Source of the DNA: Nitrospina sp. LS_NOB
GTDB lineage: Bacteria > Nitrospinota > Nitrospinia > Nitrospinales > VA-1
Direction of reading: 5' to 3'
Assembly (NCBI GenBank): GCA_001542995.1
Contig: LFLA01000021.1
Span: 186,001 to 250,000 of the forward strand
DNA length: 64,000 nt
Numbering within the stretch: position 1 is the first letter of the stretch; each line of letters opens with the position of its first letter. The notes beneath the pieces were generated by a model. That model worked only from the letters and a program-made list of their open reading frames with translations, had not been told where the DNA came from and did no database searches. Shown piece after piece: positions 1 to 64,000 of this stretch. The translations under genes and the position numbers were made by a program.

Positions 1-698
1 CTGACCAGATTGGTGACAAAAAAATATATATCGCCGATGGGCACCACCGTTATGAAACCGCTCTGGCTTTCGCAGAAGCTAATCAAGGCAAAGTAGAAGA
101 TTGCGCCCATGTCATGATGTTCCTGACCAATATGGATTCGGACTCCATGTCGATCTTTCCCATTCATCGAGTGGTGAAAAGTCCGGAACCGTTTGACCGC
201 AAGTCGTTCCTTAAAAAAGCCGGAAAATATTTTGACATCACCCCCTGGTCTGGCCCGCTAAATGGAGCAGAAGTAAAATCCAAACTACACGAACTGGGGA
301 ACGCGCAAATCACTTTCTGCGCTTATATGGGGAAAGACCACACCTTCATTTTGAAAGTTAAAGACCCTAAAAACGTTATACCCCTTTTGGACCACGACGA
401 ACCCGAGGACATGCAGGCTCTTGATGTCGCTCAACTCCACGCCCTTCTTTTTAGACACATTCTCAAGATCGATACCCGGGAGAAGACCGGCCAACAATAT
501 GTTTCCTACAAGGTGAATTCTGAGGAAGCGATGGGAATGGTAGATAGCGGCGAATACAATGTGGCATTTTTCATGAACCCCACTCTCATAGAACACGTGC
601 GACGGTTGGCGGAAAAAGGCGTGCGCCTGCCGCAGAAAGCCACCTTTTTCTATCCCAAACTTTTATCGGGACTGGTCATCAATAAATTTGGACCATGA
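1..698 (+). CDS. DUF1015 family protein, 3' part
   Basis: The reading frame is open from the window edge (first full codon at position 3), so the N-terminal part lies outside. The visible segment opens with the hallmark DUF1015 signature ADGHHRYETAL (codons at about 36-68). The rest, about 230 residues, matches the C-terminal part of this widespread cytosolic family. Its biochemical role is not established; some members sit next to serine or phosphoglycerate metabolism genes. The gene ends 61 bp before engB, and its stop codon lies inside a short sequence that is repeated at the engB start. The family call is secure from the signature; the function is unknown. Confidence 0.88.
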   Translation, partial: DQIGDKKIYIADGHHRYETALAFAEANQGKVEDCAHVMMFLTNMDSDSMSIFPIHRVVKSPEPFDRKSFLKKAGKYFDITPWSGPLNGAEVKSKLHELGNAQITFCAYMGKDHTFILKVKDPKNVIPLLDHDEPEDMQALDVAQLHALLFRHILKIDTREKTGQQYVSYKVNSEEAMGMVDSGEYNVAFFMNPTLIEHVRRLAEKGVRLPQKATFFYPKLLSGLVINKFGP

Positions 699-770
699 AA
701 ATATTTTTCAGCATTGTTGTCTACGATCATAGGGAGTTGGCCATCAATAGATTTGGACTATGAAAATTAT
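674..770 (+). repeat. short direct duplication at the DUF1015/engB junction
   Basis: Bases 674-704 and 739-770 are near-identical over about 30 bp, with only a few substitutions. Both copies carry a CATCAATA-ATTTGGAC core followed by ATGAAAAT. The first copy spans the stop of the upstream gene and the second spans the engB start codon, so the first contains an abandoned ATG. It reads as a local duplication of about 65 bp. Confidence 0.7.
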
Positions 771-1347
771 ATCCACGGAGTTTATAACCGGGGCCGTTTC
801 GGCCAAGCAATACCCAAAAGGAGCGCTTCCTGAATTCGCGTTTGCTGGCCGTTCCAATGTGGGCAAGTCCTCTCTCATCAAGTCCTTACTCAACCGGAAA
901 AAACTGGTGCGCATCAGTTCTTCTCCCGGCAAAACCCGAGAAATTAATTTTTTCAACATCAATGATGCAATGATGTTTGCCGACCTTCCAGGCTATGGGT
1001 TTGCCAGAGTCCCCCCGGCCCTGCAGAGGCAGTGGAAAAAAATGATCGAGGAATACCTGACCCAGCGCGAACCTCTCACCGCCATCGTATTCATCGTTGA
1101 TGTTCGGCGCAAACCAACTGAGTTGGATTTGACCTTGAAAGAATGGCTGGAGGAATTGGATAGAGACTATATTCTGGCGATCACCAAGGCCGACAAACTC
1201 TCCGCCTCGGAGCGTAGTAAACAGGTGAAAATAATTAAATCCGCATTCATGGGTAAAAACGCTCTGGACTTCACGGTCTACTCCAGCAAAAACCATACGG
1301 GGAGAAAAGAACTCTGGGCCCAACTACAAAAGCTTGCCCACCACTAG
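760..1347 (+). CDS. engB: ribosome biogenesis GTP-binding protein EngB/YsxC
   Basis: This 195-residue TRAFAC GTPase acts in the cytosol in late 50S subunit assembly. Visible motifs are the G1 Walker A GRSNVGKSSL (about residues 30-39), a G2 threonine in the PGKTREINFF stretch, G3 DLPGYGFA (about 75-82) and G4 TKAD (about 143-146). Length and motif order are typical of EngB. The ATG at 760 sits inside a duplicated segment, and the first copy of that segment carries a competing ATG at 695 that cannot produce this protein. It lies 61 bp downstream of the DUF1015 gene, and the two may be cotranscribed. Confidence 0.95.
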   Translation: MKIISTEFITGAVSAKQYPKGALPEFAFAGRSNVGKSSLIKSLLNRKKLVRISSSPGKTREINFFNINDAMMFADLPGYGFARVPPALQRQWKKMIEEYLTQREPLTAIVFIVDVRRKPTELDLTLKEWLEELDRDYILAITKADKLSASERSKQVKIIKSAFMGKNALDFTVYSSKNHTGRKELWAQLQKLAHH

Positions 1348-1417
1348 CAGGGTGCTGGAAAACTCGTATAGCTGTGTTAGGCTCTTCAAAACAATGTCAA
1401 CGTAAGGGGAAAACACT

Positions 1418-2011
1418 ATGACGAAAAATATTTTTATCGGATTAGCAATACTTGCAATATTGTCCGAAACTGCCTTTGCTGGTCCATTTGGGCTTTCTAT
1501 GGGAATGAAGAAATCTGACTTTAAAGGGGAATTGGAAAAACTCGGCGGGTTGAATGAATATAGATACAAAACAGGTACTGTACCGAAAGAACACAGCGCC
1601 TTTGACTACTACATTGTAAAAATTACCCCTCAAACCGGTCTTTGCCATATAACAGCAGTAGGAAAAAATATAAGCGTAAATGCTTATGGTGATGAAGCAC
1701 AACGTGCATTTGATAGCATGGAGTTAAAACTCAAGAAATCCTATGGCAGTAATACAAGGTTTGATTATTTGCGTGATGGAAGCCTTTGGGATGGACCGAG
1801 ATATTGGATGCGAGTGTTAAAAGAAGAAGAAAGAACATTAATGGTACTCTGGAATAAGAAAGCTGGGTCAACTTTAAAAGACAACCTAGGAGCCGTGGCG
1901 CTTTCGGTCAAAGGAATCGGACTAACAACAGGATATTTGAGACTTGAGTATGCTTTTACAAATAAATACACATGTGATGCTGAAGTGGCGGCAGAAGATA
2001 GCGCACTATAA
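1418..2011 (+). CDS. secreted hypothetical protein
   Basis: A 197-residue protein with a clear Sec signal peptide: a Lys near the N-terminus, a hydrophobic run IGLAILAIL and a probable cleavage after TAFA (about residue 21). The ATG follows a good ribosome site (AAGGGG at about 1405). The mature part starts with a segment resembling PFGLSMGM, a pattern seen near the start of several small periplasmic proteins that begin with the words GLxxGM and carry a weak repeat. I do not recognise a family with known function. Codon use is more AT-rich than engB upstream, so it may be accessory. Confidence 0.75.
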   Translation: MTKNIFIGLAILAILSETAFAGPFGLSMGMKKSDFKGELEKLGGLNEYRYKTGTVPKEHSAFDYYIVKITPQTGLCHITAVGKNISVNAYGDEAQRAFDSMELKLKKSYGSNTRFDYLRDGSLWDGPRYWMRVLKEEERTLMVLWNKKAGSTLKDNLGAVALSVKGIGLTTGYLRLEYAFTNKYTCDAEVAAEDSAL

Positions 2012-2041
2012 ATGGATGGGTTTCTTCAATAGTTCGAGTAG

Positions 2042-2347
2042 CAGGAGCATCATTCCCAGCGGCATCATCTCTTGTTCGGTTTCAATCAGAAATTGATTCA
2101 AGAAGCACTGTTAGACCGGGTGGCTAAGCCAGGGAATCCTGTAAGTTGCTTACATCATGATATTCCAGAATTATCTAATATATACCAGCAACTAAAAACT
2201 GATAACTCGACAAAGCTGGATTTTGATGATGAATTTTATACAGGAAATGATTTGCTGGACTTGCAATGGATGCCCTATTCCAAGGGAGACCTTTGCGTAA
2301 GTCGAAAAAAAACAGAAAAGCGAGATTCTTCACTACGTTCAGAATGA
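2042..2347 (+). pseudogene. unrecognised open frame, probably a gene remnant
   Basis: The frame is open from 2042 to a stop at 2347. It has no ATG at its beginning (only a TTG at 2072) and no ribosome site. The predicted roughly 90-residue product has no family I recognise. Its last 15 codons run into a dispersed repeat, which suggests the original 3' end was replaced. It could be a real short gene but is more likely debris. Confidence 0.3.
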
Positions 2348-2440
2348 CAATACAAGGCTATTTTATCATTCTGAGGAACAACGTGACGAAGACGTGATAT
2401 TTTTCCTTAAACTTCGTGCCCCGCAGGGGTAATCTCGGGG
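2319..2440. repeat. dispersed intergenic repeat
   Basis: AT-balanced intergenic DNA containing two inverted statements of a TCATTCTGA-type core (about 2335-2380) and a GCCCCGCAGGGG hairpin (about 2419-2430). Related pieces recur at 10671-10790 and 11505-11563. The remaining bases up to the terminator at 2648 show no gene. Confidence 0.5.
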
Positions 2441-2647
2441 TTATGCAAAGGTCTCGTTTTAAAAGAGTGGTTAAATTTAAAGAAACCTATAAACTTTTCC
2501 GGCTGCTCCGATGCGGAGCTTCTTCCAAAGACAAAAATGGCGGGCACTGATATAGTCTCATCCGTCTACCAGTCCTGGCTCCGGGAACAACCTTGATGTT
2601 AAATAGCACTTATCAACCAGGCAGATAGAATACAAAGCATAAAATAA

Positions 2648-2681
2648 AAAACCCCTTCCCCGAAAAAGGGAAGGGGTAATG
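2648..2681 (-). terminator. Rho-independent terminator of the ferredoxin gene
   Basis: On the minus strand, ACCCCTTCCC pairs with GGGAAGGGGT around a short loop, followed by a T-rich tract (TTTTTTATTTTAT). It lies about 60 bp downstream of the ferredoxin stop codon at 2743 and is correctly oriented for it. Confidence 0.88.
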
Positions 2682-2742
2682 ATTGGGTGCCAGTTCTGCC
2701 TTATTGCTTCGCCCAAAAAGTTTTGCCTTCGGCCGCTAGTCG

Positions 2743-3069
2743 TTATCCCCAAAGTTCGTCCGGGACTTCCAGGCGGTCTATCTTTTTACCTTGGGCAATA
2801 TGCTGGTCAAGAATTTCATCCACATCTTCCGGCTGGACCTTCTGGTACCAGACACCATCCGGGTAAACGACAACGACAGGGCCCACTCCACAAGGGCCAA
2901 GGCATCCGGTATTCGCAACCATGCATTTGCCAAACAACCCTTTTTGCTCCAGCCCCATTGATATCTTTTCAAAAATGGCATTGGAACCCGTTTCTCCGCA
3001 GGAGCCTCTAGGGTGCCCGGGCGGGCGGCTGTTGGTACACACTAAAATATGATAACTTGGTTTCGGCAT
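2743..3069 (-). CDS. thioredoxin-like [2Fe-2S] ferredoxin
   Basis: A 108-residue cytosolic electron carrier of the Shethna-type / NuoE-like thioredoxin-fold family. The cluster ligands are visible: Cys11 in the HILVCTNSR loop, Cys24 in PRGSCGE, then a second pair in the MVANTGCLGPCG loop (about residues 56-60). The C-terminal YPDGVWY and the PEDVDEIL helix are also typical. The gene is monocistronic, reads away from the AmgK-like gene, and is closed by a strong terminator at 2648-2681. The partner enzyme cannot be deduced from the neighbours. Confidence 0.9.
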   Translation of the reverse strand: MPKPSYHILVCTNSRPPGHPRGSCGETGSNAIFEKISMGLEQKGLFGKCMVANTGCLGPCGVGPVVVVYPDGVWYQKVQPEDVDEILDQHIAQGKKIDRLEVPDELWG

Positions 3070-3146
3070 CAGTAAATCTCCGTTCAGGTTTATTGAAAAA
3101 CAGAATGCTACATTAGATGTTTGACAAAGGAAATAGTTTTTTTTAA

Positions 3147-4250
3147 ATGGAAGTTTTCAACACAAAACCAGACAAAACAGATGGCTCCCCAGAGGAGCGG
3201 TTTGATGAGAACTATTTAAAGTCCTGGCTGGAACCTCTCATCAAGAAACCTGTCTCCCATTTTGAGTTTTTCACCCTGAAAGGCGATGCATCCGACCGAA
3301 GTTATTTCCGCGTCAACTACTGCGTGAAAAGTCTTCCAACACAAGAATCATCGATCATTGTCATGCAATTGAAGGAACCGGACTCTGAAAATGAACCGGA
3401 CTTCAACCGCATGCAAAAATTCCTGACACATCTGGATATACCGGTTCCTGAAATTTTATATTACGATGCCGGTAGGGGACTGCTTTTCCTTGAGGATGGG
3501 GGCGATACGCATTTGGCGGATCTGGCCCACAATTCCCTCGGGGATATTATTTCCTGGTACCAGAAAGCCATAGAAATTATTGTAGCCATGCAGACCCGCG
3601 TCACCCAGAACATGCAACCTGATTGCCCTGCCTATGCGCTGAAGTTTGATGTTGAAAAACTGATGTGGGAAATGGACTTCATGATAAAACATTATATTCA
3701 GGGATTCCTGAAGCGTGGACTAAATCAGGACGAAGAGTCGGAAGTCCGGACAGCCCTGCTTGGACTCTGCGAAACCCTGGCCGAAGAGGAAAGGGTTTTT
3801 GTTCACCGGGATTTTCATTCAAGAAATTTGATGGTCCTGAAGGACGACCTTCTGCTCCTTGATTTTCAGGATGCCCGGATGGGACCACGCCAATATGATC
3901 TGGTATCCCTTTTGAAAGATTCGTATGTTATCCTGAAAGAAGAAACCCGCAATGAATTGTTGAGCTATTACCTTCAGCGTATGGAGCGGGAAGAAGGCCG
4001 ACAAATTCCCCATTCTCCTTTCCTGAAAATTTTTGATTGGATGTCGATCCAGCGAAACCTGAAAGCCATCGGCACCTTTGCGTTTCAATACATCGAACAT
4101 AAGAATGAACGATACCTGGAATACCTTGACCCTACTTTGCACTACATCCGGGACACCCTCCATTCCCGGCCAGACCTGGAACCGCTCGGACAGGTTTTAA
4201 AACAGGCGATTCCCAGACTCAACGCAAATACCGGAATTGATCGACCATGA
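3147..4250 (+). CDS. AmgK-like sugar kinase (aminoglycoside phosphotransferase fold)
   Basis: A 367-residue cytosolic kinase. The segment GDASDRSYFRV (46-56) is the nucleotide-binding start typical of the AmgK/COG3178 group, HRDFHSRN (220-227) is the catalytic loop, and LDFQDARMGPRQYDL (about 238-252) carries the metal-binding Asp. Characterised AmgK phosphorylates the anomeric position of N-acetylmuramate and N-acetylglucosamine for peptidoglycan recycling; that substrate is inferred here. The stop overlaps the lptG start by four bases (ATGA), so the two are translationally coupled. The N-terminal extension of about 25 residues is polar and variable. Confidence 0.85.
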   Translation: MEVFNTKPDKTDGSPEERFDENYLKSWLEPLIKKPVSHFEFFTLKGDASDRSYFRVNYCVKSLPTQESSIIVMQLKEPDSENEPDFNRMQKFLTHLDIPVPEILYYDAGRGLLFLEDGGDTHLADLAHNSLGDIISWYQKAIEIIVAMQTRVTQNMQPDCPAYALKFDVEKLMWEMDFMIKHYIQGFLKRGLNQDEESEVRTALLGLCETLAEEERVFVHRDFHSRNLMVLKDDLLLLDFQDARMGPRQYDLVSLLKDSYVILKEETRNELLSYYLQRMEREEGRQIPHSPFLKIFDWMSIQRNLKAIGTFAFQYIEHKNERYLEYLDPTLHYIRDTLHSRPDLEPLGQVLKQAIPRLNANTGIDRP

Positions 4251-5347
4251 TGATCCTCAAAAAATATGTATTGTTCATGTTTCTAAAAGTCTATCTGTTA
4301 ACCGTGGGTGGTTTGATCGGGATTTATTTGATCATTGATTTTTTCGAGCGGGTGGATGAGTTCATGGTAAAAGACGCTCCGCTTATTGATCTTGTTTCTT
4401 ATTATGTTTACAAAATACCTTTCATTGCCGGCTATATGGCACCCCAGAGCGTGCTTTTGGCAACTGTCATCACACTCGCCTCGCTGGCAAGGCAAAATGA
4501 GTTCACCGCCATGAAGGCCTGCGGAATCAGTGTCACCGGCATCACATTCCCCATCATCGGTGCATCGGTTGTTATTGCTCTTCTGGTGTTAGCCAGTAGA
4601 GAATACCTTGCTCCCATCACCAACCAAAAAATGAACTATATTTTTTATAGCAAGGTTCGGGGAAATGTAACCTATGGGAAAATAGAAAAAAAGAATCTAT
4701 GGTTCAAAGCTAAGGACCATGCTATTTGGAGCGTTAACTCCTTTGACCCGGAAAAATCCGCCCTCCAGGGGGTCATCATTTTGATGCCGGATGAAGACTT
4801 TGGAATCAGACAGAGAATCGATGCCCGGAGTGCTATCTGGTCGGTGAACAAATGGTATTTCAGTGATGGCTACATTCGTCAATTTAACAAGGAAGGCCTG
4901 GTGTCCACAGAATTCTTCGAGAGCCGGTCGTTCCCGGTTTCTGAAATCCCGAAAGATTTTGCCAAGATAATAAAAAGACCGAAAGAACTGAGCCTTCGGG
5001 AAATGTACGCGACCATTCAGTTGCATGCTCAGGAGGGCAAGGACACCTCTCAAGAATGGATCGATCTGCATCGCAACCTGTCTTATCCTTTCATCAGCGT
5101 TGTTCTAGCCTTGCTGGCGATTCCCTTGTCATTGAGGTCCAGCAGGCATGGGGGCCTGCTGTTTTGTGTGGGGGTGAACCTGGCAATGGGTTTTGCTTTC
5201 TCTTTTCTCTATGCACTCAGCATATCTCTGGGCCGCGGGGGAACCTTTGATCCGATTCTGGCCGCATGGGGTCCCAACCTGCTGTTCACATCTCTTGGAT
5301 TTTATTTATTGCTCACCATGGACAGTGAAAAGGCTTTCCCGATTTAA
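4247..5347 (+). CDS. lptG: LPS export ABC transporter permease LptG
   Basis: A 366-residue YjgP/YjgQ-family inner-membrane protein. Together with LptF and the LptB ATPase it extracts lipopolysaccharide from the inner membrane into the Lpt bridge. The topology is typical: an N-terminal helix (about 8-30), two more helices before residue 120, a periplasmic beta-jellyroll (about 125-265) and three helices at the C-terminus. The early motif FFERVDEFM is characteristic of LptG/LptF. It overlaps the upstream kinase gene by four bases. LptF and LptB are not in the window. LptG rather than LptF is the better call from the short spacing and the DFFE motif, but the two paralogues are similar. Confidence 0.88.
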   Translation: MMILKKYVLFMFLKVYLLTVGGLIGIYLIIDFFERVDEFMVKDAPLIDLVSYYVYKIPFIAGYMAPQSVLLATVITLASLARQNEFTAMKACGISVTGITFPIIGASVVIALLVLASREYLAPITNQKMNYIFYSKVRGNVTYGKIEKKNLWFKAKDHAIWSVNSFDPEKSALQGVIILMPDEDFGIRQRIDARSAIWSVNKWYFSDGYIRQFNKEGLVSTEFFESRSFPVSEIPKDFAKIIKRPKELSLREMYATIQLHAQEGKDTSQEWIDLHRNLSYPFISVVLALLAIPLSLRSSRHGGLLFCVGVNLAMGFAFSFLYALSISLGRGGTFDPILAAWGPNLLFTSLGFYLLLTMDSEKAFPI

Positions 5348-5355
5348 CGTTGAAT

Positions 5356-5375
5356 CCCACAAGTGGGTTTTATTC
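5356..5375 (+). terminator. weak hairpin after lptG
   Basis: CCCAC-AA-GTGGG followed by TTTTATT, immediately after the lptG stop. The stem is only five pairs, so this is a weak terminator or attenuator candidate. Confidence 0.45.
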
Positions 5376-5448
5376 CCCGTGGTTTTCTACGTCTTTTAAA
5401 ATTACTCTTTATTAGGATACCTCATCCACTTGCGGCGGGATTGCTCAT

Positions 5449-6381
5449 TTGAAAAAAATCGCTTCCATTGATATTGGTTCCAACACCGTTCGGCTTCTGA
5501 TTCTGGAATTTGACAAGAACCGGGATTTCCACATCCTGGCATCCCGAAGGGTGATCACCCGCCTTGGGGAAGGGATGGACACCCACGGGAAACTGATGGA
5601 GCCTCGAATGTCTGCAACCCTCTCGGCTTTGTCTACATTCCGCCAGGACTGCCTGAATCATGGCAACCCTCCCTTACACGCTGTGGCCACCAGTGCCATT
5701 CGGGAAGCCTCCAACGGTAAGGAGTTTGTCCGGCTTGCCCGGGAAGAAACCAGCATCGAAATTAAAATCATCCCTTGGGAAGAAGAGGCCCGCCTCACCC
5801 TGGAAGGCGTGTTCTGGAAAATACCGCATGAAAACCGCAAGAGTCTCACTCTCGATATCGGCGGCGGCAGTACCGAGTTCATACTCTCTGAAGGAAAAAA
5901 AATCGCCGGATTTTGCAGTAGCTCTTTAGGAGTGGTGAGGCTGACAGAAAAATTTATTCACCAGCATCCGGTGGATAATGCAGAGTACAAAAACCTGACC
6001 ACCCACTTAAGCAACGAATTGCAAGCGATCAAGAAAAAACTCTCGGCCTTCATACCGCAGGTATTGATCGGTACAGCGGGGACCGTCACCACATTAGCCG
6101 CTTTAAAAGAAAATATTTTCCCTTATGATCCCGAAAAAATTCATGGCGCATTATTACCCCGGCAGGACATCGAAACCCTGATTCAAGACCTGAAAAAAAA
6201 GTCTCTCAACGAACGGTTGGCGTTAAAACCTCTTGAACGGGGCCGGGAAGATTTGATCATAGCGGGAACAGCAATCGTTCTGGAAACCATGCGGACGTTT
6301 CAATGCGATCCCTTGATAGTCAGCGAATACAGCCTGCGGGAAGGAATCATCCTGAAAGTCCTGGAAGCCGGGGCGCCCTGA
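5449..6381 (+). CDS. Ppx/GppA family phosphatase
   Basis: A 310-residue actin-fold phosphatase that hydrolyses polyphosphate and/or pppGpp, linking phosphate storage and the stringent response. The N-terminal SIDIGSNTVRLLI (about 6-18) is the phosphate-1 loop, the conserved TSAIREASN segment follows (about 80-88), and LDIGGGSTEF (about 139-148) is the phosphate-2 loop. The length is that of the short two-domain class without the HD extension. The start is TTG at 5449, because no ATG in frame precedes the actin-fold strand; GGCGGGA at 5434-5440 can serve as a ribosome site. It is followed by a separate ilvB unit. Confidence 0.92.
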   Translation: MKKIASIDIGSNTVRLLILEFDKNRDFHILASRRVITRLGEGMDTHGKLMEPRMSATLSALSTFRQDCLNHGNPPLHAVATSAIREASNGKEFVRLAREETSIEIKIIPWEEEARLTLEGVFWKIPHENRKSLTLDIGGGSTEFILSEGKKIAGFCSSSLGVVRLTEKFIHQHPVDNAEYKNLTTHLSNELQAIKKKLSAFIPQVLIGTAGTVTTLAALKENIFPYDPEKIHGALLPRQDIETLIQDLKKKSLNERLALKPLERGREDLIIAGTAIVLETMRTFQCDPLIVSEYSLREGIILKVLEAGAP

Positions 6382-6480
6382 CACGGACCTCATATTTCCC
6401 ATAAAACCCTGACTAAAAAGAGCTTGAGGGTTGATTGAATTTGACTTCAAGGTCCATTTCAGATATGGTTTTCCATCACC

Positions 6481-8280
6481 ATGACTACTAAAAAGAATTC
6501 CGCAAAGAAGCTGGTTTCCATCAAGAGATCCCCGAAATCTTCAGGTCACCCCATGAAAGGTCGGGATATTCTGGTTAAAGCTCTTGAGAATGAGGGAGTC
6601 AAAGTTATTTTTGGCTATCCTGGCGGAGCTTCCATGGAAATCCATCAAGGACTGACCCTGACTAAGAAAATACGCATGGTTCTGCCCCGCCACGAACAAG
6701 GCGGTTCCTTCGCGGCAGGGGGCTATGCCCGCGCCACCGGAGAAGTTGGGGTTTGCCTTGCAACATCGGGTCCCGGAGCCACCAACCTGATCACCGGCAT
6801 CATTGATGCCAAGATGGATTCCATTCCCCTTGTCGCCATCACCGGCCAGGTACCCAGTGCGGTTCTAGGCAGTGACGCGTTTCAGGAAACCGACATCATG
6901 GGGGCCACGTTCCCGCTGGTTAAGCACAGTTATATGATCCAGAATGTCGCGGAAATTCCACGGATCGTTAATGAGGCATTCCATATTGCCCGGACCGGCA
7001 GACCCGGACCGGTTCTGATCGATATTCCTAAAGATATTCAACAGCAGGAAGGCATCGCTGATTTTGACGTTTCGTTTGATGTTCCCAGCTATCGGCCCAA
7101 CGTAAAGCCCTCGATACTGCAATGTAAAAAAGCGGCGCACGCTATTCAAACTGCAAAACGTCCACTGATATACGCGGGGGGCGGCATCATCAGCAGTGGC
7201 GCTTCGGAAGACTTGCGGGCCTTTATTAAAAAAACCGGCATCCCCGTCACCACTACGGTAATGGGCTTGGGGGCAATCCCCTCCAACGATCCACTTTCTT
7301 TACGCATGTTGGGAATGCACGGGGCGGTTTATGCCAATATCGCTATCAACCATGCCGATCTGGTTATAGCCATGGGTGTGCGTTTTGACGACCGGGTCAC
7401 CGGCAAACTTGCAGAATTCTGCAAAAACGCACAGTTCATTCATATTGATATCGACCCAACGGAAATCAATAAAAATATCACGGTGGATATCCCCATTCAG
7501 GGAGACGTTAAGCAGGCGTTGAAAATTCTTCACGGCTATGTCGAACCCAAGAAAGATATCAAGCCATGGATCAAACAAATACAAGGCTGGAAAAAAGAAT
7601 TCCCCCTGGAGTTTAAACTTAAGAAGGGTGAAATTGTTCCGGAATCTGTCGTCAGCGAAATCAACAAGCTTGCACCCAAGGACACTATTTTTTCCGTCGG
7701 TGTAGGCCAGCACCAGATGTGGGCGGCTCAGTTTCTCGATTTTGATGAACCCAATAACTGGTTGTGTTCATCCGGCTTGGGGGCAATGGGATATGGACTG
7801 CCCGCCGCCATGGGAGCTCAGGTTGCGTTTCCCGACCGACAGGTGATCAACATTGAAGGGGATGGAAGTTTTCTGATGAATATTCAGGAACTGCAAACCC
7901 TGAAAATAGAAAATATCGCGGTAAAAAATATTATTCTCAACAACGCTCATCTAGGAATGGTGGCCCAGTGGGAAGACCGTTTTTACAAATCCCTTCGCGG
8001 CCATACTTTCATCGGCGATGCCAACTTTGCCGAGGTCGCGCACGCTTTTGGAATCAAATCTGAAAGTATTACCGAGCAGAAAGATGTTGTTCCGGCTTTA
8101 AAGCGCATGCTCAAACACAAGGGCCCTTATGTTCTGGATGTTAAGTATCCTTACAACGACAAAGTCCATGGACATGTCATGCCGATGATTCCGGCGAACC
8201 ATACTTATCTGGACACCTGTCTGGACGCTTCCACCTCGCTTCGGGATTACTGGAAAAAGAAAGGTGTGCTGGAAGAATGA
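6481..8280 (+). CDS. ilvB: acetolactate synthase large subunit (anabolic type)
   Basis: A 599-residue thiamine-diphosphate enzyme that condenses pyruvate (or pyruvate and 2-ketobutyrate) at the head of branched-chain amino acid synthesis. Catalytic Glu72 lies in PRHEQGG, the ThDP/Mg motif starts at GDGSF (about residue 460), and MVAQWE with the conserved Trp marks the anabolic FAD-dependent class. A Lys/Ser-rich extension of about 26 residues precedes the catalytic domain; a second ATG at 6553 (MKGRDIL) could be the true start. No ilvH regulatory subunit or ilvC follows, which is unusual because these normally form one operon. A 32-codon frame overlaps the stop. Confidence 0.94.
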   Translation: MTTKKNSAKKLVSIKRSPKSSGHPMKGRDILVKALENEGVKVIFGYPGGASMEIHQGLTLTKKIRMVLPRHEQGGSFAAGGYARATGEVGVCLATSGPGATNLITGIIDAKMDSIPLVAITGQVPSAVLGSDAFQETDIMGATFPLVKHSYMIQNVAEIPRIVNEAFHIARTGRPGPVLIDIPKDIQQQEGIADFDVSFDVPSYRPNVKPSILQCKKAAHAIQTAKRPLIYAGGGIISSGASEDLRAFIKKTGIPVTTTVMGLGAIPSNDPLSLRMLGMHGAVYANIAINHADLVIAMGVRFDDRVTGKLAEFCKNAQFIHIDIDPTEINKNITVDIPIQGDVKQALKILHGYVEPKKDIKPWIKQIQGWKKEFPLEFKLKKGEIVPESVVSEINKLAPKDTIFSVGVGQHQMWAAQFLDFDEPNNWLCSSGLGAMGYGLPAAMGAQVAFPDRQVINIEGDGSFLMNIQELQTLKIENIAVKNIILNNAHLGMVAQWEDRFYKSLRGHTFIGDANFAEVAHAFGIKSESITEQKDVVPALKRMLKHKGPYVLDVKYPYNDKVHGHVMPMIPANHTYLDTCLDASTSLRDYWKKKGVLEE

Positions 8281-8375
8281 AATCGCCCGGCTGGCTGAAA
8301 AAATTTCCTGAACAGAAAATTATTTTTGAGGTGGATGCGGCTTTCGAAGCCTGTCAACTCATAAGAAAACCCTGA
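8277..8375 (+). CDS. possible 32-residue coupled peptide
   Basis: An ATG overlaps the ilvB stop in the ATGA arrangement and opens a 32-codon frame ending at 8375. The predicted peptide starts MKSPGWLKKFPEQ and has no recognised family. The position is exactly that of a translationally coupled small gene, and it is where ilvH would normally begin. Chance is a realistic alternative. Confidence 0.3.
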   Translation: MKSPGWLKKFPEQKIIFEVDAAFEACQLIRKP

Positions 8376-8396
8376 CTCTTTTGATCGGAACACTTT

Positions 8397-9299
8397 TTGC
8401 CGCTCACTGAAGCAACAAAACATAAGCTCGATACGTTGATCCGGTTTGTGATCTGGGTGGATATCACCATCCTGCTGTTGTATTTTTTGAGCCTCCAGTT
8501 TGGTGTTTCCTTCCCTTTTCCCCTTCCGGGGAAAAAGCTGAATAATCCACTGGCCCTGCTTTTACTGCTATTTTCCATACGACTAATGTTGAATGTCCCG
8601 TTTCGTAGCCGCCACCTTGGAACCTTGAACAGACTACTCACCGATATTCCTCATCGATTTTATTTTTTCGCTTTTTTGATCGTTGTGGAATTCGCACTTC
8701 AAATTATGTGGTTTACCTATCCCGATGACTTTCGCTGGAATTTAGACTTCGAACGGGGTTACGGCACCCATTTTTCTGCCATCCAGCTCTATATTCTGGG
8801 TCTGGTTGTAATGATGGCGGCTTGGGCCGATTACGGCAAGAAAGTCGGCTGGAAAGAAAAACTGCCATGGTATCATCTGGTCGCCAGTGTTTATTTTTAT
8901 ATCGGCCTGGATGATTGTATCGGCATCCACGACAATATTGCATGGAGCCGGAGCCTGTTCCCCAAATCAACAGTCTTTCACTTTATTTACGAATGGTTAT
9001 GGCTCTATGGCCCGCCCATTTTAATTACCGTTGTTTTTCTCAGCTGGTTCTTTTTAAAAAAATTCCTCTATTCACCGGGAATCATAGCCACGATGTTCGT
9101 GGCCCTGGCACTCTGGGTCTCGGTGCTTCTGCTTGAAGGACTAGCCAAAAATATTGTGTACCCGATGGGATTAGATTACAAACGATTGTTAATCAGCATT
9201 GAGGAAGGGTCTGAAATGTTAGGGGCAACCCTCTTTATGCTGGGGTTCAGCAAGCATCTTAAAAATATCCAGGAAAGAAAAGTGGAAATCCCGCAATGA
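8397..9299 (+). CDS. multi-pass membrane protein of unknown function
   Basis: A 300-residue integral membrane protein with about seven predicted helices (near 15-37, 48-65, 78-100, 125-147, 157-172, 200-222 and 230-250, with a possible further helix near 275-290). The start is TTG at 8397, since a stop lies in frame at 8382 and no ATG precedes the first helix. Acidic and histidine residues recur within or near helices (LDDCIGIHDN at about 170-180 and EEGSEMLGA near 275), a pattern that could bind metal or haem. I do not recognise the family. It is the last gene of the ilvB direction and is followed by repeat DNA. Confidence 0.75.
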   Translation: MPLTEATKHKLDTLIRFVIWVDITILLLYFLSLQFGVSFPFPLPGKKLNNPLALLLLLFSIRLMLNVPFRSRHLGTLNRLLTDIPHRFYFFAFLIVVEFALQIMWFTYPDDFRWNLDFERGYGTHFSAIQLYILGLVVMMAAWADYGKKVGWKEKLPWYHLVASVYFYIGLDDCIGIHDNIAWSRSLFPKSTVFHFIYEWLWLYGPPILITVVFLSWFFLKKFLYSPGIIATMFVALALWVSVLLLEGLAKNIVYPMGLDYKRLLISIEEGSEMLGATLFMLGFSKHLKNIQERKVEIPQ

Positions 9300-9424
9300 G
9301 GTTGTCTTGAGCACCAGCGTGACGCTGGCCTCACTCCCGTGGGAGGGAATGAATATAGGCTTGATTGGGCCGAGATGAACCGTTTACTCCTTCGGGGCAC
9401 GAAAGCTAAGGAAGAATATCACGG
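9300..9424. repeat. dispersed repeat between convergent genes
   Basis: Contains the CCAGCG-TGA-CGCTGG hairpin (about 9315-9329), a second CTCCC-GTG-GGAGG hairpin, and the module CTTCGGGGCACGAAAGCTAA (about 9391-9410) that recurs near 15379 and 59116. It lies between the 3' ends of two genes, where the hairpins may also act as terminators. Confidence 0.65.
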
Positions 9425-10342
9425 CTACTGGCCCCCACGCCCAGTGGTGAGACTGTATTCATGATAGGCGCGTTCGATATTCGCGTCCAGCCAGTTCAGG
9501 TTTTTCCAGCCTTTATATTTTTCCATCAAAACCGGCCGGACCGCATCCTGAGTTTCCTTGAGCGACTTGCCTTCTCCCAACTGTTTGAGAACCATTCCTT
9601 TAAGATTAAACAGGTAGTGTTTCATCGCCAGGAACACCGGCTTGCCGCCCGGCTCACCGTGGCCCGGAATATAAATTTCCGCATCCAAATTACCCAACTT
9701 GTTCATGGCAGAAATCCAATCCTCTATATAAGCGTCTCCCATGTACGGAATTTTTCCGTTAAAAACCAGGTCGCTGGTGATCAGGGTCTTCAGTTCCTCA
9801 ATATAAATGAACAGGTCCCCATCCGTGTGCCCCCGCACGTGAATCAGCTGTAAATTATACCCGCCGACAAAGATTTCCATCCTTTCCTTAAAAATCATAT
9901 TGGGCGGAGTGATGACCGTCTCATCCATTCCGGGAATATTCATGGTCTTGAAAAAATCCAGATGCTCCTTGCCGGAAGAACCCATCAGGCTCCTGCGAAC
10001 ATTTTCATGGGCAATGATGGCTCGACTGTCTTTAAATATCTGGTTACCAAAAGTGTGGTCCCCGTGATAATGCGTGTTGATGGTATAAAGGATGGGGAGA
10101 TCGGTTCGCTTACGAATTTCTGCCAGCACTTTTTCTGCTTCCTTCGGGGTCACCCGGGTATCCACCACAACGACACCGTCACGGGTGATGAGAAAGGTGG
10201 TGTTCGAGTCTATCCCCTCTCCATTCACAACTGTGAAAAGGTTCTTCCACACCTCAACGGTTTTAGAACCTTCCGCACTGCAAACCCCACCCAGAACGCT
10301 GACAAACAACGCTAAGCCGACCAACCACCTTAATCCCACCAT
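9425..10342 (-). CDS. secreted metallo-beta-lactamase-fold hydrolase
   Basis: A 305-residue protein with a signal peptide (hydrophobic 5-20, probable cleavage near Ala23). It carries the canonical zinc motif THYHGDH (90-96, HxHxDH), a further His in RGHTDGD and the C-terminal IPGHGEP His. The Asp normally found as GD after the beta strand appears as ITSDLV. This places it among the periplasmic hydrolases associated with thiol oxidation, quinoprotein relay or beta-lactam cleavage; the substrate is unknown. It is a single gene running toward the ilvB block. A paralogue with damaged ligands lies at 48028-49044. Confidence 0.88.
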   Translation of the reverse strand: MVGLRWLVGLALFVSVLGGVCSAEGSKTVEVWKNLFTVVNGEGIDSNTTFLITRDGVVVVDTRVTPKEAEKVLAEIRKRTDLPILYTINTHYHGDHTFGNQIFKDSRAIIAHENVRRSLMGSSGKEHLDFFKTMNIPGMDETVITPPNMIFKERMEIFVGGYNLQLIHVRGHTDGDLFIYIEELKTLITSDLVFNGKIPYMGDAYIEDWISAMNKLGNLDAEIYIPGHGEPGGKPVFLAMKHYLFNLKGMVLKQLGEGKSLKETQDAVRPVLMEKYKGWKNLNWLDANIERAYHEYSLTTGRGGQ

Positions 10343-10477
10343 ATCAATCCCCTAAAAAACTGTTTAACATTTGTGTGTAGCACCTCTAACAATCAACTTT
10401 GCATCGAATAATTAGAGAGCCCTTAGCCTGCATATTGCATGAGCAAATGAATAAGAGATGGTTTTCATATATGCTAC

Positions 10478-10575
10478 CCCCTCATCCTAACCTTCTCCCT
10501 CCAGGGGAGAAGGGACTTTTTGCTTCCTCTCCCTTGAGGGGAGAGGCAAGGCGTAGCCGCGGTGAGGGTGATTTA
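10478..10575. repeat. MITE-like palindromic repeat
   Basis: Two adjacent stem-loops, CTCCCTCC-AGGGGAG and CTCTCCCTTGAGGGGAGAG, followed by GGCGTAGCCGCGGTGAGGGTGA and preceded by CCCTCATCCTAACC, so the two ends are inverted relative to each other. This is the widespread CCCTCA...TGAGGG short intergenic element. No protein is encoded; frames crossing it are chance. Confidence 0.75.
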
Positions 10576-10670
10576 ATAATACTTTCAGTCCTAATATTGA
10601 AATACTCATGCAATATGGGTTGGTTATGGAAACGAGGCGCATGGTAGCATTTCCCCCCTTGCCCGGCAAC

Positions 10671-10790
10671 TACTAGGCGTAGGGCCAATGTTGTCATCCT
10701 GAATTAGACCGTCACCCTGAGGCCCTCGAAGGGTCATGCCCCGTAGGGGTCCATTGCATTCTGGGTCCAGCGACACGCTGGCCTTTAACC
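10671..10790. repeat. dispersed repeat, GGCGTAGGGCC family
   Basis: Starts with TACTAGGCGTAGGGCCAATG (10671-10690), which is repeated almost exactly at 11505-11524 and in part at 45401-45420. It continues with a TGTCATCCTGA core, a GCCCCGTAGGGG hairpin and CCAGCG-ACA-CGCTGG. With the copy downstream of tRNA-His it flanks sspB and that tRNA as direct repeats. Confidence 0.72.
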
Positions 10791-10818
10791 TCATTAATAT
10801 TTATGTTAATTTAGCTGT

Positions 10819-11274
10819 ATGAACGCCTTGAGCAAAAAGAAATATGATTTTCTTTTGTACTTGCTGGAAGAAGGCGACGCCATGGTTTGCCTCGACGCCC
10901 GGCTCCCGGAAGTGGATGTTCCAGCGAACCAAAAAGATAATTCATCGCTGAACCTGATATTCAACCTAAATTTCAGGCGCTCGCTTGAAATTACAGAAGA
11001 AGGGATTTTTGCCACGCTGGCCTTCGACGGCAGAGCCTATAAATGCTCCCTTCCCTATGACGCGGTTTGGGCCATATACGACCCCAAAATGAAGAACGGT
11101 CAGGTGTGGGAGGAAAGCATCCCGGAAGATATGAACCTGGCAGATCAGGTGATGGTGGACCAGCCGGAAAAACTGCAACCAAAGCTGAAACCCGTGAAAT
11201 CAAGCGGCAAACCTGCCAAGGACGCCAAACCCGAAGGTAAACGCGACCGCAGCCACCTTCGAGTCATCAAATAA
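10819..11274 (+). CDS. sspB: SspB-like ClpXP adaptor
   Basis: A 151-residue protein with the SspB fold order: an N-terminal helix (about 4-18), VCLDARLPEVDVP (about 24-36) matching the first strand and substrate groove, NLIFNLNFRRSLEIT, FDGRAYKCSLPYDAVWAIYD (about 70-89), a flexible acidic and Lys/Pro-rich linker (about 95-140), and a C-terminal SHLRVIK. In E. coli that terminal LRVVK-type peptide docks on the ClpX zinc domain, and the folded part tethers ssrA-tagged proteins. Retention of both ends argues for a functional adaptor that delivers stalled-ribosome products to ClpXP. The ATG is the first of the frame; the upstream region is repeat DNA. Confidence 0.85.
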   Translation: MNALSKKKYDFLLYLLEEGDAMVCLDARLPEVDVPANQKDNSSLNLIFNLNFRRSLEITEEGIFATLAFDGRAYKCSLPYDAVWAIYDPKMKNGQVWEESIPEDMNLADQVMVDQPEKLQPKLKPVKSSGKPAKDAKPEGKRDRSHLRVIK

Positions 11275-11411
11275 TTGCACCCGACGGCTACCATATCCTT
11301 TACAAAGGTTTGGGGATAGATTACACTTTCCCACTGCTTGCGGAGAGCCTCCGCTGGCATAAGTAAAGGCTTTATTGGGTTGTAGAATTTAGTTTAAGTA
11401 AAAAATATCAT

Positions 11412-11488
11412 GGTGGGCGTAGCTCAGTTGGTAGAGCTCTCGGTTGTGGTCCGAGCGGTCGCGGGTTCGAATCCCGTCGCTCACCCCA
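11412..11488 (+). tRNA. tRNA-His (GTG)
   Basis: A complete cloverleaf: acceptor GTGGGCG (11413-11419) pairs with CGCTCAC (11478-11484), the anticodon loop is TTGTGGT with anticodon GTG, and the T-arm contains GGTTCGAATCC. The diagnostic extra G(-1) is encoded at 11412 and faces C73, and CCA is encoded at 11486-11488. A dispersed repeat starts 16 bp downstream. Confidence 0.97.
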
Positions 11489-11504
11489 TTTTTTCTGCTA
11501 GTGC

Positions 11505-11563
11505 TACTGGGCGTAGGGCCAATGTTGTCATCCTGAGGCTCTCGAAGGATCGTGCCCTGAAGG
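11505..11563. repeat. dispersed repeat, GGCGTAGGGCC family
   Basis: CTACTGGGCGTAGGGCCAAT followed by TGTCATCCTGAGG and a CTCGAAGGATCGTGCCC segment. It is the second copy of the element at 10671, in the same orientation, and sits just after tRNA-His. Confidence 0.72.
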
Positions 11564-11655
11564 AATTAATATCACCACCGGTTGATAAATTCATAAAAAT
11601 TGCGGAGGCCTGCAATTTAAGCCCCCAAGAACTTCTTCCTGAAGATTATCTTTAA
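11564..11655 (+). pseudogene. 3' remnant of a possible HTH protein gene
   Basis: Following directly on the repeat, a frame of about 28 residues ends in KIAEACNLSPQELL...YL and a stop at 11655. The pattern IAEAxNLSPxELL is like the last helix of XRE-type DNA-binding domains. The rest of the gene is missing and the repeat occupies its place, so this looks like a truncated remnant. The family call is tentative. Confidence 0.4.
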
Positions 11656-11682
11656 ATCTGAGGCGGGGTGGTTGATTTGGGA

Positions 11683-12342
11683 CTACTTTGGGAGGCTCTC
11701 CTTTATTCCGAGTATATCTTCTTTCGAGAACCCAAACCAATTCATTAAAACCCATATTAGACAGATCAGCGTCACTACTTTGGCAATATGTCCGAAGACG
11801 TTGTTCTCGAATTTCCCAACATCAAACCCGGTGGCCTCAATTAAGATGAATGGGATTCTTAGTACGGAGAACAATACGTTTTTAAACCAGTGAAACGGGT
11901 TGATCATGGCGCGAAACTCTACCCTTTCACACTCATTACATGCACCAACAACTGCTTGTAATTTATCGTGAACAGTTTGGAAGTCGATACTGCCGTGCGA
12001 GTTATTCTCCAAAACTGAGTCAAAGATATTTATGGGGATGATAGGCCCCCCGACATTGGCAGGGGGGAAGCTCTGCAAATCTGCAGAGATTGAGTGTTTT
12101 CTGGCTATGCTTTTTAATCTTTCCATATTTTGCGAAAGATAGTCGCGCAGACCTGGATAATTTTCATCCATCTCACTGGCGTTCTTTCTAACGATTTTTT
12201 GAAGTGCTGAAGGTCCTCCGTACCCCATAGGGTTCCTAGGCAAGCTATCTTTGGCCTTGACTTCGATTGCGTGGAATTCTGTTAATTTCCCGCCGAATTC
12301 ATCAATAAATATCTTGTCAGATTTTGCTTCAAAATACCCCAT
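11683..12342 (-). CDS. hypothetical membrane-anchored protein
   Basis: A 219-residue product. The N-terminal roughly 140 residues are soluble and polar, with a HAIEVKAKDSL stretch and a CNEC pair (about 134-137). The C-terminus has one or two hydrophobic segments (about 153-170 and 185-203), so the protein is probably attached to the inner membrane by its C-terminal end. The family is not recognised. It lies 38 bp downstream of another orphan membrane gene on the same strand, and the two probably form a unit. AT-rich composition suggests accessory DNA. Confidence 0.6.
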   Translation of the reverse strand: MGYFEAKSDKIFIDEFGGKLTEFHAIEVKAKDSLPRNPMGYGGPSALQKIVRKNASEMDENYPGLRDYLSQNMERLKSIARKHSISADLQSFPPANVGGPIIPINIFDSVLENNSHGSIDFQTVHDKLQAVVGACNECERVEFRAMINPFHWFKNVLFSVLRIPFILIEATGFDVGKFENNVFGHIAKVVTLICLIWVLMNWFGFSKEDILGIKESLPK

Positions 12343-12380
12343 CGTTTCCCTTATGAAAATATGAAGAGCCGCTGCTCCTG

Positions 12381-12911
12381 CTACTTATTGGATTTCTCTG
12401 AATCCAAAGCATCAACATGGTTTTTTAGAGCATTTATGGCAGGTTTAATTGCTGGATAAATATTTTGCTCAATATATTCAATTTGTTGCTCGGATACCGA
12501 TACCCTGCCTTCAGGGGTTGAGTGAGTAGCAATATTACCCATTTCATTGACTGCATCCACGTTTGAATAGACATCATACAATAAAATAATATCGTCACCG
12601 ATGACAAGCCTGGACGCGTATGTTTTCCAAGCATCGACAGATAGCCGGATAGGTAAGTAGACAGGGTATGCGGCCCCGCCCTGTTGTCCCTTGATATTCT
12701 CTGTGAGCTTCCCCTGGACTTTAATCTTTATGGCCATCTGAGTAAGCTCATGCATCACTCCCTTTAGAGCATACAGATGTTTGAGTTTTACATCTTCCTC
12801 TTTGGATCGATTCTCTTTCCACCAATTAAGGAAGAATGCAATTAGAGCAATACCAAGAGAAAGAGCGGCCCCAAAGAGAATATCTAAATATTTTGGTTCG
12901 TAAGTTGACAT
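12381..12911 (-). CDS. hypothetical protein with N-terminal membrane helix
   Basis: A 176-residue protein with one hydrophobic helix (about 11-29, containing FGAALSLGIALIAFFLNWW), followed by a Lys/Glu-rich stretch (ENRSKEEDVKLK) and a mostly helical cytosolic domain. This architecture, a single helix then an alpha domain, is common among small phage-defence and unknown accessory proteins, but no diagnostic motif is present. It is the first gene of a two-gene minus-strand unit with 11683-12342. Confidence 0.62.
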   Translation of the reverse strand: MSTYEPKYLDILFGAALSLGIALIAFFLNWWKENRSKEEDVKLKHLYALKGVMHELTQMAIKIKVQGKLTENIKGQQGGAAYPVYLPIRLSVDAWKTYASRLVIGDDIILLYDVYSNVDAVNEMGNIATHSTPEGRVSVSEQQIEYIEQNIYPAIKPAINALKNHVDALDSEKSNK

Positions 12912-13064
12912 AGAGTTATTCCCCTCTTTTGGGGAGCCTTATGAATGTTCTTCCTAGGCTCTCCAAAAATTTTATGGCCTATATTTACCATAGCAATATT
13001 ACCAGAAAATGCTAAAATCAGACAATTCTCGTAAATGATAATTGAAGAACAAAAGGAAAAGTCA

Positions 13065-13620
13065 ATGGAGTTTACACTTGTTTACCGGGGAGAATTAAAG
13101 GCCAATGCAGGCCCTAATGAAAAAATGGAAATTCGCCGTAAATTCCACCCGCAACTTAAAAAGCTTTGGGGATTTCCACCATTAAAAACCCTTAACAACA
13201 AAAAGATATTAAACGATTCACCATCTAATAAGGAAATTACAATTATTCAAAATGTTAAAGATTTTCGTTTTGCTCCTTTTAGTTAATAAAAAATATCACT
13301 TTCTTGCAAATTTAGAAATAATTCTTTTCAGGCCACAAGAACCGGGGTCAATTTTTCTGGAAGGCGGTGATATTGATAACAGTCTTAAAACTCTGTTTGA
13401 CGCTCTTCAGATGCCAAGTCAAGCTCAAGAAATTCCAAAAAATGACAGTCCAAAGGACGATGAAGATCCTTTCTACTGTCTACTGGAGGATGACAAATTG
13501 ATATCTTCCATAACAGTTAAAACTCATCAATTATTAAAAGATTATGATAGGGCGACTTCTGTTGAATTACTAATTGTAGTCGAAACCAAACAGGTTATTA
13601 ATTCTTGGGTAAGTTATTAA
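13065..13620 (+). pseudogene. conserved hypothetical gene broken by a +1 frameshift
   Basis: Two frames join into one recognisable protein. The first starts at ATG 13065 (MEFTLVYRGELKAN, ribosome site GGAAAAG just upstream) and runs to a stop at 13286. The second continues from about 13280 with LVNKKYHFLANLEIILFRP, then GGDIDNSLKTLFDALQMP and EDPFYCLLEDD, ending at 13620. The order matches a family of about 170-180 residues whose core GDxDNxLKTLFDAL resembles RusA-type resolvase acidic motifs. The break is at CCTTTTAG (about 13275-13282), where one T too many puts the ribosome out of frame. It may be a real mutation or an assembly error in a short T-run. Confidence 0.65.
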
Positions 13621-13915
13621 TGGTGGCCGCAGCACACCGCACTGCCTATTAGCACCAACACTGTTTTAGTAAAATAGTCTAAAGGTACTTGGAGAATTTG
13701 CCTGGCTGATCGAACCTGACTGACCTTCATAACTGTTCTTGTTATCGGCCTCTCACACCAGAAACAAAGTCACTCAAACCAGGCCCACTGGATCCCAACT
13801 TTTACTATTGATACCTGCTAATTAATAGTACTCTCACGATTAGAATTTTTAAAATAGCATGTGCTGAGACTTTGTGTACTGAGCGGGCTTAACCAAGGAA
13901 ATAGGGAGAACACAT
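13621..13915. other. intergenic, nothing coding seen
   Basis: No convincing frame, RNA gene or strong terminator. A short inverted repeat, TACTATT (13803-13809) and AATAGTA (13824-13830), precedes the DUF4268 gene and might be regulatory. AAGGAAATAGGGAGA at about 13896-13910 serves as the ribosome site of that gene. Confidence 0.4.
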
Positions 13916-14848
13916 ATGATCGGCAGAATGAAAAGAGTACATTTGCGAGAAGTATGGAAAAACGAAGCCAAAAACTTTACGACATGGTTGTACGACAACC
14001 TTGAAGTATTGGCTGAGGAACTCAACATGGATTTAACTGCCGATGAAATGGAAAAGAGGGTCGGTCCTTTTTCTGCGGATATAACAGCCGAGGATGCCTC
14101 CGGTCAGAAGGTGTTGATTGAAAACCAACTTGAGAAAACTGACCATGTGCATTTAGGTCAGATACTTACTTATGTTTTAAATCTTGATGCAAAAATCGCA
14201 ATCTGGATTTCAAGCGATCCACGTCCGGAACATGTAACCGCAATTGAATGGTTGAATGAATCTTCAGCCGGGGTTCGTTTTTATCTTATTAAAGTTGAAG
14301 CGTATCGAATAGGTCAATCAGAGCCAGCGGCAAAATTTACGGTTGTTACCGGCCCCAGTGAAAAGACGGATATTGTTGTGGGTGAAAAGAAGGACCTAGC
14401 TGAACGGCACAAGTTGTCTTTTGACTTCTGGAAGTCATTATTAGAGCGAAGCAAACAAAAAACGAGTCTGCTCGGGAATATTTCACCCGGAATAGCCAAT
14501 TGGATTGGTACTGGTTCAGGCGTTCGGGGTTTAGGATTCAATTATGCGATTACGTTGAAATCTGGTCAGGCAGAGCTTTATATCGACCGTGGCAAGGATT
14601 GTGATGAAGAGAATAATCAAATTTTTGACAAGTTATTTTCACATAAAGATGAAATTGAACAGGAATTTGGAGACACGTTGCGTTGGGAGCGGTTAAATGA
14701 TCGCCGAGCTGCTCGTATTAGCAAACGAATAGAGTTTGCCGGGCTCCGTGATAAAGAAAAGTGGCCAAAGTTGCAAGACGAAATGATTGACGCAATGATC
14801 CATCTCGAAAAAGTCCTAAAAAATCACATTAAGGCTTTGAAAATTTAA
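13916..14848 (+). CDS. DUF4268 protein with nuclease-like N-terminal domain
   Basis: A 310-residue protein. The N-terminal domain (about 40-130) has the order GPFSADI...LIENQLEKTDHVHLGQ, a degenerate PD-(D/E)XK-type core in which the Asp of SADI and the ExQ of IENQ stand where a nuclease would have D and ExK. The C-terminal half (about 155-305) is the DUF4268 domain. Such proteins occur in restriction and defence neighbourhoods and as orphans, and their activity has not been settled. Start at ATG 13916 or 13928 (MKRVHL). A small coiled-coil membrane protein follows 48 bp downstream. Accessory gene. Confidence 0.78.
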   Translation: MIGRMKRVHLREVWKNEAKNFTTWLYDNLEVLAEELNMDLTADEMEKRVGPFSADITAEDASGQKVLIENQLEKTDHVHLGQILTYVLNLDAKIAIWISSDPRPEHVTAIEWLNESSAGVRFYLIKVEAYRIGQSEPAAKFTVVTGPSEKTDIVVGEKKDLAERHKLSFDFWKSLLERSKQKTSLLGNISPGIANWIGTGSGVRGLGFNYAITLKSGQAELYIDRGKDCDEENNQIFDKLFSHKDEIEQEFGDTLRWERLNDRRAARISKRIEFAGLRDKEKWPKLQDEMIDAMIHLEKVLKNHIKALKI

Positions 14849-14896
14849 GCGTTGATAAAAATTAGCCTACATGGCATCAATATTTAAGGAGGTCGG

Positions 14897-15259
14897 ATGG
14901 AAGACCACAACTTAAAAAAAACCGGTTACTGGATTTCCAGTATTTGGCTTCTTTTTGTCTTTATATATTCCATTCAAAGCGAGGATAAGTTTTGGGGATT
15001 AGAATTAAATGAGTTCGGGGACTTTCTAGCAGGCGGTATTGCTCCGATTGCCTTTCTTTGGTTTGTGTTGGCATTTTTTCAACAATCAAAAGAATTAAAG
15101 CAAAACACTAGTATTTTGGATTTACAAAGGGAAGAATTGAAATTAACCAGAGAAGAAATGGCTAAGCAAAGCGAGCAATTGACCCTGCAAACAAAATACA
15201 TGGCTATTCAAGTGAATCGCGAGGAGTTTAAAGATTTGCCAAGATTGGCGCTTGAATAA
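14897..15259 (+). CDS. small membrane protein with coiled coil
   Basis: A 120-residue protein with two hydrophobic segments (about 9-26 and 43-64) followed by a Gln/Glu/Lys-rich coiled coil (QQSKELKQN through EEMAKQSEQL, about 65-100). The ribosome site AAGGAGG at 14886-14892 is strong. Proteins of this shape are common as orphans in accessory DNA. The C-terminus ends shortly after the coiled coil and just before a repeat block, so the gene may have been shortened at the 3' end. Confidence 0.65.
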   Translation: MEDHNLKKTGYWISSIWLLFVFIYSIQSEDKFWGLELNEFGDFLAGGIAPIAFLWFVLAFFQQSKELKQNTSILDLQREELKLTREEMAKQSEQLTLQTKYMAIQVNREEFKDLPRLALE

Positions 15260-15292
15260 AGGGGTCAAGTCCACTATTGACGGTAAGCTAAC

Positions 15293-15594
15293 CCTTAAGT
15301 TTCAACAACCGTACACCCACTGGATCTACCCATGCTGGGCACGAAGTTAATGTTGGGGATATCGTATACCTCCGGGGCACGAAAGCTAATGAGTCGGATA
15401 CCATACCCTATAAGGGCATGAAGTTATTAGGAGGGGATAACACACGCTCACGAGGGCTTTGGTATACCCGTGCCCCCCTGCGGGGCACAAAGTCTAAGGT
15501 AGAATATAATGCGCTCATGAAGTTTGAGGAGGAGATATAACAGAACATAACGCCAACTCCATGGGGTTTCTTGTGGAACCGAACCAACCTATTT
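15293..15594. repeat. complex block of dispersed repeats
   Basis: Several modules in tandem: CACTGGATCTACCC and GGGCACGAAGTTAATGTTGG (about 15317-15355), GGGGCACGAAAGCTAATG (about 15374-15391), CTCACGAGGGCTTTGG, a CCCCCCTGCGGGGCAC hairpin and ATAACGCCAACTCC at the end. The same modules appear at 18048-18115, 22317-22440, 22603-22636 and 59100-59190. No coding capacity is supported. Confidence 0.7.
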
Positions 15595-17676
15595 TTAATA
15601 TCGAAACTCAAGCCCTGCTCCAGCACCAAAATCTGAGTGGTATTGGCCAGTAAGCGCAATATTTTTTGAAAGAACATATTTTCCGCCAAGTAACCACTCT
15701 TCCTTGGATTCGGTGTCATATTCAATATCACCAAATACTTCAAAGCGACTGGTTAACTGTAATCCTTGTGCTAGTTCTACGCGGAACTCCCCCTCGCTAT
15801 CAAACCGAAAAGTGCTATCAATATTAAATGGAAGGAGATATCGGATTCCAAAAATGCCACGCTCATAATCGTTTGTAAGGTTTATACCAGCAAAAATATT
15901 GAAAAATCGGTTGAAATAGCGGTCATAGGCCAGCTCTACGTCGTGATCTGTTTTTTCAACGTTTTGCCAACCGACCTGCCAGGTTGCACTCAGTATGTTT
16001 TTTGAATTGCTGAGAACTGCGACACCATCCGTCATGTGAGACTGGGCCGTTCCAATGATTGTAGGATTCCACGAGTCCTTATAGAGTTTATGGCGGATTT
16101 TCTTAAGGTCCACATCCAACTCTTTATCCACATAGCTGACCACACGAGCCATCCCAGATTTTGCATGGTAGAGGATATGGCAATGGAAGAACCAGTCATT
16201 GTATTCATCGGCCTCAAACTTGATGACTTGTGTAGCTAAAGGAGGAACGTCTACCGTGTGCTTGAGAGGCGAGTAATCGTCCTGTCCATTGATCAATCGA
16301 AAGAAATGCCCATGTAGGTGCATTGGGTGATGCATCATCGTCTTGTTAATGAGTACAAATCGCACATTCTCACCATGGCGAATTCGAATCATATTATCAG
16401 CTGAGATTATTTCCCCATTCATGGACCATATATAACGCTCCATATCTCCAGTGAGAGTGAGCACCACCTCTCGAGTGGGATTTTTCTTAGGCAGGGTGGA
16501 TTTTCCTACAGAGCGCAGCTTTTTGTATGGGGACAGAGGACGTTCATTGTCAGCCTTCATTGAATCTATTCCCATCTTTTTATCCATACCATTGCTCATA
16601 GGCATCTTCATCTTTGATGACATGCCCTTCATTTTCATCCCACTGTGACCCATGGACATCTTCATCTTATAAAGATTTGGTTTTGGTACACTGGGAGCCA
16701 ACATGCGTTTCCCACTTCCAATAAAAATAGATGAGTGGCCGGAACCATCCTGAGCTGTGGCTCGAAACTCATAGGAGCCATTCTCAGGTACCGTTACGAT
16801 AAGATCATAGGTTTCAGCAATGGCCATGAGAAAGCGATCTACATTTACCGGCTCAACATCTATTCCGTCCGCTGAAACGATTTGAACCGGGCCTCCTGCA
16901 AATTGAAGATAGAAATAAGTGGCTGTGGCAGAATTGATAAAACGCAGACGCACTTTTTCTCCAGGCTTGGCTGGTATAGTGGTTTCCTTTTTTCCGTTGG
17001 CCAAAAATGCGTCATAGGCAACGTCAGAAACATCCATAGGAGGCATGCGCATCAGACTACGCTTGAACACATCTATAAAAGCACCATCTTTTACCGCACC
17101 AACCAAACTTTGCAGAGAGCCTTTTTTTAAACTGTAATAGTCGCTTCCGCTCTTTAAAGTTCGTAGGATTTCATCCGGGTTTTCATTGGTCCAATCGGAT
17201 AAAACAATTACTTTATCCTGGTCTGAGGAAACCCGCTCTCCTTCCTTCGGGGTTATAACAATAGAACCGTATACACCACGCTGTTCTTGCAAACCGGTGT
17301 GAGAATGAAACCAATAGGTGCCTGCTTGTTTAATAGGGAACTCGAACTGTTTAGTTTCTCCCGGCTTAATCGGTGGATTGGTTACATAGGGGACCCCATC
17401 TTGGCGGTAAGGCAAAAGAATTCCATGCCAATGGACAGATGTAGGCACGTCCATACTGTTTTTCAATCGGATTCGAGCTATATCTCCTTCACGAAAGCGT
17501 AATGTAGGGCCAGGGATAGAATCATTTAAGGACATGGCTTTTATATCCTTACCAGTGATATTCAAGGTCTTATAGCTGATATTGAGGTCATATTCGACAA
17601 TACCAGCAAAACCGGAAGGTGCTAGTACCCAGCTAAGCATAAGCAAAATGAATGAAATATATGCTGATTTTTTCAT
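15595..17676 (-). CDS. multicopper oxidase (CopA-like) fused to a CopB-like outer-membrane barrel
   Basis: A 693-residue secreted protein (signal peptide 1-24). Residues about 26-520 form a CopA-type copper oxidase: HWHG (82-85), HSH (124-126), the Met-rich segment about 337-372 with many MxM pairs, HPMHLHGH (450-457) and HCHILYH (498-504) with Met509, so all T1, T2 and T3 copper ligands are present. From about 535 onward the sequence changes to alternating beta strands with DVELAYDRYF, AGINLT, GIRYLLPFNID and GGKYVL, ending in FRY. That is the CopB/PcoB barrel pattern with a terminal aromatic residue for BAM insertion. The oxidase is thereby predicted to be tethered to the outer membrane. 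It detoxifies Cu(I) or exports copper. Ribosome site GAGGAT precedes the ATG. Confidence 0.88.
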   Translation of the reverse strand: MKKSAYISFILLMLSWVLAPSGFAGIVEYDLNISYKTLNITGKDIKAMSLNDSIPGPTLRFREGDIARIRLKNSMDVPTSVHWHGILLPYRQDGVPYVTNPPIKPGETKQFEFPIKQAGTYWFHSHTGLQEQRGVYGSIVITPKEGERVSSDQDKVIVLSDWTNENPDEILRTLKSGSDYYSLKKGSLQSLVGAVKDGAFIDVFKRSLMRMPPMDVSDVAYDAFLANGKKETTIPAKPGEKVRLRFINSATATYFYLQFAGGPVQIVSADGIDVEPVNVDRFLMAIAETYDLIVTVPENGSYEFRATAQDGSGHSSIFIGSGKRMLAPSVPKPNLYKMKMSMGHSGMKMKGMSSKMKMPMSNGMDKKMGIDSMKADNERPLSPYKKLRSVGKSTLPKKNPTREVVLTLTGDMERYIWSMNGEIISADNMIRIRHGENVRFVLINKTMMHHPMHLHGHFFRLINGQDDYSPLKHTVDVPPLATQVIKFEADEYNDWFFHCHILYHAKSGMARVVSYVDKELDVDLKKIRHKLYKDSWNPTIIGTAQSHMTDGVAVLSNSKNILSATWQVGWQNVEKTDHDVELAYDRYFNRFFNIFAGINLTNDYERGIFGIRYLLPFNIDSTFRFDSEGEFRVELAQGLQLTSRFEVFGDIEYDTESKEEWLLGGKYVLSKNIALTGQYHSDFGAGAGLEFRY

Positions 17677-18271
17677 GACGCTATATCCTCTTTGCTCAAA
17701 AGCAAATAACTAATCTTTAATCTTTGGCAACTTATTGATCTCAAATATTGTTAAGTAACTCTGGATTTATTTTTTTCTTAAAACCCGCCTCAAAATTGAA
17801 AATTTTTCATCATAAACATTATATTGATGAGCTTCCGGATAGTTGGTGGAAAGAGGCTGGAATGGGAGGTTGAGAGTTTTCCATTTATATTTATTCCCAG
17901 ATCAAACGCAAAGGTGATTTGTTGAAAAAATCTAAAAATGATTTGGTTTGCCTAATCCTATTTCACAACAAGGATAGTATCAAACAAGGGAGGGAATTTA
18001 AGAAAAAATCAGAGGTGGGATAACTTTAAAGTTTTCAATAGCCGTACTACCACTGGATCTACCCTTACAGGGCACGAATGTTAAGGTTGGGAATATAACG
18101 CCAACTCAAGAGGTTACGGCCTCCATCCCCACAGTTTTCCTTGATTTAAAATGGCTTATGTCTTTTAACTGGGCCTTTTCTTTTTGAAATTGTATTCTAA
18201 TTGTACTGAAATAAACAAAAGCAACTTTAGGAGAAAATCACCTACCAAAAACAAGATAAAAAGGGAGCGCT
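17677..18271. other. intergenic region with one dispersed repeat
   Basis: About 600 bp between divergent genes. The portion 17680-18040 is AT-rich and likely holds the promoter of the copper oxidase and its regulation, but no CueR or CopY box is obvious. Bases 18048-18115 are a dispersed repeat (CACTGGATCTACCC, GGGCACGAATGTTAAGGTTG, ATATAACGCCAACTC) matching the block at 15293. No coding frame is convincing. Confidence 0.5.
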
Positions 18272-19231
18272 ATGAACAAATTAATAACTAAAGGATTGGT
18301 TTTGGTATTGGCGGTTTTATTCGCAGGACCTGCCTACGGCTCAAGCAATAAAGAATCTTCTGGAAACTACCCCACACTTCATAAAACGATTGAGGTGAAT
18401 GGATTAAAAATTTTCTATCGTGAAGCAGGCCCAAAAAATGCTCCGACCCCCTTGTTGCTGCATGGATACCCGACCTCATCTCACATGTTTCGCAACCTCA
18501 TAGAAAATTTATCCCACTGTTATCATTTACTGGCTCCTGATTATCCCGGATATGGTAGAAGCGAACAGCCGCCGATGGCCGACTTTGCTTATACCTTCGA
18601 TAATATGTCAAAGGTTGTGGAAGGCTTTTTAGAAGCTTTGAAGGTAAAGAAATTCAGTATTTACCTGATGGACTACGGCGCTCCCATTGGGTATCGAATT
18701 GCAGCCAAGTATCCGGAACGGGTGCAGTCCCTGATCGTGCAGAATGGCGGTGCCTATGAAGAAGGGCTCCGAGAATTTTGGGACCCCATCAAGAAATATT
18801 GGAATGAATACACGATTGAAAATGGCAAAGCCCTGGAGGGATTTCATTCTCCTGATGGATTGAAATGGCAATATACCCATGGGGTGCAGAATGTTGAAAA
18901 AATCAGTCCTGATAATTGGCATGTTGATTTACAACACCTGACCCGGCCTGAAAATAATGCTATTCAGTTAGCTATGTTCTATGATTATCGCACCAATGTT
19001 GCTCTTTATCCTGAATGGCAGGCCTATCTGCGGAAACATCAGCCACCTACATTGATTGTCTGGGGAAAAAATGATCATATCTTTCCGGCAGATGGAGCAC
19101 ATGCTTACAAGAAGAATTTAAAGAATATTGATTTTCATTTGCTCAATACAGGCCATTTTGCTTTAGAGGAGGAAGGAGATGCCATTACAAAACACATTCT
19201 CAAGTTTCTTGAAAAGAACAATATCAAGTAG
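18272..19231 (+). CDS. periplasmic alpha/beta hydrolase, dehalogenase-like
   Basis: A 319-residue protein with a signal peptide (1-23, cleavage near AYG). The alpha/beta-hydrolase order is clear: oxyanion LLLHGYPTSS (about 61-70), APDYPGYGRSEQP, a nucleophile elbow YLMDYGAPIGYR with Asp as nucleophile, the acid in VWGKNDHIF (Asp about 272) and His in NTGHFALEEE (about 298). An Asp nucleophile and this cap arrangement are those of haloalkane or epoxide-type hydrolases, but natural substrates of such marine proteins are mostly unknown. The secreted location is unusual for dehalogenases. The strong ribosome site AAGGGAG supports the ATG. A Rieske ferredoxin follows 101 bp later. Confidence 0.85.
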   Translation: MNKLITKGLVLVLAVLFAGPAYGSSNKESSGNYPTLHKTIEVNGLKIFYREAGPKNAPTPLLLHGYPTSSHMFRNLIENLSHCYHLLAPDYPGYGRSEQPPMADFAYTFDNMSKVVEGFLEALKVKKFSIYLMDYGAPIGYRIAAKYPERVQSLIVQNGGAYEEGLREFWDPIKKYWNEYTIENGKALEGFHSPDGLKWQYTHGVQNVEKISPDNWHVDLQHLTRPENNAIQLAMFYDYRTNVALYPEWQAYLRKHQPPTLIVWGKNDHIFPADGAHAYKKNLKNIDFHLLNTGHFALEEEGDAITKHILKFLEKNNIK

Positions 19232-19332
19232 AAAAAATTAAGGGTACTATAACTCTTTATCCCAGCTCCAGTGGTCGTGGGTTGCAGGCCCCATCCTTTA
19301 GTTTCATTTTAATTTTTCCAAAAGGGAAATTT

Positions 19333-19650
19333 ATGACCGAACATAATTTAGGGAAATGGCATCATGTTTTCGACGGCCATGGCAAAGCATTTACTATCAA
19401 CGATAAGAAGGTAGCGATGTTCATGATTGAAGGTAAACTTTTTGCTTTTGAGGATGAATGTCCGCACGTGGGAGCTTCTTTGGCCACTGGTAAATTGGAA
19501 GGGAAACTAGTGACCTGCCCAGCCCACTATTGGCAATTTGATATCACCAACGGCGAATGTGTTTCCCTGGATTTATGTGATGATGGAGCCTATGTCGAAA
19601 CTTATCCGGTAAAGATAGAAAACGACGAGATAATTTTAAGTTTACCCTAA
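19333..19650 (+). CDS. Rieske [2Fe-2S] ferredoxin (NirD/BphA3-like)
   Basis: A 105-residue soluble Rieske protein. Ligands Cys43-Pro-His45 and Cys62-x2-His65 are intact (CPHVGAS and CPAHYWQFD), the fold is complete, and length matches stand-alone ferredoxins of dioxygenases or NirD-type small subunits. I use ATG 19333 because AAAAGGGAAAT lies just before it; the longer frame from 19282 begins in repeat-like DNA. No partner oxygenase or nitrite reductase large subunit is adjacent, so its electron acceptor is unknown. It follows the alpha/beta hydrolase in the same direction. Confidence 0.88.
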   Translation: MTEHNLGKWHHVFDGHGKAFTINDKKVAMFMIEGKLFAFEDECPHVGASLATGKLEGKLVTCPAHYWQFDITNGECVSLDLCDDGAYVETYPVKIENDEIILSLP

Positions 19651-19770
19651 TAGGCAATTTTTGTGGCCCCTTGAAGATTTTCAAAAATCCACCGTGGATC
19701 GCATTGAAAGAGATTGGACGCGATATAACAAACTCCTACTCCACCAAATAAGAGTCCGCTTTTGGCCGCA

Positions 19771-19793
19771 TAGCGACCTTCTAAAGGTCGCTA
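19771..19793. terminator. inverted repeat between convergent genes
   Basis: TAGCGACCTT and AAGGTCGCTA form a perfect 10-bp stem with a CTA loop, between the Rieske gene and the 3' end of the recombinase gene. There is no T-run. It may be a bidirectional terminator or part of a recombination site. Confidence 0.5.
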
Positions 19794-19806
19794 GCCTTGC
19801 CTTTGA

Positions 19807-20433
19807 TCAAACTTCTGTTTGTTCCGCCATTTCTAAAGCATCGTCCACTTCGATACCAAGATAACGGACAGTGCTTTCTAATTTTGTATGCCCTAACAGT
19901 AACTGAACCGCTCGAAGATTTTTAGTTCTCCTGTAGATGAGAGTAGCTTTAGTTCTTCTCGATGAATGAGTGCCATACAGTGATGTATCTAGACCAATCA
20001 TTCCAACCCACCTGTGAACTATTCGAGCATACTGTCGCGTTGAAATATGTTTTGAGCAATTAGCACGACTAGGAAAAAGATAGTCTTCTGGACATAAACC
20101 CTTGTGGCTTATCCAGTTCTTTAATGCATCTCTGGTTTGTTCTGTGATTTCGAATTGAACCGGCTGTTTTGTTTTCTGCTGGAGAACCATTGCTCTCGGT
20201 GCAATACCATTTCCATGATAGACATCTCTTACCTTGAGTTTAACTAGATCACAACTGCGCAATCTACTGTCTATCGCAAGGTTAAATATTGCCAGCTCTC
20301 TGATTTCTTTCTTTAGCTGAAGTCTGATTCGTATAGCCCTTATCTCACGTAATTTCAGCGGAGGTTTTTGACCAATGAGCTTACCTTTATTCCAAGGGAT
20401 TGACGCTTTTACTATTTGAAGAAAATTAAACAT
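19807..20433 (-). CDS. short tyrosine recombinase
   Basis: A 208-residue catalytic-domain-only tyrosine recombinase. The active-site set can be placed: Arg59 (SRLRSCDLVKL), Lys87 (QQKTKQ), His156 and Arg159 (THSSRRT), His182 (LLGHTK) and Tyr191 (STVRYLG). The full-length core-binding domain is absent, as in FimB/FimE-type inverters and many small integrase-like orphans. A very strong ribosome site (AAGGAGGG) precedes the ATG. It lies in a repeat-rich region and might mobilise or invert local DNA, but no flanking att pair was identified by eye. Confidence 0.88.
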   Translation of the reverse strand: MFNFLQIVKASIPWNKGKLIGQKPPLKLREIRAIRIRLQLKKEIRELAIFNLAIDSRLRSCDLVKLKVRDVYHGNGIAPRAMVLQQKTKQPVQFEITEQTRDALKNWISHKGLCPEDYLFPSRANCSKHISTRQYARIVHRWVGMIGLDTSLYGTHSSRRTKATLIYRRTKNLRAVQLLLGHTKLESTVRYLGIEVDDALEMAEQTEV

Positions 20434-20609
20434 GATATAACCCTCCTTTTTTGGTGGGTTGTAAGTATAATTTGGCTGTCTTGCAGTCCCTTAATGTTAT
20501 AATCTTCGTCAAACTCAAAAACAATTTTTGGTCTCAAAGGGTAGATATTTTAATCCGTCAATTTTCTATGATTTTTAATGTCTCGGATTAAGTATTGATG
20601 GAAATATAA

Positions 20610-21416
20610 ATGGTTAGTTTAGATTATGGCAAAGTCCAAGAGTTTTGGGAAAAGGCAGACCCATCATCCTTGAGTCCATACATGATGAGTGGATTTGGTT
20701 TCCCCGTCAGTTCTGCCAAATATCGGTTTAAAGCCGAATTGAAAATTATGAAACGGCTTCTCGAAAAAGCCAATTGTAATGGAACCGTTTTAGACCTGGG
20801 AAGTGGGGTAGGATTATGGACATCATTCTTTGCGGAGAACTTTTCCCGTGTCATTGCCGTTGAATCAAGCCTGAGTTTGTATCAAGCCTTAGTGGCAAGG
20901 TGTTCATCTTATTCCAATATTCAAATATTTGATGTAGACGTTCGTTTGTTTGAACCTAAAACTCCCATAAGTCTAATTTTTTCAGGAGGACTTCTGATGT
21001 ATCTCAATGAAAATGACGTCAGAAACCTGCTCAATAGATTAAGGGGAAATTTAGAACCAGACGGAATTATCATTTGCAGGGAAACGACCGTTCGGAACGG
21101 TTCCACCATCCGCCAAGGAAACTATCAAGCAGTTTATCGTTCGGTTTCAGTATATAATAAAATATTCCAAGAAACGGGGTTCCAAGTCTTAAAAATAGAA
21201 AAAAATATTCCTTATATTCTTATGGAAATGGGTATTCAGTTTTTAGAGAATTGGAAGAAATTGATCCCGAATCCTGTTCAGATGATTTCTATTCTTGGAC
21301 CATGGATTTATTACAGCTTGCGGTTGTTGAATCCTTTACTTTTTGGAATTCAAAAAATAGTTAGAATAGAATATCCGAAATTAGAAAACCATTTTTTTGT
21401 GCTTAAACCCATTTAA
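20610..21416 (+). CDS. class I SAM-dependent methyltransferase
   Basis: A 268-residue Rossmann-fold methyltransferase. Motif I is VLDLGSGVGLWTSFFAE (about 62-78), followed by VIAVESS for motif II and a middle region with LIFSGGLLMYL, consistent with small-molecule or lipid methylation. The C-terminal part contains hydrophobic stretches (WIYYSLRLLNPLLFG) that could touch the membrane. It is followed 61 bp later by a CDP-alcohol phosphotransferase and probably acts in the same lipid or sugar-alcohol pathway. AT-rich composition relative to core genes suggests acquisition. Confidence 0.85.
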   Translation: MVSLDYGKVQEFWEKADPSSLSPYMMSGFGFPVSSAKYRFKAELKIMKRLLEKANCNGTVLDLGSGVGLWTSFFAENFSRVIAVESSLSLYQALVARCSSYSNIQIFDVDVRLFEPKTPISLIFSGGLLMYLNENDVRNLLNRLRGNLEPDGIIICRETTVRNGSTIRQGNYQAVYRSVSVYNKIFQETGFQVLKIEKNIPYILMEMGIQFLENWKKLIPNPVQMISILGPWIYYSLRLLNPLLFGIQKIVRIEYPKLENHFFVLKPI

Positions 21417-21477
21417 TTAAATTGATGGATTGAGAAGTTGTTTAAAACAATTTGCCGAAATCGTTTAGGAGTTATGT

Positions 21478-22176
21478 GTGTTTAAACTCGTGGGAGCTTA
21501 TATTTATAAAAATTGCGCTAATTTATTATCCCTTCTTGGGGTGGCTCCTCTATTCATTCTTTTCCAAGAAGGGGGTTTCCAATATATTATTCCCTTAATT
21601 ATCTACAATAATATTATGGATGATTTAGATGGATTCATCGCCAAAAAACTAAAAATTAGAACCCAGTATGGTAGCAATTTGGATAATATCTGTGATGCAG
21701 TTGCTCATTCCATTATCGTTATTTCGGTAGGAATACATTTTGGAGAATATCTGACGTTATTTAGTGTCGTTGCCGTCTCCGCGATTATTTTGAGGGTAAC
21801 GAATCGGTTCGAACTGGGTTCTAATTTTGAAGGTGGTACTCAAACAAACGAACTCATGCGGCATATCATGTTCATTCTTCTCATCAGTGAATTAGGAGAA
21901 TTTAACCCATCCACTATTTTGGCATCGGTATTTGTACTGAATTCCATTTCAATGCTAATAACCATCCCCTTTCCATTTATGTTGGTTCATTTTGCTAATA
22001 ATCCTACCTCCTTAACATTGTTTAACCTTTCCTTAATCCTCGCCTTTTTGGTGAAACCTCTTTCCTATATTTTTGGAGGGGCATTTTTCCTAACTTATAT
22101 TTATTCTTTTACCAAAGTGATGCTGGAACAGGTAATGAATCAAATTACCAAATTAACGGGTGATCAGAGGATATAG
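21478..22176 (+). CDS. CDP-alcohol phosphatidyltransferase family membrane protein
   Basis: A 232-residue integral membrane enzyme. The family signature is complete in spacing: Asp48-x2-Asp51-Gly52-x2-Ala55-x9-Gly65-x3-Asp69-x3-Asp73; the usual Arg after Ala55 is Lys56. Such enzymes transfer the phosphatidyl (or sugar-phosphate) group from a CDP-activated donor to an alcohol to make phospholipid head groups. About six hydrophobic helices follow. The start is GTG at 21478, preceded by TTTAGGAG. It is paired with an upstream methyltransferase. The acceptor alcohol cannot be told from sequence. Confidence 0.86.
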   Translation: MFKLVGAYIYKNCANLLSLLGVAPLFILFQEGGFQYIIPLIIYNNIMDDLDGFIAKKLKIRTQYGSNLDNICDAVAHSIIVISVGIHFGEYLTLFSVVAVSAIILRVTNRFELGSNFEGGTQTNELMRHIMFILLISELGEFNPSTILASVFVLNSISMLITIPFPFMLVHFANNPTSLTLFNLSLILAFLVKPLSYIFGGAFFLTYIYSFTKVMLEQVMNQITKLTGDQRI

Positions 22177-22316
22177 TTAGATTTCCAAAAATCAGGTCCA
22201 ACACTTTCCCCGCTGTATGGTAAATTGTATTCTATAGAGTCAAAAAGCTATTTCTAGCTCCCATGTCCGCTATTGGCCGATAGCAGACCTTTTTCGTACA
22301 CCTGTTTAGAAGCTGT

Positions 22317-22440
22317 ACCCTTACTGGATCTACCCCTCCGGGGCATGAATTTATGGAAGAAGATATCACAGGCTCACGAGAGCTTTGGTTGGGAATAGCA
22401 CGCCAACTCCAGTGGTCGCGGGTTCCATATAGAACCCTGG
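22317..22440. repeat. dispersed repeat with tRNA-like tail
   Basis: CTTACTGGATCTACCCC, GGGGCATGAATTTATGG, GATATCACAGGCTCACGAGAG, GGAATAGCACGCCAACTCC and finally AGTGGTCGCGGGTTCC. The last part resembles the T-arm of a tRNA. The first modules match 15293-15594. The surrounding bases from 22177 to 22501 hold nothing else. Confidence 0.65.
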
Positions 22441-22501
22441 GCGTATTATGGGTACAATTAATTAAAGCGGGTCAATATTCCCATTTTTTCTCGAGAAGAA
22501 T

Positions 22502-22639
22502 ATGCCTTGTAAAGTGACTTGGAAAGACAATGAGCTGTTGTGGAAATTATCTGGAGATATAAGTGCAGATGAGTTTCGTCAAATCAATAGCGATCATCAA
22601 GGCGACCCCATGCACGAAGTTAATGTTGAGAGCATTTAA
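22502..22639 (+). pseudogene. 5' fragment of a STAS/SpoIIAA-like gene cut by a repeat
   Basis: ATG 22502 opens MPCKVTWKDNELLWKLSGD (1-19) followed by DEFRQINSDHQGDP, the typical start of a small family of STAS-like single-domain proteins (xVxWExxGLYWKxSGxxxxDE, about 120-150 residues). After GDP the frame runs straight into the repeat module CATGCACGAAGTTAATGTTG (about 22609-22628) and stops at 22639 after 45 codons. The repeat therefore seems to have replaced the 3' two thirds of the gene. The family call rests on only about 40 residues. Confidence 0.5.
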
Positions 22640-22669
22640 AAAGTTTTCAGATACTCGTCGAATATGACA

Positions 22670-22861
22670 TTAAAGCGCCGAACGTGGAGTTATGATTGGC
22701 CCGCCTCCTAACCCCTTCCACATTAAAACGAACAGAGTAATCACCAAAACTATAAAAACAGCCAAAATAACCTTGGCTGATTTACTCATGGCTGGTTCCT
22801 CTTTAACTTCATTTTGAGGCGACTCAACTTTTTTGTCTTGTTGCATATCGTTGCAGTCCAT
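22670..22861 (-). CDS. small single-helix membrane protein
   Basis: From ATG 22861 (MDCNDMQQ) the product is 63 residues: an acidic and Gln/Lys-rich soluble N-terminus of about 24 residues, one transmembrane helix (AKVILAVFIVLVITLFVLMW), and a short Gly/Pro tail. A longer start at 22903 is possible, but the extra residues look noncoding. No family recognised. Ribosome site not evident. Confidence 0.4.
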   Translation of the reverse strand: MDCNDMQQDKKVESPQNEVKEEPAMSKSAKVILAVFIVLVITLFVLMWKGLGGGPIITPRSAL

Positions 22862-23074
22862 TTTTGAGAAGGCGATGGGAAACAAAATTGCTGGTGAGGA
22901 CAAAGCTATAATTTATATTTTTACTCTGCACCCAACGCCCACGATACAATGTAGCACTATTCATGGTAGTGTGTCTGCAGTGAATGGGGGTGACACAAAA
23001 AGTTAAAAAATTAATTAGGAACTAGTCATGGTCGTTTTAAATTTAGTATTAAATTTTACGGCAAGAGAATACAG

Positions 23075-24577
23075 ATGGTGAAGCCAACTGAGACGATGGC
23101 CGACCCTGCCCGCCCGCACTTCAACTTCGATAACAGCTTCGCCCGCAGCCTTGAAGGCTTTTTCAAGTTCTGCCAGGCAGAACCTGCGGCCGACCCGAAA
23201 CTGCTGCAGTTCAACCATGCACTGGCCGAGGAGCTCGGCCTTGATCCCGTCGCGCTCGATTCGGAAGCTGGTTTGGCGATTTTCTCCGGCAATGTAACAC
23301 CCGAGGGCTCGGAACCGCTTGCCCAGGCTTATGCCGGGCACCAGTTTGGCGGGTTCGCACCGCAGCTGGGGGATGGACGCGCGCTTCTCCTCGGTGAGGT
23401 GATCGACACCCGACAACGACGCCGCGATATCCAGCTAAAAGGATCGGGCCGCACCCCGTTCTCTCGCGGCGGAGATGGCAAGGCGGCTGTTGGCCCGGTG
23501 TTGCGCGAATACCTGATCGGGGAAAGCATGCATGCGCTCGGCATCCCGACGACACGCGCCCTGGCGGCCGTTTCCACCGGGGAGGCCGTCTATCGGGAAT
23601 TCCCTCTGCCCGGTGCTATTCTCACCCGGGTTGCGTCTAGTCACATCCGCGTCGGAACTTTCGAGTTTGGCGCCGCGCGCGGTGACGTCGACAAAGTCCG
23701 TGCGCTTGCCGATTATGCCATTCAGCGACACTACACCGAAATAGCCGATGCGGAAAACCCATATCTGTCATTCTTCGCGGCCGTCACCGATGCCCAGGCC
23801 GCCCTGGTGGCGCGCTGGATGAATATCGGTTTCATCCACGGGGTGATGAACACCGACAACATGACGATCTCCGGCGAGACCATCGATTACGGGCCCTGCG
23901 CCTTTATGGACAGCTATGCGCCGGGCACGGTGTTCAGCTCGATCGACCACCATGGCCGCTATGCCTATGCTAACCAGCCGGTGATCCTGGCCTGGAACCT
24001 GACCCGATTGGCGGAAACGCTGGTCCGGTTTGTCGATCCCGACAAGGACCGGGCCATGGAATTGCTGACCGAAACGATCGAGCGTATTCAGCCACTCTAT
24101 GAGACTTACTGGCTGGCCGGAATGCGGTCCAAGATCGGTTTGTCGACGGAAGATCCTCTCGACCTGGAACTGATCAACGACCTGCTATCGGTGATGGAAG
24201 AAGGACATGCAGATTTCACCCTCGTCTTCCGTCGTCTCTCCCAAGCCTTGCGCGGTAATAGCGACGCGGTACAAAACTTGTTCGAAGAGCCTGCTGCCTT
24301 CGACGTCTGGGCACAGCGTTGGCGAAAGCGCCTGGAGCAGGATGGAATTGCAGCGGAGACTTGCGCTGAGGCGATGGACCGGGTCAACCCGATCTATATC
24401 CCGCGGAACCATAAGGTCGAAGAAGCCCTTGCCGCCGCCAATCGGGATGACATGGTGCCCTTCTCGGAGCTGCTGGCTGTTCTGAGCCATCCCTTTGACG
24501 AGGTCACGGGCAACGAAGATTATGCCGCGCCGGCGCCGGTTACGGACAGACCCTACAAGACGTTCTGCGGAACCTGA
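23075..24577 (+). CDS. selO: SelO/YdiU protein adenylyltransferase
   Basis: A 500-residue pseudokinase-fold enzyme that transfers AMP from ATP to Ser, Thr or Tyr residues and takes part in redox homeostasis. Family marks are AYAGHQFGGFAPQLGDGRA (about 86-104), the KGSGRTPFSRGGDG loop (about 123-136), IGFIHGVMNTDNM (about 249-261), DYGPCAFMD (about 267-275) and the C-terminal YKTFCGT, where Cys replaces the selenocysteine of eukaryotic SelO. The length is normal. By eye the gene is about 60% GC with a strong third-position bias, far above its neighbours, which suggests recent transfer from a GC-rich donor. It is a single gene. Confidence 0.95.
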   Translation: MVKPTETMADPARPHFNFDNSFARSLEGFFKFCQAEPAADPKLLQFNHALAEELGLDPVALDSEAGLAIFSGNVTPEGSEPLAQAYAGHQFGGFAPQLGDGRALLLGEVIDTRQRRRDIQLKGSGRTPFSRGGDGKAAVGPVLREYLIGESMHALGIPTTRALAAVSTGEAVYREFPLPGAILTRVASSHIRVGTFEFGAARGDVDKVRALADYAIQRHYTEIADAENPYLSFFAAVTDAQAALVARWMNIGFIHGVMNTDNMTISGETIDYGPCAFMDSYAPGTVFSSIDHHGRYAYANQPVILAWNLTRLAETLVRFVDPDKDRAMELLTETIERIQPLYETYWLAGMRSKIGLSTEDPLDLELINDLLSVMEEGHADFTLVFRRLSQALRGNSDAVQNLFEEPAAFDVWAQRWRKRLEQDGIAAETCAEAMDRVNPIYIPRNHKVEEALAAANRDDMVPFSELLAVLSHPFDEVTGNEDYAAPAPVTDRPYKTFCGT

Positions 24578-24620
24578 TGGTTGAAGAAAGTACCCAAAAT
24601 TGGAAACAGATTCAAAAGCC

Positions 24621-25514
24621 TCATATTTCCAAAGCAAGGTCAAGAGCTCGTTTCTTAATTTTGGCATTCGAACCAAACCAAGCCTGCCGCAGGCGATAGT
24701 CTTTAGTAGATCCGAGTTGGTGGTCGATAATGTAGATAACCGCATTCAATAACCCCCAAGCGGTCATTTTAGCAGATTCAAGATCCTGTCCCGGTGCCTG
24801 GGAGAAAGCCTCAATCGCTAACTTTGTGTTTTTCTCCGCAAGTTCATCCAATTCTTTCTCACCGATTACAGCAACGCCTTCAAGGGTATCCGGCTGAAAA
24901 ACTTCAAACAGATACCTCCAAGCTATTGGTTCATCCAACTTTTTATCTGACAGGTCCCGAGCAACATTTGCAAAAGCAGTGATCGCCTCGCGTCCTGGAA
25001 CGATGATGTCATTTACTTTTTGCTTCATCTTATCATCAAATTTTTGTGGCTTCTCGTTCTTAAATGGAAAGGTAGGTTTAAACGTACTTCTGAAAATATT
25101 TTTCATGTGGGATTTGGCATTGGAAACAATCTTTAACATATTATGACAACTTTCCCGCACGGTGAGAAACTGAATTTCAATCCTTTCCCTACCATCATCC
25201 CGCGAGGCCAGCAAGACGTAACCCTTTACCTTGTCTCCTCCCCGCAAAGTGAAATCTTCATTCAAACAGGCAAGGCTCCAAAGTATTCTTCCATTATCAA
25301 GGCCGCCTACAGTTTCGATTTCGGCCTTGGCAACTTCAAAAAAGGCTTTGAAGAACCTGATCGTTTCCTGATTGCCGTAAGATATTGGCCGCTGAGAAGG
25401 AACTCTTTTAACCTCCCAATCGAGCTTAGCCTTGTACAACATTTCAGCAGCGGAATCGTTTTTGTCAACCTCCGCACCGATACTATGCCAGGGTTTTTGA
25501 TTCGATACTTCCAT
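24621..25514 (-). CDS. DUF932 (phage/plasmid-like) protein
   Basis: A product of about 297 residues from ATG 25514 (MEVSNQKPWHSIG). This opening PWHxxG and later FLTVRESCHNML, RQAWFGSNAK and the overall length are those of DUF932 / phage-plasmid-like TIGR03299 relatives. The family is frequent on plasmids and prophages and has no settled biochemical role. A longer start at 25589 would add a hydrophobic stretch that is not family-like. The gene abuts the GC-rich selO on the opposite strand, so the two probably arrived separately. No other phage genes are nearby. Confidence 0.72.
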   Translation of the reverse strand: MEVSNQKPWHSIGAEVDKNDSAAEMLYKAKLDWEVKRVPSQRPISYGNQETIRFFKAFFEVAKAEIETVGGLDNGRILWSLACLNEDFTLRGGDKVKGYVLLASRDDGRERIEIQFLTVRESCHNMLKIVSNAKSHMKNIFRSTFKPTFPFKNEKPQKFDDKMKQKVNDIIVPGREAITAFANVARDLSDKKLDEPIAWRYLFEVFQPDTLEGVAVIGEKELDELAEKNTKLAIEAFSQAPGQDLESAKMTAWGLLNAVIYIIDHQLGSTKDYRLRQAWFGSNAKIKKRALDLALEI

Positions 25515-26109
25515 ATTTATAATCCACAGAGATAAGAAGGCAGCAATAGGACAAGCAGGAATAGAAAGAGAAGTTTCTTCACTAGCCACCTCGTTGTATT
25601 GGGAATATCTAATGCCATTTCAGCAGGAGAATATTGTCAATTTGGGGAGATTTTAGAACAAAATTAAGGGGATTAAAACTTCAAAAAATCAAATGGTCAG
25701 CCCCTTACTGGATTGTGGCTCCAGGGGTCGCGGGTTCTAGGCCCGCCGCTCAACACATTTTTTGGCAGAAATCCACAGGCTCAAACAAACTCAGGATGCG
25801 CTAGCGGAATTTGAAAAGAACGAGGTCTGCCAGGTGAATCCCCATTGCTTCCCGTTCCAAAATAAAGACTAGAACGATTCAAACCTGAATCACTATCTAC
25901 TTTTTAAGCAGCAGCCCCTGTTATCTCTTGCAGTTGCTTTTTCCGAAACGGCCCATTTTGGCCGTGGTGATGCAGAACTGGCCCCCCTCTCCAGGCGCCT
26001 AATTTTTCTGTCGGGATCGAACCGACCAAACATAGGCTTTATAGATTGATGACCTGCTGGCATTTACAGTTGCCTTGGTTTCCATGCATAAAAATTATTC
26101 CTCGGTGGT
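25515..26109. other. intergenic, mostly featureless
   Basis: No gene is convincing. Bases 25701-25757 (CTTACTGGATTGTGGCTCCA, GGGGTCGCGGGTTCTAGGCC, CGCCGCTCAAC) look like a dispersed repeat with a decayed tRNA 3' end: a T-arm-like GGTCGCGGGTTCTA with a degraded acceptor. CGGCCCATTTTGGCCG near 25955 is a small hairpin. Confidence 0.45.
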
Positions 26110-26247
26110 TCACTTATCCTTCTTATCCTTGGGGGGTGGAAAATTTTTGGAGGAGCCGAGACGCTTGGCAACATTAAACAACAATCCCAACAGAAAGCAG
26201 ATAAATAATAATCCATACAACATATAATTTTCATCAGTGAATTGCAT
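26110..26247 (-). CDS. 45-residue single-helix membrane microprotein
   Basis: On the minus strand the ATG at 26247 lies immediately after the stop of the HtrA-like gene (TAAATG). It opens a 45-residue frame: MQFTDENYM, a hydrophobic helix LYGLLFICFLLGLLFNV (about 10-26), then a basic tail with PPPKDKKDK. It is inserted in the operon with no gap and has the composition of a real membrane microprotein, possibly a partner or regulator of the upstream protein. A frame on the same DNA giving a Cys-rich 65-residue product is less plausible. Confidence 0.6.
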   Translation of the reverse strand: MQFTDENYMLYGLLFICFLLGLLFNVAKRLGSSKNFPPPKDKKDK

Positions 26248-26919
26248 TTATCTTGCCTCAATCAGAACAATATTATTTCTCGATCTTGAAATGAACGCAT
26301 CTCTCGAAAGGTTCTCAACCGGATGAGCGACTTTTTCAATTCTACCCGCCTTCATGGCTTTTTCCAACAACAATGCCGGGATAGCAAAATGATGCGAAGC
26401 CTCCACTGGAAACGCGGCTTTGGCATGTGCCTCCAACAACACCATTCCTACCACCTCCTGTCGGGAGTTGAACAATGGACTCCCACTATGCACCGGGTCG
26501 AGGGCCATCTTTAATCCGATCAGCATCGATGAGGTATCGGCGGATCCTTCGATTAAAACATGCTGGTCTTCCAGCGTGTTGGTCCACGGGTATCCCAATG
26601 TGAATACCGACTCACTTCGCGGACCCAATCCTTTTGCACTCAGAACTAGAGGCAGGCGCTTTACTTTCGGCATTTTATTCAATCTCAATATCGCCAGGTT
26701 GCTGGCAGGATCGAGAAACATCACCTCCGCTTCAATATCATCTTCGTTGGGAAATTTGACATTCAGTGCTCCCGCTTCTTTCACCAGATCATGATAGGTG
26801 AATACATGCATCCCATCACCAACGAGGAACCCTGAGCCCAGCCGGGTCACAGGCGTGGTGAAGATCAGGAAGGCCAGCATAATTCCTATAAATATAAACG
26901 CACCCAATGCCTTGATCAT
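26248..26919 (-). CDS. membrane-anchored HtrA-like serine protease relative
   Basis: A 223-residue protein from ATG 26919 (MIKALGAF, ribosome site GAGG): an N-terminal helix (3-21) then a trypsin-like domain, opening TRLGSGFLVGDG. By alignment to DegP-type proteases the catalytic His is at 43 (TYHDLV) and the Ser at 145 (HSGSPLFN), but the Asp position is Asn74 (DPASNLAIL in place of SDLAIL). No PDZ domain is present. Loss of the Asp predicts low or no proteolysis, or use as a sensor or chaperone. It is followed with no spacing by a microprotein. Confidence 0.78.
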   Translation of the reverse strand: MIKALGAFIFIGIMLAFLIFTTPVTRLGSGFLVGDGMHVFTYHDLVKEAGALNVKFPNEDDIEAEVMFLDPASNLAILRLNKMPKVKRLPLVLSAKGLGPRSESVFTLGYPWTNTLEDQHVLIEGSADTSSMLIGLKMALDPVHSGSPLFNSRQEVVGMVLLEAHAKAAFPVEASHHFAIPALLLEKAMKAGRIEKVAHPVENLSRDAFISRSRNNIVLIEAR

Positions 26920-27171
26920 TTTTTCCTCAATTTCCCTCTGACACAATAGTTGTGGAATCCACCCGGAATGCTATCCCGAAGCTCGTAGGATCCAAAAATT
27001 ATTTAAAATTTTCTTGTTCCCTTCTTTTGCAATACCATATAGAATGTCTTTCTTTAGCAAAATATAAAGGGAACATCTACACGTTTTCATTACATAGAGC
27101 CTTATAATACATTGTCTTGGGCTCCCGTGATGGCGGGTTAAAAACCAGCCGATCACCCCAACTATTTATAT

Positions 27172-27248
<77 letters not shown>

Positions 27249-27388
27249 TTACCAAACGTAGGGCCAGTTGTGAAGCACGGCTTTACCGGCATTAAACTGG
27301 CGGCTGCCCTGTTGGGCTATCGGAAAAGGTTCAGGCCCAAAAATGCTGAGCCTTGGGCGACCCAAAAAGCTAAGGAAAGGAGATGATT

Positions 27389-28147
27389 ATGTTTAATTTA
27401 AAAATAAGACTGGTCATTCTGACTGCAACCCTGTTCTTAAGTCAAAACGCTCTGGCGGCAACCGGAATGGACTCCATTGGCACCGGCAGTGCCGGCAGTT
27501 ATAGTCATGGAGAGCAAAAAGGTGAGGGCAGTAAAACCAAAACAATGCCCCACCATATTTCCGGAAGCAAAGGCCATCATATATCCGGAAACAGTAGTCA
27601 TCGTAAAGCGGAAGGAAGCGGCTCTAAAAAATCCTTTTCTTATCGTGGAAAGGAAGGGCACGACTATAGTCATAAAAAGTCAGAGGGCAGCGGCTCAAAA
27701 TCCTATTCCCATCATAGAAAATCAAAGGGACATAGCTACAAAAAGTCCGAAGGAAATTCGCGCCATGCCCGATCCGGTCACGGTTATAAAAAAAGTTCAC
27801 ATGGAAGCCATAGCAAATGCCCGTTCACCCATTTACTACGCTTCAAGGGTAAACTGGGCCTGACCGAAGCCCAGGTGGCAGAAGTCAAGAGACTGCGATT
27901 TGAATACCGGAAGAAAAGCATTCGCAACAAGGCCGAGCACAAAATTGCGCATATGGAGTTTAACAGACTGGTCCATGCTGAGAAGGTAAATGCCCAAGCC
28001 ATCCGATCAGCAGCAGGGAAAATTGCCGCGACCAAAACTCAAATGATAATGGCCACGGCAGAAGCAAAAATCGCTTTGCTCAACCTGTTGACTGAAGAAC
28101 AGCGGAAAAAAACTCACACCATGCATTCGGCTCATTCCTCTCACTGA
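27389..28147 (+). CDS. periplasmic Spy/CpxP-like protein with His/Ser-rich region
   Basis: A 252-residue secreted protein. ATG 27389 is preferred because AAAGGAG lies six bases upstream; ATG 27383 would touch that site. Signal peptide about 1-22. Residues about 25-140 are low-complexity, built from His, Ser, Gly, Lys with repeated SGSK, SHHRK and KSEG units, suited to binding metal ions. The C-terminal part (about 148-240) is the Spy/CpxP fold: LGLTEAQVAEVKRLRFEYRK and LLTEEQRKK, with the two LTxxQ motifs in place. Likely a periplasmic metal-responsive chaperone. It lies between tRNA-Arg and tRNA-Pro. Confidence 0.8.
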   Translation: MFNLKIRLVILTATLFLSQNALAATGMDSIGTGSAGSYSHGEQKGEGSKTKTMPHHISGSKGHHISGNSSHRKAEGSGSKKSFSYRGKEGHDYSHKKSEGSGSKSYSHHRKSKGHSYKKSEGNSRHARSGHGYKKSSHGSHSKCPFTHLLRFKGKLGLTEAQVAEVKRLRFEYRKKSIRNKAEHKIAHMEFNRLVHAEKVNAQAIRSAAGKIAATKTQMIMATAEAKIALLNLLTEEQRKKTHTMHSAHSSH

Positions 28148-28175
28148 AAACTAGGAATGTATTAAAAGAATTTTT

Positions 28176-28250
28176 CGGGGCGTAGCGCAGCCTGGCTAGC
28201 GTACCTGCTTTGGGAGCAGGGGGTCGGAGGTTCAAATCCTCTCGCCCCGA
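28176..28250 (+). tRNA. tRNA-Pro (TGG)
   Basis: Cloverleaf with acceptor CGGGGCG (28176-28182) pairing with CGCCCCG (28243-28249), anticodon loop TTTGGGA with anticodon TGG, T-arm AGGTTCAAATCCT, discriminator A. CCA is not encoded (TCA follows). A terminator sits just downstream. Confidence 0.95.
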
Positions 28251-28261
28251 TCATTTAAATC

Positions 28262-28294
28262 AAGGACTTGCAGTTACTGCGAGTCCTTTTTTTT
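28262..28294 (+). terminator. Rho-independent terminator after tRNA-Pro
   Basis: AAGGACTTGCAG and CTGCGAGTCCTT form a 12-bp stem with one G-T pair and a TTA loop, followed by a run of T. It closes the tRNA-Pro transcript. Confidence 0.92.
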
Positions 28295-28427
28295 GCCCGC
28301 TATGATAAAACTGAGTATTAACATTTTCACCTCCCTTCTTTCTATTGCCTTTTTTACTAATTTAAGTAATCATAAATAATCTTAGTTATCTACGACAGCC
28401 CCTTATTTAAATGTGCTCGTCTTTTAC

Positions 28428-28724
28428 TTATATATTTTCGCCTGGAAATCTTTTCTGAATCCACTCTAAAATTAGTGGATAGACTGCATCATCCGTTGAT
28501 ATTTCGTAGTTCAACTCATCACTTAAGAGAGTCAGTGACATGAGTGCCCTTTCTCTAAGCGGGACACCTATTATTGCCAATTTTGTATTTATTTTTTCCA
28601 TTAAATCATGAAGCTTCTTCGGGTCATCTAGTTCTTCCAGTTCAGTCATCAAACTAATCTCCTCTATTTTCCACCCTACCTTACGGCAAACAATCGCCTG
28701 GACGAGATCGGCTGGCACGGCCAC
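28428..28724 (-). CDS. small hypothetical protein
   Basis: A 98-residue mostly helical soluble protein with an acidic loop (ELEELDDPKKLHDL) and a C-terminal WIQKRFPG. No family is recognised. It is followed upstream by two further minus-strand small genes separated by 60-80 bp; there is no clear ribosome site. Confidence 0.5.
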   Translation of the reverse strand: MAVPADLVQAIVCRKVGWKIEEISLMTELEELDDPKKLHDLMEKINTKLAIIGVPLRERALMSLTLLSDELNYEISTDDAVYPLILEWIQKRFPGENI

Positions 28725-28784
28725 CAGCCTCTTTTCAATCTTTCCTCATATCTAACATGGCCATATTGATAAATGATGGCCTCA

Positions 28785-29036
28785 TCATTTCCAAAATTGC
28801 CACTGCTTTTTCATCAAACCTTCCACAGCCATATTGATTCGCTTATGGAACAATTTTGATTTTCCTGCAACGTATTCAGCGCGAAAAACATAGACATCGC
28901 AAGGTTCACAATGCCAATAGCCTATATTGCTTTCAAGAGGTGAATTCACGGGCAACTCCACTCCATCCACCTGCGCATTCATCTGAAATTTGGAAACCAT
29001 TGGCTTGCCGCACGATTTACAGATTTCACTTGGCAT
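28785..29036 (-). CDS. small zinc-ribbon protein
   Basis: An 83-residue cytosolic protein from ATG 29036 (MPSEICKSCG). Two CxxC knuckles (Cys6/Cys9 in CKSCGKP and Cys43/Cys46 in WHCEPCDVY) make a likely zinc ribbon. The middle NSPLESNIGYWHCEPC resembles small conserved hypothetical proteins near stress operons. It precedes the DUF2617/PspA module in the opposite direction, so no operon link is seen. Confidence 0.6.
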   Translation of the reverse strand: MPSEICKSCGKPMVSKFQMNAQVDGVELPVNSPLESNIGYWHCEPCDVYVFRAEYVAGKSKLFHKRINMAVEGLMKKQWQFWK

Positions 29037-29117
29037 CAATTCATCTCCGTAGACAAAATCTCCGTTCTACACCCTGCAAAAACCCTTTTACTCCGCACAA
29101 TATTCCCTTTAAATCGG

Positions 29118-29315
29118 TTAGCCTTTAAGCCGCCGCCAGAAATAGAAACCAGTCCCTCCCAAGAGAAAAAGAACATAGAATCCATATTCGATCATCAACT
29201 GGTAAATATACATCTTAATCCCCATTACAAGGATCGGCCACAAAAAATACAGTGCCACCGCCAGACCGCATAGTAGGAGAAGGATTTTAAGGTTCAAAAT
29301 ATTATTCTCATTCAA
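29118..29315 (-). CDS. small two-helix membrane protein
   Basis: A 65-residue hydrophobic protein with two predicted helices (about 6-24 and 42-60) ending in a basic WRRLKG. It has no recognised family. The gene is read away from the DUF2617 operon, and both could share a 90-bp divergent promoter region (29316-29402). Confidence 0.5.
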   Translation of the reverse strand: MNENNILNLKILLLLCGLAVALYFLWPILVMGIKMYIYQLMIEYGFYVLFLLGGTGFYFWRRLKG

Positions 29316-29402
29316 GTTATATTTTTAAGGTAAAACATGATAGGATTTTATTGTCTGAAACAGATGTTACCATCGAACGAAGCCTGAAACTATCTCCAAA
29401 CT

Positions 29403-29942
29403 ATGATAGAGCCGATTTACTTCAGCCTGTACGAACAGGTACCCGATTACAATGTGCGTGTCTTCCAAAGCACTCAATGGGTTCTCGACAATGGAGTGTC
29501 TCTTGAAGTCAGCATCATCGGGAAAAGCCATCGAGTGATAAGCCGCCTGGGGAAAAACTGTCTTACTGAATTCATTACTTGCTTTGACCCTAAATTACCC
29601 GAGAACGGCTTGGAGAAAGTGTGCATTCAACCGGATACCGTGCATGACCAGGAATATCGATCTGGCAAACTTTCATACCAGGTCAGCGTCGAACAGGTCG
29701 CCCACTTATATGATAACATGGATGAATTTTTAAATTCGTTAGACGGGATTTCCCCGTCACAGGTACTGACTCATGAATTCCCCGGCGTGCCGGGTTTCTC
29801 TGGAAAACCACTGCCTTTTACCGGTTTGGCATTGAATTCTGATACAAACACCTTTTATACTGTTCATACTTATCCCGAAAGTGACATTTCCACTATTAGC
29901 CGGACCACTATTAATTTACCGGTTTTATCGACGGCAACATGA
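29403..29942 (+). CDS. DUF2617 family protein
   Basis: A 179-residue protein. SLEVSIIGKSHRV (about 33-45), TCFDP, THEFPGVPGFSG, LPFTGLAL and the tail TVHTYPESDISTISRTTI match the DUF2617 order known from actinobacterial clusters that also carry DUF4178, DUF350 and spermidine synthase. Its function is not known; it lacks a signal peptide and is predicted to be cytosolic. It is the first gene of a tight five-gene operon and overlaps the J-domain gene by four bases. In other lineages the same family sits in polyamine- and membrane-stress modules, which fits the context here. Confidence 0.75.
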   Translation: MIEPIYFSLYEQVPDYNVRVFQSTQWVLDNGVSLEVSIIGKSHRVISRLGKNCLTEFITCFDPKLPENGLEKVCIQPDTVHDQEYRSGKLSYQVSVEQVAHLYDNMDEFLNSLDGISPSQVLTHEFPGVPGFSGKPLPFTGLALNSDTNTFYTVHTYPESDISTISRTTINLPVLSTAT

Positions 29943-30289
29943 TTAAGCGTCTTTTCAATATTGCGCGAGCCGAATTGAGCGACTTTGCGCAGAAAAAAAA
30001 ATGGGGCGAAAAAGATACTCCGTCAACGGAGCCTGAATTTTTCAATGACCGTGAGAAAGATACGAGTTCTTATTCGGCTCTTGATCCCTTAGCGAAATAC
30101 TACGCCAACCTGGAAATACCTGTTGGCTCTGATCGGGTAACGATAAAAAATGCCTGGAAAACGCAGATGAAAAAATACCACCCAGACCTTCATTGCTCTG
30201 ACCCGAAAAAAAAACAAATTGCCGAGGAACTCACCCGCCAATTGACTCAGGCGTATCGTACTCTGGATTCAGCATTTTTAAGAAAGTAA
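29939..30289 (+). CDS. J-domain protein of the PspA/DUF2170 operon
   Basis: A 116-residue protein. The N-terminal half (about 1-48) is charged and probably flexible. The C-terminal half is a J domain: LAKYYANLEI as helix I, ITIK-type positive helix II containing WKTQMKKY, the His81-Pro-Asp83 loop and helix III QIAEELTRQLTQAYRTL. This should stimulate a DnaK-type ATPase. It overlaps the DUF2617 gene by ATGA and is 12 bp before the DUF2170 gene. J-domain genes are not a standard member of the E. coli yjfI-type operon, so the pairing is notable. Confidence 0.85.
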   Translation: MIKRLFNIARAELSDFAQKKKWGEKDTPSTEPEFFNDREKDTSSYSALDPLAKYYANLEIPVGSDRVTIKNAWKTQMKKYHPDLHCSDPKKKQIAEELTRQLTQAYRTLDSAFLRK

Positions 30290-30301
30290 GAGGAGAAAAT
30301 A

Positions 30302-30694
30302 ATGTCCGATTTTGAGAAAGTGAAAGATTTTATACTTGATATGGGGTTCAACATAAGCCACGAGGACCCTAAGGAAGAGTTGGTGGTTATAGATGATGAT
30401 GAACGAGGAATCAAAAATCTCGTGATTGATTGCGAAGCCCCTATCCTGATTCTTGAGCAAGTCGTCATCCCCATGCCCCAGGATTCTTCCGATTTCTGCA
30501 AACGTCTTCTCCAAATCAATCGCACTTTGGTTCACGGTGCTTTTGTTCTCGACGAAGAAGGCACAACGCTATTATTCCGGGATACCCTGCAATTAGAAAA
30601 CCTGGATCGTAATGAATTGGAAGGAAGCATAGATGCATTGAGTCTAGCGCTGGCAGAATATGCAAATGAACTGGTTTCATTCGTGCGCGGGTAA
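30302..30694 (+). CDS. DUF2170 protein (YjfI-like)
   Basis: A 130-residue soluble protein. EELVVIDDDERGIKNLVIDC (about 27-46), ILILEQVVIPM, NRTLVHGAFVLDEEG and the C-terminal helix match the DUF2170/YjfI family, which in E. coli starts the yjfIJKLMC operon. Its role is not established; it is thought to work with the adjacent PspA homologue at the membrane. The start follows AGAGGAGA. It lies 29 bp before the PspA gene. Acidic residues at DDDER are a family feature. Confidence 0.82.
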   Translation: MSDFEKVKDFILDMGFNISHEDPKEELVVIDDDERGIKNLVIDCEAPILILEQVVIPMPQDSSDFCKRLLQINRTLVHGAFVLDEEGTTLLFRDTLQLENLDRNELEGSIDALSLALAEYANELVSFVRG

Positions 30695-30723
30695 ACACAA
30701 ATTCTGTAATGGAGAGATAAAAA

Positions 30724-31434
30724 ATGACCGGATTATTTACAAGAATACTGCGGCTGGGCAAGGCCGAGGCGCATTCTGTGGTGGACAAGTTCGAAGACCC
30801 TATCAAAATGACTGAGCAGGGCATTCGTGAACTTAAAAAGGATTTGGAAGAATCCATGAAAAGCCTGGCACAAGTTAAAAGCATTGTGATCCGTATGAGA
30901 AACGATGCGGAAAACAAAAAGAAGCTTGCGGCAGATTACGAAAGTAAGGCTATGGCTTTGTTACAAAAAGCCGAGCAGGGTTCACTGGAAATGTCTGAAG
31001 CTGAGAGGCTGGCAACCGAGGTTCTCTCGCGCAAAGAAGATGCAGCAAAAGAAGCCTTGCGGCTCAGCAAGGAGGTGACCTCCCAGGAAAGCATGGTTCT
31101 TCAATTACAACGCAACGTGGATAAACTACGCACTACCGTTCAGCGTTACGAAAATGATCTGGTCACCCTGCGTGCCCGTTCCAAAACAGCCGCCGCTACG
31201 AAAAAGCTGAATGCGCAAATCGCCAGAGTCGGGTCCGACAGCACTATCGCCATGCTTGAAAAAATGCGCGACAAAGTCGAGGAGGATGAGTCTCTGTCCC
31301 AAGCCTACGGTGAGATGGCCGATTCGGGGCAGAGCGTTGATGATGAGATCAATAAAGCCCTGGGTGAAGGTTCGTCCATGCCGGGAGTCTCTGACAGCCT
31401 TGCCACCCTTAAAGCTAAAATGAAGCTCAAATAA
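30724..31434 (+). CDS. PspA/IM30 family protein (YjfJ-like)
   Basis: A 236-residue ESCRT-III-like coiled-coil protein that forms helical rods on stressed inner membranes. Features: an amphipathic N-terminal helix TGLFTRILRLGKAEAHSV, then DKFEDPIKMTEQGIRELKKDLE and a continuous heptad region to about residue 195, and a short C-terminal tail with SMPGVSDSLATLKAK. The length is standard. It sits between DUF2170 and DUF4178 genes with a two-base gap to the latter, the same order as in the yjf operon. No PspF activator or sigma-54 promoter was seen near it, so regulation likely differs from the E. coli psp system. Confidence 0.92.
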   Translation: MTGLFTRILRLGKAEAHSVVDKFEDPIKMTEQGIRELKKDLEESMKSLAQVKSIVIRMRNDAENKKKLAADYESKAMALLQKAEQGSLEMSEAERLATEVLSRKEDAAKEALRLSKEVTSQESMVLQLQRNVDKLRTTVQRYENDLVTLRARSKTAAATKKLNAQIARVGSDSTIAMLEKMRDKVEEDESLSQAYGEMADSGQSVDDEINKALGEGSSMPGVSDSLATLKAKMKLK

Positions 31435-31436
31435 TC

Positions 31437-31988
31437 ATGGTCTTTGACTTTTTTAAAAAGAAAAAAGCGGAGTTTCAAAAAGAAGAGTTTCGTATCGAAG
31501 ATCTGGTGCTCAGCAAACTCAAAACAGGTTTCATGGTCGATTACGATATGCAAACCTACTGTGTCGCCGGATACAACAAATACCAGTGGAACGAAGGCGG
31601 TGTCACTGACGAATGGGAATTAAAGTCCGCCAACGAAACCTGGTTTTTGGAGCGCACCCAGGAAGATGGCGAAGTCGAATGGAGCCTGTGCCGTAAACTT
31701 CCCATCTCGGAGTTGGAAGGCGACATTGCAGGTGAAATCGAGCGCAACGAAGACCCGCCAGAGGTGATCGTGTTTCAGGGAAAACAATTCACTTTCGAGG
31801 AAGACGATATCGGCGAGTTTTTTCGCGGCGGATCGGGGGAAGCCCTGAGTTTTGTCTCCTGGGATTACGAAGACGGGGCGGAAGAACAATTCCTCACCAT
31901 CGAACAATGGGGCGAGACCAAATTCGACATGCAAGTCGGATTCAAGGTCGAGGAGTATCAATTCACCAACATCCTGCCAGGTGAGTGA
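31437..31988 (+). CDS. DUF4178 family protein (YjfK-like)
   Basis: A 183-residue protein of the DUF4178/DUF2491 (YjfK-like) group: FRIEDLVLSKLKTGFMVDYD (about 20-39) is a typical opening, then a beta-rich middle with WFLERTQEDGEVEWSLC and GKQFTFEEDDIGEF, followed by LTIEQWGETKFD. Cytosolic, strongly acidic, function unknown. It ends the five-gene plus-strand operon, and only 27 bp separate it from the convergent spermidine synthase gene; there is no clear terminator in this gap, so transcript read-through or antisense interference is possible. Confidence 0.8.
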   Translation: MVFDFFKKKKAEFQKEEFRIEDLVLSKLKTGFMVDYDMQTYCVAGYNKYQWNEGGVTDEWELKSANETWFLERTQEDGEVEWSLCRKLPISELEGDIAGEIERNEDPPEVIVFQGKQFTFEEDDIGEFFRGGSGEALSFVSWDYEDGAEEQFLTIEQWGETKFDMQVGFKVEEYQFTNILPGE

Positions 31989-32015
31989 TAGAGGCTCAAT
32001 GTTTAAATTACATCC

Positions 32016-33593
32016 TCAATACACATCCCAATTGCCCTGCCTGTAATACTTCAAGATATTGTGATCAAATTGGGTGTTGGGTTCGATTTGGGCCTCCTTT
32101 TCAAACAACCCCTTGCCGAAATGCGCCATCGAGATCATAGCATCCCGGTTTAAAAAACGGGTCTCGATGTCCGCGAATCCCACCATCAAAAGTTCTTGTT
32201 TGAGGCGCTGTGCAGGCATCGTTTTCTGTCTGACTCCAAGGACCCATCCCCATTGGCCCATGCTGGGCACGGAATTCTGATAAGGTACGGTCGAAAAGCC
32301 GGCGGCCTCCATAGTTTTCTTAATGCAAAGAAACGCTTCGGGAGAATACAACGGGCTTGTACTTTGCGTGACCATGGCGCCGAAAGGTTTTAGATGTTTC
32401 TCAACCATCTTGTAAAACCCCAGTGAGTAAAGTAGCGACAACGAAACCGATTTCGGATCGGGAAGATCGACGATAATGGCATCGTACAGATCGCCTGAGT
32501 TTTTTATGAATTGATAGGCGTCTTGATTGACCACGCGGACGCGAGGATCGTTGAGCGAACCCTGATTGATACCGAGAAAAATCTTATCCTGCCGGGCCAA
32601 CCGGGTCATGGCCGGATCAAGATCGACCAGAGTGAGATTTTCCATATCGGGATATTTGAGAATTTCCCTGGCGGCCAACCCATCTCCCCCTCCTAGTAGT
32701 AAGATATCCTTGCGTTCCTTGATAAGCCCCAGCACAGGGTGCACCAGGGGTTCATGATATCGTTCTTCGTCATAGGTACTGAATTGGGTGCTGCCATTTA
32801 TAAAAAGCCAATAATCATCTTTCCATTGCGTGACTACAATTTTCTGATACCGGGTTTGTTCCTGGTAAACGATTTTATCCTTATACTTGTGCTGTTCGCC
32901 GTACAGGATAATGGGTTTGGCAACCGCAAAGGCCAGGACCGAAACCAATAACAGAGCGATAAATTGAGCGTTGAGGATGCGAGGCCGCGTCAAGCGATCG
33001 GGGAAATACCACAATATTAGTGAGGCCACAACCAGGTTAAAGCTACCGATTAGGACAGGCGTGTAAGTCAGCCCAAGAAAAGGAAGCAGGACGAAGGCAA
33101 ACAAAGCTCCACCCAATAATCCGCCGTAGTAGTCAAATTCCATGACCGAGGATATATTCTCCCGCAACGATTCAAAGGACTGATTGATCCGCGTGATCAA
33201 CGGAATCTCGAGCCCGGTCAGGAACCCAATCATGCAGGCAACCGCATAAATCACAAGCCCGAAATTCATCGTGTAGGCCGAAATCCAAAAACAGAACATG
33301 GCGGAAAACGTACACAAGAACGACAGGCCGAATTCGATCAGCACAAAGCGGTCCAGTAGTTGGGCCTCAAATTTACGGCTATACCGGCTTCCCAGTCCCA
33401 TGGAAAACAACATGAGGGAGATCACTATTGTCCATTGCCGAATGGAATCGCCCAAAAGGTAGCTGGCCAGGGTGGCTAATGTGTATTCGGTCACCATCGC
33501 CGCGCATCCGGTAGCGAAGACGCAGATTTTCAAAATAAAACTCAAACGGCGGAGCTTGGATTTACCGGAGTTATCTATGGCGGGTGTCGACAT
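32016..33593 (-). CDS. membrane-bound spermidine synthase-like aminopropyltransferase
   Basis: A 525-residue protein. About seven hydrophobic helices occupy residues 20-235. The C-terminal domain is a polyamine aminopropyltransferase: FINGSTQFSTYDEERYHEPL (about 274-293), LLLGGGDGLAAREIL (about 309-323), VDLDP (about 334), VDLPDP (about 383) and YSLGFYK. The reaction would transfer an aminopropyl group from decarboxylated AdoMet to a diamine such as putrescine. The membrane-embedded form recurs in clusters with DUF350, DUF4178 and PspA. It is the last gene of a three-gene minus-strand operon and converges on the DUF4178 gene. The substrate is inferred from the family. Confidence 0.86.
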   Translation of the reverse strand: MSTPAIDNSGKSKLRRLSFILKICVFATGCAAMVTEYTLATLASYLLGDSIRQWTIVISLMLFSMGLGSRYSRKFEAQLLDRFVLIEFGLSFLCTFSAMFCFWISAYTMNFGLVIYAVACMIGFLTGLEIPLITRINQSFESLRENISSVMEFDYYGGLLGGALFAFVLLPFLGLTYTPVLIGSFNLVVASLILWYFPDRLTRPRILNAQFIALLLVSVLAFAVAKPIILYGEQHKYKDKIVYQEQTRYQKIVVTQWKDDYWLFINGSTQFSTYDEERYHEPLVHPVLGLIKERKDILLLGGGDGLAAREILKYPDMENLTLVDLDPAMTRLARQDKIFLGINQGSLNDPRVRVVNQDAYQFIKNSGDLYDAIIVDLPDPKSVSLSLLYSLGFYKMVEKHLKPFGAMVTQSTSPLYSPEAFLCIKKTMEAAGFSTVPYQNSVPSMGQWGWVLGVRQKTMPAQRLKQELLMVGFADIETRFLNRDAMISMAHFGKGLFEKEAQIEPNTQFDHNILKYYRQGNWDVY

Positions 33594-33623
33594 GGATTAA
33601 CAGTGACTAAAAAGGACCCAGCT

Positions 33624-34475
33624 TCAAATGCACCAAGTGATCAGGAAAGAGGCGCCGATGTAGGAGGAGGCTTCCAAGAAAGCCGCGCCTTGATTGGGTT
33701 TCACCTGGTTGACTAACTCGTCGGCCAAGCTACGTCCGGGTAAAAGAATGCGGTCTGTGAGAATGCGCGCAACGGGAAGCAGAATGAGCCCCACCACCAT
33801 GTAGAGGCCAAAGGTCGTCAAGTTTTCCTCCCAGGAAACAAAATGTTCGGCGGAAGCCGCGCGCAACAAGTTGCCGATACCTATCAGGGCTCCGGCAAAG
33901 CCGATCCCCACGGCAACGTTATCTTTTTCAATCTGCTCGTGAATATTGTATTGCGTGATGAGGTTATAATATTTTCCGACGAGAACGAGAACAGTCTGGC
34001 CCAAAGCCCAAAAGGCGATGGCCGTGACAATAGACCCACCCTGACCGTACAGGGCTCCGAAGATATTGAGTCCGGTCGCCACAAAAACGGCAAACTCGAC
34101 CACGCCTGTGCCGCAATTTTGGTCCTGCAAAATTTCCTTGCGGATATCGAACTCGGAAAGAATGAAACGGTCGTTGATCAAAGCTGAGAGGTTGAGCAAT
34201 AAAATCGCCAAAGGCCCGTAAACCAGAATATCGATCAAGTCCTCTCCCATCCCGGCGGATGGCCCGGATATCACTCCGCCGATGGAGAACGTTAATCCCA
34301 GATAATAACCACACAGAACCAGGGCGAACGCCGCATTGTCTTTTTCCACCAGTTCATCTTTGATGTTATAGCTCCGCCGGAAAAGAATAAACACCAGATG
34401 TCCGGCTACAAAGACAACAAAACAAGCAGCCAAATAAACCAATGAAGAAAAAATGTGATCTAGATTCATAATCAT
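33624..34475 (-). CDS. tandem DUF350 membrane protein (YjfL-like)
   Basis: A 283-residue integral membrane protein with about eight helices arranged as two DUF350 repeats. Each repeat has a DELVEKDNAAFALVLCGYYLG-like element (first copy about residues 40-60, IEKDNVAVGIGFAGALIG about 182-199), an internal sequence duplication. DUF350/YjfL proteins pair with PspA-like proteins in the yjf-type operons; their function is unknown, and ion or lipid-linked roles have been proposed. The start overlaps the stop of the upstream lipoprotein gene by four bases; the spermidine synthase follows after a 30-bp gap. Confidence 0.88.
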   Translation of the reverse strand: MIMNLDHIFSSLVYLAACFVVFVAGHLVFILFRRSYNIKDELVEKDNAAFALVLCGYYLGLTFSIGGVISGPSAGMGEDLIDILVYGPLAILLLNLSALINDRFILSEFDIRKEILQDQNCGTGVVEFAVFVATGLNIFGALYGQGGSIVTAIAFWALGQTVLVLVGKYYNLITQYNIHEQIEKDNVAVGIGFAGALIGIGNLLRAASAEHFVSWEENLTTFGLYMVVGLILLPVARILTDRILLPGRSLADELVNQVKPNQGAAFLEASSYIGASFLITWCI

Positions 34476-35209
34476 TTACCGAAACTGAACCCGCGACTTC
34501 TAAAGGTATTTTTGCTCCGCCCCATGCGTTGACTAACTTTATTCTGGAAGCGGGATTGTGACCGGGCTTTTTTGGCCATTCTTCTTTTGAAAAAATCAGG
34601 TTTTTGTTTTTTCGTTACCGTCCCGGCGGTTCCATATTCCTGCCTCGGCCCATAATAGGGCCTACCTACGTTGTGAAAAGAGGAATAATTATTATAGTGG
34701 TTCCGGCTTAGCCCGAACCCGGCCCAGTTCATCATCTGCGACATCAACATGTATTTTCCGTAAAACTCCCACATACTTCCGCCGCTGCTGTTGTCCCGCC
34801 AGCGGCCATACTGGGAATTGCCAACGTATTGGTAGCCGTTTGGAAAGGGCGTGGTGGAGACGGCACCCTCGATGGTTTTGGAGGCCAAAACCATGCCGAG
34901 ATACGGTTGATTTTTTTGATAATAAGATTTGTCGACTTCCACGAAGGGACGCACGGATTTTCGTTCTCCGACATCGACACGGTATTGGTGGTAGTAGGAT
35001 GGGAAGAAGTTGCCCTGCTCGCGCATGTCATTCAAAATAATCGCGTATTCCTTCTCGCCTTTCAGTTCGCCCTGGATTTTCTTTACCGGATTCTGTGCGG
35101 CCCCGCAACCCTGGAAAAGAAGAGCAGTCAGTAAGAAAGGAAGAAGAGAAATCCTCCCCTTCTCTCTGAGCAATGGATTGAACTCGGTCAAAAGGTTGCC
35201 TCGATGCAT
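34472..35209 (-). CDS. lipoprotein of the DUF350/spermidine synthase operon
   Basis: A 245-residue protein with a long N-region, a hydrophobic stretch SLLPFLLTALLFQGC and a lipobox LFQGC (Cys about 35), so probably lipidated. The mature part contains YGRWRDNSSGGSMWEFYGKY (about 136-155), an aromatic and Asn/Tyr-rich segment, and an Arg/Lys-rich tail ending RGFSFGK. This resembles proteins found next to DUF350 genes and occupies the position of YjfM (DUF1190), but I cannot confirm that family. It starts the minus-strand operon and is divergent from the potassium channel across about 180 bp. Confidence 0.7.
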   Translation of the reverse strand: MHRGNLLTEFNPLLREKGRISLLPFLLTALLFQGCGAAQNPVKKIQGELKGEKEYAIILNDMREQGNFFPSYYHQYRVDVGERKSVRPFVEVDKSYYQKNQPYLGMVLASKTIEGAVSTTPFPNGYQYVGNSQYGRWRDNSSGGSMWEFYGKYMLMSQMMNWAGFGLSRNHYNNYSSFHNVGRPYYGPRQEYGTAGTVTKKQKPDFFKRRMAKKARSQSRFQNKVSQRMGRSKNTFRSRGFSFGK

Positions 35210-35389
35210 TTTTAGAATATTAAACTAAAGGTACGTAACCTTCCGCTGACCACCCTATAAAAGATAACCCGCCGTGTCAACACTGGAAGGATAAAAACAT
35301 ACGTTTGTTGTATATGAGAGTTTTTCTTCTCTAGAGTAAACCGCTATAATAAGTTCTTTAATGAGCCTTTTTGGACGGAAATCTATAAC

Positions 35390-36505
35390 ATGTTTTTTTA
35401 TCCATTTAAACGCATCCTGAGAAAACTCAGGCAACCGGAAATCCGGTTGCTTTTCGTCCTGGGCTTGATCTTTTTTTCAATGATTCTGATTTTTGCGTTC
35501 GTGCTGTCGACTTACGAAAAGGATATGACCTTTTCAGACGGCCTATGGACAGCATACATCACTTTAACAACGATCGGATACGGGGATATTTCAGCGGCGA
35601 CCCCTGAAGGACGGTGGACCACGGTTGTGACCTCGATGCTAGGAATCGGTTGTTTCGGGGTTTTGACCGGGATCATTCTGGAACGGGCCATGCAAAGGAG
35701 GATGAAAAAAATGAAAGGCGAGGGCAATTATACAGGCAAAGGGCATTTGATCATTGTGAACGTTCCTTCTTATGCGGAGACAATAGAATTATTGAAAGAA
35801 CTGGACTACAGTCCCGACTTCAAGGATATTCCTCGCGTGATCGTGACCACAAATTTACCCAACCGGGATAAAGAACTACCCGATTTTTTGGTTCGTAAAA
35901 TAGACGCATTTATCATGGGCCTGCCATCGGCTTTGGAAACTTTGCAACGGGCCAACGCGGCCCAGTCCAAAGCTTGCGTCCTCACCTCTTCCGCCGCCGA
36001 CCCGGCGATGGACGACACCAATACCCTGACAGCCGGCCTCATTGAAAAAAACTGGCCGCAAGTCGTCACAGTCATGACCTGTAGCCGCGCCGAAACCTTG
36101 AACAACCTCAGCACCTTCGGCATCGATGGTGGCATCAGCACCACCGATTTGCAAATGGGACTTTTGGTGCAGGAATTGGAAGATCCCGGCTTGTATCAAA
36201 TTTATAGAGAATTGTCCTCCAACGCCGATGGCAACCAGATTTATATCAGCCATTCAGCCGTGGGGTTATGGGATGACCATGACCGGGAGTTCAGTATCGG
36301 AAGTTTAAAGATGGCCGCCATTCAGCTCAATCTCCCGGTTGAAGTATTGGGCATCCAAAGTAAAGAAGGAGGAAAGCTGAACCTCAATCCTGAAAACAGC
36401 CTGATTCTAACTGCCACCGACCATATCGTTTATATGTCCAGGAAGCGTTTCGACTGGTTGAAAAACAATGGTAAAATTCTGCAACATATCCAAAAGATGT
36501 CTTGA
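35390..36505 (+). CDS. RCK-domain potassium channel
   Basis: A 371-residue two-helix potassium channel. TM1 covers about 20-40, the pore loop carries the selectivity filter TTIGYGD (60-66), and TM2 about 80-97 is followed by a Lys/Arg-rich linker. The cytosolic part (about 110-345) is a RCK/TrkA-N domain starting GHLIIVNVPSYAETIELL, with an unusually divergent nucleotide loop (no GxGxxG). It is divergent from the lipoprotein/DUF350/spermidine synthase operon. A channel of this type recurs beside PspA and DUF350 genes. Conductance regulation by polyamines or envelope stress is an inference from the neighbours. Confidence 0.9.
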   Translation: MFFYPFKRILRKLRQPEIRLLFVLGLIFFSMILIFAFVLSTYEKDMTFSDGLWTAYITLTTIGYGDISAATPEGRWTTVVTSMLGIGCFGVLTGIILERAMQRRMKKMKGEGNYTGKGHLIIVNVPSYAETIELLKELDYSPDFKDIPRVIVTTNLPNRDKELPDFLVRKIDAFIMGLPSALETLQRANAAQSKACVLTSSAADPAMDDTNTLTAGLIEKNWPQVVTVMTCSRAETLNNLSTFGIDGGISTTDLQMGLLVQELEDPGLYQIYRELSSNADGNQIYISHSAVGLWDDHDREFSIGSLKMAAIQLNLPVEVLGIQSKEGGKLNLNPENSLILTATDHIVYMSRKRFDWLKNNGKILQHIQKMS

Positions 36506-36892
36506 TAAGCCGTTACATTAGAGTTTTTGAGTACACCAACATCAGATTTATTAATACGGTCGCACTCATAAACGAATCGAAAAATGAAAAAAGACGAATC
36601 ATTTGCAGGTGCGTCCCCAAAATCGTTATCCTGTGCGATTTGAATTCGGCATGCAGTCAATTTCTACAAATATAGGAAACCACCTTTTTATAACATTTCC
36701 AACCTCAGTATAATTCTGACCTGCCCCAGAAACCTGAGCCAGTTATGTATGATAAAATTATGATAGAAATTGACTACTAAGGCGGAAGCCTTGGACTTAC
36801 TAGAATCAATGGAAGAACTGGCAAGACTTTAAAATAAGGGGAATACGGAAACCAGCCTGGAATCAGTTCCTTATAAAATTGGTCAATAATCC
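36506..36892. other. intergenic, decayed DNA
   Basis: No frame of convincing length or composition and no RNA gene. A few weak A/T-rich stretches and AGAAATTGACTACTAAG near 36765 are all that can be noted. The region precedes a tRNA fragment and a cheA remnant and looks like decayed accessory DNA. Confidence 0.4.
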
Positions 36893-36938
36893 ATTCGTAA
36901 TCAGTAGGTCGGCGGTTCAATTCCGCCCGCTGGCTCCA
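36893..36938 (+). pseudogene. 3' half of tRNA-Thr (CGT), probable integration scar
   Basis: ATTCGTAATCAGTAGGTCGG followed by a perfect T-arm (GGCGGTTCAATTCCGCC) and GCTGGCTCCA matches the anticodon loop through CCA of a tRNA-Thr with anticodon CGT. The acceptor 5' strand, D-arm and 5' anticodon stem are missing; instead AT-rich DNA precedes. Such half-tRNAs are typical of att sites left by integrases that use a tRNA 3' end. Confidence 0.65.
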
Positions 36939-37150
36939 CTGCTCGGCGCAGGGCCGATGAAAACCACGACTCGCCGTCGAGGCGGTGAAAAGCCGGGCGT
37001 CCGGTAGGGAATAGAGCCGAATTGGTTAGATCAAACTTTCGAGAGGCCATATTGACAGGAGCCAACCTCTCCGGCACAATCCTGCCAAAGACGGGTGAGA
37101 GCCCTAGCCTGGGAAACTAAGAAAGTGCTGCAGTCGCAAATATTTGTGTT

Positions 37151-37660
37151 AACGTTGAACTGCTTGATTCTTTGATGAATCTGGTCGGGGAAGTTGTTCT
37201 GGCCCGGAATCAGTTTTCCCGGCTCATCCATGACAATAACGATTCAACGATTCATGGAACCTCGCAAAGCCTCAACCGGGTGACCACCGACCTTCAGGAA
37301 ACTGTGATGAAGGCTCGGATGCAACCTATTAAAAATGTCTGAGGCAAACTTCCTCGAATGATTCGCGATCTTTCCATGAACTGCGGCAACAAAGTCCGCC
37401 TTGAAATGGAAGGACAGGATTCCGATCTGGATAAATCCCTGATCACCGCTATCCAAGACCCTCTGATGAACATTATCCGAAATGCCATCGTGCATGGCAT
37501 TGAGACCCCGGAGGAGCGCCGAAACCTGGGAAAACCCGAAGAAGGAGTCATCCGGCTACGTGCCTTCAATCAAAGCGGACAGATACATATCGAAGTTCAG
37601 GATGACGGTCGTGGTGTGAATTTTCAAGCTGTCAAAACCCAGGTCGTGAATGAAAGTTGT
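37151..37660 (+). pseudogene. cheA remnant with an internal stop
   Basis: One reading frame gives VELLDSLMNLVGEVVLARNQ (dimerisation and start of the kinase core), LNRVTTDLQETVMKARMQPI, then TGA at 37340-37342 where CheA has Trp (NVWGKLPR), then MIRDLS, the N-box NIIRNAIVHGIE and the G1-box VQDDGRGV. The receptor-coupling and HPt domains are absent and the frame dissolves after about 37660. It is a fragment of a CheA histidine kinase with at least one nonsense change; no other chemotaxis gene is in the window. Confidence 0.85.
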
Positions 37661-37729
37661 GAAAAAATTTTACAAACAGTACTCCGCCCATTCGGCGCCC
37701 CTAGCCGTGGAGTCAATGAGCCCGGCGGG

Positions 37730-38176
37730 CTAGTTAGCCCCACGCTGAGTGGTGACAGATTCGCAAAGCGGGATGCTTTGGGTAGGCTCGTTCAGAATCA
37801 AGGCAACGGTCGAGGTACGAAATAGTTCTTCTATCATGTCAATCGAATCATTGACCTGTTTATGCAGTCGGCAAAGATGGGTGCCATGGGTTTTCAGTTT
37901 CAAGGGACAACTCTTTATATGTTTGATGGGGTCCACCGCGTTGATAACATTCAGCAATGGCAGATCTTCAGGGTCGTGCGCCAGCACATAACCCCCATGC
38001 AGACCTTTCTTGGAAATAACCACCTCGTGCTTGGCCAGAGCCAGCAAAACCTTGGACAAATAATGTTCGGGAACCTTGGTCCACTTGGCAATTTCCGCTG
38101 TGGTGTGAGGCTTATCCGGATTCTGGGCCAGACAAACCACGGCCCGCAAAGCATATTCTGAAGTCTGAGAAATCAT
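37730..38176 (-). CDS. Rrf2 family regulator, divergent to nirK
   Basis: A 148-residue winged-helix regulator. The N-terminal MISQTSEYALRAVVCLAQ and helix-turn-helix TTAEIAKWTKVPEHYLSKVL (about 25-44) are typical. The sensor loop has Cys90 and Cys102 with His97 and His105 (SCPLKLKTHGTHLC), which differs from the three-Cys NsrR/IscR loop but could hold an iron-sulfur cluster with mixed ligands. Divergent transcription from nirK across an intergenic region with palindromes suggests a nitric oxide- or redox-sensing repressor of nirK; that is inference. The gene overlaps the end of the cheA remnant region. Confidence 0.88.
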   Translation of the reverse strand: MISQTSEYALRAVVCLAQNPDKPHTTAEIAKWTKVPEHYLSKVLLALAKHEVVISKKGLHGGYVLAHDPEDLPLLNVINAVDPIKHIKSCPLKLKTHGTHLCRLHKQVNDSIDMIEELFRTSTVALILNEPTQSIPLCESVTTQRGAN

Positions 38177-38190
38177 AGCGCCCCTTTAAT

Positions 38191-38204
38191 AGATAAGTTT
38201 ATCT
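38191..38204. promoter_or_regulatory. palindrome AGATAA-GT-TTATCT, candidate Rrf2 operator
   Basis: A perfect 14-bp inverted repeat located 15 bp upstream of the Rrf2 start, abutting a TTGACA (38204-38209) that could be a -35 element reading toward nirK. Half-site AGATAA resembles the AAGAT half of NsrR-type operators. Confidence 0.6.
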
Positions 38205-38245
38205 TGACATCTACTTTAACATATCATACCTTGGTCTTAAATAAA

Positions 38246-38267
38246 AGATAAACATATCCTTTTATCT
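38246..38267. promoter_or_regulatory. second AGATAA...TTATCT inverted repeat
   Basis: AGATAA (38246-38251) and TTATCT (38262-38267) repeat the half-sites of the palindrome at 38191 with a 10-bp spacer; the first arm extends as AAAAGATAAA. Two related sites between divergent genes support one regulator acting on both. Confidence 0.5.
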
Positions 38268-38407
38268 CATATATGGCTTTTTGTCCGGATCCGGTTCGTT
38301 TTCGAGTCTTGGGCCGACCACAGAAAATTTCGGGATACGAAGAGATTTTTTAATCCACACCAACCTATTTCAGCAACTGCATTTTCAATATTTTAGGAGG
38401 ATTGCTA

Positions 38408-39385
38408 ATGAAAAAACTAACAAGTGCTTTAGTCGCGTTTGCCCTGGTTGCCGGGTTCGGCGCCACTGCGGCTTTCGCCGAAGTCACGGCGATACTGACC
38501 CACGCCCCCAACGTTCCGCCTGCCACAAAGCGCGGAACCGATACCGTTGTGATCCATTTAGAAGCCAAAGAATATGTGGGTGATCTGGCGGATGGTGTGA
38601 AATATAATTTCTGGAGTTTTGGCGGAACCGTTCCGGGTCCTATGGCACGACTTCGCGTGGGTGACAGCATTGAGTTCCACTTGTCCAACGCCAAAGGTAA
38701 CATGCAACCTCACAACATCGACATCCACGCTGTTAACGGACCCGGCGGTGGTGCCGCTTTTACTACGGTGGACCCCGGAGAAGAGAAAGTTTTTACCTTC
38801 AAGGCCAAGGCGGCCGGACTTTTTATTTACCATTGTGCAGCCGGTTCCATTGTCGACCATATCTCCAACGGTATGTATGGCTTGGTTCTGGTCGAGCCGG
38901 AAGGCGGGCTTTCAAAGGTTGACCGGGAATATTATGTTATGGAAAGTGAGTTTTTCACCGGAGAACCTGAAAATGGCATCGCTCCATTTGATATTCAAAA
39001 GGGACTTGACGAACACCCCACCCATGTCGTCTTTAACGGCAAAGAAGGCGGATTGCTCGGCGATAATGCTTTGAAAGCCAAAGTCGGTGAAACAGTGAGA
39101 ATCTATTTTGGCAACATTGGTCCCAACGGCATTTCTTCTTTTCATATCATTGGGGAAATCTTCGATAAGGTTTACAACGAAGGGGGAATTGGCGGTGCCA
39201 CCGGCAAGAACATTCAAACCACTCTGGTGCCTTCTGCCGGCGCAACGATTGTCGAGTTCAAAGTCGATGCACCGGGAACCTATGTTCTGGTTGACCACAG
39301 TATCTACCGGGTCGCTAAAGGCGCCATCGGGCATCTGGTGGTTGAGGGAGCTGAAAACCCGAAAGTCATCCGCCAGGGAAAATAA
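38408..39385 (+). CDS. nirK: copper nitrite reductase, AniA-type
   Basis: A 325-residue periplasmic enzyme (signal peptide 1-24) that reduces nitrite to nitric oxide. By family alignment all ligands are present: type 1 copper His102, Cys143, His151, Met156; type 2 copper His107, His142, His297; catalytic Asp105 and His246. The spacing from Cys143 to His151 is eight, as in AniA-like enzymes rather than the Alcaligenes type. ATG 38408 follows TAGGAGG at good distance. It is divergent from a Rrf2 regulator and followed by a terminator. In nitrite oxidisers nirK homologues are common, but the physiological direction is debated. Confidence 0.95.
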   Translation: MKKLTSALVAFALVAGFGATAAFAEVTAILTHAPNVPPATKRGTDTVVIHLEAKEYVGDLADGVKYNFWSFGGTVPGPMARLRVGDSIEFHLSNAKGNMQPHNIDIHAVNGPGGGAAFTTVDPGEEKVFTFKAKAAGLFIYHCAAGSIVDHISNGMYGLVLVEPEGGLSKVDREYYVMESEFFTGEPENGIAPFDIQKGLDEHPTHVVFNGKEGGLLGDNALKAKVGETVRIYFGNIGPNGISSFHIIGEIFDKVYNEGGIGGATGKNIQTTLVPSAGATIVEFKVDAPGTYVLVDHSIYRVAKGAIGHLVVEGAENPKVIRQGK

Positions 39386-39410
39386 GCAAGCGTTACCTTC
39401 CTGAAAAAAA

Positions 39411-39448
39411 ACCGGGGCGGAGGCATCGTGCTTCCGCCCTTCTGGTTT
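39411..39448 (+). terminator. terminator after nirK
   Basis: GGGCGGAGGC and GCTTCCGCCC form a strong stem with an ATCGT loop, extended outward by AACC/GGTT, followed by TTTTCCC. Located 26 bp past the nirK stop. Confidence 0.75.
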
Positions 39449-39602
39449 TCCCTCATCACGCATCATTTATAATTCCAATGCCTTCGCAAATTTCCTTTGT
39501 AAGGAAACCGTTGATCGATAGACATTGTACATGAGTGCGTTATGCAGTAAATTCTACCCTACGATTCTCATAAACCCTGATTCTGAAACTAGAGGTTTGT
39601 TC

Positions 39603-41243
39603 ATGAAAGCATCTGATCTTTTTATCCGCTGCCTCGAACAAGAAGGTGTGGAATATATTTTTGGCATTCCCGGAGAAGAAAATCTTGATTTTCTCGAATC
39701 ATTGAGATGTTCCAAAATCAAACTGATTCTTACCCGCCACGAGCAGGGGGCCGGGTTCATGGCCGCAACTTATGGAAGGCTGACCGGAAAAGTTGGAGTC
39801 TGTCTTTCTACATTGGGACCTGGGGTGACCAATTTTGTAACATCAGGCGCTTACGCACAATTGGGAGCCATGCCCATTCTCATGATATCCGGTCAGAAAC
39901 CCATTAAAAAAAGCAAGCAGGGCCGTTTTCAAATCATTGACGTTGTTGAAATGATGCGACCTCTCACCAAATTCACCAAACAAATTGTGCATGGAAACAA
40001 TATACCCGTGCTGGTCCATGAGGCCATGCGTCTTGCCCGGGAAGAAAGACCGGGCGCGGTGCATTTGGAATTACCCGAGGATATTGCCGCCGAAGAGTGT
40101 TCTGCTGTTCCTATGGATACAGTTTCCACCCGAAGGCCAACTTCTGATGACAAGGCTATTGATCAAGCAGTGGAAATGATTCATGCCTCGAAATTGCCGC
40201 TTATACTCATTGGTGCAGGGGCCAATAGAAACCGTATTTCTGAAGCCTTGACTAAACTCATCAACAAGACCGGGATGTATTGTTTCAATACCCAGATGGG
40301 AAAAGGCGTGGTAGATGAAGGGCAACCCTTATTTCTCGGTACTGCCGCGCTCTTGAGCAAGGACTACCTGCACTGCGCTGTCGATCGCTCAGACCTGATC
40401 ATCAACGTCGGCCATGATGTCATCGAAAAACCTCCATTTTTCATGTCCGAAGGAGGAGCCAAAGTAATCCACATTAATTACTTCTCTTCAAGTGTGGATG
40501 AAGTTTATTTTCCACAACTGGATGTAGTCGGGGACATCGCAGGAACTATTGAAAAGCTCGCTAGCAAGGTAGATAAATGCGCACACTGGGGCTTCAGTTA
40601 TTTCGAGCGAGTCAAACAGGATGTTGAGAAGCATCTAAGTGAGGGAAGTGAGGATGTTCGTTTCCCGGTGATCCCTCAGCATCTTGTCGCTCAGGTTCGG
40701 CAAGCCATGCCAGATGATGGCATCATTGCTCTCGATAATGGTGTTTACAAAATCTGGTTTGCCAGAAACTATAAAGCCTTCCGGCCTAATACCGTTTTGT
40801 TGGACAATGCGCTGGCTACTATGGGAGCAGGTCTTCCTTCAGCAATAGGTGCCAAAATTGTAAATCCTGATAAAAAAGTGATGGCAATTTGCGGCGACGG
40901 CGGTTTCATGATGAACTCCCAGGAAATGGAAACTGCTGTTCGGCTGGGTTTGGACCTGGTTGTGATGATTCTTCGCGACGATGCCTATGGAATGATCAAA
41001 TGGAAGCAGGCAGGGATGGGTTTCCCCGATTTTGGTCTGGACTACGGCAACCCGGATTTTGTTAAATACGCGGAGTCTTATGGAGCTAAGGGGCATCGCC
41101 TGAAAGCCACCGCTGATCTTCCCGCACTTCTTGATGAATGCCTGAATGGCGAGGGAGTACATCTGGTAGAAATTTCGGTGGATTATTCGGAGAATAAAAA
41201 GGTATTGATAGACGAATTGAACTCAATAATCTGCGTCCAGTAA
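39603..41243 (+). CDS. acetolactate synthase-like ThDP enzyme (catabolic type)
   Basis: A 546-residue enzyme from ATG 39603. FGIPGEENLDFLESL (20-34), catalytic Glu47 in TRHEQGA and the ThDP motif GDGGFMMN place it in the AlsS/BudB-like class; MIKWKQ stands where anabolic enzymes have MVxQWE. It condenses two pyruvates to acetolactate, or may act on other 2-oxoacids. Upstream, a longer start at 39525 adds residues that look noncoding. It is followed by an aldehyde dehydrogenase gene, an arrangement seen in several bacteria, suggesting an aldehyde- or 2-oxoacid-related role rather than Val/Leu synthesis, which the ilvB at 6481 serves. Confidence 0.9.
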   Translation: MKASDLFIRCLEQEGVEYIFGIPGEENLDFLESLRCSKIKLILTRHEQGAGFMAATYGRLTGKVGVCLSTLGPGVTNFVTSGAYAQLGAMPILMISGQKPIKKSKQGRFQIIDVVEMMRPLTKFTKQIVHGNNIPVLVHEAMRLAREERPGAVHLELPEDIAAEECSAVPMDTVSTRRPTSDDKAIDQAVEMIHASKLPLILIGAGANRNRISEALTKLINKTGMYCFNTQMGKGVVDEGQPLFLGTAALLSKDYLHCAVDRSDLIINVGHDVIEKPPFFMSEGGAKVIHINYFSSSVDEVYFPQLDVVGDIAGTIEKLASKVDKCAHWGFSYFERVKQDVEKHLSEGSEDVRFPVIPQHLVAQVRQAMPDDGIIALDNGVYKIWFARNYKAFRPNTVLLDNALATMGAGLPSAIGAKIVNPDKKVMAICGDGGFMMNSQEMETAVRLGLDLVVMILRDDAYGMIKWKQAGMGFPDFGLDYGNPDFVKYAESYGAKGHRLKATADLPALLDECLNGEGVHLVEISVDYSENKKVLIDELNSIICVQ

Positions 41244-41268
41244 CCAGTGTAGTCACCGATGGTATTGT

Positions 41269-41292
41269 GGCGGTGACGCTAACGCGACCGCC
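41269..41292. repeat. palindromic repeat GGCGGT...ACCGCC
   Basis: A 24-bp element, GGCGGTGACGCT followed by AACGCGACCGCC, with pairing GGCGGT/ACCGCC ends and an alternate GACGC/GCG inner pairing. Its complement occurs at 62946-62969 with one difference. A REP-like intergenic hairpin. Confidence 0.65.
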
Positions 41293-41334
41293 GGTAGTCT
41301 CGAACCATTAAATTCAAATAATGAGGAAAGTTCC

Positions 41335-42729
41335 ATGACGAAACGATTAAAGGTAAACTCCCCTTACGACGGCCATTTGATTGCTGAAATTAATCTAGAT
41401 GACGCAACTCAAGTCGAAAGCGCTCTGAAAACCGCTTATCGATTGGCACAGGACTCGGACAAAATCCTTCCCGCTTCCCGGCGCATCAAGATACTGGAAA
41501 AAACCGCAGATATTGTTCAGTCCAAAGCCGAGAAGTTTGCCCGCCAGTCGGCAGAAGAAGGCGGCAAACCATTGATCGATTCCCGCATCGAGCTTGACCG
41601 TGCGGTTCAGGGCATTCGTGAAGCGGCGCAGTCCATCAGTCAGTTGACCGGGCATGAAATCCCCATGAACCTGACCGCTTCATCCATGAACAGGATGGCC
41701 CTGACCACTAGGGAACCGATCGGTGTGGTTGCCGCCATCAGCGCGTTCAACCACCCTTTCAATTTAATTGTCCATCAGGTGATTCCGGCAGTAGCGGTGG
41801 GCTGCCCGGTCATCGTAAAACCTGCGCGCGCCACCCCTCTTTCCTGTCTCAACCTCGTTAAATGTTTGTATGAGGCGGGACTGCCCAAAGAATGGTGTCA
41901 GGCACTCGTTTGCGAAAGTTCTCTGGCAGAAAAACTCGTAACCGATCCTCGCGTGGCATTTTTTTCGTTCATCGGTTCGGGAGAGGTCGGGTGGAAGCTC
42001 CGGTCCAAGCTGGCCCCGGGCACTCGTTGTGCCTTGGAGCATGGTGGTGCCGCACCAGTCATCGTCGATCATGACGCGAACCTGAAGGACGCCTTGCCCT
42101 TGCTTGCCAAAGGGGGTTTTTACCATGCGGGGCAGGTTTGCGTTTCCGTGCAAAAAGTATTTGTGCATGAAAAGCTTGTCGATAAATTTTCAAAGGGGCT
42201 GGTCAAGCTGGCTAAAAAACTTGTGGTTGGCGACCCCACCGATGAAAAAACAGAAGTCGGTCCGTTGATTCAGGAAAAAGAAGTGGACCGTGTCGATCAA
42301 TGGGTGAAAGAAGCGAAAAAGAATGGTGCAAAAATCCTGACCGGAGGAAAAAAAATTGGCACCACCTGTTACGCCCCCACAGTCATCCTTAATCCTTCCG
42401 ACAAGGACAAGGTCTCTTCCCAGGAAATATTCGGGCCGGTCGTCATTATTTATTCCTTTAAAGACCGTTTGAAAGCGATCAAAAGAGCCAATCAAACACC
42501 CTTTTCTTTTCAAGCTGCGGTGTTCACCCAAAATATCGACACCGCTCTGGACACCGCCAAAAGGATTAACGCCGCCGCTGTCATGATCAACGACCATACC
42601 GCGTTCCGGGTCGATTGGATGCCGTTCTATGGCCGTAAAGCTTCCGGGTTAGGCGTTGGAGGAATTCTTCCCACCATGATGGAAATGACAGAAGAGAAGC
42701 TGTTAGTGTTCCGATCAAAACTGATTTAA
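41335..42729 (+). CDS. aldehyde dehydrogenase family protein
   Basis: A 464-residue NAD(P)-dependent aldehyde dehydrogenase. Motifs: FNHPFNLIVHQV and VIVKPARATPLSC for the cofactor fold, CALEHGGAAP with the general-base Glu, and GQVCVSVQKV with the catalytic Cys, plus EIFGPVV near the C-terminus. The length is a little below the 480-500 of most family members. It lies 91 bp downstream of the acetolactate synthase-like gene, with a palindromic repeat between them, and probably processes an aldehyde linked to that enzyme. The substrate is unknown. Ribosome site GAGGAA precedes the ATG. Confidence 0.92.
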   Translation: MTKRLKVNSPYDGHLIAEINLDDATQVESALKTAYRLAQDSDKILPASRRIKILEKTADIVQSKAEKFARQSAEEGGKPLIDSRIELDRAVQGIREAAQSISQLTGHEIPMNLTASSMNRMALTTREPIGVVAAISAFNHPFNLIVHQVIPAVAVGCPVIVKPARATPLSCLNLVKCLYEAGLPKEWCQALVCESSLAEKLVTDPRVAFFSFIGSGEVGWKLRSKLAPGTRCALEHGGAAPVIVDHDANLKDALPLLAKGGFYHAGQVCVSVQKVFVHEKLVDKFSKGLVKLAKKLVVGDPTDEKTEVGPLIQEKEVDRVDQWVKEAKKNGAKILTGGKKIGTTCYAPTVILNPSDKDKVSSQEIFGPVVIIYSFKDRLKAIKRANQTPFSFQAAVFTQNIDTALDTAKRINAAAVMINDHTAFRVDWMPFYGRKASGLGVGGILPTMMEMTEEKLLVFRSKLI

Positions 42730-42744
42730 CAAAACAGGGCACTC

Positions 42745-43530
42745 ATGTGTTTCACATTAATTGTCTTTATCGTCTCTACACTTTTCAGCTTTCCCCAGCA
42801 AAGTTGGAGCGCAGAGGCCATGATCCGCATTCCTGCGGGAAATTATAAAATTGGCTTCAAAACGGATAGGGCATTATCGGAATGCGTCAAGCATAATGAC
42901 CCCTGCAAGAGAAAATGGTTTGAGGACGAAGAGCCTATTCATACTATTTATCTTGATTCTTTTTTAATCGATAAATTTGAAATCACCCAGGAAGAGTTCG
43001 CCGGGAAAATGGGGAATAACCCATCCGAGTTCAAAGGCAAGAGTTTGCCTGTGGAAAAGGTGACCTGGGAGGAAGCCCGGCAATATTGCAAGTCCGCAGA
43101 CAAACGCCTGCCAACAGAAGCGGAGTGGGAAATCGCCGCCAAAGGGGGAGAAGAAAATATTTATTTCTGGGGAAATGAAGTTCAGTCAGGCAAAGCTAAT
43201 TTTTGCGACCTTCATTGCGACAAAAGATGGAAAGCAAAACAGTTCAAGGATGGATTTGAAACCACCGCTCCGGTAGGGAGCTTTCCCTCGAATGGATATG
43301 GTTTGCATGACATGGGCGGCAATGTTTATGAATGGGTGTCCGATTGGTATGGAAAAGAATATTACGGATACTCGCCGACAAAAAACCCCAAAGGCCCTTT
43401 GAAAGGTAAGCGCAAGGTCATGCGTGGAGGCTCGTGGATCAATTACGCCGTCGGAACGCGGCCCTCTGACCGTACCGACGCCAAACCTGGCAAACGATTA
43501 AACTTCGCCGGATTTCGTTGCGCAAAATAA
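42745..43530 (+). CDS. secreted formylglycine-generating-enzyme-like protein
   Basis: A 261-residue protein with a signal peptide (1-22). The FGE/SUMF1 fold shows RIPAGNYKIG, a PVEKVTWEEARQYCK block (about 101-115), RLPTEAEWEIAAKGG (about 120-134), GLHDMGGNVYEWVSDWYG (about 190-207) and RGGSWIN. The active-site Cys pair of true formylglycine enzymes is not evident, so it may bind or modify other substrates, as many bacterial homologues do. It starts 16 bp after the aldehyde dehydrogenase gene and abuts the end of the convergent paralogue gene with no gap. Confidence 0.85.
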   Translation: MCFTLIVFIVSTLFSFPQQSWSAEAMIRIPAGNYKIGFKTDRALSECVKHNDPCKRKWFEDEEPIHTIYLDSFLIDKFEITQEEFAGKMGNNPSEFKGKSLPVEKVTWEEARQYCKSADKRLPTEAEWEIAAKGGEENIYFWGNEVQSGKANFCDLHCDKRWKAKQFKDGFETTAPVGSFPSNGYGLHDMGGNVYEWVSDWYGKEYYGYSPTKNPKGPLKGKRKVMRGGSWINYAVGTRPSDRTDAKPGKRLNFAGFRCAK

Positions 43531-44850
43531 TCAGGGCTTTATATCCCCGGCACACCTGAATCCATTTCCATCTGCCTTGAGCTGGAAGTGTGCGGCCTTG
43601 CGGTTGGCCGATCGCATAGCTGAAATACCCTGGTTCCACGCCCCACCCCTATAAATCTTATAGGTGATGGAAATTGACCCGACGCAATTCGCTCCGCTAC
43701 AAGCGTATAGTTCTGGTCGTGACCCAGGAGGGTCTTTCTCCGGGCTCATCTTATAATAGTTCACATCGACAGGCATCCAGTCCTGCACCCACTCGCTGAC
43801 ATTTCCTGACATATCAAAAAGACCAAAAGCGTTGGGAGGAAAAGACCCCACCGGAGCAGAATTTTTAAAACCATCCGTCAAATTGAGAACCCGGTTATTG
43901 AGATCGCAGTTGCTATCACAGAAGTTCGCCTCCTTACCGGTAATAGTTTCCCCCCAATGAAATTCTCCCTGCGTTCCTGCTCGGGCCGCATACTCCCATT
44001 CCGCTTCTGTCGGCAGTCGCAGGCCCAGTTTTTCGCAATAGTCTCTGGAGCTCTCCCACGATACCGTGTCGACCGGAAGATCTCCGCCCACATACTGGGA
44101 AGGGTTATAGCCCATAACAGTTTGGAAAAATTTTTGCCTCACTTCATATTTCGCCATCCTTAAAGCAGAGATGCAAACCTTATGGACGGGTTGCTCATCC
44201 GGGTCACCCACCCGGCTCCCCATTTGAAAACATCCACCGGGGATATCAACCAGTTCTAACTCCGGTTTCGTATGGCTGGCTGAAATAGATTCTTTCATCA
44301 CATAGGCCTTCAGAACCTCAATTTTTTCACGGGTGGCTGCAGGAATTCCGGAATACTGGATTCGGGTTCGACTTTTTCGAAAGAGTTTCATTTTCCCGGT
44401 TTTTTTGAGAAACACCCGGTAATGCGGGACGGGTCCCTCATGATCTTTTTTCAGAAACTGGCTGAATGCGTCATCACTTTCTCCGGACTCATCCACGGCC
44501 ATCACAGTTTCATCCACCAGTTCGGCCTCAAGAGCGCCCTCTCCGGTATGCACCAGAACGTCCCGCCCAGTAGATACTGGCATGGCGAGAATTTTATCCA
44601 GCAGTTTTTTCGCTTCGGCAAATTTTTTCAGCTTTATCTTGGTGTTGGCCTGGCCTCTCAGCAAAATAAAATTATCCGGTTCTTTTTCCAGAAGGACGCT
44701 GAAAATATTTTCGGCTTTATCGTACTCCCCCAGCAAAAATGCCTTTTCACCATCTGCCATGGAACCGGGAGTTCCTTGGGCCAAGACAAGGCTTACGACC
44801 CCCACAGTCAGCAGGATAACCAGAGTTAGGACTCGGATAGGTTTAGACAT
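43531..44850 (-). CDS. secreted TPR plus FGE-like protein
   Basis: A 439-residue protein with a signal peptide (1-25), then a short TPR region (about 30-95: GEYDKAENIFSVLLEKEPDN and ANTKIKLKKFAEAKKLL), a linker with a Lys-rich segment, and a C-terminal FGE/SUMF1 domain (about 205-438) with QMGSRVGDPDEQPVHKV, PVDTVSWESSRDYCE, RLPTEAEWEYAARAG, GLFDMSGNVSEWVQDW and RGGAW. It is the paralogue of the plus-strand gene ending one base away. The Cys residues in NFCDSNCD may form disulfides. Role unknown; possibly periplasmic complex assembly. Confidence 0.87.
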   Translation of the reverse strand: MSKPIRVLTLVILLTVGVVSLVLAQGTPGSMADGEKAFLLGEYDKAENIFSVLLEKEPDNFILLRGQANTKIKLKKFAEAKKLLDKILAMPVSTGRDVLVHTGEGALEAELVDETVMAVDESGESDDAFSQFLKKDHEGPVPHYRVFLKKTGKMKLFRKSRTRIQYSGIPAATREKIEVLKAYVMKESISASHTKPELELVDIPGGCFQMGSRVGDPDEQPVHKVCISALRMAKYEVRQKFFQTVMGYNPSQYVGGDLPVDTVSWESSRDYCEKLGLRLPTEAEWEYAARAGTQGEFHWGETITGKEANFCDSNCDLNNRVLNLTDGFKNSAPVGSFPPNAFGLFDMSGNVSEWVQDWMPVDVNYYKMSPEKDPPGSRPELYACSGANCVGSISITYKIYRGGAWNQGISAMRSANRKAAHFQLKADGNGFRCAGDIKP

Positions 44851-45042
44851 GAGTCTCTTCGTTAATTTAAAATCAATCGTTCGTAATTATTCCAAATCTT
44901 GGAATGCTGAAAGAACATTATACAGACCTACCATTCTGGAATATAGATTTAGACTATTTAAATGATTTAATATTTTCACCCGCAGTGGTAACCTTTCTGT
45001 CACCTAGAATATTGATTTAATTAATCCTGCTGACAAATACCC

Positions 45043-45405
45043 ATGAAAACCTGGATTTTCTTAATAACAATAATTTTGGGATTCTCCGGTTGCACCCAAA
45101 ACCTGGAAGAATCTCCCCTGACGTTACTGCCGGGAGCGGAACCTTCGGCAAAATCACGCAACGACCTTGGCCTCGAACATTATAAGGCCGGAAGATATTT
45201 AGAGGCTTTACTGCAATTCAATCAGGCCAACTTTGCCGACCCGACCTCGGGTGAAATCCATTTCAACTTGGGACTCGCTTATCTTCAGGAAGGAAACAAA
45301 GAAAAAGCCATCAAAAATTTTTGCAAGGCCAGAAAGCTGGCCAAAGGCAATCCGGAAATTCTCGGGGCTCCTGTCTTGAACAAACTTTTGCGGAAAACCT
45401 ACTAG
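45043..45405 (+). CDS. TPR lipoprotein
   Basis: A 120-residue protein with a lipoprotein signal (hydrophobic 4-14, lipobox GFSGC, Cys17) and one and a half tetratricopeptide repeats (GLEHYKAGRYLEALLQFNQA and IHFNLGLAYLQEGNKEKAI). Probably an outer-membrane or periplasmic scaffold component. It is a single gene between the FGE paralogue and the sigma-54 activator; its stop codon lies in a repeat core (TACTAGGCGTAGGGCC), so the 3' end may have been altered by that repeat. Confidence 0.8.
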   Translation: MKTWIFLITIILGFSGCTQNLEESPLTLLPGAEPSAKSRNDLGLEHYKAGRYLEALLQFNQANFADPTSGEIHFNLGLAYLQEGNKEKAIKNFCKARKLAKGNPEILGAPVLNKLLRKTY

Positions 45406-45450
45406 GCGTAGGGCCCATGGGCAATGACTTTATCTTGCAGCAAACGATTT
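45399..45450. repeat. dispersed repeat, GGCGTAGGGCC family
   Basis: CCTACTAGGCGTAGGGCCCA overlaps the stop of the TPR lipoprotein, then GGGCAATGACTTTATCTTGC, which is the inverted form of a module found twice at 53115-53268. Confidence 0.65.
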
Positions 45451-45494
45451 CTCGGCTCTGCAAACCATTTTCTGAATAAACATTTAGAGAAGAA

Positions 45495-46949
45495 TCAGGG
45501 ATAATGAGGCTTTCTCAACTGTAACTTTTTCATTCTGGACAGCAGGGTTGTGGGAGGGGCACCCAATAATTGCGCGGCACCGTCCTTGCCGAATATTTTC
45601 CACCCGGTTTCTGCAAGTGCTTTTAAAATATTTTCCTGATCCAGCATTCTGATTTCCGCAAAAGTTAAAATCTCTTGATCTTCCTTTTTGTCCCAGTCCG
45701 TATCAACAATCATATTTTTATCGGTACTGCTTTTTGGCAAATCAAATTTCAATTTACCTTTTTGAAAAATAATTACGGAACGCTCAATCACATTTTGCAA
45801 CTCTCTCACATTTCCCGGCCAGTCATAGTTCATCAACTGTAGCACATTGGCTTGAGTCAACTGGGGTTCGTTTTTTTTGAATCTTTTTGCAGCAAGCCCC
45901 AAAAAATGTGCGGCCAACAATGGGATGTCCTCTTTTCTTTTCCTGAGCGGTGGCACCTCTATGGGAAAAACATTTAAACGGTAAAAAAGATCTTCCCGAA
46001 AATTTCCCCGTTCCACCTCGACCTTTAAATCGCGATTACTGGCAGCAATAATTCGCACATCCACGTTACGGGTTTTTTCATCCCCCACCTTCTCGAAAGT
46101 GCCTTCCTGCAGGACCCTGAGCAGTTTACTTTGGAGATCCAATGGGATTTCACCAATTTCATCAAGGAACAAGGTTCCCTGATTAGCCAGTTCAAACCGA
46201 CCTATCCTGTCCCGAACCGCGCCGGTAAAAGCTCCTTTTATATGACCAAAGAACTCACTTTCATAAAGTTCTCGTGGAATGGACGCGCAATTGACCCGAA
46301 CCATTGCATGCTTGTTTCGAGAACTCCGGCTATGAATCTCATGCGCAATCAACTCTTTTCCGGTTCCAGACTCCCCCGCAATGAGGGAGCTTGCATCCGT
46401 TGGAGCGACCATTTCAATTTGACTCAATATCGCCTGCAAAGCTGGACTCTTTCCGACAATATCCCCGAAAGCCTGAAGATCAACCACTTCCTCCTGCAAA
46501 TATTCATTTTGCAGTTCCAATTCTCTCTTCAGTTTTTCGATTTCACGAAGAGCACAGGCTCTTTCCTCTTCGTTTCGCTTTCTTTCTGAGATATCCCTCG
46601 AAATGCCTACAGCAAATTCCTGACCCTTGAATTCAATAAAGTTGGCAGTAACCTCTGTGAGAATAGCTGTGCCATCTTTTTTCGTATGGGAATCTTCAAA
46701 TTGCAGAACTTTTTCTTTTCGCAATCGCTTCCAGAACTTTGCCCATGATTTTTTATTGGAATCCGGGTTGATATCCTGAATGGTCCGTTCCAGTAACTCG
46801 TCCCTGGAATATCCTAGAAGTTTACAGGCTGCCCCATTGACCCGTTTGATATTTGCCGCACAATCGTGCCAGATGATCGAATCCGCAGATCGTTCGATGG
46901 TAAATTGCGCCAATTCCTGATCCGTTTCGATATCCATTTTTTTTTGCAT
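45495..46949 (-). CDS. PAS-domain sigma-54 activator (NtrC family)
   Basis: A 484-residue enhancer-binding protein from ATG 46949 (AAGGAG ten bases upstream). A PAS domain (about 12-125, with [12 protein letters not shown] and [11 protein letters not shown]), a coiled coil, an AAA+ domain (about 165-395) with Walker A GESGTGKE, the GAFTGA loop intact and Walker B FLDEIGE, and a C-terminal Fis-type helix-turn-helix (about 445-480). GAFTGA means it can remodel sigma-54 polymerase. No receiver domain is present, so the PAS domain senses a ligand or redox state directly. It is divergent from an operon with a -24/-12 promoter, its likely target. Confidence 0.95.
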
Positions 46950-47059
46950 AATGCCCCTGCTCCTTTGATTTGAGAACCTCACCCAACACTACTTAATATC
47001 GTCTTTATACTACTATAATTCATATAAAACGAAATCAAGTAGTTTTTATATAACACATA

Positions 47060-47081
47060 AACCCTTTAAAAATAAAGGGTT
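47060..47081. promoter_or_regulatory. inverted repeat upstream of the sigma-54 promoter
   Basis: AACCCTTTA and TAAAGGGTT around AAAA form a perfect 9-bp repeat, about 17 bp upstream of the -24 element. It could be an activator binding site, though such sites usually lie further upstream, or a terminator-like hairpin. Confidence 0.45.
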
Positions 47082-47097
47082 TTCTGAAATTTAGAAA

Positions 47098-47113
47098 TGG
47101 CACGATCCCTGCT
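47098..47113 (+). promoter_or_regulatory. sigma-54 (-24/-12) promoter of the 47.1-52 kb operon
   Basis: TGGCACG-ATCCC-TGCT matches the RpoN consensus TGGCACG-N4-TTGCW, with the GG and GC dinucleotides twelve bases apart as required. It lies 53 bp upstream of the VOC gene ATG and faces away from the divergent PAS/AAA activator gene. A start site near 47124 is predicted. Confidence 0.82.
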
Positions 47114-47165
47114 CTCTAGTGGGTATTAACAAATTTAGAGGTCCATTCAGATTAAGGAGAGCGAC

Positions 47166-47585
47166 ATGACACTGAAAACTAAAGTCACGGAAATTCAACT
47201 TGAAGGCCTGCACCATTTTGCCTTGAACGTAAAGAATATGAAACGATCAGAAAAATTTTATCACCAGGTACTGGGATTCCCTGTGATTAACAGAACCGAG
47301 ACCCGTTCGGGCATTAAGCATTTTGAAATAGACGCCGGGAATGTTGTGCTGGCTTTATTCGAATCCCCTGATTTGGATTTCGACTCAGCACAAAAGGTTA
47401 TGACTAATGATGGGTTCCTGCATTTTGCTTTTGCAGCCAAGCCGAAGCAATATGAAGGTATTATCCAAAACCTTAAAGATCATAATGTAGAAATGGATGG
47501 GGAACCCAGGAATCATCCGGGTGGAAAGTCCATCTACTTTTTTGATCCGGATGGTCACTATCTGGAGATTCATTTTGCAGATTAG
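47166..47585 (+). CDS. VOC (glyoxalase-like) family protein
   Basis: A 139-residue vicinal-oxygen-chelate protein with two beta-alpha-beta-beta-beta units. Metal ligands can be placed at His in GLHHFALNV (about 17), His in FLHFAFAA (about 82) and Glu in GHYLEIHF (about 135). It may detoxify methylglyoxal-type or electrophilic compounds, or act as a dioxygenase; the substrate is not determined by sequence. The first gene of the sigma-54 operon, with ribosome site AAGGAGAG (47154-47161). It is followed 27 bp later by a membrane protein. Confidence 0.9.
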   Translation: MTLKTKVTEIQLEGLHHFALNVKNMKRSEKFYHQVLGFPVINRTETRSGIKHFEIDAGNVVLALFESPDLDFDSAQKVMTNDGFLHFAFAAKPKQYEGIIQNLKDHNVEMDGEPRNHPGGKSIYFFDPDGHYLEIHFAD

Positions 47586-47612
47586 CACCAAATAATTTCA
47601 AGATACAAAATC

Positions 47613-47999
47613 ATGAATACGAACGCAGCAAAAATTGGATCCATCATGTATTTCATTTGGGGACTGCTCCATTTAAAAGCGGCTTACAGCATTTATCAGC
47701 TGGGGGTCTCTTTGGATGTGGGAATGGTTCAAGGCAGGGTTTTTCAAGATGCCTGGAGTTTGCTGTTCTTCGCAGTGGTGGGAATGGTGGTGGCGATAAG
47801 ATTTAATTGGCAAAACAGCCGCCTTGGGTATTGGATCAATTTGATAACCATCAGCGTCACCGACATTGGATTCATTGCTTTTGTTTTGATGCCTGAATAT
47901 CTTCCGATATTTCCTGGAATCTTAGGCCCCATATTTTGGATATTAGGTGTTGTGTTCAGCACAATAGGACTGCTTGGCTTTAAAAACTCAAAACCATAA
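47613..47999 (+). CDS. four-helix membrane protein
   Basis: A 128-residue hydrophobic protein with four predicted helices (about 8-28, 46-63, 70-93 and 100-122). No family is firmly recognised. It lies second in the sigma-54 operon, between a VOC protein and a metallo-beta-lactamase-fold protein, with only 28-bp gaps. It may be an efflux or redox partner, but nothing in the sequence proves this. Confidence 0.72.
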   Translation: MNTNAAKIGSIMYFIWGLLHLKAAYSIYQLGVSLDVGMVQGRVFQDAWSLLFFAVVGMVVAIRFNWQNSRLGYWINLITISVTDIGFIAFVLMPEYLPIFPGILGPIFWILGVVFSTIGLLGFKNSKP

Positions 48000-48027
48000 A
48001 TCCCTTTGATATTTAAGGAATATAACA

Positions 48028-49044
48028 ATGAAAAAAACAAAAATTTTTGGTTCTAAATTTTCAGCTACTTTAATCGCTTTCACTTGTTTTGTGACTGTTT
48101 TCGGCTTTAGCCAGGCAGAAGAGAAAGCGAAAGAAAAAAAGGGAAACCTGATTTGGGATGCAGGAACCGTTCAACTTGAACTTGAAAAATTAGGGGCGGG
48201 TGTATATGCATTTTACCCCACTGACGCTAGAGAAAAAAATCCGAAAGGGCATCCGGTTGCCACATCCGGCGGTTTTGTTGTCGGGGATAATGAAGTACTC
48301 GTTGTCGAATCAATGATTAACAAGCGCCTGGCAGAACAAGTTATGGGCTTTGTCAAGAAGGTGACAGACAAGCCCATCCGTTATGTCGTCAACACTAGCT
48401 ACCATGGAGATCATGCTTACGGGAACTACGCGTTCCCCAAAACAGCAAAAATCATCCAGCATAGCAAGACTAAAGCCTTTATGGACAACAAGGAGGCCTT
48501 TGAGGCAGATAAAAAGTTCATGATCCAATATTTTGGGGCAAACCGAGGGATTGAGGATGTTGTGTCCCGCACGGCTGACATAATTGTCGATGACAAAAAA
48601 ATCATCGATCTTGGAAATAAAGTAGTGGAAATCATGCACCTTGGTTTTGCTCAAACAGATGGAGATTTGTTTGTATGGTCGCCTGATAATAAAGTTTTCT
48701 GGGCAGGGAATCCTGTGGTTGCGCAACCCCCTGCCCTGCCCTGGTTACTGAATAGCAGGCATGAAGAAGTTCTGACTACAATGAAAAAAGTTCGTTCTTT
48801 TCTTCCTGACGACGCGATTGTTGTTCCGGGCCACGGCATTCCGATTAAGCCTCAAGCCATTGACTTCACCATTGGATATCTGGAAATCCTGCATAAAGAC
48901 GTTAAGGGAGCGGTAGAAAAAGGCATGACTTTGGAACAGGCCCAAAAGAGCATCACCATGAAAGAGTTCCAAGGTTATGCCTTGTGGGATTGGGTTCATT
49001 CAGGAGTCAATCTAACAAACACATACAAGGAACTTTCTAAATGA
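48028..49044 (+). CDS. secreted metallo-beta-lactamase-fold protein with altered metal site
   Basis: A 338-residue protein with a signal peptide (about 1-30). The fold is recognisable, but the zinc motif THYHGDH reads NTSYHGDH, so the first His is Ser124 while His126, Asp128 and His129 remain. Further, the later His-Thr is Gln209-Thr in GFAQTDGD and the GD Asp is Asn228 (WAGNPV). Only some ligands of the two-zinc site survive; His in VPGHGIP is kept. Related sequences with a consistent Ser, Gln and Asn pattern may form their own subfamily. The third gene of the sigma-54 operon; its function is unknown. Confidence 0.85.
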   Translation: MKKTKIFGSKFSATLIAFTCFVTVFGFSQAEEKAKEKKGNLIWDAGTVQLELEKLGAGVYAFYPTDAREKNPKGHPVATSGGFVVGDNEVLVVESMINKRLAEQVMGFVKKVTDKPIRYVVNTSYHGDHAYGNYAFPKTAKIIQHSKTKAFMDNKEAFEADKKFMIQYFGANRGIEDVVSRTADIIVDDKKIIDLGNKVVEIMHLGFAQTDGDLFVWSPDNKVFWAGNPVVAQPPALPWLLNSRHEEVLTTMKKVRSFLPDDAIVVPGHGIPIKPQAIDFTIGYLEILHKDVKGAVEKGMTLEQAQKSITMKEFQGYALWDWVHSGVNLTNTYKELSK

Positions 49045-49108
49045 CAAACTCAACTATTCAATTCATTTTTCAAACTAAAATCAAACAATCAAAAGAAAGG
49101 TTTTTATC

Positions 49109-49981
49109 ATGTCCAATAAACTGTCTGTACTCATCATGGGAGCGACGGGAAACCAGGGTGGTGCCGTTGCCCGACACCTTTTACCCAAAGGACATCGTAT
49201 TCGCACTTTCACACGCAACGTCGATTCCGCCAAAGCAAAGCAACTTAAAGAAAAGGGAGTAGAGGTGGTGAAAGGTGACTTCACCGATCCTGCTTCCCTG
49301 GCCCAAGCCATGCAGGGTATGGACACCGTGTTTGCCATGACCACACCGTTCGAAGCAGGGGTCGAGGCGGAAACCCGGCAGGGAATCGCTTTAGCCGACG
49401 CAGCCAAGCAAGCCGGAGTGGGGCATTTTGTTTTCAGCTCGGTGGCAAGTGCCAATAAAGACACAAATATCCCCCATTTTGATAGCAAGTACAAGGTCGA
49501 GGAGCACCTTGTGAAACTTGGTATGCCATACTCGATCAGTGCGCCGGTTTACTTCATGGATAACCTGTTTACGCCCTGGTTTCTGCCTTCGGTGAAAGAG
49601 GGGACGTTGAAATTCGGGATGCCAACAGACCGCATTCTGCAACAGATTTCGACAGACAACATCGGGGCCTTCGGAGCCGCCCTCATCGAGCGGCGGGAAA
49701 GCGTATTTGGCAAACGTTTCGACATCGCCGGGGACGAATTAACCGGCGCCGAAGCTATGAAGATCGTTTCCCAGGCCAGCGGCCGCGACATCGGTTACGA
49801 AAGCTTCGATCCGGAATTTATGCGTGCAGACAACCCCGATTTCGCCGAGATGTTCGGGTGGTTTGACCGCGTCGGATATTCGACGGATATATCAGGATTA
49901 CATCGGGATTTTCCAGAGGTTGAATGGGAGAATTACGAGGAATGGGCCAAGCGACAGGATTGGAAGGTAATCAGTAATTAA
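49109..49981 (+). CDS. NmrA-like NAD(P)-binding protein
   Basis: A 290-residue Rossmann-fold protein of the atypical short-chain dehydrogenase / NmrA group. VLIMGATGNQGGAVARHLL (about 7-25) is the nucleotide-binding loop, GDFTDPASLAQAMQGMDTVF follows, and the rest matches quinone- or NADPH-sensing relatives. It may be a redox sensor or an NAD(P)H-dependent reductase. The gene lies 64 bp past the metallo-beta-lactamase-fold gene. The small frame between the two is not supported. Confidence 0.9.
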   Translation: MSNKLSVLIMGATGNQGGAVARHLLPKGHRIRTFTRNVDSAKAKQLKEKGVEVVKGDFTDPASLAQAMQGMDTVFAMTTPFEAGVEAETRQGIALADAAKQAGVGHFVFSSVASANKDTNIPHFDSKYKVEEHLVKLGMPYSISAPVYFMDNLFTPWFLPSVKEGTLKFGMPTDRILQQISTDNIGAFGAALIERRESVFGKRFDIAGDELTGAEAMKIVSQASGRDIGYESFDPEFMRADNPDFAEMFGWFDRVGYSTDISGLHRDFPEVEWENYEEWAKRQDWKVISN

Positions 49982-50060
49982 GGCTGCGTTGAAGTTTCTT
50001 TCAAAGAAGCTGGAAATTCATTTTGCAGATTAAACCTAAATTTTTTCAAGGTATAAAGTC

Positions 50061-50855
50061 ATGATTAAAAATAAAACCGAATTGGATATTAAAATTTATC
50101 CTCCGGAATCACAGGGGGTGGGCCAGTTTGACGGCGGCCGTATCACCGAAATCAAGCCCATCGGGTTTCCCCATGAAGGGCTAGAGATAAAAAACCTAGG
50201 ACCCCTGTTTTACTGGGCCTGGGCCACGGCAAAGGGGTATGGCAAAATCGCCCTGCATCCGCACCAGGCGTTTGAGATCATGAGTTACGCCCTGGAAGGA
50301 GAAATTGGACATTACGACACATTAGGAAACCGCAGTCGTGTCCAGTCGGGTGGGGCACAAGTGATGCAAACCGGATCGGGGGTTTCTCATGAAGAAGAGA
50401 CAGTGGGCGACCATACCGATTTTTTTCAAATCTGGTTTGATCCCGATATCAAGAAAACCATTTATAATGAACCCACTTATAATGAGTATAAGAATGAGGA
50501 CTTCCCAACTGAATCGAAGGACGGCGTTACTCTCAAAACCGTTATTGGAAAGGGCTCACCGGTCACTCTGGTTGCGGATGTGACCATGAAAGATATCTCC
50601 ATTGAGCAAGACCGGCAATTTCAATACCTGATCGACCAGGGGAAAACCCTGGCGCTGGTGGTTATCTCCGGCGAAGGGTTATTGTTCGACATGCAGACCG
50701 GGACAAAGCACCATGTCAATAGGCAGGACTTCGCCTTGATTCATGCCCAGGAGCGCGGGGATATTTCAATGCATGCTGACTCCAATTCTCTTTTGCGCGT
50801 GGCAACGATTGAAGTTCCTGCACAGGTGGGCTATCCCCTGTATCGAAATCGATAG
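50061..50855 (+). CDS. pirin family protein
   Basis: A 264-residue bicupin. Metal ligands of pirin are present: [12 protein letters not shown] (His pair about 71-73) and GSGVSHEE (His and Glu about 112-115). Some pirins are quercetin dioxygenases and others redox-dependent regulators. Sits fifth in the sigma-54 operon. The start ATG 50061 follows a run with CAAGGTATAAAG; the first 20 residues are family-like. A DoxX-like gene follows after 13 bp. Confidence 0.9.
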
Positions 50856-50868
50856 AAAGGAAAATCAA

Positions 50869-51342
50869 ATGAAGGCTTTTTTTCAAACCGATGAAAGTAT
50901 CAATAATCTTATTATTCGCGTGATGCTGGGAATCGTCATGTTCCCCCACGGCGCCCAGAAACTTCTTGGGTGATTCGGGGGATATGGACTTGAAGGTACT
51001 CTGGGGTTTTTTACCAATCAAATGGGAATTCCAATGGTCGTTGCCATATTGGTGATACTGGGAGAATCCCTGGGTGCGCTGAGTTTAATGGCCGGGTTCC
51101 TGACCCGTTTTTGCGCGGCAGGAATATTACTCACCATGTCAGGCGCTATATTAATGGTGCATGCAGGAAATGGCTTTTTTATGAACTGGTCTGGCAAGCA
51201 GGGTGGAGAAGGTTTTGAATATCATCTTCTGGCCATTGCCTTATGTCTTCCACTTCTGATCAGTGGCGGAGGCTTGTTCTCTGCTGATGGTTTTATCGTA
51301 AAACGCTTTCCCCTTTTACTAAGTGGGAAAACTATTAATTAA
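50869..51342 (+). pseudogene. DoxX family gene with an internal TGA
   Basis: ATG 50869 ([14 protein letters not shown]) is followed by [18 protein letters not shown], then TGA at 50971-50973, then FGGYGLEGTLGFF and the remaining three DoxX helices to a stop at 51342. In the family this position is Trp (GWFGGYG), so one TGG-to-TGA change splits an otherwise intact 157-codon gene. The ribosome site AAAGGAAAA is good. DoxX proteins are small membrane redox proteins linked to quinone and thiosulfate oxidation. The downstream part has an ATG at 51022 that could restart translation, but it would lack the first helix. Confidence 0.87.
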
Positions 51343-51368
51343 AAAAATAATTTCTTTAAGGATTCATC

Positions 51369-51989
51369 ATGGAATTTTCAGAAACTGTTCAACAACGCCG
51401 GTCTATTAAGTCCTACCAGCCCGGCAGAGAAATCAGCGACGCCGAGTTAAAAGAGTTAATGCAAGAAGTGGTGTTGAGTCCGAGTTCCTTCAACCTGCAA
51501 CACTGGACATTTATCGCCGCCAAGGACGCTACCCTTAAAGAGAAAATCAAGGACGCCGCCTGGGGACAGGAACAGGTGGAAACCTGCTCGGCATTGCTGG
51601 TCATTTGCGGCAAATTGAATGCCCATGAGGACGCTCCCGAAATCTACCAGGGTGCCGCCCAGGGAATACAGGATAAAGTTCTTCCTATGATAAAAAATTT
51701 CTACGACGGTAAGGACCAGTTGCAAAGGGATGAAGCCATCCGCAGTGCCTCGCTGGCCGCCATGGTGTTAATGCTGGCGGCTCACAATCGGGGCTGGGCC
51801 ACCGCGCCGATGATCGGCTTTGATCCTGAAGTGGTTTCTAAACTGGTAAACCTCAAGCCTAATTATATCCCCGTCATGTTAATGGCCGTGGGATTTAAGA
51901 AAGAGGAGCCCCGGCCCAGGGATTATCGCCGGCCCATCGAGGAAGTGGTCAAAATAAACACGCTGGATGGCCCCGGTTTGATGGGATAG
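51369..51989 (+). CDS. nitroreductase family flavoprotein
   Basis: A 206-residue FMN enzyme. QQRRSIKSYQPG (about 8-19) is the FMN-binding opening, SPSSFNLQHW (about 37-46) is typical, and the rest matches the NfsB-like fold with AAHNRGWATAPMIGFD. It would reduce quinones, nitro compounds or other electrophiles with NAD(P)H. The last clearly linked gene of the sigma-54 operon; a DAHP synthase follows after 60 bp and probably has its own control. Ribosome site AAGGAT. Confidence 0.92.
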   Translation: MEFSETVQQRRSIKSYQPGREISDAELKELMQEVVLSPSSFNLQHWTFIAAKDATLKEKIKDAAWGQEQVETCSALLVICGKLNAHEDAPEIYQGAAQGIQDKVLPMIKNFYDGKDQLQRDEAIRSASLAAMVLMLAAHNRGWATAPMIGFDPEVVSKLVNLKPNYIPVMLMAVGFKKEEPRPRDYRRPIEEVVKINTLDGPGLMG

Positions 51990-52049
51990 AGCAGTTCATA
52001 AATTTTTTTGATATACTGGTTTTTCATAACATCTTAAGAAAGGTGTGCA

Positions 52050-53066
52050 ATGATCATCGTCATGGTCCCGGATGCAACCCCGGAACAGGTAGAAAAGGTA
52101 GAAGACACCATCCGGGAACTCGGTTACACCCCGCATGAAATTGTCGGTGTGGAACGTAAAGTGATAGGGGCCGTGGGTGATGAGCGCGGCAAAGACCGCC
52201 TGCAATCTATAGAAACCATGGGTGGAGTCGAAAGCGTATTCCCCATTCTCAAACCCTACAAGCTTGCCAGCCGGGAAGTGAAATCCACTCCATCTGTAAT
52301 TCGGGTCGGTGAGGTTGATATCGGCGGGCCTGCGATCGCCATTATCGCGGGACCCTGTTCGGTGGAAAGCAAAGAACAGATATGCACCACCGCGAATCTG
52401 GTTAAAGATGCCGGAGCCAATTTTCTTCGAGGAGGAGCTTACAAACCTCGAACCTCCCCTTACAGTTTTCAGGGATTGGAAGAGGACGGACTCAAACTGC
52501 TGGCCTCTGCCAAAGAGGCTTCCGGCTTGCCCATTGTCACCGAAGTGATGAATCCGCGCGAGATTGATCTGGTTGCAAAATATGCCGACGTGATTCAAGT
52601 CGGAGCCCGGAATATGCAGAATTTTTCATTATTGAAAGAACTGGGAAAGATCGACAAACCCATTCTTTTGAAACGAGGCATGATGAACACCATTAAAGAG
52701 TTCTTGATGTCCGCCGAATATATTCTTTCAGAAGGCAACCACCGGGTGATTCTTTGTGAGCGAGGCATCCGAACTTTCGAAACCGCAACCCGAAACACTC
52801 TTGATATAAGCTGTATACCGGTCTTGAAAAAGGAAACCCACCTTCCCATCATTATTGACCCCAGCCATGCGACTGGACATTGGGATATGGTTGAATCCAT
52901 GTCGCGCGCGTCCATTGCTGCCGGTGCCGATGGCCTGATCATTGAGGTTCACCCCGATCCCGTCAAAGCCTTTTCAGACGGACCCCAGTCCCTGAAACCT
53001 GCAAAATTTGCCAGGCTCATGGAAAACCTGCGGCCCTTCGCCGAATTAATGGGCCGCACTCTCTAA
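52050..53066 (+). CDS. aroF: 3-deoxy-7-phosphoheptulonate synthase, type I-beta
   Basis: A 338-residue DAHP synthase that joins phosphoenolpyruvate and erythrose-4-phosphate at the entry of the shikimate pathway. Residues 1-70 are the ferredoxin-like regulatory domain ([19 protein letters not shown]) characteristic of the Thermotoga-type enzymes. The TIM-barrel part has [11 protein letters not shown] (about 100-110), [15 protein letters not shown] (about 127-141), metal-binding Cys in AGPCS, and [12 protein letters not shown]. The regulatory domain suggests inhibition by tyrosine or phenylalanine. Ribosome site AGAAAGG. The symbol is by homology. Confidence 0.95.
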
Positions 53067-53079
53067 CCGGCGACACCAG

Positions 53080-53290
53080 TGGCAAATGGCAAGGGCTTTT
53101 CAAGCCGTCTATATCTTTTGCTGGCAAATTAAAGTTATTGTCCATTGAATCCAGCATCACGCTGACTCCGGCCAGCTGTCGGCCAGGCAAAGCCCGGAGG
53201 TAATTGGGCAATAGCCCGTCAAGCCGGGACAACTCTTTGCTCGCCAGATAAAGTTATTGCTCATTGGCCCTCCGCCGAGGAGCCGCTGGC
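53080..53290. repeat. tandem-like dispersed repeat
   Basis: Two related units: GCAAGGGCTTTTCAAGCC with TTTGCTGGCAAATTAAAGTT and ATTGTCCATTG (about 53091-53147), and GCAATAGCCCGTCAAGCC with TTTGCTCGCCAGATAAAGTT and ATTGCTCATTGG (about 53211-53267). The offset is about 118 bp. A third, inverted, copy of the second module lies at 45421-45446. The remaining gap to 53409 holds nothing else clear. Confidence 0.65.
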
Positions 53291-53409
53291 CGGTAAACTC
53301 TTGAATTTCTAGGATTTTAGGTTTATCCTGAATCAGCTTTTATAGCTATGAATAACCTGTTCATGATCTCTTGATCAGGTTCAATAACTTTTTAGTTTAG
53401 CGCTCCCTA

Positions 53410-56127
53410 ATGAGTGATTTATATCAATCAAACCGTAAATATGCGGAAACATACCGGCACAAACTTCAACAAAAAGTAGTTTCTCTCCATCAAGCAGGAC
53501 AATCGTCCGACAACGGTGAAATCGATCCGCAGAAATTTTATTTAGACTTTAAGGACCGGGCTATTGATCTGGTCCATAAAGAAACCAACCTGCTTCAAAA
53601 AGAGTGTACCAAATCCGACAACTGCCACCTGCTATTGCTCAAGCAAACCGCGTTGGTGGACACGCTCGTTCAAGCCAGCTTTTATTCAGCAGTCTGGTAT
53701 TTCAATCACCAGAATAACCGGGAGTGGACCACACAGTCCGTCCCCATAGCCATAGTGGCCCGGGGTGGCTATGGTAGGGAGGAAATGTATTTCCGGTCGG
53801 ACGTGGATATCCAAATCGTTTCACAATCATCTCTTAGCGAGAACGACAAAAAAACCACTGAGGAAATCATCCGGCATTTCGAGTACCTGTTTGTTTTTCA
53901 GGATATCTTCCCTTCTTCCAGCAATGCCTGCTACACCGAAAACGAAACGTTTGAGCGGGATCTTGACCCTTCCAAGGTTCCCGAGTTTTTAGCACTTTTG
54001 GAACATCGCTTTGTAGCCGGAAACTCTCTGGTTTATAACGAATTTAAAAGTTCCATTAAAACGGTCAGCCTGCTTTATCACGACGAAATTCAAAAGCACT
54101 GCCTGAGCCATGAAGGATGCTATCAAGTCCAGAATACCGTCTTTCAACAGGAACCGAACATTAAGGAAGAAATGCGCCGCCTCTACTGGGCATTGGTTTC
54201 TGTACGTTTCCTGCAAAACCTGAAAACCACCAACCAGTTTGAACTGCTCAACGAATTGTTTTCCAAGAACTTGCTGAGCCCACTGGCTTATAAAAGCATG
54301 CAAAACGGGCTTCACCTTTTATCCCGGGTCCGTTTATTCCTGCACGCTTTCCAGAAAGGGACCCACCGGGATACCATGAGCTATGAAGTCCGGGAAAAGA
54401 TTGCCCAGTCTATGGGATTTGATGTTAAGACCTTTTTCCAAAAATATTTTTTCGATGCTGTTTATCCCCTTAAGCGGTTTAGCCGGAACCTTTACTGGGA
54501 GAGCATGGCGGCAGACACCAAAAAGAAGAAAGGCCTTTCAGAGTTCTTCTCCCTCAATACGCAGAATCAAATTTACTTTGAGAAAAACCCCGAGAGCTTG
54601 TACATCCAAGAACCTTTATGGCTCTTCAAGGTTTTCATCTGGGTCGCTGAAAGGAATTATTATTTGTCCTACGAAGTGACCCGTGCCATTGAACAACATG
54701 TTGATCGGGCCTATCCCATTTTCATGGATGAAGAATCCAAACTGGAAATCCAGAACTGCTTCAAACGGTATATCCGGGGAAAATATTTTTCGAAAGCCAT
54801 CCGCCTGTTGCACGAGTTCGGAATACTAGGGGATTATTTCATTCCTGCATTTAACAATCTCAAAGGCATGCTGCAGGATATTTATGTGCATAAATTCCCA
54901 ACAGACATCCATATTCTTTCTGCTCTTGATGTTTTAAACGGACTGGAGTTCCGTGACACGGCCGACCCCTTCCTTTCAGAACTTTATCACTCGCAAAGGG
55001 ATAAAACAGCTCTTAAGCTGGCCGTTTTACTGCATGACATCGGCAAAGGTGCAAAGGTCGGCGATCAGAACGAAGAGTTGGTCGGCGCAAGAATGATTCC
55101 GCAGATTTTAAACAACCTGGGTTACAACGACAAACCCAAACGGGTGGATGATGTTTCTTTTTTAGTAGAAAAACATTTGACCATGTATGATCTGATGCTT
55201 CTCGACCCGGAAGCCGACGATACTTACGACATGGTGCTCGACCTCGTCAACCATGACAAGGAAAGGCTCAAGATGCTGATCCTGCTTACCCACTCGGACC
55301 GTGGCGGAACCAAAATGAATATGTCCACTTCGCAGATCGATCAATTAAAACTTTTTTACCAATACACCCTTCACCACAAGAAACGAAAAAGCGTTCCCAA
55401 TCACATTAAACTGGAGTTCCTGAAGATGGTTCGCCTGCCCCGGGAACTGCAATCACAACTGGAAATCTATTATAAATTTATCCAGTCACAGGAGCCTTTT
55501 TTGGCAGAAATGCTTTTTAAACCGGGACAGCCTTCTGAATTGATCGTCTGCACCCAGGATGCCCGTGGATTTCTTCACAAAATTTCAGCAGTACTGGCGT
55601 TTAACCAGATGGATATTGTCGAAGCCAATATCCAGACCTTCCGCAATAAGGTTTTTGATGTCTTCAAAATTATCGATTCTACCGGCAAACCCATTGACTA
55701 CGGTGATTTCTTTTTTATTCAGCAACGTATCCAGGAAGACCTGCGCCGAATTTTTATTGACCAGGAGCCGCTGGCATCTATATTCAAAGGACGGTCGGTG
55801 GCTAATGTTTCAGAGAAACCGCATTTCCAGGAAGTAAAATTGAAAATGAAAACCATTGGGCGATCCGTTAAATTATCCACTCACAACCTGCCGGGAACAT
55901 TCATGATGGAAACCAAAGTATTCTCAGACGCCCACATGGAATGTCAGAAAGCCGTCCTCCACACCAATCAGGGTTCTGCTTCCAATGTTTTTTACCTGCG
56001 CCCCGAAGATGTGGAAAAAATCATGAACAATGAAGAACACTTTATTCAAACCATTAAAAAATCCTTACGGCCTCTGGTTACCGGAGAACCGTTATTTTTG
56101 CAGGAAGAGTTGACACCCAGCTCATAA
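53410..56127 (+). CDS. glnD: bifunctional PII uridylyltransferase/uridylyl-removing enzyme
   Basis: A 905-residue sensor of glutamine that uridylylates or de-uridylylates PII proteins. Domains: nucleotidyltransferase with ARGGYGREEM (117-126) and SDVD (130-133), a helical linker, an HD phosphohydrolase domain with VLLHDIGKGAKVGDQNE (about 538-554), an ACT domain (about 708-780, GFLHKISAVLAFNQ) and a second, more divergent ACT-like domain (about 815-860). The C-terminus is complete. No glnB or glnK gene is in the window. The start ATG 53410 follows a repeat-rich gap and lacks a strong ribosome site. Confidence 0.95.
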   Translation: MSDLYQSNRKYAETYRHKLQQKVVSLHQAGQSSDNGEIDPQKFYLDFKDRAIDLVHKETNLLQKECTKSDNCHLLLLKQTALVDTLVQASFYSAVWYFNHQNNREWTTQSVPIAIVARGGYGREEMYFRSDVDIQIVSQSSLSENDKKTTEEIIRHFEYLFVFQDIFPSSSNACYTENETFERDLDPSKVPEFLALLEHRFVAGNSLVYNEFKSSIKTVSLLYHDEIQKHCLSHEGCYQVQNTVFQQEPNIKEEMRRLYWALVSVRFLQNLKTTNQFELLNELFSKNLLSPLAYKSMQNGLHLLSRVRLFLHAFQKGTHRDTMSYEVREKIAQSMGFDVKTFFQKYFFDAVYPLKRFSRNLYWESMAADTKKKKGLSEFFSLNTQNQIYFEKNPESLYIQEPLWLFKVFIWVAERNYYLSYEVTRAIEQHVDRAYPIFMDEESKLEIQNCFKRYIRGKYFSKAIRLLHEFGILGDYFIPAFNNLKGMLQDIYVHKFPTDIHILSALDVLNGLEFRDTADPFLSELYHSQRDKTALKLAVLLHDIGKGAKVGDQNEELVGARMIPQILNNLGYNDKPKRVDDVSFLVEKHLTMYDLMLLDPEADDTYDMVLDLVNHDKERLKMLILLTHSDRGGTKMNMSTSQIDQLKLFYQYTLHHKKRKSVPNHIKLEFLKMVRLPRELQSQLEIYYKFIQSQEPFLAEMLFKPGQPSELIVCTQDARGFLHKISAVLAFNQMDIVEANIQTFRNKVFDVFKIIDSTGKPIDYGDFFFIQQRIQEDLRRIFIDQEPLASIFKGRSVANVSEKPHFQEVKLKMKTIGRSVKLSTHNLPGTFMMETKVFSDAHMECQKAVLHTNQGSASNVFYLRPEDVEKIMNNEEHFIQTIKKSLRPLVTGEPLFLQEELTPSS

Positions 56128-56136
56128 ATATCCGCC

Positions 56137-56799
56137 ATGAAGTCTCATCCTCTTCGATTTATAAAAATCGCCTTGTGTCTCTTCCTGTTGCCTTCCCTGG
56201 CTTTTGCTGGGGAACCCTACAAAGGCTCTCTGGAAAAAGCACGGAGTCTGGATAAAGAAGAGTTTTTTGAAGATGCCGCCAGATACTGGCAAAAAACCCT
56301 TGACGAGAATCCTCCACCAAACATCCTCCTTTACGCCAAGCTCAAACTCACCAACACCTACTCACGTCTGGGGCAATTGGACAAAGCCGTCGAGACATCC
56401 AGATCGCTTACCAAGTCCAATCCCAGCCACTACGACTCCTGGTTTCATTTTGCCAATTCCCTTGCGGCCTTAAAACAATATTCCCCGGCCGCCGAAGCCT
56501 TCAAGAAAACAACCACGTTAAATCCCGAAGAAGGACTGGGCATGGTGGGACTGGCCTTTGCATATTTTGGGGACCAGAAACCGGATTCCGCCATCGAAGA
56601 GTTAAAAAAAGCCATGAAAATTTTCAAGGCTAATAGAAATATTTCCTGGTACCGGGACTGCCGTCTCGCCATCAATCAAATAAAGGGGTTCGCCCGCTTC
56701 CCTCCCAAATTTGCCGATCTCTGGCTGGGAAAAAACCTCAAAAGAGTTCAGGACACTTATATGAACGCAGTTCTCGATCTGGACAGCCTGCTAAACTAG
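56137..56799 (+). CDS. secreted TPR protein
   Basis: A 220-residue protein with a signal peptide (about 1-24, cleavage near FAGEP) and TPR-type helical repeats (SLDKEEFFEDAARYWQKTL, TYSRLGQLDKAVETSRSL, HYDSWFHFANSLAALKQY and GMVGLAFAYFGDQKPDSAI). It is probably a periplasmic scaffold or part of envelope assembly. It starts nine bases after glnD and is likely cotranscribed with it. No further function can be inferred. Confidence 0.85.
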   Translation: MKSHPLRFIKIALCLFLLPSLAFAGEPYKGSLEKARSLDKEEFFEDAARYWQKTLDENPPPNILLYAKLKLTNTYSRLGQLDKAVETSRSLTKSNPSHYDSWFHFANSLAALKQYSPAAEAFKKTTTLNPEEGLGMVGLAFAYFGDQKPDSAIEELKKAMKIFKANRNISWYRDCRLAINQIKGFARFPPKFADLWLGKNLKRVQDTYMNAVLDLDSLLN

Positions 56800-56914
56800 T
56801 GCCCGCCGTTATCGAACCATCCACTAATCTTTTATCCCTCCCGCGCCAAACCTATATAAAATCCATTCCTATAACATTAAAAATTTTTAATGCCGGATTA
56901 ATACTTTTTTAATA

Positions 56915-57060
56915 CTAATTTTATAGAATACAGGCAGTACTTTTCTCCTCCTTTCGGGGGGAGCGGATTCGGTTCCATGACCAAGTCTTTCCCCCGTCTC
57001 CTCCACACGAGGGCAACAGGCGGTTCTCCAAACCCGCCTGTTGCCCTCGTGTTTTTTTTA
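56915..57060 (+). ncRNA. candidate leader RNA or small RNA with strong terminator
   Basis: A TATAGAAT (56921-56928) that could be a -10 element is followed by a segment with CTCCTCCTTTC-GGGGGGAG and a TTTCCCCCGTCTCC repeat of the same pairing, then a strong terminator (57006-57059). No open frame fits. It looks like an attenuator leader or a stand-alone small RNA upstream of the guanidino-enzyme gene. I do not recognise a riboswitch class; a guanidine riboswitch consensus was not found by eye. Promoter assignment is tentative. Confidence 0.45.
57006..57059 (+). terminator. strong Rho-independent terminator
   Basis: CACGAGGGCAACAGGCGG pairs with CCGCCTGTTGCCCTCGTG (18 pairs) around TTCTCCAAAC, followed by at least eight T. 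It lies 80 bp upstream of the guanidino-enzyme gene, so it either ends the candidate small RNA or controls that gene. Confidence 0.93.
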
Positions 57061-57138
57061 GTTCCCATGACATTGAAACCCAAGCTGACAGGAAAAGCAT
57101 CTAAGTAGATACAAGATATTCTTGTTCGGAGGTGAGTA

Positions 57139-57951
57139 ATGAACTCCCAATTTCTCATGTGCCCCCCGGATTATTTTGGGGTGGAGTACAGTATCAATCC
57201 CTGGATGACCCATAATTTGGGATGCGTTGACACTGACAATGCCAAAAAACAGTGGCACAGTCTATTTGAAACCCTGTCAAAATTCGCTAACATTGAATTG
57301 CTGAAACCCCGGCCACATGTCCCCGACATGGTTTTTACCGCCAATGCCGGTCTGGTTAGAAAGGAACTATTCATTCCCAGCCATTTTCAACATTTGGAAC
57401 GGCGCCAGGAGGAAACCCATTTCAGAAAATGGTTTCTCAGGATGGGTTACCGTCTTAAAGATTTGGCTGACTCTGTCCGTTTTGAAGGGGAGGGGGATGC
57501 CCTGTTTCAACCCGGGAGTAACCTGTTGTGGATGGGATACGGGTTTCGAACCGATCCGCAGTCACAGGACCTGCTCAAAAAATTATTTTCTCTGCGTATC
57601 ATAACGTTACAACTTGTTGACCCACGGTTTTATCATTTGGACACCTGCTTTTGTCCGCTTTCAGGAGGCCGGGTCATGTATTATCCAAAAGCGTTCAGCG
57701 TCGACTCCCTCCAATCAATCAAAGAAAATATTCCCGCCCAAAACCGAATCGAAATAAGCGAAGAGGATGCCATTCATTTCGCATGCAATGCCATCACAAT
57801 AGAAAACAACCTGATTTTGAATCATGCCAGCCCCACCCTGATAGACAGACTGCAGTCATTGGGCTATCGGGTTATCCTCAAACCCGTGGGCGAATTTTTA
57901 AAAGCCGGCGGTGGCAATAAATGCCTCGCGCTCTCTTTAACCAGCAATTAA
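57139..57951 (+). CDS. guanidino-modifying (amidinotransferase/DDAH-like) enzyme
   Basis: A 270-residue member of the arginine deiminase / dimethylarginine dimethylaminohydrolase / amidinotransferase superfamily. Placed residues: MCPPDYF opening (7-13), FTANAG (about 66-71), FEGEGDALF (about 115-123) with the acidic guanidine-binding pair, HLDTCFCPL (about 175-183) with the catalytic His, and AGGGNKCLAL (about 255-264) with the nucleophilic Cys. It hydrolyses or transfers guanidino groups of arginine-like substrates; the substrate is unknown. The upstream strong terminator suggests conditional expression. Ribosome site GGAGGTGA. Confidence 0.87.
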   Translation: MNSQFLMCPPDYFGVEYSINPWMTHNLGCVDTDNAKKQWHSLFETLSKFANIELLKPRPHVPDMVFTANAGLVRKELFIPSHFQHLERRQEETHFRKWFLRMGYRLKDLADSVRFEGEGDALFQPGSNLLWMGYGFRTDPQSQDLLKKLFSLRIITLQLVDPRFYHLDTCFCPLSGGRVMYYPKAFSVDSLQSIKENIPAQNRIEISEEDAIHFACNAITIENNLILNHASPTLIDRLQSLGYRVILKPVGEFLKAGGGNKCLALSLTSN

Positions 57952-58197
57952 AATAAACTCAATAAAGTCCAATATATTCATATGTTTGCCTATTGAAGGG
58001 TTCATATTTTCATGAATTTAAGATACAATGCGCTCTAAATTCGCATAATTAGAGCGGAAGAGACCTTCTCAAAAGATGGGAGCGCAATTTCTGCACCATA
58101 GCAAAGTTATTTTGGCCAAAACAGGTCTGACATTGATTTAAACCAGAAAGTTTTCCCACCTCGGCAAAACTTCCAGGAAAAAACAGAACCGAATATT
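57952..58197. other. intergenic, nothing definite seen
   Basis: AT-rich gap of about 245 bp. TTGAAGG-N17-TACAAT near 57993-58030 is a weak promoter-like arrangement for orn. No RNA gene or repeat recognised. Confidence 0.35.
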
Positions 58198-58776
58198 ATG
58201 GCTCGAAAATCTAAATACAATCTGGTGTGGATGGATCTGGAAATGACTGGCTTGGACGCGGAAAAAGAAGTCGTCATTGAAATCGCCACCCTGATTACTG
58301 ACAGCGAATTGAATATTCTTGAGGAAGGGCCTTGCATCGCCATTCATCAACGAGACGAGATTTTGGACCAAATGGATGAATGGAACACCAAACACCACAA
58401 TGCATCAGGACTGGTCAAGCGGGTTCGCGAATCCTTGATAGATCAAGAGGAGACCGAAAAAAGGACTTTGGGGTTTATCAAAAAATACTGCCCAAAAGGC
58501 ACGTCTCCTTTATGTGGAAACTCCATCAGTCAAGACCGAAAATTCCTTGCGAAATATATGAGTGAGTTGCATGATTTTTTACATTATAGAAGTATTGACG
58601 TGACCTCCGTCAAAGAACTGGTGAACCGCTGGTACCCGGACGGTCCTAAATTCCCCAAAAAAAGCAACGAGCATATGGCCCTCACGGATATCCGGGAATC
58701 TCTTAAAGAACTTGTCTTTTATCGACAACATTATTTCATCGGCAAAGAAGCCAACATAGCCCAGCCTGTAACCTGA
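58198..58776 (+). CDS. orn: oligoribonuclease
   Basis: A 192-residue 3'-5' exonuclease of the DEDDh family that degrades two- to five-nucleotide RNAs and pGpG. Conserved residues can be placed: WMDLEMTGLD (11-20, Asp12 and Glu14), the middle CGNSISQDRKF (about 108-118) with Asp, and the C-terminal HMALTDIRESL (about 160-170) with His and Asp. The length is typical. By removing pGpG it may influence cyclic-di-GMP turnover. It is followed by a small membrane protein gene 21 bp downstream. Confidence 0.94.
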   Translation: MARKSKYNLVWMDLEMTGLDAEKEVVIEIATLITDSELNILEEGPCIAIHQRDEILDQMDEWNTKHHNASGLVKRVRESLIDQEETEKRTLGFIKKYCPKGTSPLCGNSISQDRKFLAKYMSELHDFLHYRSIDVTSVKELVNRWYPDGPKFPKKSNEHMALTDIRESLKELVFYRQHYFIGKEANIAQPVT

Positions 58777-58797
58777 AGACCAACAACCCTCTCAGCT

Positions 58798-59067
58798 ATG
58801 AATAAAGGCGCGATCATCACCCTGGTATTTCTCGCTTTCGTTGCCAGCGTCTCCATTGACCTTCTGTGGACCGGCAATAAATATCAATGCGAAGTCTGTA
58901 TCAAATACAAAGACCAGATTGTGTGTCAGGAGGTAAAAGGCATGGCCAAGGACGACACCATCATGACGGGTATGAGCACAGCTTGCGCCAAAGTGGCCAA
59001 CGGTATGACAGAGTCCATAGAATGCCAGGCCCAGCCGCTTGAAAAAATGGAGTGCAAGGAAATTTAA
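58798..59067 (+). CDS. small membrane-anchored Cys-rich protein
   Basis: An 89-residue protein with one N-terminal helix (about 5-23, ending before DLLWTG) and a small extracytoplasmic domain with six Cys (CEVC, VCQE, ACAK, ECQA, ECKE), probably forming disulfides. No family is recognised. It is next to orn in the same direction and is followed by repeat DNA. Confidence 0.62.
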   Translation: MNKGAIITLVFLAFVASVSIDLLWTGNKYQCEVCIKYKDQIVCQEVKGMAKDDTIMTGMSTACAKVANGMTESIECQAQPLEKMECKEI

Positions 59068-59099
59068 GCCCCTTGGCAGGGGCAGGCAGTGGGCAATAG

Positions 59100-59190
59100 C
59101 TTTACCCCTTCTACCCCTTCGGGGCATGAAAGCTAATGAAAAGGGCATAACAGGGGCACGAAGGTTTAGGTAGAATATCACGTACTGCTA
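59100..59190. repeat. dispersed repeat
   Basis: TTCGGGGCATGAAAGCTAAT (59119-59138), then GGGCATAACAGGGGCACGAA, AGGTTTAGGTAGAATATCAC. These modules match 9391-9425 and 15380-15490. It lies between convergent genes. Confidence 0.68.
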
Positions 59191-59242
59191 ACAACGATAC
59201 TCTCGGCCCACCAAATGAAGCGATGGCACTTTGGCACCACGC

Positions 59243-59947
59243 CTAGTGGCAAATCAGGTCATACACTTCCTGATATTTTTCTTCCACATTGCCCAGATTA
59301 AAACGGAACCGGTCCTTATCCATTTTTTCATTGGTGTCCCAATGCCACAGACGGCATCCATCCGGGCTGATCTCATCCCCCAGAAGAACCTCGCCCTTGT
59401 GCCGGCCAAACTCCAGCTTGAAATCAACTAACCGAATCTTCCGTTCTTTAAAAAACTCGATCATCAGGGTATTGATTTTGAGCCCTTCTGACTTCAAGGT
59501 CTCCACTTCTTGCTTGGTCGCCCAACCAAAAACATCTACATGACACTCATTGATCATGGGGTCCCCCAATGGGTCGCTCTTGTAAAAAAACTCAAGAATG
59601 GGCTTTTCCAATACCCGCCCCTCTTCAATCCCCAGCCTTTTGCATAAACTACCTGCCGCAACATTGCGCAGCACCACTTCTACAGGGATGATATCCAGCT
59701 TTTTTACCAGCATTTCCCGGTCGTTGAGGCATTCAACAAAGTGGGTCTTGATGCCCTCCCCTTCCAGAAACTGAAAAATCCGGCTTGAGACATGGTTATT
59801 CATCACACCCTTGTCAATGATGGTTCCCTTTTTCACTCCATTGAAAGCCGAAGCATCATCCTTGAAATATTGAATCACCAAATCAGGGTCAGAGGTGGTG
59901 TAAAGGATTTTGGCCTTGCCTTCATAAAGTTTTTCTAAACGTTCCAT
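59243..59947 (-). CDS. purC: phosphoribosylaminoimidazole-succinocarboxamide synthase
   Basis: A 234-residue SAICAR synthetase that joins aspartate to CAIR with ATP in purine synthesis. KLYEGKAKILY (about 6-16) and DDASAFNGVKKGTI (about 30-43) form the ATP pocket, IPVEVVLRNVAAGSLCKR (about 88-105), DPMINECH (about 132-139) and LVDFKLEFGRH (about 174-184) are the SAICAR signatures, and LLGDEISPDGCRLWHWDT follows. Size is standard. It is on the same strand as purB about 110 bp downstream of that gene, so they can be cotranscribed (purB first). The 3' side ends at repeat DNA. Confidence 0.95.
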   Translation of the reverse strand: MERLEKLYEGKAKILYTTSDPDLVIQYFKDDASAFNGVKKGTIIDKGVMNNHVSSRIFQFLEGEGIKTHFVECLNDREMLVKKLDIIPVEVVLRNVAAGSLCKRLGIEEGRVLEKPILEFFYKSDPLGDPMINECHVDVFGWATKQEVETLKSEGLKINTLMIEFFKERKIRLVDFKLEFGRHKGEVLLGDEISPDGCRLWHWDTNEKMDKDRFRFNLGNVEEKYQEVYDLICH

Positions 59948-60053
59948 GATTTATCTCTTAATTTTTAAGTATATTTCTAATATTTTTGTGATTTTTTTTC
60001 AGGCAATTCGCTGGCCCTTATATATAAGGGCCGCTCATGACCACACAATATTT

Positions 60054-61355
60054 TTACGACGTGCTCTTAAAGACCCGCTTGAAAATCTGGTCTATGTTTT
60101 TAAATTGGGTTTTTAATTTAAAAGTCTGTTCAATCTCTACGGCGGATAAAAGTTTCCGGATGTCCTTATCTTTTTTCAATAGTGTTAAAAAATCTTTTCC
60201 GTTAGTCCAGCTTTGCATGGCGTTTTTTTGCACCCGTTTATAAGCTTCTTCCCGGGTGATGCCCTTTCTCACCAGGGCGAGCAAAACGCTTTGCGAATAA
60301 ATCAGGCCGCCTGTTTTTTCCAGGTTACGCATCATGTTCTCAGGGTAAACCATCAGCCGATCCATCATCGACGTCATTTTCTTCAACATGTAATGAATCA
60401 AAATCGTACTGTCCGGCCCGATCACCCGCTCCACGGAAGAATGGCTGATGTCCCGTTCGTGCCAGAGCGGCATATTCTCCATAGCCGCAAAAGCGTTTGC
60501 CCGAACCACCCGGGCCAGACCACACATTTGCTCGGTAACCACTGGATTCCGCTTGTGCGGCATCGCCGATGATCCTTTCTGTCCGCTGGAAAAATACTCC
60601 TCCGCCTCCAACACTTCCGTTCTATGCAAATGGCGAATTTCCGTAGCAATTTTGTCTATGGTCCCAGCAATAATAGCAAGGGTTGAAAAAAACTCTGCAT
60701 GGCGGTCGCGCTGAATAATCTGACTGGAAACCGGGGCAGGCTTCAATCCCAACTTGGAGCAGACGTATTCTTCAACATCTGGGTCGATGCAGGCAAAGGT
60801 TCCTACCGCGCCTGAAATCTGCCCATAGGCAATGGTTTGCCGTGCCCGTTTGAGGCGGTCGATATTTCGTTTGATTTCTTCATACCAGTTGGCAATTTTT
60901 AATCCAAAGGTCAAAGGCTCGGCGTGAATACCATGCGACCGACCAATGATGGGAGTGAGCTTGTATTTCTTCGCCTGCCTTTCCAACACATCCTTAAACG
61001 CCGAGAGCTCTTTCAAAATCAGGGTTGCAGATTGCTTCATCTGCACCGCCAAAGCAGTGTCCAGAACATCGGAAGAAGTCATTCCCATATGCATATACCT
61101 GGCCGATTCCCCGACATGCTCCGCCACGCAGGTTAAAAATGCGATCACATCATGTTTAACTTCCCGTTCAATTTCATCAATGCGCTCCACATTGAAACGG
61201 GATTTTGTTTGGATGTCTTTCAAGGCTGATTTTGGGATTTCCCCTCTTTTGGCCAGAGCCTCACAAGCCAGAACTTCTATTTTCAGCCAGATTTTAAATT
61301 TGTTTTCCGGCTCCCAAATGACCGCCATTTCAGGCAATGAGTATCGTGGTATCAA
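60054..61355 (-). CDS. purB: adenylosuccinate lyase
   Basis: A 433-residue homotetrameric lyase that acts twice in purine synthesis, splitting fumarate from SAICAR and from adenylosuccinate. Placed motifs: MGMTSSDVLDTALA (about 91-104), GRSHGIHAEPLTFG (about 138-151) with the catalytic His, and the fumarase-superfamily signature GSSAMPHKRNP (about 262-272) with the catalytic Ser loop. Length is that of the short bacterial class. It precedes purC on the same strand. The start is ATG 61355 with a weak ribosome site. Confidence 0.95.
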   Translation of the reverse strand: MIPRYSLPEMAVIWEPENKFKIWLKIEVLACEALAKRGEIPKSALKDIQTKSRFNVERIDEIEREVKHDVIAFLTCVAEHVGESARYMHMGMTSSDVLDTALAVQMKQSATLILKELSAFKDVLERQAKKYKLTPIIGRSHGIHAEPLTFGLKIANWYEEIKRNIDRLKRARQTIAYGQISGAVGTFACIDPDVEEYVCSKLGLKPAPVSSQIIQRDRHAEFFSTLAIIAGTIDKIATEIRHLHRTEVLEAEEYFSSGQKGSSAMPHKRNPVVTEQMCGLARVVRANAFAAMENMPLWHERDISHSSVERVIGPDSTILIHYMLKKMTSMMDRLMVYPENMMRNLEKTGGLIYSQSVLLALVRKGITREEAYKRVQKNAMQSWTNGKDFLTLLKKDKDIRKLLSAVEIEQTFKLKTQFKNIDQIFKRVFKSTS

Positions 61356-61481
61356 AAGTCAAGTTCCTTGAATAATAGGTCGGGAATAAAAGTTGCGGTT
61401 GAATAAATGCAGAAAAATTCTTTAATTATGGTAAAAATATTTTGTGCATATCTTAAACGCAATTGTCCGGTAAATCAATAA

Positions 61482-61976
61482 ATGAACTCAACGGTTGAAG
61501 TCTGTTTTGTATGTCTTGGAAATATTTGCCGTTCCCCGCTTGCCCAAGGCGTTTTTGAGGCCCTCGTCAAAAAAGAAGGCCTGCAGGATCGCATCATTAT
61601 CAGCTCCGCCGGGGTCGGCCACTGGCATGTGGGGAATCCTCCAGACTCCCGAATGCAACAAACCGCACGTGAACACGGCATTCACCTCAATAGCCGGGCG
61701 CGCCAGTTCCAGGATTCCGATTTCAAGAAGATGGATCTGGTGCTTGCCATGGACCATAGCAATCTGAGCGCTCTTGAACAAATGCGGCCCGCACCGGAAC
61801 TGAATGACAAGCTTTTCCTGTTTCGCTCTTTCGACCCTGAACACAACGATAACCTCGAAGTGCCCGACCCTTATTACGGCGGCGACAAAGGGTTTGAAAC
61901 GGTGTACCAGATCGTTGAGCGAACCTGCCCAAAAGTTCTGGATCATCTGAAAACCAAGCTTGCAAAAAAAGCATGA
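61482..61976 (+). CDS. low-molecular-weight protein tyrosine phosphatase
   Basis: A 164-residue phosphatase. FVCLGNICRSPLAQ carries the CX5R loop (Cys11 to Arg17), and the general acid is in VPDPYYGGDKGFETVY (about 129-144). Such proteins dephosphorylate protein tyrosines in exopolysaccharide control or act as arsenate-reductase-like enzymes; here no kinase gene is adjacent. It overlaps the fructosamine-kinase-like gene by four bases (ATGA), suggesting that both act on phosphorylated or glycated proteins. Probably cytosolic. Confidence 0.92.
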   Translation: MNSTVEVCFVCLGNICRSPLAQGVFEALVKKEGLQDRIIISSAGVGHWHVGNPPDSRMQQTAREHGIHLNSRARQFQDSDFKKMDLVLAMDHSNLSALEQMRPAPELNDKLFLFRSFDPEHNDNLEVPDPYYGGDKGFETVYQIVERTCPKVLDHLKTKLAKKA

Positions 61977-62848
61977 ATGAAGAAATTTGCGAACTCCTGG
62001 AACCTGTTTTTGGCCAGGAGGTGAAAGTGCAGTCCTCCTCCCCAACTGGCGGAGGATGCATCAACCAGACCTCCGTTCTGCAATTGAACAATGGTGAGCG
62101 GGTTTTCCTGAAATATAATTCCCACCCTGCTCCGGATTTCTTCGCCGCCGAATCCAAAGGCCTTAAACTTCTCGCCCAAGCAGAGAACGGACCACGAATC
62201 CCAAAGCCACTGGCTTTACAGAATTCCCAAAGACCCTCCTTTCTCATCCTGGAATATATTGAGGAGTCTTCTCCCGGGTCCGATTTCCCAGTCCGCTTCG
62301 CCCGGTCTCTGGCCGAACTTCATCGTGTCACTCATGACAACTTCGGTCTGGACCATGACAATTATATTGGCAGTACCCCGCAGAAAAATACCCATGAAAC
62401 CAATGGCACCCATTTCTTCCGCAACCACAGGTTGCGATATCAGCAGGAACTTGCCAGAAAGTCCGGAAAGCTCCCCAGTGCTACCGATAAAAATCTCAGC
62501 AAGCTATGCGATCGGCTTGAAAACTACTTCGATATTTCAGGGGAAAAACCAGCCTTGCTGCATGGAGACCTGTGGTCAGGAAATTATTTTCCTGACCGGG
62601 ACCACATCCCCTGTATTTTTGATCCGGCAGTTTATTTTGGTTTGCGTGAGGCCGATCTGGCCATGACCGAACTTTTTGGCAGACTGCCGCAAAGGTTTTA
62701 TGATGCTTATCACGAAGCTTTTCCGCTGAACTCGGGATATGAAGAGAGAAAGAACCTGTACAACCTGTACCACCTTTTGAACCACCTGAACCTTTTTGGC
62801 GGTTCCTACCTTGGGTCTGTGGAACAGGTGCTGAAACGCTACAACTAG
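61973..62848 (+). CDS. fructosamine kinase family protein
   Basis: A 291-residue kinase of the fructosamine/ketosamine-3-kinase family, which phosphorylates sugars on glycated proteins so that they fall off. The segments SPTGGGCINQT (about 23-33), RVFLKYNSH, FLILEYIEES, HGDLWSGN (about 196-203, catalytic Asp) and FDPAVYFGLREADLAM (about 214-229, metal-binding Asp) are clear. It is coupled by ATGA overlap to an LMW phosphatase gene, an arrangement also known in other bacteria that repair glycated proteins. The substrate is inferred. Confidence 0.93.
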   Translation: MNEEICELLEPVFGQEVKVQSSSPTGGGCINQTSVLQLNNGERVFLKYNSHPAPDFFAAESKGLKLLAQAENGPRIPKPLALQNSQRPSFLILEYIEESSPGSDFPVRFARSLAELHRVTHDNFGLDHDNYIGSTPQKNTHETNGTHFFRNHRLRYQQELARKSGKLPSATDKNLSKLCDRLENYFDISGEKPALLHGDLWSGNYFPDRDHIPCIFDPAVYFGLREADLAMTELFGRLPQRFYDAYHEAFPLNSGYEERKNLYNLYHLLNHLNLFGGSYLGSVEQVLKRYN

Positions 62849-62945
62849 GCGCCACTCGGCGTGGCGCCCGACTCACAATAACATGAATGGGCAGCAACAA
62901 GTTATCTCGGCCTAAGATGCCATTACACACTGGTACCAAGCTTTT

Positions 62946-62969
62946 GGCGGTCGCGCTAGCGTCACCGCC
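62946..62969. repeat. palindromic repeat GGCGGT...ACCGCC
   Basis: GGCGGTCGCGCT followed by AGCGTCACCGCC is the complement of the element at 41269-41292 with one change. It is followed by GCCGCCAGCCGCTGGCTGGC, another hairpin, between convergent genes. Confidence 0.65.
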
Positions 62970-62993
62970 CTATTGCCGCCAGCCGCTGGCTGG

Positions 62994-63761
62994 CTAGAAG
63001 CCGCCGCCAATTTTAGCTATGAAGGTATTCAGTTCTCTTTCGATGGGACCATCCCAGTTTTTAATTTCTGTGGCCAGTGTGGCAAGGACGGCTTTGCCTT
63101 CACTTATTTCCATTGCGCTGGCAATGCTGACCAGGATTCTTGAACCATAACGGTCAACCAGGCCATGTTCTTCCGCAGCACGAAAAGCCATATCCGGCCC
63201 TAGAATCATCGCCCAGGCCTGGATGACAGAGACTTGGGTCGACTCCCTGAACCGGAGGGAATCCAAACCTTCCATATAGGTTTCCGCGTCCATCTCGCCC
63301 AACTCGAATTTCTCAATCAACTGCTTCAGATTTTCTTCTTTCGATTCCACCTTTTGGAATATATATTCGAAAAACTTGGCTTCCGATTTTTTCAATTCCG
63401 CCATGTTCCAGGGACAAGTAAAATCTACGTCCTGATCCCTGGACTTATTGGCCCGCCGGGCTTCCCTCTCGATCTTGTAGAGGCATTTGGGGCATCGCTT
63501 ACCTGCGTCATGATTGAACTCGCCTCCGCAGGAACAGGGAGCCAGAACACTTTGAAAAGCCAGGGCCAGGGCCTCCCCTTTTAACCCCAACACATCTCGG
63601 AAGGCAACCCGCACCGGGTTAGTGCCAGCCACCGATATACATCGAACGCATGAGGAGCAATGAATCAGATAGGTGTTGTCCCCTTCCTCAGGTTCAATGA
63701 CAGGCTCAAAAATCTCCGGGCAGAGAGTACACTGCACTTCTTTCTGAAATGTATCAACCAT
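62994..63761 (-). CDS. zinc-ribbon protein of unknown function
   Basis: A 255-residue cytosolic protein. N-terminal Cys pairs CTLC (11-14) and CSSC (35-38), plus CSCGG (about 76-80) and CPKC (about 90-93), suggest two zinc ribbons. The rest (about 110-250) is helical with MAELKKSEAKFFEYIFQK and LGPDMAFRAAEEHGLVDRYG. No family with known function is recognised; the mix of zinc ribbons and helical domain is like some adaptor or regulatory proteins. It is followed on the same strand, 140 bp upstream of its start, by the end of another gene with its own terminator. Confidence 0.72.
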   Translation of the reverse strand: MVDTFQKEVQCTLCPEIFEPVIEPEEGDNTYLIHCSSCVRCISVAGTNPVRVAFRDVLGLKGEALALAFQSVLAPCSCGGEFNHDAGKRCPKCLYKIEREARRANKSRDQDVDFTCPWNMAELKKSEAKFFEYIFQKVESKEENLKQLIEKFELGEMDAETYMEGLDSLRFRESTQVSVIQAWAMILGPDMAFRAAEEHGLVDRYGSRILVSIASAMEISEGKAVLATLATEIKNWDGPIERELNTFIAKIGGGF

Positions 63762-63856
63762 CCGTTTGTTCCTCAGATTGCATTAAAATTAATAGCTTGA
63801 TTGTTTAGATGAGGGAAATTAGCCCCGGTTCTAAAAATATCACGTCTCAAACAGGC

Positions 63857-63888
63857 AAAAAAAAACCCATGACCCGGGGGCCATGGGT
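63857..63888 (-). terminator. Rho-independent terminator
   Basis: On the minus strand, ACCCATGGCCCCCGGGTCAT then GGGTTTTTTTTT: ACCCATG pairs with CATGGGT, followed by nine T. It lies 20 bp after the stop of the partial gene at the right window edge. Confidence 0.9.
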
Positions 63889-63907
63889 CCAATACAGTTT
63901 CAGGGTT

Positions 63908-64000
63908 TTAGCCGGAGTAGGCTTGGCCTAAAGCAGCCGATTCAGCTTCTTGACCACCCATAATAACCTTACCCGTTATCACGTCCACAGGAAACATGGT
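63908..64000 (-). CDS. C-terminal end of an unrecognised gene
   Basis: The minus-strand frame is open from the window edge and ends at TAA 63908-63910; it gives 30 residues containing FPVDVITGKVIMGGQEAES and ending AYSG. A terminator follows 20 bp downstream, which supports a real 3' end. No family is recognisable from so short a piece. Confidence 0.55.
   Translation of the reverse strand, partial: TMFPVDVITGKVIMGGQEAESAALGQAYSG

Follow-up and report, generated by a model that had tools for sequence, protein, structure and literature searches.

A J-domain protein gene recurs directly upstream of CesT-PspA genes in Nitrospinota and several other phyla

A J-domain protein with a PspA-like N-terminal helix is a recurrent and apparently hitherto undescribed part of a known membrane-stress gene cluster in several phyla. 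It is encoded in a nine-gene island within the window (the whole 64,000-nucleotide stretch of Nitrospina sp. LS_NOB that was analyzed), and its presence in that island is no accident. We propose that the island encodes an envelope-stress system of the CesT-PspA-polyamine kind with a dedicated Hsp70 co-chaperone, in which a membrane-tethered J protein would hand PspA polymers to DnaK, a reading to which we assign a probability of roughly 0.55.

Gene content and organization of the island

The nine open reading frames form three transcription units, with coordinates and strands (Table 1) as given in a preliminary description made from the sequence alone. Profile searches of all nine genes returned Pfam matches to DUF2617, DnaJ, PspA_IM30, DUF4178, Spermine_synth, tandem DUF350, and ion channel models. 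The ATGA overlap of the DUF2617 and J genes (29939-29942) is likewise as described, and so is the gap of 27 bp (31989-32015) where two units converge; the K+ channel-like gene is oriented divergently from the lipoprotein operon. Two family assignments did not survive: the third gene, taken for DUF2170 (the YjfI family), matches Pfam CesT_Tir_1, with no match to DUF2170 (PF09938) up to E 0.01, and DUF4178 had been equated with YjfK, which in E. coli is DUF2491. The CesT_Tir_1 protein is a CesT/Tir superfamily partner of PspA.

Table 1. Genes of the island, with positions in the window and the basis of each assignment.
Gene product	Length (aa)	Position	Strand	Basis
DUF2617 protein	179	29403..29942	+	PF10936, 44.2 bits (cut-off 22.3); motif TVHTYPE
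Small J-domain protein	116	29939..30289	+	PF00226, 37.9 bits (cut-off 27.8)
CesT_Tir_1 chaperone-like protein	130	30302..30694	+	PF22550, 173.8 bits, E 2e-51
PspA/IM30 family protein, ESCRT-III-like polymer subunit	236	30724..31434	+	PF04012, 156.3 bits
DUF4178 protein	183	31437..31988	+	PF13785, 71.4 bits
Spermidine synthase-like aminopropyltransferase, N-terminal region hydrophobic	525	32016..33593	-	PF01564, 136 bits
Tandem DUF350 (YjfL-like) membrane protein	283	33624..34475	-	PF03994, two stretches, E 5e-52
Putative lipoprotein	245	34472..35209	-	Position in operon
K+ channel-like protein, RCK-like C-terminus	371	35390..36505	+	PF07885, 53.5 bits

The spermidine synthase-like protein also scored 583.6 bits against the polyamine aminopropyltransferase model NF002956 (cut-off 472). 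The putative lipoprotein had no model match in Pfam or NCBIfam and is a candidate, by its position, for the "novel lipoprotein (Ctha_1186 domain)" that appears in the available text of PMC11237479. Sister genomes, L033-L037 and L040 among them, repeat the nine-gene arrangement whole, so we do not attribute it to chance. Sigma-54 promoter matches near the island all carried two mismatches and were overall no more numerous than expected by chance, sigma-70 promoter and terminator scans were close to background, and the sole match in the Rfam scan was a tRNA.

Recurrence of the J gene with CesT-PspA

In Nitrospinota, the J gene lies directly upstream of CesT-PspA-DUF4178 in all 18 of the 18 neighborhoods. 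Across 60 genomes, 23 carried both J and CesT, three carried CesT only, and none carried J only (Fisher p 1e-13, uncorrected for kinship). The J family occupies an identical position in Gemmatimonadota, Acidobacteria, Bacteroidetes/Chloroherpetonaceae, KSB1, and Calditrichota; absence of J genes from related clusters, which had been named as grounds for abandoning the idea, is thus not what was found. The remaining cluster genes in these other phyla often share the strand of the J gene, and outside Nitrospinota the three units are one system, with their genes on a single strand at loci such as L066, L069, and L074.

A survey baited with CesT in three further phyla placed J upstream in 22 of 51 strong CesT_Tir_1-PspA pairs, or 18 of 47 once loci first found via J were removed; about 60% of comparable pairs in the other phyla sampled lacked it. 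Some J-less clusters seen at length (L173-L176 and L185) lacked an AAA+ ATPase as well. J is therefore not obligatory, since many CesT-PspA pairs lack it and some, like E. coli yjfIJKL, lack AAA+ too. The weak J matches at L031 and L039, which score 35-38 bits, belong to a different kind of J protein and lack the cluster, and a plasmid collection held no relative of J and one of CesT (Hymenobacter).

Domain structure of the J protein

The protein comprises an N-terminal helix (residues 2-18), a disordered linker rich in acidic residues, and a J domain (52-115). The HPD motif lies at residues 81-83, where the preliminary description had put it, and is kept in 25 of 25 aligned relatives; K70, K74, K78, and K79 of a basic helix II precede it. 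AF2 models place helices at 66-84 and 89-115 with pLDDT of about 90, and the best Foldseek matches are J domains (probability 1.00). A missing DnaK-binding helix II had been suggested as a test of the co-chaperone assignment, and by AF2 and Foldseek both helix II and the HPD loop are normal. By Pfam score, HPD motif, and predicted fold, the protein belongs to the J-domain family.

The host genome encodes one full-length DnaK and, besides the island gene, nine further J-domain matches. Operon neighbors often have nothing in common but their regulation, and with so many other J-domain matches in the genome the island protein might be an ordinary housekeeping co-chaperone, co-expressed under stress in a conserved operon and making no specific contact with PspA. 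We regard this as improbable, however: the family alignment defines a distinct J family by the signature LA.YYANLE.P.GSD together with the PspA-like N-terminus, and that distinctness, with a gene order fixed in several phyla, argues against loose co-regulation.

A PspA/Vipp1-like N-terminal helix

Compared with Vipp1 alpha0, the J N-terminal helices reached a mean score of 29.8, vs. 11.7 ± 3.0 for shuffles that preserved the hydropathy pattern, none of which (0 of 1000) attained 29.8. Singly, 18 of 25 J N-termini outscored all 398 control N-termini. The mean hydrophobic moment of the J N-termini was elevated (0.58 vs. 0.38), with individual values not extreme. The window's own J helix, compared on its own with E. 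coli PspA, gave no significance, and four Bacteroidota J proteins (L114, L121, L122, and L125) seem to lack a PspA-like helix. The likeness to alpha0 is short and could be convergent. Neither this N-terminus nor the CDJ2-VIPP1 precedent discussed below figured in the preliminary description.

The helix bears on which client the J protein serves. DnaK might instead be recruited to fold or regulate another product of the operon: the CesT-like protein, whose gene J immediately adjoins in every cluster and whose family consists of client-binding chaperones according to the available text of PMC11237479; the membrane spermidine synthase; or the K+ channel, whose gene often lies on the other side of J (L055, L056, L066, L069, L074, and L082). 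We consider such a client unlikely, given that J-CesT-PspA remains intact with no spermidine synthase or K+ channel in view at L058, L061, L062, L064, and L180, and that the J helix resembles that of PspA itself.

Comparison with known CesT-PspA systems

CesT-PspA, DUF4178, DUF350, lipoprotein, and membrane spermidine synthase form an operon class in the available text of Ravi 2024 (PMC11237479), where the "second major group," CesT/Tir-PspA-spermidine synthase, is exemplified by AAN56744-AAN56747. The island contains the core of this group (the CesT/Tir-PspA dyad, DUF4178, an 8TM DUF350 protein, and a spermidine synthase with an N-terminal membrane region) plus a putative lipoprotein at the expected place, and sister genomes conserve the core gene order. 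It differs in its division into three units and in adding a J-domain protein, DUF2617, and an RCK-type K+ channel; neither DnaJ nor J-domain is mentioned in the available main text of that article.

Ravi group 1 (CesT-PspA-YqiJ-band-7-AAA+; available text of PMC11237479) shares the CesT-PspA dyad, of the same families, but in the group-1 clusters L182-L184 and L186 the dyad is accompanied by band-7 and a DUF3686/AAA+ ATPase, and J is missing. AAA+ was thus seen in four J-less CesT-PspA clusters, all from one phylum sample, and in none with J. E. coli yjfIJKLMC and group 3 (ATP-grasp peptide-spermidine ligase) resemble the island in having a CesT-like protein, PspA, DUF350, and a polyamine enzyme, but have DUF2170, DUF2491, DUF1190, and the YjfC ligase and lack J, DUF4178, and spermidine synthase. 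The nine genes contain no Pfam match to the group 3 markers ATP-grasp ligase, DUF2491, or DUF1190, the first as previously noted. The P. aeruginosa bac cluster also has a CesT-like-PspA dyad, BacA being DUF2170 and BacB PspA, and the BacB level rises upon osmotic shock; the available text of PMC10948618 reports no J protein there.

A functional precedent comes from the chloroplast: in Chlamydomonas, HSP70B/CDJ2/CGE1 assemble and disassemble VIPP1 (Liu 2005, 2007, as summarized in the available text of PMC10602608). By functional analogy only, the island too would have a J-domain protein that is devoted to a PspA/VIPP1-family polymer and recruits Hsp70: the chloroplast system is eukaryotic and biochemically demonstrated, whereas the island is bacterial and has its J gene within the PspA operon and a PspA-like helix on the product.

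Proposed mechanism and significance

PspA-family proteins polymerize on the stressed inner membrane, and the island's PspA would do the same. The J protein would then use its alpha0-like helix to dock on that membrane or on the PspA, and the flexible linker would offer the J domain to the genome's single DnaK. DnaK would spend ATP to disassemble or rearrange the polymers while the CesT-like protein holds PspA subunits or client peptides. From their linkage, the spermidine synthase-like enzyme, DUF350, lipoprotein, DUF4178, and K+ channel may monitor the polyamine and ion conditions at this membrane or help to set them. We infer that the island operates like CDJ2-HSP70B on VIPP1, with J-DnaK perhaps taking the place held by the AAA+ ATPase in sister CesT-PspA clusters.

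The available text of Ravi 2024 (PMC11237479) gives as unknown how assembly is controlled in PspA homologues that lack an AAA ATPase partner, and the J protein, with its PspA-like helix and its constant position beside CesT-PspA in several phyla, is a concrete candidate answer. The gene and helix patterns suggest that in J-carrying bacteria the general chaperone DnaK remodels a membrane-repair polymer, which would connect PspA in bacteria with the VIPP1-HSP70 system of chloroplasts. More tentatively, PspA polymers of the CesT-PspA type (bacterial ESCRT-III) may have two interchangeable ATP-driven recyclers, an in-operon AAA+ or J-recruited DnaK, with J mimicking the PspA membrane helix and perhaps inserting into or capping the polymer. 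On this view, CDJ2-HSP70B-VIPP1 of the chloroplast would be an example of a more general strategy among bacteria.

DUF2617 and AdoMet decarboxylase

The DUF2617 protein, for which AF2 predicts a beta-rich fold (pLDDT 91.6), has no sequence relatives in the PDB. As its gene is ATGA-coupled to J, J might mainly stabilize DUF2617, itself an AdoMet decarboxylase relative partnering the spermidine synthase through AdoMet or decarboxylated AdoMet. The pattern HxF...TG...HT(Y/W)PE is common to both families, human AdoMet decarboxylase ranks first in Foldseek, weakly (E 0.012, TM 0.25), a below-cut-off PF02675 match (E 2e-4) in genome G014 overlaps the DUF2617 gene of that genome, and PF02675 was not found in the host genome. 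This explanation is nonetheless very improbable. The hhalign probability is 33%, and the pyruvoyl serine (ESH) and catalytic cysteine (FTCG) have no conserved counterpart in DUF2617; the suggestive motif and the weak matches make kinship with AdoMet decarboxylase a tentative reading. DUF2617 was rejected as an obligate partner of J, which keeps its position without it: in Nitrospinota the order J-CesT-PspA-DUF4178 holds also where DUF2617 is absent or encoded elsewhere.

Gene Content of the Island

The nine open reading frames of the island lie where the preliminary description had placed them, and Pfam agrees with its gene families apart from two labels. The third gene, called DUF2170, matches CesT_Tir_1 (PF22550) and was not matched by DUF2170, and the DUF4178 gene is not "YjfK," because E. 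coli YjfK is a DUF2491 protein. The ATGA overlap between DUF2617 and the J-domain gene (hereafter J), the HPD motif at residues 81–83 of the J protein and the 27-bp convergent gap were all found as described. The spermidine synthase-like protein scored 583.6 bits against NF002956 (polyamine aminopropyltransferase), above the curated cut-off of 472. Ten J-domain matches were found in the host genome (2.65 Mb, 98.8% complete), which encodes a single full-length DnaK.

Adjoining tRNA-Pro 1.3 kb upstream of the island is a gene for a His-rich, secreted-looking protein, possibly another envelope-stress gene. Between the K+ channel gene and an Rrf2-like regulator, a shortened HATPase_c ORF (sub-threshold match, CheA-like by eye) is possibly a decayed chemotaxis kinase.

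Coordinates of the island, its neighbors and features of compared loci (L numbers)
Feature	Position	Strand	Remark
LTXXQ (CpxP/Spy-like)/Metal_resist protein	window 27383–28147	+	upstream of island
Nine-gene island	window 29403–36505		three transcription units
J	window 29939–30289	+	116 aa
CesT-like gene	window 30302–30694	+	third gene
HATPase_c ORF	window 37358–37825	+
Rrf2-type regulator	window 37730–38176	-	just past island, by eye
Copper nitrite reductase-like protein	window 38402–39385	+	just past island, by eye
Large, apparently exported protein	L060:9536–11209		Gemmatimonadetes cluster
Large, apparently exported protein	L065:9440–11107		Gemmatimonadetes cluster
Stand-alone J protein	L071:7500–8192		Myxococcales
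DUF350-?-CesT-PspA-response-regulator-like-AdoMet decarboxylase	L089:5155–10096		genome G059, same class

Conservation of the J Gene

The J gene is a real, conserved part of an already known system. In the window's phylum, its full-length relatives occur in 23 of 60 genomes (its own included), CesT in 26 and DUF2617 in 22. J and CesT co-occur in 23 genomes, with J alone in none and CesT alone in three (one with a partial CesT, two with divergent ones); J and DUF2617 share 21 genomes, with J alone in two and DUF2617 alone in one. Fisher p-values, which ignore kinship, are ~1e-13 (J/CesT), ~7e-13 (J/DUF2617) and 9e-4 within the genus. The order J-CesT-PspA-DUF4178 is kept in 18/18 neighborhoods, holding in two genomes with DUF2617 on another contig (G025, G029) and in G056, where DUF2617 was not detected. 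Sister genomes have the full nine-gene arrangement (L033–L037 and L040, the last with its channel cut by the contig end).

Genome contigs were also scanned with a profile of the J alignment and then annotated with profiles, phyla being taken from record titles. The best matches were Nitrospina and Nitrospinaceae MAGs, several of these records being the same contigs as genomes of the window's own genus or family, which assigns the window to Nitrospinota. J lies directly upstream of CesT-PspA in KSB1 (L056, L072), Chloroherpetonaceae (L059), Gemmatimonadetes (L060, L065), Calditrichia/Calditrichaeota (L062, L066), Acidobacteria including Vicinamibacterales, Thermoanaerobaculia and Bryobacterales (L069, L070, L073–L075, L077, L078) and a MAG titled Chloroflexi (L054). 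A contig titled Nitrospirae (L082) belongs to G056, which kinship puts in the window's class, and one titled Bacteroidetes (L055) stops right after J. In L066, L069 and L074, DUF4178, lipoprotein, DUF350, spermidine synthase, K+ channel, J, CesT and PspA all follow on one strand, and these clusters are the best evidence that the window's three units form one system. Both Gemmatimonadetes clusters encode a large protein between PspA and spermidine synthase; that of L060 is an FAD-dependent oxidoreductase, perhaps a polyamine oxidase.

For an unbiased survey we used CesT (PF22550) rather than J as bait and scored J directly upstream on the same strand. J was present at 2/3 strong CesT loci in the phylum of an Acidobacteria MAG (G073), 9/18 in that of a Chloroherpetonaceae MAG (G063) and 11/30 (best 30 of 41) in that of a Gemmatimonadetes MAG (G064). 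With four loci first reached via J removed, the total was 18/47; J is therefore common, not universal. None of the weak CesT matches in the survey, in which PspA lies upstream of CesT, had J.

In the main text of a study of PspA operon classes (Ravi et al., 2024; PMC11237479), a ligand-sensing K+ channel belongs to a third group, and DUF2617 to a variant lacking the CesT-PspA dyad; "DnaJ" and "J-domain" do not appear in that main text. Judged on it and on open-access literature, the J gene is apparently undescribed. Four J-less clusters (L182–L184, L186) encode a band-7 protein together with a DUF3686/AAA+ ATPase, as in the published group 1, and this ATPase was found in no J cluster in view; a third class (L173–L176, L185 and E. 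coli) has neither J nor the ATPase. The pattern, from a small sample, fits J and AAA+ as alternative ATP-driven remodelers. In L062, J-CesT-PspA adjoins a band-7 protein and sigma-54 activators.

J Protein Structure and Proposed Mechanism

In the AF2 model of the J protein, residues 2–18 form a helix, joined by a low-confidence linker to a J domain whose helix II spans 66–84 and helix III 89–115; the Foldseek matches of the model are J domains (probability 1.00), and HPD is kept in 25/25 aligned relatives. The N-terminal helix resembles alpha0, the membrane-binding helix of PspA/Vipp1 (L062, MSVFSRLYEIVRANLN; E. coli PspA, MGIFSRFADIVNANIN; Synechocystis Vipp1, MGLFDRLGRVVRANLND). Against Vipp1, 18 of the 25 J N-termini outscored all 398 control N-termini, and the family mean of 29.8 was reached by 0/1000 shuffles that kept the hydropathy pattern (11.7 ± 3.0). 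The N-terminus of E. coli DnaJ gave no signal as reference in the shuffle test. The resemblance could be convergent. A stand-alone Myxococcales J protein (L071) has an N-terminus, IGKRFVKLIRSNLNSLLDKTADYE, that is PspA-like beyond alpha0; CesT-PspA is not nearby.

Passages in published work describe assembly and disassembly of VIPP1 oligomers and rods by HSP70B/CDJ2/CGE1 in Chlamydomonas, and interaction of Vipp1 with DnaK2/DnaK3 in cyanobacteria (PMC10602608, PMC6882379, PMC13051332). By analogy, the PspA-like helix would hold the window's J protein at the membrane, where it may bind PspA or CesT and bring DnaK to act on PspA, with a putative coupling to polyamines and K+. This proposed mechanism is testable.

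DUF2617 and AdoMet Decarboxylase

The AF2 model of DUF2617 is beta-rich and confident (pLDDT 91.6), and a region of the protein, HxF..(P)FTG...T(V/I)HTYPE, resembles the AdoMet decarboxylase core. PF02675 matched one DUF2617 weakly, the top Foldseek match was human AdoMet decarboxylase, at poor overlap, and hhalign against AdoMet decarboxylase gave a probability of 33%. A decarboxylase role is not supported by the residues, because neither the self-cleaving serine nor the catalytic cysteine is conserved. The host genome has no match to PF02675, the canonical AdoMet decarboxylase, though the island includes a spermidine synthase-like gene; just 1/60 relatives has one above cut-off. A different cluster in the same class (L089), which includes an AdoMet decarboxylase, resembles the published third group.

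Follow-up and report, generated by a model that had tools for sequence, protein, structure and literature searches.

The window, that is, the whole 64,000-nt stretch of DNA analysed here, comes from Nitrospina sp. LS_NOB, and Nitrospina relatives are major marine nitrite oxidisers. A region of its forward strand contains two protein-coding genes with a compact set of regulatory features between them:

56137–56799, + strand: upstream gene for a TPR protein (PF07719, E 1.1e-11), a conserved neighbour by synteny
56877–56912, + strand: operator of four TTAA boxes at a 10–11-bp period, in place of a −35 element (three sites in the own genome; consensus of 70 sites)
56877–56880, 56887–56890, 56898–56901 and 56909–56912, + strand: the single TTAA boxes, read from the sequence
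56922–56929, + strand: −10 element TATAGAAT, its last six bases 12–17 nt after the last TTAA (sequence and 70-site profile)
56936–57059, + strand: predicted small RNA of about 124 nt (promoter profile, fold and matches to covariance model R1)
56938–56954, + strand: unpaired 5' seed UACUUUUCUCCUCCUUU with the anti-Shine-Dalgarno (anti-SD) motif CUCCUCC at 56945–56951 (alignment and fold)
56955–56996, + strand: hairpin 1 (covariation)
56996–57004, + strand: second unpaired anti-SD stretch GUCUCCUCC, with CUCCUCC at 56998–57004 (fold)
57005–57059, + strand: intrinsic terminator with a 19-bp stem, a 10-nt loop and a T-run at 57053–57059 (fold energy)
57139–57951, + strand: downstream gene for an arginine dihydrolase/dimethylargininase-like enzyme (PF19420, E 1.7e-11, above cut-off), outside the RNA unit

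Judged from sequence comparison, the segment 56877–57060 is almost certainly a free-standing small RNA gene that is conserved in Nitrospinaceae and related families. As expected of a gene for a trans-acting small RNA, it has its own promoter and intrinsic terminator, both conserved apart from the flanking genes. The RNA start was placed near 56936 from a CA about 7 nt after the −10 element, and the RNA end from the T-run. The transcript would be roughly 75–125 nt long (predicted at about 124 nt here and about 75 nt in distant relatives), with its 5' end a few bases before ACUUUUCUCC. An earlier note on this DNA had drawn the unit from 56915 to 57138; the conserved part begins further upstream, with the operator at 56877, and ends at about 57060 rather than at the start codon.

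The terminator that had been described as an 18-bp stem with a T-run is real, except that its stem counts 19 bp. Its reported position, 80 bp before the start codon, agrees with a T-run ending 79 bases before the ATG at 57139. The two arms (57005–57023 and 57034–57052) fold at −39.8 kcal/mol with a z-score of −10.0, and none of 200 shuffled sequences folded as well. Structure was likewise recovered for the stretch leading up to it, with 131 nt folding at −63.4 (z −7.65), mostly owing to the terminator. On its own, the 5' part with the hairpin at 56955–56996 reaches a z-score of just −1.6 in the window sequence; this hairpin is backed by covariation, a comparison with relatives that had been named beforehand as a check. 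In a plain alignment, both partners vary in 7 of its 10 pairs (15 cells versus 4.0 in shuffles) and 92.9% are paired, compared with 49–74% when slid. A 44-row alignment fitted to the model is biased towards the structure, includes a second, partial match in L021 and has no row for L240; it gave 9 of 10 pairs changing on both sides (57 cells versus 14.6 in shuffles) and 92.5% paired versus 49–69% when slid. A small coding ORF was rejected as a candidate: the AUG in the loop of hairpin 1 is not kept, and by inspection the loops of relatives read CCAUGA, CCAAGG or CCACGA.

The unpaired 5' stretch of the RNA reads UACUUUUCUCCUCCUU and has a nearly invariant core, and in the own genus a second unpaired stretch, UCUCCUCC, lies between the two hairpins. 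In alignment A1 (23 homologs) the seed bases T6, T7, T8, C9, C12, T13, T16 and T17 are invariant, the bases between them are mostly 90% conserved, and the hairpin sequence varies while the 5' tract stays. The proposal that C/T-rich segments (the CUCCUCC copies at 56945–56951 and 56998–57004) pair alternatively with a G-rich one, a G-run being the potential partner, holds in principle but is not what the fold predicts, as the ensemble leaves the C/T tracts unpaired with a probability of 0.93–0.99 (0.93–0.94 for the first CUCCUCC and 0.94–0.99 for the second).

A 259-base stretch of the locus matches 18 of 60 genomes, the own genome included, at E ≤ 6.5e-10; at E ≤ 1 the tally rises to 50 of 60, most of it chance. 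Among same-genus relatives, the aligned part usually ends at the terminator (query about 1–178). Covariance model R1 matched 44 of 77 genomes of the phylum at E ≤ 0.01. Because coding matches elsewhere score 20–32 bits with R1, we restricted the count to E ≤ 1.4e-5, which leaves 37 of the 77 genomes plus two weaker ones that bear the operator (G035 and G038; loci L183 and L186). R1 scores of 20–32 bits, some of which belong to coding matches outside Nitrospinota, mean nothing alone and were accepted solely together with operator or synteny. Six weak matches (L184, L187, L189, L190, L191 and L192) were rejected since the operator is absent; those in G029:C17 (at a contig edge), G070, G008:C39 and G011:C71 and the second matches of G016 and G021 stood outside the operator check. 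With R1, the RNA was not found in 2 of 16 same-genus genomes, G005 (97% complete) and G014 (74%), and neither the 12 genomes of family f2, where one weak match was rejected, nor the rest of the class gave a convincing RNA. A pattern scan of genome contigs for the operator end plus the seed returned 111 stretches, 80 of which were scored with R1. Among contigs outside L142–L172 whose titles were compared, those carrying the RNA are labelled Nitrospina, Nitrospinae, Nitrospinaceae or Nitrospinota, apart from one (L138) labelled Nitrospirae. Most of the stretches L062–L172 are from Bacteroidota and lie antisense to one conserved coding region resembling the seed, which we read as rho by eye; the other non-family stretches look like chance.

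The architecture of the RNA differs along the order. In distant genera and families (L024, L028, L174, L178, L179, L180 and L186) the seed is followed by a hairpin and then by a T-run, so that this hairpin is itself the terminator and the minimal RNA consists of one seed and one terminator hairpin. Most members of the own genus and nearer relatives have hairpin 1 without a T-run, then another CUCCUCC (or UCCUCC) and a further hairpin, the terminator; the second motif is present in most same-genus homologs, L014 being one without it. Six genomes carry a second RNA copy elsewhere (L173, L181, L182, L183, L185 and L240); this copy keeps the operator, and its seed differs slightly, reading UACUUUCUCCUCC. 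At L181 and L182 it diverges from an adjoining gene that reads, by inspection, as an FKBP-type isomerase.

At nearly all loci the RNA lies on the glnD side, after the TPR gene; the TPR gene was not found in L186, and L009 is cut by a contig end. The unit is on the same strand as the TPR gene, and its predicted start is 137 bases after the TPR stop codon, as would suit a 3' end and terminator of the TPR transcript. This origin, rather than a small RNA, is highly improbable, since a conserved operator and −10 element precede the seed at fixed spacing. The operator–RNA unit also occurs away from the TPR gene, at the second-copy loci listed above, and with TPR undetected in L186. The same conserved promoter, lying between the TPR gene and the RNA, meets the concern that the terminator might be a feature of the upstream gene alone.

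The earlier note had also put forward a riboswitch or transcription attenuator of the guanidino-enzyme gene, for which arginine, agmatine or guanidine would be the ligand. The enzyme gene does follow 79 bases past the terminator here and is next to the RNA at 13 of 38 RNA loci, including distant families, and the C/T and G segments could pair alternatively. A riboswitch or attenuator is expected to be constantly linked to the gene it regulates, however, and at 23 of the 38 loci the next gene is orn and no enzyme gene adjoins (L016 and L178 could not be called). The promoter, the RNA and the glnD-side synteny all recur where the enzyme gene is absent, and we reject the leader reading because such a leader would not be kept without its gene. 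Further points against it are the second RNA copies, which carry the same operator in six genomes, the conservation that usually ends at the terminator, and a conserved core that is an unpaired anti-SD tract and not a pocket. In Rfam searches, only three tRNAs reached gathering scores in the whole window, and a permissive search of the region returned ten sub-threshold matches and no riboswitch, guanidine and arginine classes included. Moreover, separate promoter-like elements stand between the terminator and the enzyme gene: ATCTAA lies 35–49 nt before the start of this gene in 9 of the 13 loci (here within 57061–57138), and by inspection three of the remaining four have a TATAAT-like stretch. 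The leader reading is thus hardly credible, and it was the other option raised at the outset, an independent small RNA, that promoter conservation, covariation and distribution bore out. The enzyme itself (57139–57951) scores best with arginine dihydrolase (ArgZ-type) models, all below their cut-offs (NF052232: 320.7 bits, cut-off 450), so that its substrate may be arginine and not dimethylarginine.

The promoter ties the small RNA to other genes. Operator and seed occur with at most three mismatches at all 44 RNA loci examined, the seed core lying 26–29 nt after the operator. The strict operator has three sites in the whole own genome (G000), compared with none for a reversed-pattern control, and these sites precede the RNA, an HtrA/DegP-type protease (TIGR02037: 420 bits, cut-off 416) and an 82-aa TusA-like protein with a sub-threshold match to TusA. 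Other operator-linked regulon positions are L193 259–1407 and L194 1622–1870, the operator of the RNA being that at window positions 56877–56912. Over 70 operator sites, the −10 profile at +12 to +17 is T78 A71 T50 A57 A40 T78. Across 77 genomes the operator has matches in 64, mostly 2–6 per genome versus mostly 0 for controls, and none in families f5–f9. Behind the fetched operator sites are 68 distinct ORFs, counted on a subset of sites with the next ORF taken by a crude rule and with a palindromic site able to count on both strands. HtrA/DegP-type proteases are the commonest (16), followed by TusA-like proteins (14), cytochromes c (5), a 66-aa protein of no known family (4) and another secreted protein (3); RNA loci account for others, and operator sites also precede XRE-type and MoxR-like genes. 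These matches make the four-TTAA operator the mark of a predicted small regulon that spans the order and is missing from the class's other families. Direct repeats in place of a −35 element resemble class II activation of the PhoB/OmpR type, and the activator is probably a response regulator of the OmpR/PhoB type.

The CCUCCUU sequence is the anti-SD core of 16S rRNA. The seed contains CCUCCUU and is complementary to strong Shine-Dalgarno (SD) sites, and anti-SD base pairing is, on the sequence evidence, the probable action of the RNA. Hosts of Hfq-dependent small RNAs encode Hfq; it was found in none of 41 genomes, and in 5 of 14 control genomes. The presence of the 16S core and the lack of detectable Hfq would also suit an RNA that mimics the 3' tail of 16S rRNA and sequesters a ribosomal or other RNA-binding protein, or acts globally on translation, instead of acting on particular mRNAs. 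So would the finding that sites of long complementarity to the seeds do not exceed chance in the own genome (24 + 21 versus 29 + 20 in the control); outside the RNA, the single site with one mismatch lies in a coding sequence, by inspection apparently that of LepA. We nevertheless consider a mimic unlikely, as the near-invariant stretch reaches 5' of the anti-SD motif (UUUUCU), which a pure mimic would not need, and strong GGAGGAGA sites are few, which favours selectivity.

The closest counterparts of this RNA are anti-SD RNAs of other phyla. An excerpt of PMC10746234 describes ar14/NfeR1 (RF02344), the "cuckoo" anti-SD RNAs of rhizobia, as Hfq-independent, about 123 nt long, and with pyrimidine anti-SD motifs in unpaired regions and variable stems; in length, in unpaired anti-SD motifs and in Hfq not being found, the Nitrospinota RNA is similar. 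It differs in that CCUCCUCCC, the motif of each of the three ar14 hairpins, has no match here, there are two hairpins, the seed is the 5' end, and phylum and promoter are others; its ar14 score of 20.8 bits is far below the gathering cut-off of 58.8. Yfr1 of cyanobacteria, according to the part of PMC2190773 used here, is a short conserved RNA with an ultraconserved unpaired CUCCUC-type motif beside stem-loops and a terminator, and such a motif beside hairpin and terminator is found in the Nitrospinota RNA too. Here, however, the motif is at the 5' end and not just between hairpins, ACUCCUCACAC of the unpaired centre of Yfr1 has no match with up to two mismatches, and there is no Rfam match to Yfr1. 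The best sub-threshold Rfam match by bits, ftsZ-DE (RF02985), shares a hairpin and a terminator, but its 24.3 bits (cut-off 72.2) come mainly from the terminator stem; ar7 reached 12.8 (cut-off 60). As the defining motifs of ar14 and Yfr1 are absent and the ar14 score fails, we set the RNA apart as a new family: the sequence family, the promoter and the phylum are new, and the anti-SD principle is familiar.

Taking these lines together, we regard it as probable that the locus encodes an Hfq-independent trans-acting small RNA that masks SD sequences, expressed from a protease-linked promoter. An activator, probably of the OmpR/PhoB type, would bind the four TTAA boxes that replace the −35 element and switch on the RNA along with the gene for the HtrA/DegP-type protease and a few further genes. 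Pairing of the 5' UACUUUUCUCCUCCUU and, in the own genus, UCUCCUCC with SD sequences would then keep ribosomes from binding, with no need for Hfq. An unusually strong GGAGGAGA site would mark the likely targets, chief among them an outer-membrane porin and a small lipoprotein, so that the RNA would reduce the supply of envelope proteins at the same time as the protease removes misfolded ones. The RNA may be the repressing side of a regulon for envelope-type stress. What the sequences show directly is conservation, the promoter link, covariation in the hairpin, the RNA's independence from the downstream gene, computed accessibility of the motifs and no match to Hfq; that the RNA is transcribed, which class the activator belongs to, how the RNA pairs, what it targets and which stress induces it are inferred. 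The σE-dependent small RNAs RybB, MicA and MicL belong to an envelope-stress regulon that raises protease and, via small RNAs, lowers porin and lipoprotein synthesis. The regulon logic proposed here is alike (protease up, porin and lipoprotein down); in contrast to those RNAs, Hfq was not found, a TTAA-repeat activator site stands in place of a σE promoter, and the targets are candidates. If correct, the explanation would be a further independent instance of anti-SD small RNAs emerging in the absence of Hfq, and envelope stress would have converged on a small RNA once more. A record-level literature search found no paper on small RNAs of Nitrospina; the outcome for Nitrospina relatives is a concrete small RNA family with a defined operator and a few candidate targets, and a false riboswitch lead is removed.

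Candidate targets were chosen by their SD motif. The pattern GGAGGAGA-N1..9-ATG has 7 sites in the own genome and 7 in the reversed control; across 16 genus genomes, GGAGGAGA-N-ATG has at least 182 sites versus at least 76 control sites. Four of the seven own-genome sites precede sizeable or plausible genes, namely those for a porin-like protein (PF13372, above cut-off; SD GGAGGAGAC), a 54-aa lipoprotein, ftsA (PF02491) and one other. Using the better of the two seeds, predicted duplexes with these four candidates reach −18 to −20 kcal/mol, whereas 58 crudely called start sites of the window have a median of −7.5, two of them reaching −14 or better and one −19.4. As the candidates were selected by motif, the strong duplexes are circular as evidence, and strong SD sequences could simply mark highly expressed genes, as expected of any highly expressed porin.

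The outer-membrane porin and the small lipoprotein are the leading but unproven candidates, as predicted from their start regions. That envelope proteins are the main targets and envelope stress the trigger is possible, although we would not call it probable. Somewhat less likely still, the RNA may be an anti-SD RNA with non-envelope targets, e.g., in cell division or metabolism, in a regulon that is not an envelope-stress response: ftsA is among the genes with GGAGGAGA, and the operator also precedes cytochrome c-like, XRE-type and MoxR-like genes. Against this, HtrA/DegP-type genes are the commonest behind the fetched operator sites, and two of the four plausible own-genome genes encode an outer-membrane protein and a lipoprotein. 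We tentatively propose the full scenario, between these two in likelihood: in Nitrospinota, apparently without Hfq, a TTAA activator would drive HtrA together with an anti-SD-tailed RNA that silences porin and lipoprotein, and this RNA would have passed from a one- to a two-motif and -hairpin form within the order and been duplicated in some genera.

The lipoprotein occurs in 9 of 25 genomes, with GGAGGAGAAAATG in G000, G003, G007, G012 and G015 and GGAGGAAAATG in G008 and G009; no comparable start was recovered in G004 and G013. Among the 11 same-genus genomes in which the porin start can be read, 10 share one identical start region, AACTTGGAGGAGACAAGC-ATG; left out of this count are L331 and L332 (second matches in G039), L324 (start missing) and all rows from other families. 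The exception, G005, is also one of the two same-genus genomes without an RNA match, which is one coincidence and not a test. The porin retains GGAGGAGG in family f2, for which the search gave no convincing RNA. By inspection (L305, about 1490–1516; L311–L330), a small conserved hairpin of the form CUUG...CAAG presents the porin SD in its loop; it reads ACUUGGAGGAGACAAGC, and ACUUGGAGGAGGUAAGC in other families.
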